Of a stretch of DNA of 9,013 nucleotides, positions 1-9,013 are shown piece after piece (the stretch's first letter is position 1; every line of letters begins with the position of its first letter). This DNA comes from Xanthobacteraceae bacterium (GTDB lineage Bacteria; Pseudomonadota; Alphaproteobacteria; Rhizobiales; Xanthobacteraceae), in NCBI GenBank assembly GCA_030043175.1, contig JASHYD010000082.1, forward strand, positions 1 through 9,013. Direction: 5' to 3'. Made by a program: the position numbers and the translations under genes. The notes beneath the pieces were generated by a model. It worked only from the letters and a program-made list of their open reading frames with translations, was not told the DNA's origin and did not search any database.

Positions 1-232
1 TGATGATGGTCTCCGGCTTGAGGATTTTCATCGCGTCCAACACCTCGGGAGCGAGGTGATAGAGCACCATAAACACCAGGCGATCGATATTGCTGACGGC
101 AACCCGCTTGGGCGCCCTACGCATCAGCACATTGAGCTGATGGCGAAGGACGAGAATTTCGGTTTGCAACGCTGCGCGCGGCCGCAACAGCCCCGTCGCT
201 GCGTACCAGATGAACTTGAGGAGATCACCCAT
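1..232 (-). CDS. Transposase/integrase-like protein, N-terminal part (runs off window)
   Basis: The gene is read on the minus strand from ATG at 232 and stays open for 77 codons to the edge of the window. It begins MGDLLKFIWYAATGLLRPRA, followed by EILVLRHQLNVLMRRAPKR, then NIDRLVFMVLYHLAPEVLDA and MKILKPETII. This pattern (leading hydrophobic helix, ExLxLRHQLNVLRR, DRLxF, LAPxVLDALKIxKPETxIRW) is the N-terminus of a family of integrase-core (DDE) transposase-like proteins common in Rhizobiales. The catalytic domain would lie beyond base 1 and cannot be seen, so I cannot say whether the element is intact. The start lacks a strong Shine-Dalgarno and the frame stays open a little upstream, so the exact start is uncertain. 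No terminal inverted repeat could be located. Family recognition is from memory of the conserved sequence, not a search. Confidence 0.75.
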   Translation of the reverse strand, partial: MGDLLKFIWYAATGLLRPRAALQTEILVLRHQLNVLMRRAPKRVAVSNIDRLVFMVLYHLAPEVLDAMKILKPETII

Positions 233-838
233 CGCGGTGATTATCAACCGATTCGCCAGTGATCGACAGCCGTTTTGAGTTTACGGTAGGGACAGGGATC
301 GTAGAACCGGCAAATCGCGCTCATCAACCTGCGCAACATCCACCGTGCTGGCGCGGGCATGACCTCAAGAATGGGACGCGCGACAGCTGTGCAGAGGGTC
401 GCACGTGAGAGTGGCTTTCAACGCAAGCCTGGCGATTCGTCGTGAAAGCGCTAGTGAAATCTCTGCCGGCGGAAGGCGCCGCACGATAGTGCGATCAGTG
501 GAGTGCGCGAATAATTCTGAGCAAGCGGCACGTGTTCGGGTCGGGGTTACGACGATCAAGATTGAAGACCCATACACTTCGGCGTCAAGATCACCAATAC
601 GCTCTCGCAGCAGCTCATGCCACCCACCGAATGGCCGATCGCCAAAACGACATGGTGCGCTCCCGTATCGGAGGCTTGGCGCGTCACGGACAGAACCGCT
701 CAACGGGCCCCTATATCGGGCCAACAGCCACCCATAAAGGCTGGCTCCGGGACAGGAGTCTCGAAGCCGGCCCTCGCGCCTCTTTTCTAGAAAACTGCTC
801 CTCAAAGCCGGACGAGGCCGCTTTCGCACAAACGAACC
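233..838. other. About 600 bases without a confident gene; possibly decayed coding sequence
   Basis: Open frames exist here but none gives a recognisable protein. On the minus strand, stretches such as GAHHVVLAIGHSVGG (around 625-670, one frame) and HELLRERIGDLDAEVYGSS (around 550-620, next frame) look protein-like and would join across a frame change. This suggests a decayed gene transcribed in the same direction as the upstream MCDYSLHG gene. A 39-codon minus-strand frame from about 360 to 241, ending in RFYDPCPYRKLKTAVDHWRIG-like sequence, is also open but unrecognised. I see no RNA gene, terminator or clear inverted repeat. Confidence 0.35.
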
Positions 839-1264
839 TTAAAGCGCCGGAACAAGCTGCTCGCTTTCGGTCGCTTCCTTTGGCGCAAGTTGCTTCGGTG
901 GCAATTGGAGAACAGTCACGTGCTGCCCTTGATGGAGATCGGTCAGCAAAACGATCGTGCCATTCACGAATTCCAGAGCATCGTGGTGTGTCGTCGGTTG
1001 GTCTTTGTTAATCTGCTGGAAGCGGGCGACCGTCCCGCCGAGCTTGCCGAACCGGGAATTCGGTAGCAGCCAGCCCAGCAGGCTATGCCGCCGAGCTTCC
1101 GCCTTGAAGGCGAGCTCAGTGCCGGGCAGTAGACACACTGCAACTTTCGGCTTTCCGGCTGCGCAAAAGCCACGGGTACTGGTGCCTGGGAATTTCGTTG
1201 TGATGAGATGATCTCCAACCTCCGCAGGCCGCGACGCGATACCGTGCAAGCTGTAGTCGCACAT
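839..1264 (-). CDS. Conserved small protein of unknown function (MCDYSLHG family), under a fluoride riboswitch
   Basis: 141 residues, start MCDYSLHGIASRPAEVGD. The start ATG at 1264 is preceded by the strong Shine-Dalgarno AGAAGGAG at a suitable distance. I recognise the family only as a conserved hypothetical protein seen in Rhizobiales; no function is known to me. Visible conserved-looking blocks are the N-terminal CDYSLHG, a VCLLPGTELAF block (about residues 43-53), ARFQQIN (80-86) and THHDALEFVNG (92-102). There is no signal peptide or membrane helix, so it is probably cytoplasmic. C2, C34 and C44 and the HH pair at 93-94 could bind metal, but this is speculation. It is the first gene downstream of the 1538-1588 riboswitch and its terminator, on the same strand, after a leader of about 220 bases, so fluoride-controlled transcription is the likely regulation. 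The C-terminal 20 residues are low in conservation-like pattern. Confidence 0.75.
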   Translation of the reverse strand: MCDYSLHGIASRPAEVGDHLITTKFPGTSTRGFCAAGKPKVAVCLLPGTELAFKAEARRHSLLGWLLPNSRFGKLGGTVARFQQINKDQPTTHHDALEFVNGTIVLLTDLHQGQHVTVLQLPPKQLAPKEATESEQLVPAL

Positions 1265-1485
1265 TGATGGCGCTCCTTCTCTCTGTTAGAAGCGGTGTTC
1301 CTCTTCTTTGCGGTCGCGTTCCGACTCGAAGTAGCCCGGTTGCGATCGCGAGTTGCAGCGGATATCGCAGCAGGGAGGTGCAGGTCGTACATCACGCCAA
1401 ACACCTCGTCAGCGGGCGCGGAACGATTGGACCACGAAGTCTTCGTTCCGGGAGCGGAGCAGCTTCGCAGGCTGCATCACTCAAC

Positions 1486-1508
1486 AAAAAACCCGCCTGC
1501 GGCGGGTT
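1486..1508 (-). terminator. Intrinsic terminator, expression platform of the 1538-1588 riboswitch
   Basis: Read on the minus strand, an 8-bp perfect stem AACCCGCC / GGCGGGTT closes a three-base loop and runs into a T-tract (six T at 1491-1486, two of them in the stem). It lies between the riboswitch and the 1264 gene, the position expected of a riboswitch-controlled terminator. The segment GGTGGGA (plus-strand 1519-1525) can pair either with the aptamer 3' end TCCTACC (1538-1544) or, as GGTGGG, with the terminator's 5' arm CCCGCC (1501-1506). This is a plausible anti-antiterminator/antiterminator switch that allows read-through when fluoride is bound. Confidence 0.8.
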
Positions 1509-1537
1509 CCATGCATGGTCCCACCACGATCGTCCGC

Positions 1538-1588
1538 GGTAGGAGTCATCAGCCTTTCGGCAGCGACGGGCGACTCCATGCCCTGACC
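1538..1588 (-). promoter_or_regulatory. Fluoride riboswitch (crcB motif), divergent core
   Basis: On the minus strand the P1 stem GGGC/GCCC encloses AUGGAGUC. A short linker follows, then the stem GCC-GAAA-GGC and the 3' hallmark GGCUGAUGACUCCUACC. The loop GGAGUC and 3' GACUCC give a 6-bp pseudoknot, as in known fluoride aptamers. It differs from the other three copies because the linker reads GUCGCU where the consensus and its siblings have AAC before the second stem, so ligand binding may be altered. It is followed by a terminator and the MCDYSLHG gene. Confidence 0.85.
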
Positions 1589-1589
1589 G

Positions 1590-1619
1590 TTGATACCAAC
1601 TTCTAGCCATGGCCGTCAA
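1590..1619 (-). promoter_or_regulatory. Sigma70-type promoter for the riboswitch-MCDYSLHG transcript
   Basis: On the minus strand a -35 box TTGACG (plus 1614-1619) is followed by 18 bases and a -10-like TATCAA (plus 1590-1595). Transcription would begin at the 5' edge of the fluoride aptamer, the expected arrangement. The boxes are only partial matches to consensus. Confidence 0.5.
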
Positions 1620-2077
1620 GGGACACCTTCTAATGATAGTTGGCTTTGATTCAGCGCATTGGACCTTTCGTTGAGCGCGGTAGCGGCACAGCAAAAAGCA
1701 GGTGACGTTCCGAGACGAGAACATAGTCTAGGCAACGCTCTCGTACCATTCTCGAGCGGCATAACCATTCGCCGTGTTCCATGACAGCGCGAGTCGAGGA
1801 TATCGAAGGCGTCGCCGATCCTGAGCGCATTGCCAGGCGTTCGTGAGGACTCTCTTCTGCGGAAGAGCGCTGAAGCGGCCCTGTTCAAGTGGCGGAGCTG
1901 GGGGACCAGGCAGAGGGCAGACACCGCTGTCGCGATTCGCGTCAGATCTGCCGTTCAAAGCCACGCAACTCCGCCACATGCTGCGCGTATGGTCGGACGG
2001 CAACAACGTCGCCGTCGCTTCGAGAATTGTCACGATAGGCAACGGAGTTGTCGCGTCAACAACCGATCACACATGCG
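1620..2077. other. Stretch without a recognisable gene
   Basis: Between the rsbX-like pseudogene stop and the promoter at 1590-1619 there are open frames on both strands, but none shows a family signature, a good Shine-Dalgarno or coherent codon use. On the minus strand protein-like fragments switch frame (for example SDGDVVAVRPYAQHVAELRG at about 1950-2015, then a stop). This fits decayed sequence continuing the pseudogene block to its right. I see no terminator, RNA gene or repeat. Confidence 0.35.
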
Positions 2078-2763
2078 CTACCACTTGCCGACCAGGACGG
2101 TGGCATCGTCTCGCCGGCGGCTGAAATCCCGGTACAGTACGGCTGCGATGAGGGTCGGATCCGCGGCCACCAAATTCGGATAACGATCAAGCGTCCAACG
2201 CGTGCTAACTCCATCCGAACATAATATGACGAGGCCGCCCTCGAAAGGGTATTGGAAGACTGTTTTCGCACGTTATATCCTACAGTTCCGGGCATAGATA
2301 CCATGCGCCGGAGTTCATTTCTGGAGACAAGCACGCCGGCGACGTTGCCGATTCCTCCGAAGGTAACTTGCGGCAAATGAGGGTCGTAGCGTGCCATCGA
2401 AACCGCCGCGCAGCGTGTCCATCGCAATCCGCCGTGGATGTAGTCGATAAGGGTCGAGACCTGATGGCCACGAAACTGTCGAAACAGTCGCACAGCGTCC
2501 GCGAGACAGGCTTGCACATTTGCCATACCACGCCCCCTATCAAGGGCGAGGATTTGGATGCCGTCCCCGTCTTCATCGGGGGCAAAGCCCACGAGCAATT
2601 CACCCCCGCGGGCGTGCTTTACCAAGTTGGTGGCAAGCTCGGTCGCCACAAGGGCCGCCCGTCCCGCGTCAACCTCATTGAAGCCCTGCTGCCTCGCAAT
2701 GGCCACCACGTCCCGCCGCGCCTCCGCGACTTGACTTCCATCGTTGACGGCCACGGAGATCAT
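2078..2763 (-). pseudogene. RsbT-like ATPase + RsbX/SpoIIE-like phosphatase fusion, deleted and frameshifted
   Basis: Intact relatives pair an anti-sigma-type histidine-kinase-like ATPase domain (RsbT/RsbW fold) with a PP2C-type phosphatase domain related to RsbX/SpoIIE, and act in stressosome-type partner switching. Read from ATG 2763, the N-terminus shows ATELATNLVKHA (N-box with E and N) and ALDRGRGMANVQACLAD (G1 box). It then jumps directly at about 2497 into AVRLFRQFRGHQVSTLID, part of the phosphatase domain. The ATPase G2 box and the phosphatase N-terminus, probably 100 or more residues, are missing. After TVGYNVRKQ (about 2260) the frame must shift to continue as FQYPFEGGLVILCSDGVSTR, then WTLDRYPNLVAADPTLIAAV and YRDFSRRRDDATVLVGKW, stopping at TAG 2080-2078. 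The ATG overlaps the upstream rsbT-like stop (TGATG), an arrangement that suggests former translational coupling. Both lesions make an active product unlikely. Confidence 0.8.
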
Positions 2764-3175
2764 CACGATTTCCAACGCACGACGGTCACCTTGGTGCCAA
2801 TTCCCGCTTTTGCCTCGATCGAAAAGTCATTTTATCAGCCGTCGCGCTCCGCCAAGCCCGAGGCCGAGCCCGATCCCGTTGTGAAACCATCCTTCAGAGC
2901 CGCCTGAATGTCTGGAATACCGGGAGCTTGGCCTTCAAAGGCCAGTCGCACACCGCGTCGACCATCGCCCTCGATCACTTCCGGGCAAACTTTACCCTCT
3001 TCGGCACAATCCGCGACATAGCGCGCAAGCTCGCTTGCAGCGGCTATGACCTTGGTCTGATCGACAAGGCTCAATCCGGCCGCCCCCATGAGCGTGCGGG
3101 TCTGCCGGCCCATAACGTCGCTGAGGCAATGTGGGTGACGAGCACCTGACTGACTCCAATCAGGAAGGCATTGCC
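2763..3175 (-). pseudogene. rsbT: RsbT-like anti-sigma/switch kinase, multiple frameshifts
   Basis: RsbT is a serine kinase/switch protein of the GHKL ATPase fold that works with RsbS/RsbR stressosomes. The readable core, about 2875-3120 on the minus strand, is QTRTLMGAAGLSLVDQTKV, then IAAASELARYVADCAEEGKV, then LAFEGQAPGIPDIQAALKDG and FTT. The rest needs frame changes: upstream VLVTHIASA joins DVMGRQ near 3120; GIGLGLGLGGARRL (the glycine-rich G2 loop) lies in another frame near 2875; and NDFSIEAKAGIGTKVTVVRW lies in a third frame after about 2835, ending in TGA 2765-2763. Two functional residues are also changed: the N-box reads ELARY where the family has ELARN, and the G1 box reads EGQAPGIPD where EDRGPGIPD is usual. 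Several frameshifts plus these substitutions make this a pseudogene. No rsbS or rsbR is seen upstream; the Nudix gene lies there instead. The 5' boundary is approximate. Confidence 0.8.
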
Positions 3176-3275
3176 TTACGCCACCATCAAGACGCTCGCG
3201 CGAGGCTACGCGCGGAAATCGCAGTAGCTGCTGCGAACGCCTCAGTTCTCTTGGTCCTTCCCGGCGCACCGGCAT

Positions 3276-3998
3276 CTAGTCCCGAAAGATCGCGGCGAAC
3301 TCTCCAACAACTTTGAGGTAGAGCTGGCGCTTGAAAGAAGCAGCAAGCTCGCTAAGCTCCTCCAGCGGAACCCACCGCCAGGCGTTGAACTCGGGATGTT
3401 CACCGGCGAGATCGATATCGCGATCCGGGCCTTTGAAGAGCATCACGAACCATTTTTGCCGCTGGCCTTTCCAGCGTCCGCCCCACGCCGTGCGCGCGAG
3501 CTCCTGAGGCAAGTCGTAATAGAGCCAACCTCGGCTTTCCGCGATGATCTCTGCGTTGGCCGTCCCGATCTCCTCTTTCAACTCACGGAGCACCGCCTGG
3601 CGAGGCGTTTCCCCCGCATCGATGCCGCCCTGCGGCATCTGCCATGCCTCGTGCGGCACATCTGCGCGGCGGCCGATGAATACTTCACCCCGATCGTTAA
3701 GCAGCATGATGCCAACGCCGGGCCGATAATCATCGGTTGATGGCTCCTGCTGTTGGCTCGTCTCCGCCGTCTCTGAATTGATTCGCAGTTGCACCCTGAT
3801 TACGTCAAACATCTCCAGCATCTCACGTTCGTCGACGCCGTCCGCGCGCATGAGGAGACGGATCTCCGGCTCGCCCAGAAGCATCACCAAGTCGGGCTCG
3901 GCTGTGCCAGGACTCGTTGCGGGTTTGCGCCGAGGTCTGGCGCAGCTCGTTGTGTTGGTCGAATCGCTCGCCGCGGACTTTGCTCTTGGTTTTTTCAT
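3276..3998 (-). CDS. RppH-like Nudix hydrolase with an extra N-terminal segment, under a fluoride riboswitch
   Basis: 240 residues from ATG 3998, chosen because AAAGGAG sits 7 bases upstream; the frame is open further upstream but that would cross the riboswitch. From residue 91 it matches RNA pyrophosphohydrolases: YRPGVGIMLLNDRGEVFIGR, then AWQMPQGGIDAGE. The Nudix box G124-x5-E130-x7-R138-E139-L-K-E142-E143-I-G145 is complete, with Glu residues expected to bind Mg. WGGRWKGQRQKWF and EFNAWRWV are typical of RppH, which removes pyrophosphate from RNA 5' ends or from dinucleoside polyphosphates. Usual RppH length is about 160 residues; the first 90 here are extra: a basic, Ser/Thr-rich stretch, then LLGEPEIRLLMRADGVDE and MLEMFDVIRVQLR, which resembles a small conserved rhizobial helical segment. 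It may be an RppH paralogue rather than the housekeeping copy. Translation is probably controlled by the riboswitch at 4041-4090. The decayed rsbT-like genes follow on the same strand. Confidence 0.9.
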   Translation of the reverse strand: MKKPRAKSAASDSTNTTSCARPRRKPATSPGTAEPDLVMLLGEPEIRLLMRADGVDEREMLEMFDVIRVQLRINSETAETSQQQEPSTDDYRPGVGIMLLNDRGEVFIGRRADVPHEAWQMPQGGIDAGETPRQAVLRELKEEIGTANAEIIAESRGWLYYDLPQELARTAWGGRWKGQRQKWFVMLFKGPDRDIDLAGEHPEFNAWRWVPLEELSELAASFKRQLYLKVVGEFAAIFRD

Positions 3999-4004
3999 GC
4001 CGAT

Positions 4005-4040
4005 GCTCCTTTCGTTACAGCTGCGCACAGCAGCGCCGGC
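4005..4040 (-). promoter_or_regulatory. Riboswitch expression platform: sequesterable ribosome binding site
   Basis: On the minus strand the aptamer's 3' end CUCCU is followed by a small hairpin (CUGC/GCAG) and then AAAGGAG, the Shine-Dalgarno of the Nudix gene. CUCCU can pair perfectly with AGGAG. The same CUCC is the pseudoknot strand of the fluoride aptamer, so fluoride binding would free the ribosome binding site and allow translation. No poly-T terminator is present in this leader, in line with translational control. The pairing is read from sequence; the mechanism is inference. Confidence 0.6.
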
Positions 4041-4090
4041 GTAGGAGTCATCAGCCTCGCGGCGTTCTAGGGGGTACTCCATCCCCTCTG
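4041..4090 (-). promoter_or_regulatory. Fluoride riboswitch (crcB motif)
   Basis: On the minus strand: P1 GGGG-AUGGAGUA-CCCC, linker CUAGAAC, stem GCC-GCGA-GGC, then GGCUGAUGACUCCUAC. The P1 loop GGAGU pairs with 3' ACUCC. This is an excellent match to the fluoride aptamer consensus, including the AAC linker. It lies in the 121-base gap between the GTPase stop (4120) and the Nudix start (3998). A weak possible promoter, TTGAGC (plus 4118-4123) with CTAAAA/TAAAAA (plus 4093-4099), overlaps the GTPase stop, so the Nudix gene may have its own promoter as well as read-through. Confidence 0.92.
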
Positions 4091-4119
4091 TTTTTTTAGG
4101 AGGGCGATTCCCTGTCAGC

Positions 4120-6102
4120 TCAACATTTTGCCCTCGTGTCGGTGCACAGCACAGGCCCTTCAGCGCCGCCCCAGATACTCCCATCGCGGTGCGCTGCCCC
4201 AGCGATCTCGGTGCGATAGCCGACTAACGCCGTTTTGAGCGCCGCGACACGGGCGATCTCAGATTCAACTTCAAAAGCTCTAGCGCGGCGGCGTTCCAAT
4301 GTTGCGAGGATCACGGCCTTTGTGGCGCCCATTGCATCGTCGAGCCGCTCCTCGAACTGTGATCTTGCCTTCCGAAAAGTGTCGTTCAGGCTTTGGAGAA
4401 TTGCCCAATGTAGGCTGCCAACATTACGGCGCGCAAGCTCGTTCGTCTGCCTGATCAGGCGCGTGCGCAGGCGCGCGCGACGGTGCTCCCAACGCAGCAG
4501 GCGGTCGAGGACCCTGCTTGGGTCCGGAATCAATGTCTCTTGAACATGCTGAGTCACCCAATAAGGATCGTTGGTCAATTCGAACGAGCTGTCCTCGGAA
4601 CTCCGGTAGAACTCGGTCTCGAAGATGTTGGCTGCAGCTCTTCGTACGTCATTGATCAATTCTTGGAGCCGCCGCTGGTGAGTTGAAAACGCAGAATTCG
4701 CCGCCGCGGCGAAAGAATCGATGAATCGCTCGCGAGCTGCATCAAAGACGGTCTCAAGCGCAGCCCCAAGCACGCTTTGCACCCCCTCGATCCACCTTGG
4801 TGAGCAAGCTTCAGGAAGTTCGCGATCAATGACCTTCGACAATTCGGCGCACACGTCCTCATAAAGGCTGTCTGCTCGGGACCTCAAGTCCGCGAGCAAG
4901 CGACGTTGCTCGCCGGCCAGGAGATCGTCGACTGTCCCTCTCTGTCCCTCGATGGAGCTCAGCGCCTGCTCGAATTGTTGCGACCTCGAAGACAACTCGC
5001 CTAGGGGCATTTCAAGCGTCTTCATCCGTAGATCGAGTGTTGCCGCTGTTTCGGCGAGAATGTCTTCGGCCTTCTTTGAAATGGCCCGCGTCAGTGTTTC
5101 GGTCTTATCGGCGGCCAAATACTGGCTCAGATAGTCCTCAATTGCGCGAAGGCCGCTGGAGTCGATGTCATTCCGATTGCCGCGACGCTTGCCATCCAAC
5201 CCATCTCGCGCCGAGACGCTGAAGATAATCGAGCCCGAAGACCAAAGACCGTTCTGTTTCAATACATCGCGTAAGAAATCAATGAGGCGCGCCCGCTCCT
5301 CAACGCGTACATAGTCAGCTTTATTCATTATGAACAGAATCTTGGCAACCTTCGAGTCGAGGCGGCGCAGATAGTCGAGTTCGGTTTCGGTGATCGGCGG
5401 GTCGGGCGATACGACAAACACCGCCGCATCGCATTCCGCGAGAACCCGGAGAGCCGCTTCGGTATTGTGGCGAAAGGTGGACCCTACGCCAGGGGTGTCA
5501 ATCAACACCGTATTGTCGGCAAGTACAGGTGCGGGATAAAAAACCTCGACGCGATCGACGCGAAGCGCATTTTTCGGGTTTGCCTCTTCTGCAACGAAGC
5601 GAAATAGAAATTCCCTGATCGCGTCAGGATTATCTGCCGACAACTCCTGCGCGGGCCGACCATCGGCGAAACGAACACACACAGACGGCGACGAGCGCCA
5701 CGAAATAAAAATCGGCACCGCCGTCAGCGGTACGACGGCCATGGGCAGGAGCGGAGCACCGAGCAGTGCGTTGATGAAGGTGCTCTTGCCGCGCTTGAAT
5801 TGACCAAGCACGGCCAACTGAAGTCGACTGTGCCGAAGACGTCCGCGCAGCGAGTCAAATCGGACAATGAGCGACGCGTTCTCCCTAGCCGCATCTCTAA
5901 GGGTGGCGGCTGCGTGATCCAAATACGCAGAGAGGCAGAGGGAGCGGGCGCGCTTGATCGCCCCGTCGGCATCGTCTATCGCCACTTCCGCGCAACGGCC
6001 CGTCTTGACAAACTCTGTCAATGCGACCGGTCGCTCGTTGCGTTGCGGATTGAGGAGGGCGTCCTGGGCCGAACCCTGGCCCCCTTCGACAGAGGTGCCC
6101 AT
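4120..6102 (-). CDS. Dynamin-like GTPase, under a fluoride riboswitch
   Basis: 660 residues from ATG 6102, with GAGGCAAGGA just upstream. A longer frame from TTG 6204 is rejected because it would begin inside the riboswitch terminator's T-tract; GTG 6135 is possible. GTPase motifs: G1 GQFKRGKST (residues 100-108), likely G2 Thr in PLTAVP (about 127), G3 DTPG (202-205), G4 NKAD (260-263), G5 SARD (297-300). This order, with GQFKRGKSTxINALLG and IDTPGVGS, is that of bacterial dynamin-like/large GTPases that act on membranes. The remaining roughly 350 residues are charged, probably largely helical, without a clear membrane span, as expected for a stalk or assembly region. Bacterial dynamins are linked to membrane fusion, repair or stress protection; the role here is unknown. 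It is the first gene after the riboswitch at 6233-6283 and ends 30 bases before the next one. No base-composition oddity is obvious. Confidence 0.9.
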   Translation of the reverse strand: MGTSVEGGQGSAQDALLNPQRNERPVALTEFVKTGRCAEVAIDDADGAIKRARSLCLSAYLDHAAATLRDAARENASLIVRFDSLRGRLRHSRLQLAVLGQFKRGKSTFINALLGAPLLPMAVVPLTAVPIFISWRSSPSVCVRFADGRPAQELSADNPDAIREFLFRFVAEEANPKNALRVDRVEVFYPAPVLADNTVLIDTPGVGSTFRHNTEAALRVLAECDAAVFVVSPDPPITETELDYLRRLDSKVAKILFIMNKADYVRVEERARLIDFLRDVLKQNGLWSSGSIIFSVSARDGLDGKRRGNRNDIDSSGLRAIEDYLSQYLAADKTETLTRAISKKAEDILAETAATLDLRMKTLEMPLGELSSRSQQFEQALSSIEGQRGTVDDLLAGEQRRLLADLRSRADSLYEDVCAELSKVIDRELPEACSPRWIEGVQSVLGAALETVFDAARERFIDSFAAAANSAFSTHQRRLQELINDVRRAAANIFETEFYRSSEDSSFELTNDPYWVTQHVQETLIPDPSRVLDRLLRWEHRRARLRTRLIRQTNELARRNVGSLHWAILQSLNDTFRKARSQFEERLDDAMGATKAVILATLERRRARAFEVESEIARVAALKTALVGYRTEIAGAAHRDGSIWGGAEGPVLCTDTRAKC

Positions 6103-6202
6103 CGATCCTTGCCTCGCTTCGCCTGGCGCCGTCACGTCTATCCGCTCGCTCCTTGGCTTCCTGCCACAGCGCGCGCGTCCGGATTCGGGAGAATGCGGGT
6201 GC

Positions 6203-6221
6203 AAAAACGCCCCGAACCGCC
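6203..6221 (-). terminator. Riboswitch-controlled terminator (3' arm and T-tract) before the GTPase gene
   Basis: On the minus strand GGCGGTTCGGGGC is followed by GTTTTT. This arm is complementary to GCCCCCGTAAACCGCC inside the aptamer (plus 6254-6269): GGCGGTT pairs with AACCGCC and GGGGC with GCCCC. The terminator can therefore form only if the aptamer is unfolded. Fluoride binding should prevent it and allow the GTPase to be transcribed. Pairing is visible in the sequence; the switching logic is inferred from known fluoride riboswitches. Confidence 0.7.
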
Positions 6222-6232
6222 AGATATCACGC

Positions 6233-6283
6233 GGTAGGAGCCATCAGCCTTGCGGCGGTTTACGGGGGCACTCCATCCCCGAC
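6233..6283 (-). promoter_or_regulatory. Fluoride riboswitch (crcB motif)
   Basis: On the minus strand: P1 GGGG-AUGGAGUG-CCCC, linker CGUAAAC, stem GCC-GCAA-GGC, then GGCUGAUGGCUCCUACC. The loop GGAGU pairs with GCUCC (one G-U) as the pseudoknot. A strong consensus match including the UAAAC linker. It heads the dynamin-like GTPase transcript. Confidence 0.93.
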
Positions 6284-6291
6284 GATCGGCA

Positions 6292-6320
6292 AACATAAGC
6301 TTCGGGCGCGGAACACGCAA
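6292..6320 (-). promoter_or_regulatory. Sigma70-type promoter for the riboswitch-GTPase transcript
   Basis: On the minus strand TTGCGT (plus 6315-6320), a 17-base spacer and TATGTT (plus 6292-6297). The predicted start falls at about 6285, immediately before the aptamer, which supports the assignment. Both boxes are 4/6 matches. Confidence 0.55.
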
Positions 6321-6998
6321 GCCGGAGCTGTGCTCGCGCACCAAAATCCAACCATTTTGGGTCTTAAATCGTTCCCGTTAGCGGAATTCAATAGACTGCG
6401 CAGCCACACCTGAGGCACTTCAGAGGGACGGGAGGCGGGCGAGATCGCGCTGGCCGGGACCGTGCAACGCCAAGAAAGCATGGAAGCATAAGGGCTTCAG
6501 AACAACGCGGCGCCACCGCAGGCCAGAAGGGGTTTCAATAGTTCGGCGGTTTGTGGGTGCCGCCTGCAAGGGCATCCGCTTCAACGGTTCGGCCGGAGTA
6601 GCGGACGACATCTGGCAGATGAACCAAACGCAACGTGGCATCGACGAGATTAACCTTCGCATCTGGAGGAAAACGCTTCTTTGCAGGCGACAAACAACGC
6701 TTAGCCCCTCGCTTGCCCGGCGGGTGAGCGCGCGGTTCGGTAAAAGGTGGTCCAGTTTCACAAACACCCAAAAACCGCAACACATTGGCGGAGATGATGA
6801 GGGCTTGTCCGTGGCGAGGTGATCACCTGTCGCAGTGGCCCATTCGTTAACACGCGACTGGCGACCTCGTGGAGGTCACAATCTATCGTCGACCCATTTT
6901 GCACGAGAGAACCGTCGGCCCATATCCGAAGGAGGGATAGTGGGCTCCGCCCCTTCCACCCGCAGCGCGAGCAGGGGCCATATTCTTCGCGACCGCTC
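6321..6998. other. Divergent region without a confident gene
   Basis: About 680 bases between the two divergent riboswitch promoters. The best coding-like stretch is a minus-strand frame, 6783-6535, whose second half reads KRFPPDAKVNLVDATLRLVH and LPDVVRYSGRTVEADALAGG. It has no good start context, I do not recognise it, and it may be the tail of a decayed gene. Two symmetric sites are visible: CCAAAAT-6 bases-ATTTTGG at 6341-6360 and the perfect 12-base palindrome AGGTGATCACCT at 6817-6828. I see no tRNA, rRNA, CRISPR or mobile-element ends here. Confidence 0.35.
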
Positions 6999-7027
6999 TT
7001 GTGCTCAAGGAAACGGACGATTAAATT
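6999..7027 (+). promoter_or_regulatory. Sigma70-type promoter for the plus-strand riboswitch transcript
   Basis: TTGTGC (6999-7004), a 17-base spacer and TAAATT (7022-7027). The predicted start near 7034 coincides with the first bases of the fluoride aptamer, the same geometry as for the minus-strand copies. Confidence 0.55.
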
Positions 7028-7031
7028 TGGT

Positions 7032-7081
7032 GACGGGAAGGAGTCCCCCCGGAACCGCCAAATAGGCTGATGACTCCTGCT
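7032..7081 (+). promoter_or_regulatory. Fluoride riboswitch (crcB motif)
   Basis: P1 GGG...CCC around AAGGAGUC, linker GGAAC, stem GCC-AAAUA-GGC, then GGCUGAUGACUCCUGC. AGGAGUC in the loop can pair with GACUCCU over 7 bp. It differs from consensus by AAGG for AUGG and UGC for UAC at the 3' end. It is the only copy on the plus strand and heads the small CxxC protein and the cyclase/ATPase regulator. Confidence 0.88.
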
Positions 7082-7126
7082 GCTTAGTGGCAACGCAGCG
7101 GGAGAGACTTATCACACTCCGCTGCG
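7074..7126 (+). promoter_or_regulatory. Riboswitch expression platform: two mutually exclusive hairpins
   Basis: CTCCTGCTGC (7074-7083, containing the aptamer's pseudoknot strand) can pair with GCAGCGGGAG (7095-7104) over 10 bp with one G-U. The same middle segment (CGCAGCGG, 7094-7101) can instead pair with CCGCTGCG (7119-7126) over 8 bp, directly before an ATG at 7127. No T-tract follows, so this is not a classic terminator. Which state is on cannot be told from the sequence. Confidence 0.5.
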
Positions 7127-7204
7127 ATGGCAAACACTAACCCGAATGCTCGTAATGGCGCCGGGCGTGTTTGCGTACATGCAATGTTCGCGACGGAGGG
7201 GATA

Positions 7205-7513
7205 GTGAGCGCACAGCACCAAGCTCCCACGGTATCGACGCTGGGGCATTTTCGCCACCGCATTGCCGACGCGGCATCGGCTGAGCACACATTAAAGGCG
7301 AGCAGGATGACGTTAGGGGAGCGCATAGCCCTCTGGCTGCGGGAAGTTCGCGGAGTTTATTGTGCCGATTGCATTGTGAAAGAATTCAAGGGGCCTCGGC
7401 GCCGACAGGTCAATCGCATCACGAATGCGCTTTCAGCGACGAGCAACTTCTACCGCGAGAAAGGCACGTGCAGGCTTTGCGGTGCCGACAGGAAGGTCAT
7501 AGGAGCGGTCTAG
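7205..7513 (+). CDS. Small protein with two CxxC motifs, unknown function
   Basis: Three starts are possible. GTG 7205 (102 residues) is chosen for its strong Shine-Dalgarno GGAGGGG with short spacing. ATG 7127 (128 residues) lies right behind the riboswitch hairpin but has no good ribosome binding site. ATG 7307 (68 residues) would match the core that I recall for related small rhizobial proteins. The core is MTLGERIALWLREVRGVYCA, then DCIVKEFKGPRRRQVNRITN and FYREKGTCRLCGADRKV. The pairs CADC and CRLC probably bind one zinc ion. The segment between them (GPRRRQVNRITNALS) looks like a helix-turn-helix recognition region, so DNA binding is possible but not shown. There is no membrane segment or signal peptide. 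It is the first gene of the plus-strand fluoride riboswitch transcript and is followed after 26 bases by the cyclase/ATPase regulator, suggesting one operon. Confidence 0.65.
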   Translation: MSAQHQAPTVSTLGHFRHRIADAASAEHTLKASRMTLGERIALWLREVRGVYCADCIVKEFKGPRRRQVNRITNALSATSNFYREKGTCRLCGADRKVIGAV

Positions 7514-7539
7514 CACTGCCGCGGGGCAGAAGCGCGTCC

Positions 7540-9013
7540 ATGGAACACCAGGTCCCGTCATGGGTCGAATCGCGCACGCGGCACGCACGCACGGTGCTTT
7601 ACAAATTTCGGTATTGTCCGCGCTGCAAGCGCGAATGGCCAGCCAAACATCCGTCCTGTCCCGAATGCGTCCACTGGCTCGGCGAGCAGCCTCAAGAGCG
7701 GACCGAATATCAGCTCATCCCGACCAATGCTCGTTTCCGGGCGGCCAAGCCAAAACGATACGAGCTGGTCGGCGCGAGCGCGCTGGTTTTACGCGTTGTG
7801 CACGCCCGCCCTCCTGCTGGCAAGGATCTCGTTGAGTCCATGACTATCATCGAGAAGATTCTTGCGGCTATATTTGGCGCCGCGACCTGCGGACTAGCCG
7901 ACCATGGCTGGCTTGCCTGGACCCAGGAAGGATTACGAACAGCCTTTCGTCGCGCATCTGATCTTGAGCGCCAGATAGTCGCTTCGCTGCCGCGACTCGA
8001 ACGCATCTTTGGTCAAGAAACGGACGTTCGTTGGGGCATTTGGATCGATCAGTACATCCTGCCATTCGATCACCGCGGCCATCCGGTGATCACAGGCCCT
8101 ACGGCGCGCGCGATCTTCACATTCGAACCTGACAACATGCTCCTCTCGTCGGAGATTATTTATCGGCATAACTGCCATCGAGAATATTTCATGTGCGCTC
8201 CGCGTCGCTTCCTCGACGGCAGCGAGGAATATCAATATCGCATGATTGGTCACAAACGTCCCTCGGCGTTGGACCACGCCCAAATTGAACTCCGAAGTCC
8301 GTTTGTGGGAAGGAGACATCAGCTCTCGGTCATCGAGCATTGTTGGCAATACGCCCGAAGGGACATGACTTTGGCGATCGTCGCGGGGCCCGGATCCGGT
8401 AAAACGCGCCTGATAAAGGAGTGGTTAGCAAGACATCCGGAACTGCGGGCAATCGCCGCGAATTTCAGCATGTTCGGCGGAGATTGCGAAGACTTTGCCA
8501 GCCAGCTGGCAGAGCTCCCTGCCGATCAGCCTGATCGTCGCAAATTGGTGCAAGCGGTTGTTGATCGTATCCGCAGGGAAAAAATCGACCTCTTGGTGCT
8601 CGACGATATTCACTGGGCGGGGGCTGAAGGGCTCGCCTTTGTTCATGATCTAATAGACGTACACGCTACGACATTTGTTATTCTGGCCTCACGGCCTAGC
8701 GGCCAGCAGGCGTTACACGCTTTGCGACCAGCTGTCGAGCTCACGTTGAAGCCGCTACGAGGATCTCGCGCCGAAGCGTTGGCCATGGGATTGATCAAAG
8801 CCAGAGCGGTCGCGGCCGTGGCTGCGGTGCGCTCCAAAGGTAACCCGCTGTTCATCGAGCAGTTCGCTGCTTGGGCAGCTGAGACAAACTATCAAGGCGA
8901 TGAAACCGGGCCGCGCAACCTGTATCAACTCGTTGCGGCGCGGGTCGAGCATCTATCACACGCGCGTATCGCGGAGATCCAGCAGCGCTTGCGTTGGGGG
9001 CGGTCATGGGAGC
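7540..9013 (+). CDS. Zinc ribbon + degenerate cyclase-like domain + AAA_16-type ATPase, C-terminus beyond window
   Basis: Open from ATG 7540 for 491 codons to the window edge. The N-terminus has a zinc ribbon, CPRC (26-29) and CPEC (40-43). Residues about 80-240 resemble a class III adenylate cyclase homology domain: a SMTIIEKILAAIFG block, then an LPRLERIFGQETDVRWGIWI block, VITGPTARAI and SSEIIYRHN. I do not see the metal-binding aspartates, so it is probably catalytically dead or a sensor. Then comes the ATPase: SPFVGRRHQL (253-262), Walker A GPGSGKTR (283-290), Walker B LLVLDDIHWA (351-360) and KGNPLFIEQ (433-441), all typical of AAA_16/STAND ATPases found in cyclase-ATPase-TPR regulators. 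Such proteins are usually signal-dependent regulators; helical repeats are expected beyond the window. The start has only a weak Shine-Dalgarno (GGGGCAG). It probably shares the transcript of the CxxC gene and hence the fluoride riboswitch. Confidence 0.85.
   Translation, partial: MEHQVPSWVESRTRHARTVLYKFRYCPRCKREWPAKHPSCPECVHWLGEQPQERTEYQLIPTNARFRAAKPKRYELVGASALVLRVVHARPPAGKDLVESMTIIEKILAAIFGAATCGLADHGWLAWTQEGLRTAFRRASDLERQIVASLPRLERIFGQETDVRWGIWIDQYILPFDHRGHPVITGPTARAIFTFEPDNMLLSSEIIYRHNCHREYFMCAPRRFLDGSEEYQYRMIGHKRPSALDHAQIELRSPFVGRRHQLSVIEHCWQYARRDMTLAIVAGPGSGKTRLIKEWLARHPELRAIAANFSMFGGDCEDFASQLAELPADQPDRRKLVQAVVDRIRREKIDLLVLDDIHWAGAEGLAFVHDLIDVHATTFVILASRPSGQQALHALRPAVELTLKPLRGSRAEALAMGLIKARAVAAVAAVRSKGNPLFIEQFAAWAAETNYQGDETGPRNLYQLVAARVEHLSHARIAEIQQRLRWGRSWE

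Follow-up and report, generated by a model that had tools for sequence, protein, structure and literature searches.

Why a single stretch of 9,013 nucleotides from a Xanthobacteraceae bacterium (hereafter the window) should place four fluoride riboswitches within 5.5 kb, and what the genes behind them do, is the question raised by this locus. When the window was scanned in full (cmscan, 4227 Rfam families), only four matches came up at E<=1, all to the fluoride riboswitch family RF01734: aptamer 1 (1533..1592, minus strand, 33.6 bits, E 2.3e-6), upstream of a gene for a 141-aa protein; aptamer 2 (4035..4095, minus strand, 46.4 bits, E 1.5e-10), upstream of a Nudix gene; aptamer 3 (6228..6289, minus strand, 52.5 bits, E 1.5e-12), upstream of a dynamin gene; and aptamer 4 (7025..7086, plus strand, 41.8 bits, E 4.7e-9), upstream of a plus-strand unit. 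Three of the four reach the family gathering score of 34 bits, and aptamer 1 lies 0.4 bits below it. The original prediction of four fluoride riboswitches is thus borne out by the covariance model, as is its claim that they lie in both orientations (three minus-strand sites, one plus-strand site) and that each precedes a separate unit, with four distinct genes. The shared GGAGU, GCC/GGC stem and GGCUGAUGrCUCCUrC, which it had also described, are present in the alignments of all four sites. Among 45 aligned aptamers including those of the window, 98.5% of the cells of P1, P2 and the pseudoknot are paired, versus 92.0% in shuffles, with both-sided changes (covariation) at 5 of 12 pairs and the GGAGU/ACUCC pseudoknot kept.

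Each window aptamer appears to have a plausible expression platform that would use its own pseudoknot strand. Behind aptamer 1, a predicted intrinsic terminator (AACCCGCC-GCA-GGCGGGUU followed by a U tract; hairpin at 1484-1508 within 1484..1525, minus strand, -12.9 kcal/mol) overlaps a possible antiterminator read from the sequence (GGUGGG...CCCGCC, 1501-1525, minus strand), and the GGUGGGA segment has an alternative pairing with the pseudoknot strand, a 10-bp helix of -18.2 kcal/mol that 23 of 60 swapped regions equal. Aptamer 2 is a candidate translational switch acting through the Nudix Shine-Dalgarno sequence AGGAG (4006..4010, minus strand), which is complementary to CUCCU of its pseudoknot strand and pairs with it in the predicted fold, 52 of 60 swapped downstream regions doing as well. 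The predicted terminator of riboswitch 3 (GCUCCUACCGCG...CGGUUCGGGGC then UUUUU; 6203..6241, minus strand, hairpin -15.3 kcal/mol) has the pseudoknot strand of the aptamer as its 5' arm, so that aptamer and terminator should be mutually exclusive; 21 of 60 swapped regions pair equally with that strand. Riboswitch 4 has a predicted anti-aptamer hairpin of 10 bp formed by CUCCUGCUGC and GCAGCGGGAG (7074..7104, plus strand, -20.7 kcal/mol), matched by 3 of 60 swapped downstream regions and the sole window site to stand out in this test. Over the 150 of 151 aptamer sites taken into the swap test (one was left out), pairing of the pseudoknot strand with its own downstream region averages -17.7 kcal/mol versus -14.6 kcal/mol for swapped regions, a value reached in 0 of 40 permutations. 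Terminators by our criterion lie behind 44 of 151 aptamers versus 31 of 383 control gene starts, and are absent by the same criterion at the other 107 aptamer sites. A generic scan for terminators and promoters did no better than shuffles (12 vs 9.3 and 1 vs 3.1, respectively) and overlooked both platform terminators (sites 1533 and 6228), while simple folding of the complete dynamin leader gave no useful signal (z 1.35).

The products of three of the four units range from a protein outside known families to recognizable enzymes. The 141-aa protein behind riboswitch 1 (MCDYSLHG..., 839..1264, minus strand) matches no Pfam or NCBIfam family, has at least 7993 homologues, and has a homologue as the first called gene behind a fluoride riboswitch in two other genomes (G001 and G003). 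Behind riboswitch 2 lies an RppH-like Nudix hydrolase of 240 aa (3276..3998, minus strand; PF00293, E 1.6e-25), whose start at ATG 3998 is our reading of the sequence, the gene caller having chosen 3884. About 90 residues precede its Nudix domain; the longer open frame (3276-4184) scores 202.5 bits against the NCBIfam RNA pyrophosphohydrolase model NF001938 (cut-off 116), other RppH models are matched only in part, and a PADLOC candidate-defence model is matched at 1.5e-8. The plus-strand unit opens with a putative Cys-rich protein of 128 aa (CxxC...CxxC, 7127..7513), a frame of uncertain start that the gene caller did not call and that has no Pfam family above cut-off, followed by an AAA/STAND-type ATPase with an N-terminal CxxC...CxxC (7540..9013, plus strand; PF13401 6.4e-9, PF13191 1.4e-8), truncated by the window end, whose start at ATG 7540 is likewise read from the sequence (7840 according to the gene caller). 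A homologue of this ATPase is the first called gene behind a fluoride riboswitch in a further genome (G235).

Riboswitch 3 precedes a dynamin-like GTPase of 660 aa (4120..6102, minus strand; PF00350, E 2.8e-23), in which the GQFKRGKS, DTPG and NKxD motifs are invariant across 31 aligned sequences. Its AlphaFold2 model (mean pLDDT 78.7, pTM 0.66) shows a GTPase head and a long helical neck and trunk, with low confidence at the tip (residues about 500-530), and matches the folds of mitofusin, IniA and BDLP (IniA: TM 0.50/0.56, E 1.7e-21). GTPase domain, motifs and modelled head, neck and trunk together are consistent with membership in the dynamin superfamily. The protein is 16-21% identical to IniA, BDLP and the mitofusins, and differs from them in lying behind a riboswitch and in that no transmembrane stretch or peak was found in its 660 residues. 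PADLOC models for LeoA (7e-20) and LeoBC (8e-15) match part of the protein, the window holding one dynamin gene. A plasmid origin was considered and rejected, as tblastn of the dynamin against 72,556 plasmid records gave no match at E<=1e-20.

The association of this dynamin with fluoride riboswitches extends far beyond the window. A fluoride riboswitch is present at the loci of 70 of the best 80 (of 388) genomic relatives of the dynamin, a count that therefore covers the closest dynamins. Isolates among these loci include Rhodopila globiformis DSM 161 (L022) and Moorella sulfitireducens SLA38 (L017). Among the 71 loci with more than 700 bp of upstream DNA (the 9 loci with less stand outside this count), 59 have a same-strand riboswitch within 1.5 kb upstream, in about 15 phyla including archaea; 5 have none and 7 have one only elsewhere. 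These counts use Rfam gathering matches for the first nine loci (L001-L009) and a custom model at E<=0.1 for the others (L010-L080), a model built from aptamers including those of the window, on which it therefore scores by construction. When 40 dynamin-bearing genomes are taken instead, 30 of 50 strong Dynamin_N matches (>80 bits; 50 of the 58 listed) lie within 1.5 kb downstream of a riboswitch on the same strand, versus an expectation of about 0.0004 for a random gene, and 38 lie within 8 kb downstream; the other 12 have none within 8 kb, and 3 of the 40 genomes have no fluoride riboswitch. A strong dynamin is absent from 8 of 17 further riboswitch-rich genomes; of the 16 best Dynamin_N matches in this set (>40 bits, of 65 listed), 13 are no more than 1.5 kb downstream of a riboswitch. 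On the dynamin tree, which takes in near-copies and long branches, riboswitch labels cluster (5 changes versus a shuffled mean of 11.4; 0 of 500 shuffles). Neighbours of the dynamins, called at all but 3 of the 80 loci and grouped in clusters named from one scanned member each, include Na+/H+ exchangers (19 loci), enolase (16), MutS_V (16), Usp (12), MFS (12), DUF190 (6) and CrcB (5), and dynamin-Nudix fusions occur in 3 of 120 listed homologues (P0151, P0175 and P0206). Judged from sequence and gene order, the dynamin thus appears to be a conserved member of the fluoride regulon across phyla.

The clustering of switches is itself unusual. Among 391 sampled genomes of the family, 190 have no fluoride riboswitch, 167 have one, 18 two, three have three and 13 four or more, high counts being lower bounds, since the filters of this tally were stricter and no more than 12-13 candidates per genome were scored. 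With none or one in 357 of the 391, the norm in this sample is a single switch at most. Relatives of the window locus carry 4-24 each, clustered, and a few related genomes have 20-24, among them one whose 73-kb contig alone bears 23. The window looks like a section of these larger islands, and the proposal of a specialised fluoride island gains support from both the family norm and the relatives. Island targets include the familiar fluoride genes for enolase, pyrophosphatase, CLC and a MutS-like protein, as well as dynamin, an RppH-like Nudix protein and FtsH (12 of 151 aptamers have no called target, and 21 of 139 targets lie more than 500 nt away). All 22 riboswitch pairs less than 400 nt apart are divergent, an arrangement for which a literature search found no relevant paper. 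The original prediction had also noted that none of the targets is an exporter and concluded that the genes handle damage or signalling. Its first part stands, with no exporter among the eight window frames scanned, but the second is too narrow, since the relatives' island contigs also hold exporters (CLC in G259 and G054; CrcB in G259, G001, G054, G155, G181 and G216), Na+/H+ exchangers and fluoride-sensitive enzymes.

The data do not support a recent duplication of the four aptamers: they are 70-80% identical to one another, and likeness within a genome is no higher than among unrelated aptamers (0.739 versus 0.737). They therefore do not look recently copied, as had been argued from their not being near-identical. 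Across genomes, aptamers that precede members of one gene family are on average more alike (0.760 versus 0.737 for 95 sites in 14 clusters, a difference reached by none of 300 label shuffles), a tendency absent from the NADH-dehydrogenase-like cluster (0.730) and the dynamin cluster (0.714), so this result cuts both ways.

The window is probably part of a fluoride-response island of a bacterium related to Hyphomicrobiales, in which each transcription unit has its own fluoride ON-switch. The aptamers, their platforms (as sequence and predicted pairing) and the conserved linkage are in place, and from there we infer that the RNAs bind fluoride, that the units are induced and what the dynamin, Nudix and AAA proteins do. 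When fluoride is absent, the pseudoknot strand of each aptamer (rCUCC...) would pair with downstream sequence, sitting in the terminator at site 6228, in a helix that frees the terminator at site 1533, with the Nudix Shine-Dalgarno at site 4035 and in the 10-bp hairpin at site 7025. With Mg-fluoride present, the strand would be kept in the aptamer pseudoknot, allowing expression of the dynamin-like GTPase, the RppH-like Nudix hydrolase, the AAA ATPase unit and the small MCDYSL protein. The most likely role of the stress-induced dynamin, which we put forward tentatively, would be to remodel or seal the inner membrane under HF/fluoride stress, while the Nudix enzyme may replace or supplement a fluoride-sensitive Mg-dependent pyrophosphohydrolase. 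That fluoride both induces the dynamin and, as a fluorometallate-GDP complex (MgF3-/AlF4-), locks it in an assembled, membrane-active state is decidedly improbable; if true, it would define a conserved membrane-sealing arm of bacteria and archaea doubly switched by one ion.

Other readings share part of this evidence. As Mg-dependent enzymes of phosphoryl transfer, like enolase and pyrophosphatase, the dynamin GTPase and the Nudix hydrolase could themselves be blocked by fluoride (GDP with AlF4-/MgF3-), the switches raising their amount with no membrane damage involved. We regard such dose compensation as rather unlikely. In its favour, both genes share a regulon with enolase and pyrophosphatase, GDP-AlF4 structures of the dynamin family (3w6p, 6djq) are among the fold matches, and Enterobacter cloacae FRM is said, in an excerpt of PMC5533749, to make additional copies of fluoride-inhibited enzymes. 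However, for 15 of the 16 best Dynamin_N matches in the 17 riboswitch-rich genomes, a same-strand riboswitch is located no more than 3.5 kb upstream, and few of these genomes therefore show a separate housekeeping dynamin to replace.

It is improbable that the islands simply collect any gene borne behind a portable fluoride switch, the dynamin, Nudix and AAA products serving general stress or even phage defence rather than fluoride resistance. Neighbour genes do differ from island to island, PADLOC models match both the dynamin (LeoA/LeoBC) and the Nudix protein (candidate defence), and aptamers ahead of called dynamins are not especially alike; yet one dynamin family is switch-linked in about 15 phyla, with labels clustered on its tree, and is accompanied by known fluoride genes. 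That the four sites are chance matches or decayed aptamers, as the single score 0.4 bits below the gathering score might suggest, is hardly credible against E-values of 1.5e-12 to 2.3e-6, an aptamer structure retained with compensatory changes, and downstream pairing that, over the whole aptamer set, fits the own aptamer.

Accounts of the fluoride response usually name two arms, export and the replacement of inhibited enzymes, and the physiological cues of bacterial dynamins are mostly unclear. That one dynamin family sits behind fluoride riboswitches across about 15 phyla, among many bacteria and a few archaea, suggests a third arm centred on the membrane, would give bacterial dynamins a defined ion as inducer, and points to an overlooked part of microbial fluoride survival. 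With as many as 23 separately sensed sites, frequently arranged as divergent pairs, the islands would stand as an extreme example of one ligand sensed repeatedly in a single locus; they also offer candidate fluoride-tolerance genes to organofluorine biotechnology. A literature search, to which the gene list of Baker et al. 2012 was external, found dynamin, fluoride and riboswitch nowhere together, and the papers it listed for fluoride with bacterial dynamins are, by their titles and abstract openings, not about fluoride tolerance.

The fluoride (crcB) riboswitch and its super-regulon were reportedly described by Baker et al. in 2012, and Methylobacterium extorquens DM4 has at least 10 fluoride riboswitches. 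The latter strain, credited with 'extensive riboswitch-based regulation' in an excerpt of PMC11139923, likewise has many switches in a single alphaproteobacterial genome, whereas in relatives of the window the number rises to 20 and 24, with the switches concentrated in islands. As summarised in excerpts of PMC7266159, PMC11139923 and PMC8913905, the RF01734 super-regulon shares with our locus the aptamer, the pseudoknot and, as predicted, a competing expression platform, and with the islands targets among enolase, pyrophosphatase, Na+/H+ antiporter, exporters, formate hydrogenlyase and DNA repair; it differs in that four aptamers lie within 5.5 kb in the window and 23 on one relative's contig, and these excerpts do not name dynamin, RppH-like Nudix, FtsH or AAA targets. 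The island GI3 of E. cloacae FRM, according to an excerpt of PMC5533749, is also a riboswitch-controlled fluoride-resistance island, with pyrophosphatase, Usp, enolase, phosphoglycerate mutase and CrcB, but has one switch for a six-gene operon, while in the islands of the window's relatives a separate switch precedes most units, frequently as one of a divergent pair, and the gene set may include a dynamin.

Scanned end to end with covariance models, the window gives four matches at E<=1, all to RF01734, the Rfam fluoride riboswitch family; those at 6228-6289 (-), 4035-4095 (-) and 7025-7086 (+) score above the gathering cut-off, and that at 1533-1592 (-) falls 0.4 bits short (E 2.3e-6), so that every one of the fluoride riboswitches originally predicted is recognised by the model, three of the four above cut-off. 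Aptamers in related genomes (L081:15031, L094:300, L093:6048, L098:113) have the same P1 as site 1533 (GGGC...GCCC), and in a 45-sequence alignment P1, P2 and the GGAGU/ACUCC pseudoknot of the known architecture are retained in 98.5% of cells, with both-sided changes at five pairs, two each in P1 and the pseudoknot and one in P2. The window encodes a dynamin-like GTPase behind site 6228 (4120-6102, -), an RppH-like Nudix protein (3276-3998, -), a 141-aa MCDYSL protein (839-1264, -) with at least 7993 homologues and no family match, a putative 128-aa Cys-rich frame (7127-7513, +) and an AAA ATPase that the window cuts off (7540-9013, +), the starts of the last two being our own reading. The segment 2056-3275 (-), 3' of the Nudix gene, contains an anti-sigma-type kinase frame (HATPase_c_2, PF13581, 1.8e-8) and, upstream of it, a frame which we take to be RsbT-like and broken and which has no Pfam family match; together they are possibly a decayed stress-signalling module. 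A truncated frame at 2-247 (-), presumably like an IS integrase N-terminus, has no Pfam match.

Association with fluoride riboswitches is widespread among relatives of the dynamin. At least one is present in 70 of 80 loci (the best 80 of 388 relatives), and where more than 700 bp of upstream DNA is available (71 loci) a same-strand switch lies within 500 bp in 46 and within 1.5 kb in 13 more; another 7 have their switch in a different part of the locus and the last 5 lack one. By record titles, these 59 linked loci, together with two whose upstream DNA is short, come from about 15 phyla, whose names are provisional since most records are MAGs: Pseudomonadota, Acidobacteriota, Thermodesulfobacteriota, Bacillota, Riflebacteria, Bipolaricaulota, Planctomycetota, Atribacterota, Verrucomicrobiota, Sumerlaeota, Chloroflexota, Calditrichota, Latescibacterota and Synergistota in Bacteria, and Methanobacteriota in Archaea. 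A scan of the whole genomes of 40 loci, meant to reduce similarity-based selection, placed 26 of 50 strong Dynamin_N matches within 600 nt downstream of a same-strand switch, 30 within 1.5 kb (about 0.0004 expected) and 38 within 8 kb. Among 17 multi-switch genomes, 13 of the 16 best Dynamin_N matches lie within 1.5 kb of a switch and 15 within 3.5 kb; a further 49 matches, weak at about 30 bits or below, stand outside this count, and eight of the 17 lack a strong dynamin. Several switchless dynamins in the same genomes (G788, G793, G790, G807) have very long branches, which suggests that they belong to other dynamin families, their exact tree position being unsure. Within the close family, loci L040, L057, L064 and L077 are switchless despite upstream DNA; the fifth switchless locus, L050, yielded no called gene and is outside the tree.

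Neighbour clusters of the dynamin include Na+/H+ exchanger, enolase, MutS_V, Usp, MFS, DUF190 and CrcB (Pfam, one member per cluster). Among 120 homologues listed, three are dynamin-Nudix fusions (P0151, P0175, P0206) and one (P0217) joins a dynamin to a piece like the window's AAA protein, possibly through misassembly. A second, distant dynamin subfamily (PF00350) has its own fluoride riboswitch in several genomes, often in the same island (L007:16572-18266, -; L022:3224-4918, -; G259:C49:29802, -).

Such islands recur in relatives. Nine of the dynamin loci, L001-L009, mainly Xanthobacteraceae or other alphaproteobacterial MAGs by record name, all carry RF01734 (27 matches in total); seven of their whole genomes have 4-20 matches each, and ten further family genomes, chosen for high counts, 3-24. 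The extreme is genome G259, with 23 of its 24 matches at 15.6-71.0 kb on one 73,244-bp contig, 21 of these 23 above cut-off. In surveys with strict filters and 12-13 candidates scored per genome, the 391 family genomes had none (190), one (167), two (18), three (3) or at least four (13) riboswitches, 357 having none or one; more than two occurred only in G001 and G538 among 397 genomes of the order and, at E<=1e-8, only in G001 among 398 of the phylum. Locus L006, a Candidatus Acidiferrales MAG by title with five fluoride riboswitches on its contig, has a dynamin nested in a Xanthobacteraceae group, through either mis-binning or horizontal transfer.

All 22 neighbouring aptamer pairs less than 400 nt apart are divergent (86-303 nt), none being tandem or convergent, which fits a short promoter region common to both switches; they come from ten genomes and include the same pair in relatives (G003, G004, G005, G006), hence not 22 independent events. 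Window sites 6228 (-) and 7025 (+) are also divergent, 735 nt apart.

The riboswitch class, several targets and the fluoride island idea are already known, the last from E. cloacae GI3 (PMC5533749). Island scale, divergent pairing and, above all, the dynamin-riboswitch linkage appear to be new, none having been found in the literature searched, which lacked most subscription papers, Baker 2012 among them.

An AlphaFold2 model of the dynamin (mean pLDDT 78.7, pTM 0.66) has a GTPase head and long helical bundles, its best fold matches being IniA and BDLP (Foldseek) and mitofusins, IniA and BDLP (VIA-align); no transmembrane peak was found in it. We tentatively favour membrane maintenance under HF stress: in E. 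coli, expression of the psp genes of inner-membrane stress rises with NaF (PMC10100675). That study also reports a fall in rppH with NaF, given which a switch-driven RppH-like enzyme would make sense, though this is no proof. That the switches instead compensate dose, supplying more of the fluoride-blocked enzymes, the dynamin included, is a somewhat less likely but serious alternative.

In the dynamin leader, a hairpin GCUCCUACCGCG...CGGUUCGGGGC followed by UUUUU uses the pseudoknot strand as its 5' arm, so terminator and fluoride-bound aptamer should, judging from sequence, be mutually exclusive. At site 1533 the pseudoknot strand is predicted to form a 10-bp helix with ...GGUGGGA, which has a possible alternative partner in CCCGCC, the 5' arm in a canonical terminator hairpin; this would give an aptamer/antiterminator/terminator relay, its antiterminator read from the sequence. 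Site 7025 has a predicted 10-bp pairing of CUCCUGCUGC with GCAGCGGGAG, and at site 4035 CUCCU lies opposite the Nudix Shine-Dalgarno AGGAG, seven bases 5' of ATG 3998. Swapped downstream regions did as well in 3/60 (7025), 21/60 (6228), 52/60 (4035) and 23/60 (1533) cases, only 7025 being clearly better. Across 150 of 151 collected aptamers, pairing of the pseudoknot strand with the DNA that follows its own aptamer is stronger than with downstream DNA taken from other sites (-17.7 versus -14.6 kcal/mol; reached in 0/40 permutations), 45 of the 150 being in the best 5%. Terminators follow 44 of the 151 versus 31 of 383 control starts, 17 of the 44 having their 5' arm inside the aptamer.

These 151 aptamers derive from the 17 multi-switch genomes, 13 single-switch genomes and the window. 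Of these, 139 have a called downstream gene that was put into a cluster, using a simple gene caller with operon second genes uncounted, 21 targets lying more than 500 nt away; identities come from Pfam on cluster members. The targets are NADH dehydrogenase subunit 1-like (18 sites, 17 genes, 12 genomes), MutS domain V (14 sites, 13 genomes), CrcB (10 sites, 10 genomes, nine single-switch; PF02537 on the G235 member), dynamin (9 sites, 6 genomes including the window), enolase, with some Usp fusions (8 sites, 7 genomes), Nudix (6 sites, 6 genomes including the window), MFS (6 sites, 6 genomes), Na+/H+ exchanger (4 sites, 4 genomes), and cyclopropane-fatty-acid-synthase-like, phosphoglycerate-mutase-like, CLC, FtsH, pyrophosphatase, DUF190 and others. 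The original prediction that no target is an exporter holds for the eight window frames scanned, but CrcB is present in 10 of the 17 multi-switch genomes. FtsH lies immediately 3' of a fluoride riboswitch in two genomes (L093:3242-5179, -, with a Peptidase_M41 match; L106:14838-16718, +). Riboswitch-like sites of 31-37 bits precede a protein which, from the start of its sequence (1214 aa in G089), we take to be NarG-like, in L122 (G089:C1:558570, -, and 558869, +, a divergent pair) and L127 (G181:C206:47161, +). In four genomes the first called gene 3' of the riboswitch encodes a hydrophobic 46-66 aa protein (L103:3697-3837; G001:C186:10534 in L001; L130; L139), possibly a single family of small membrane proteins.
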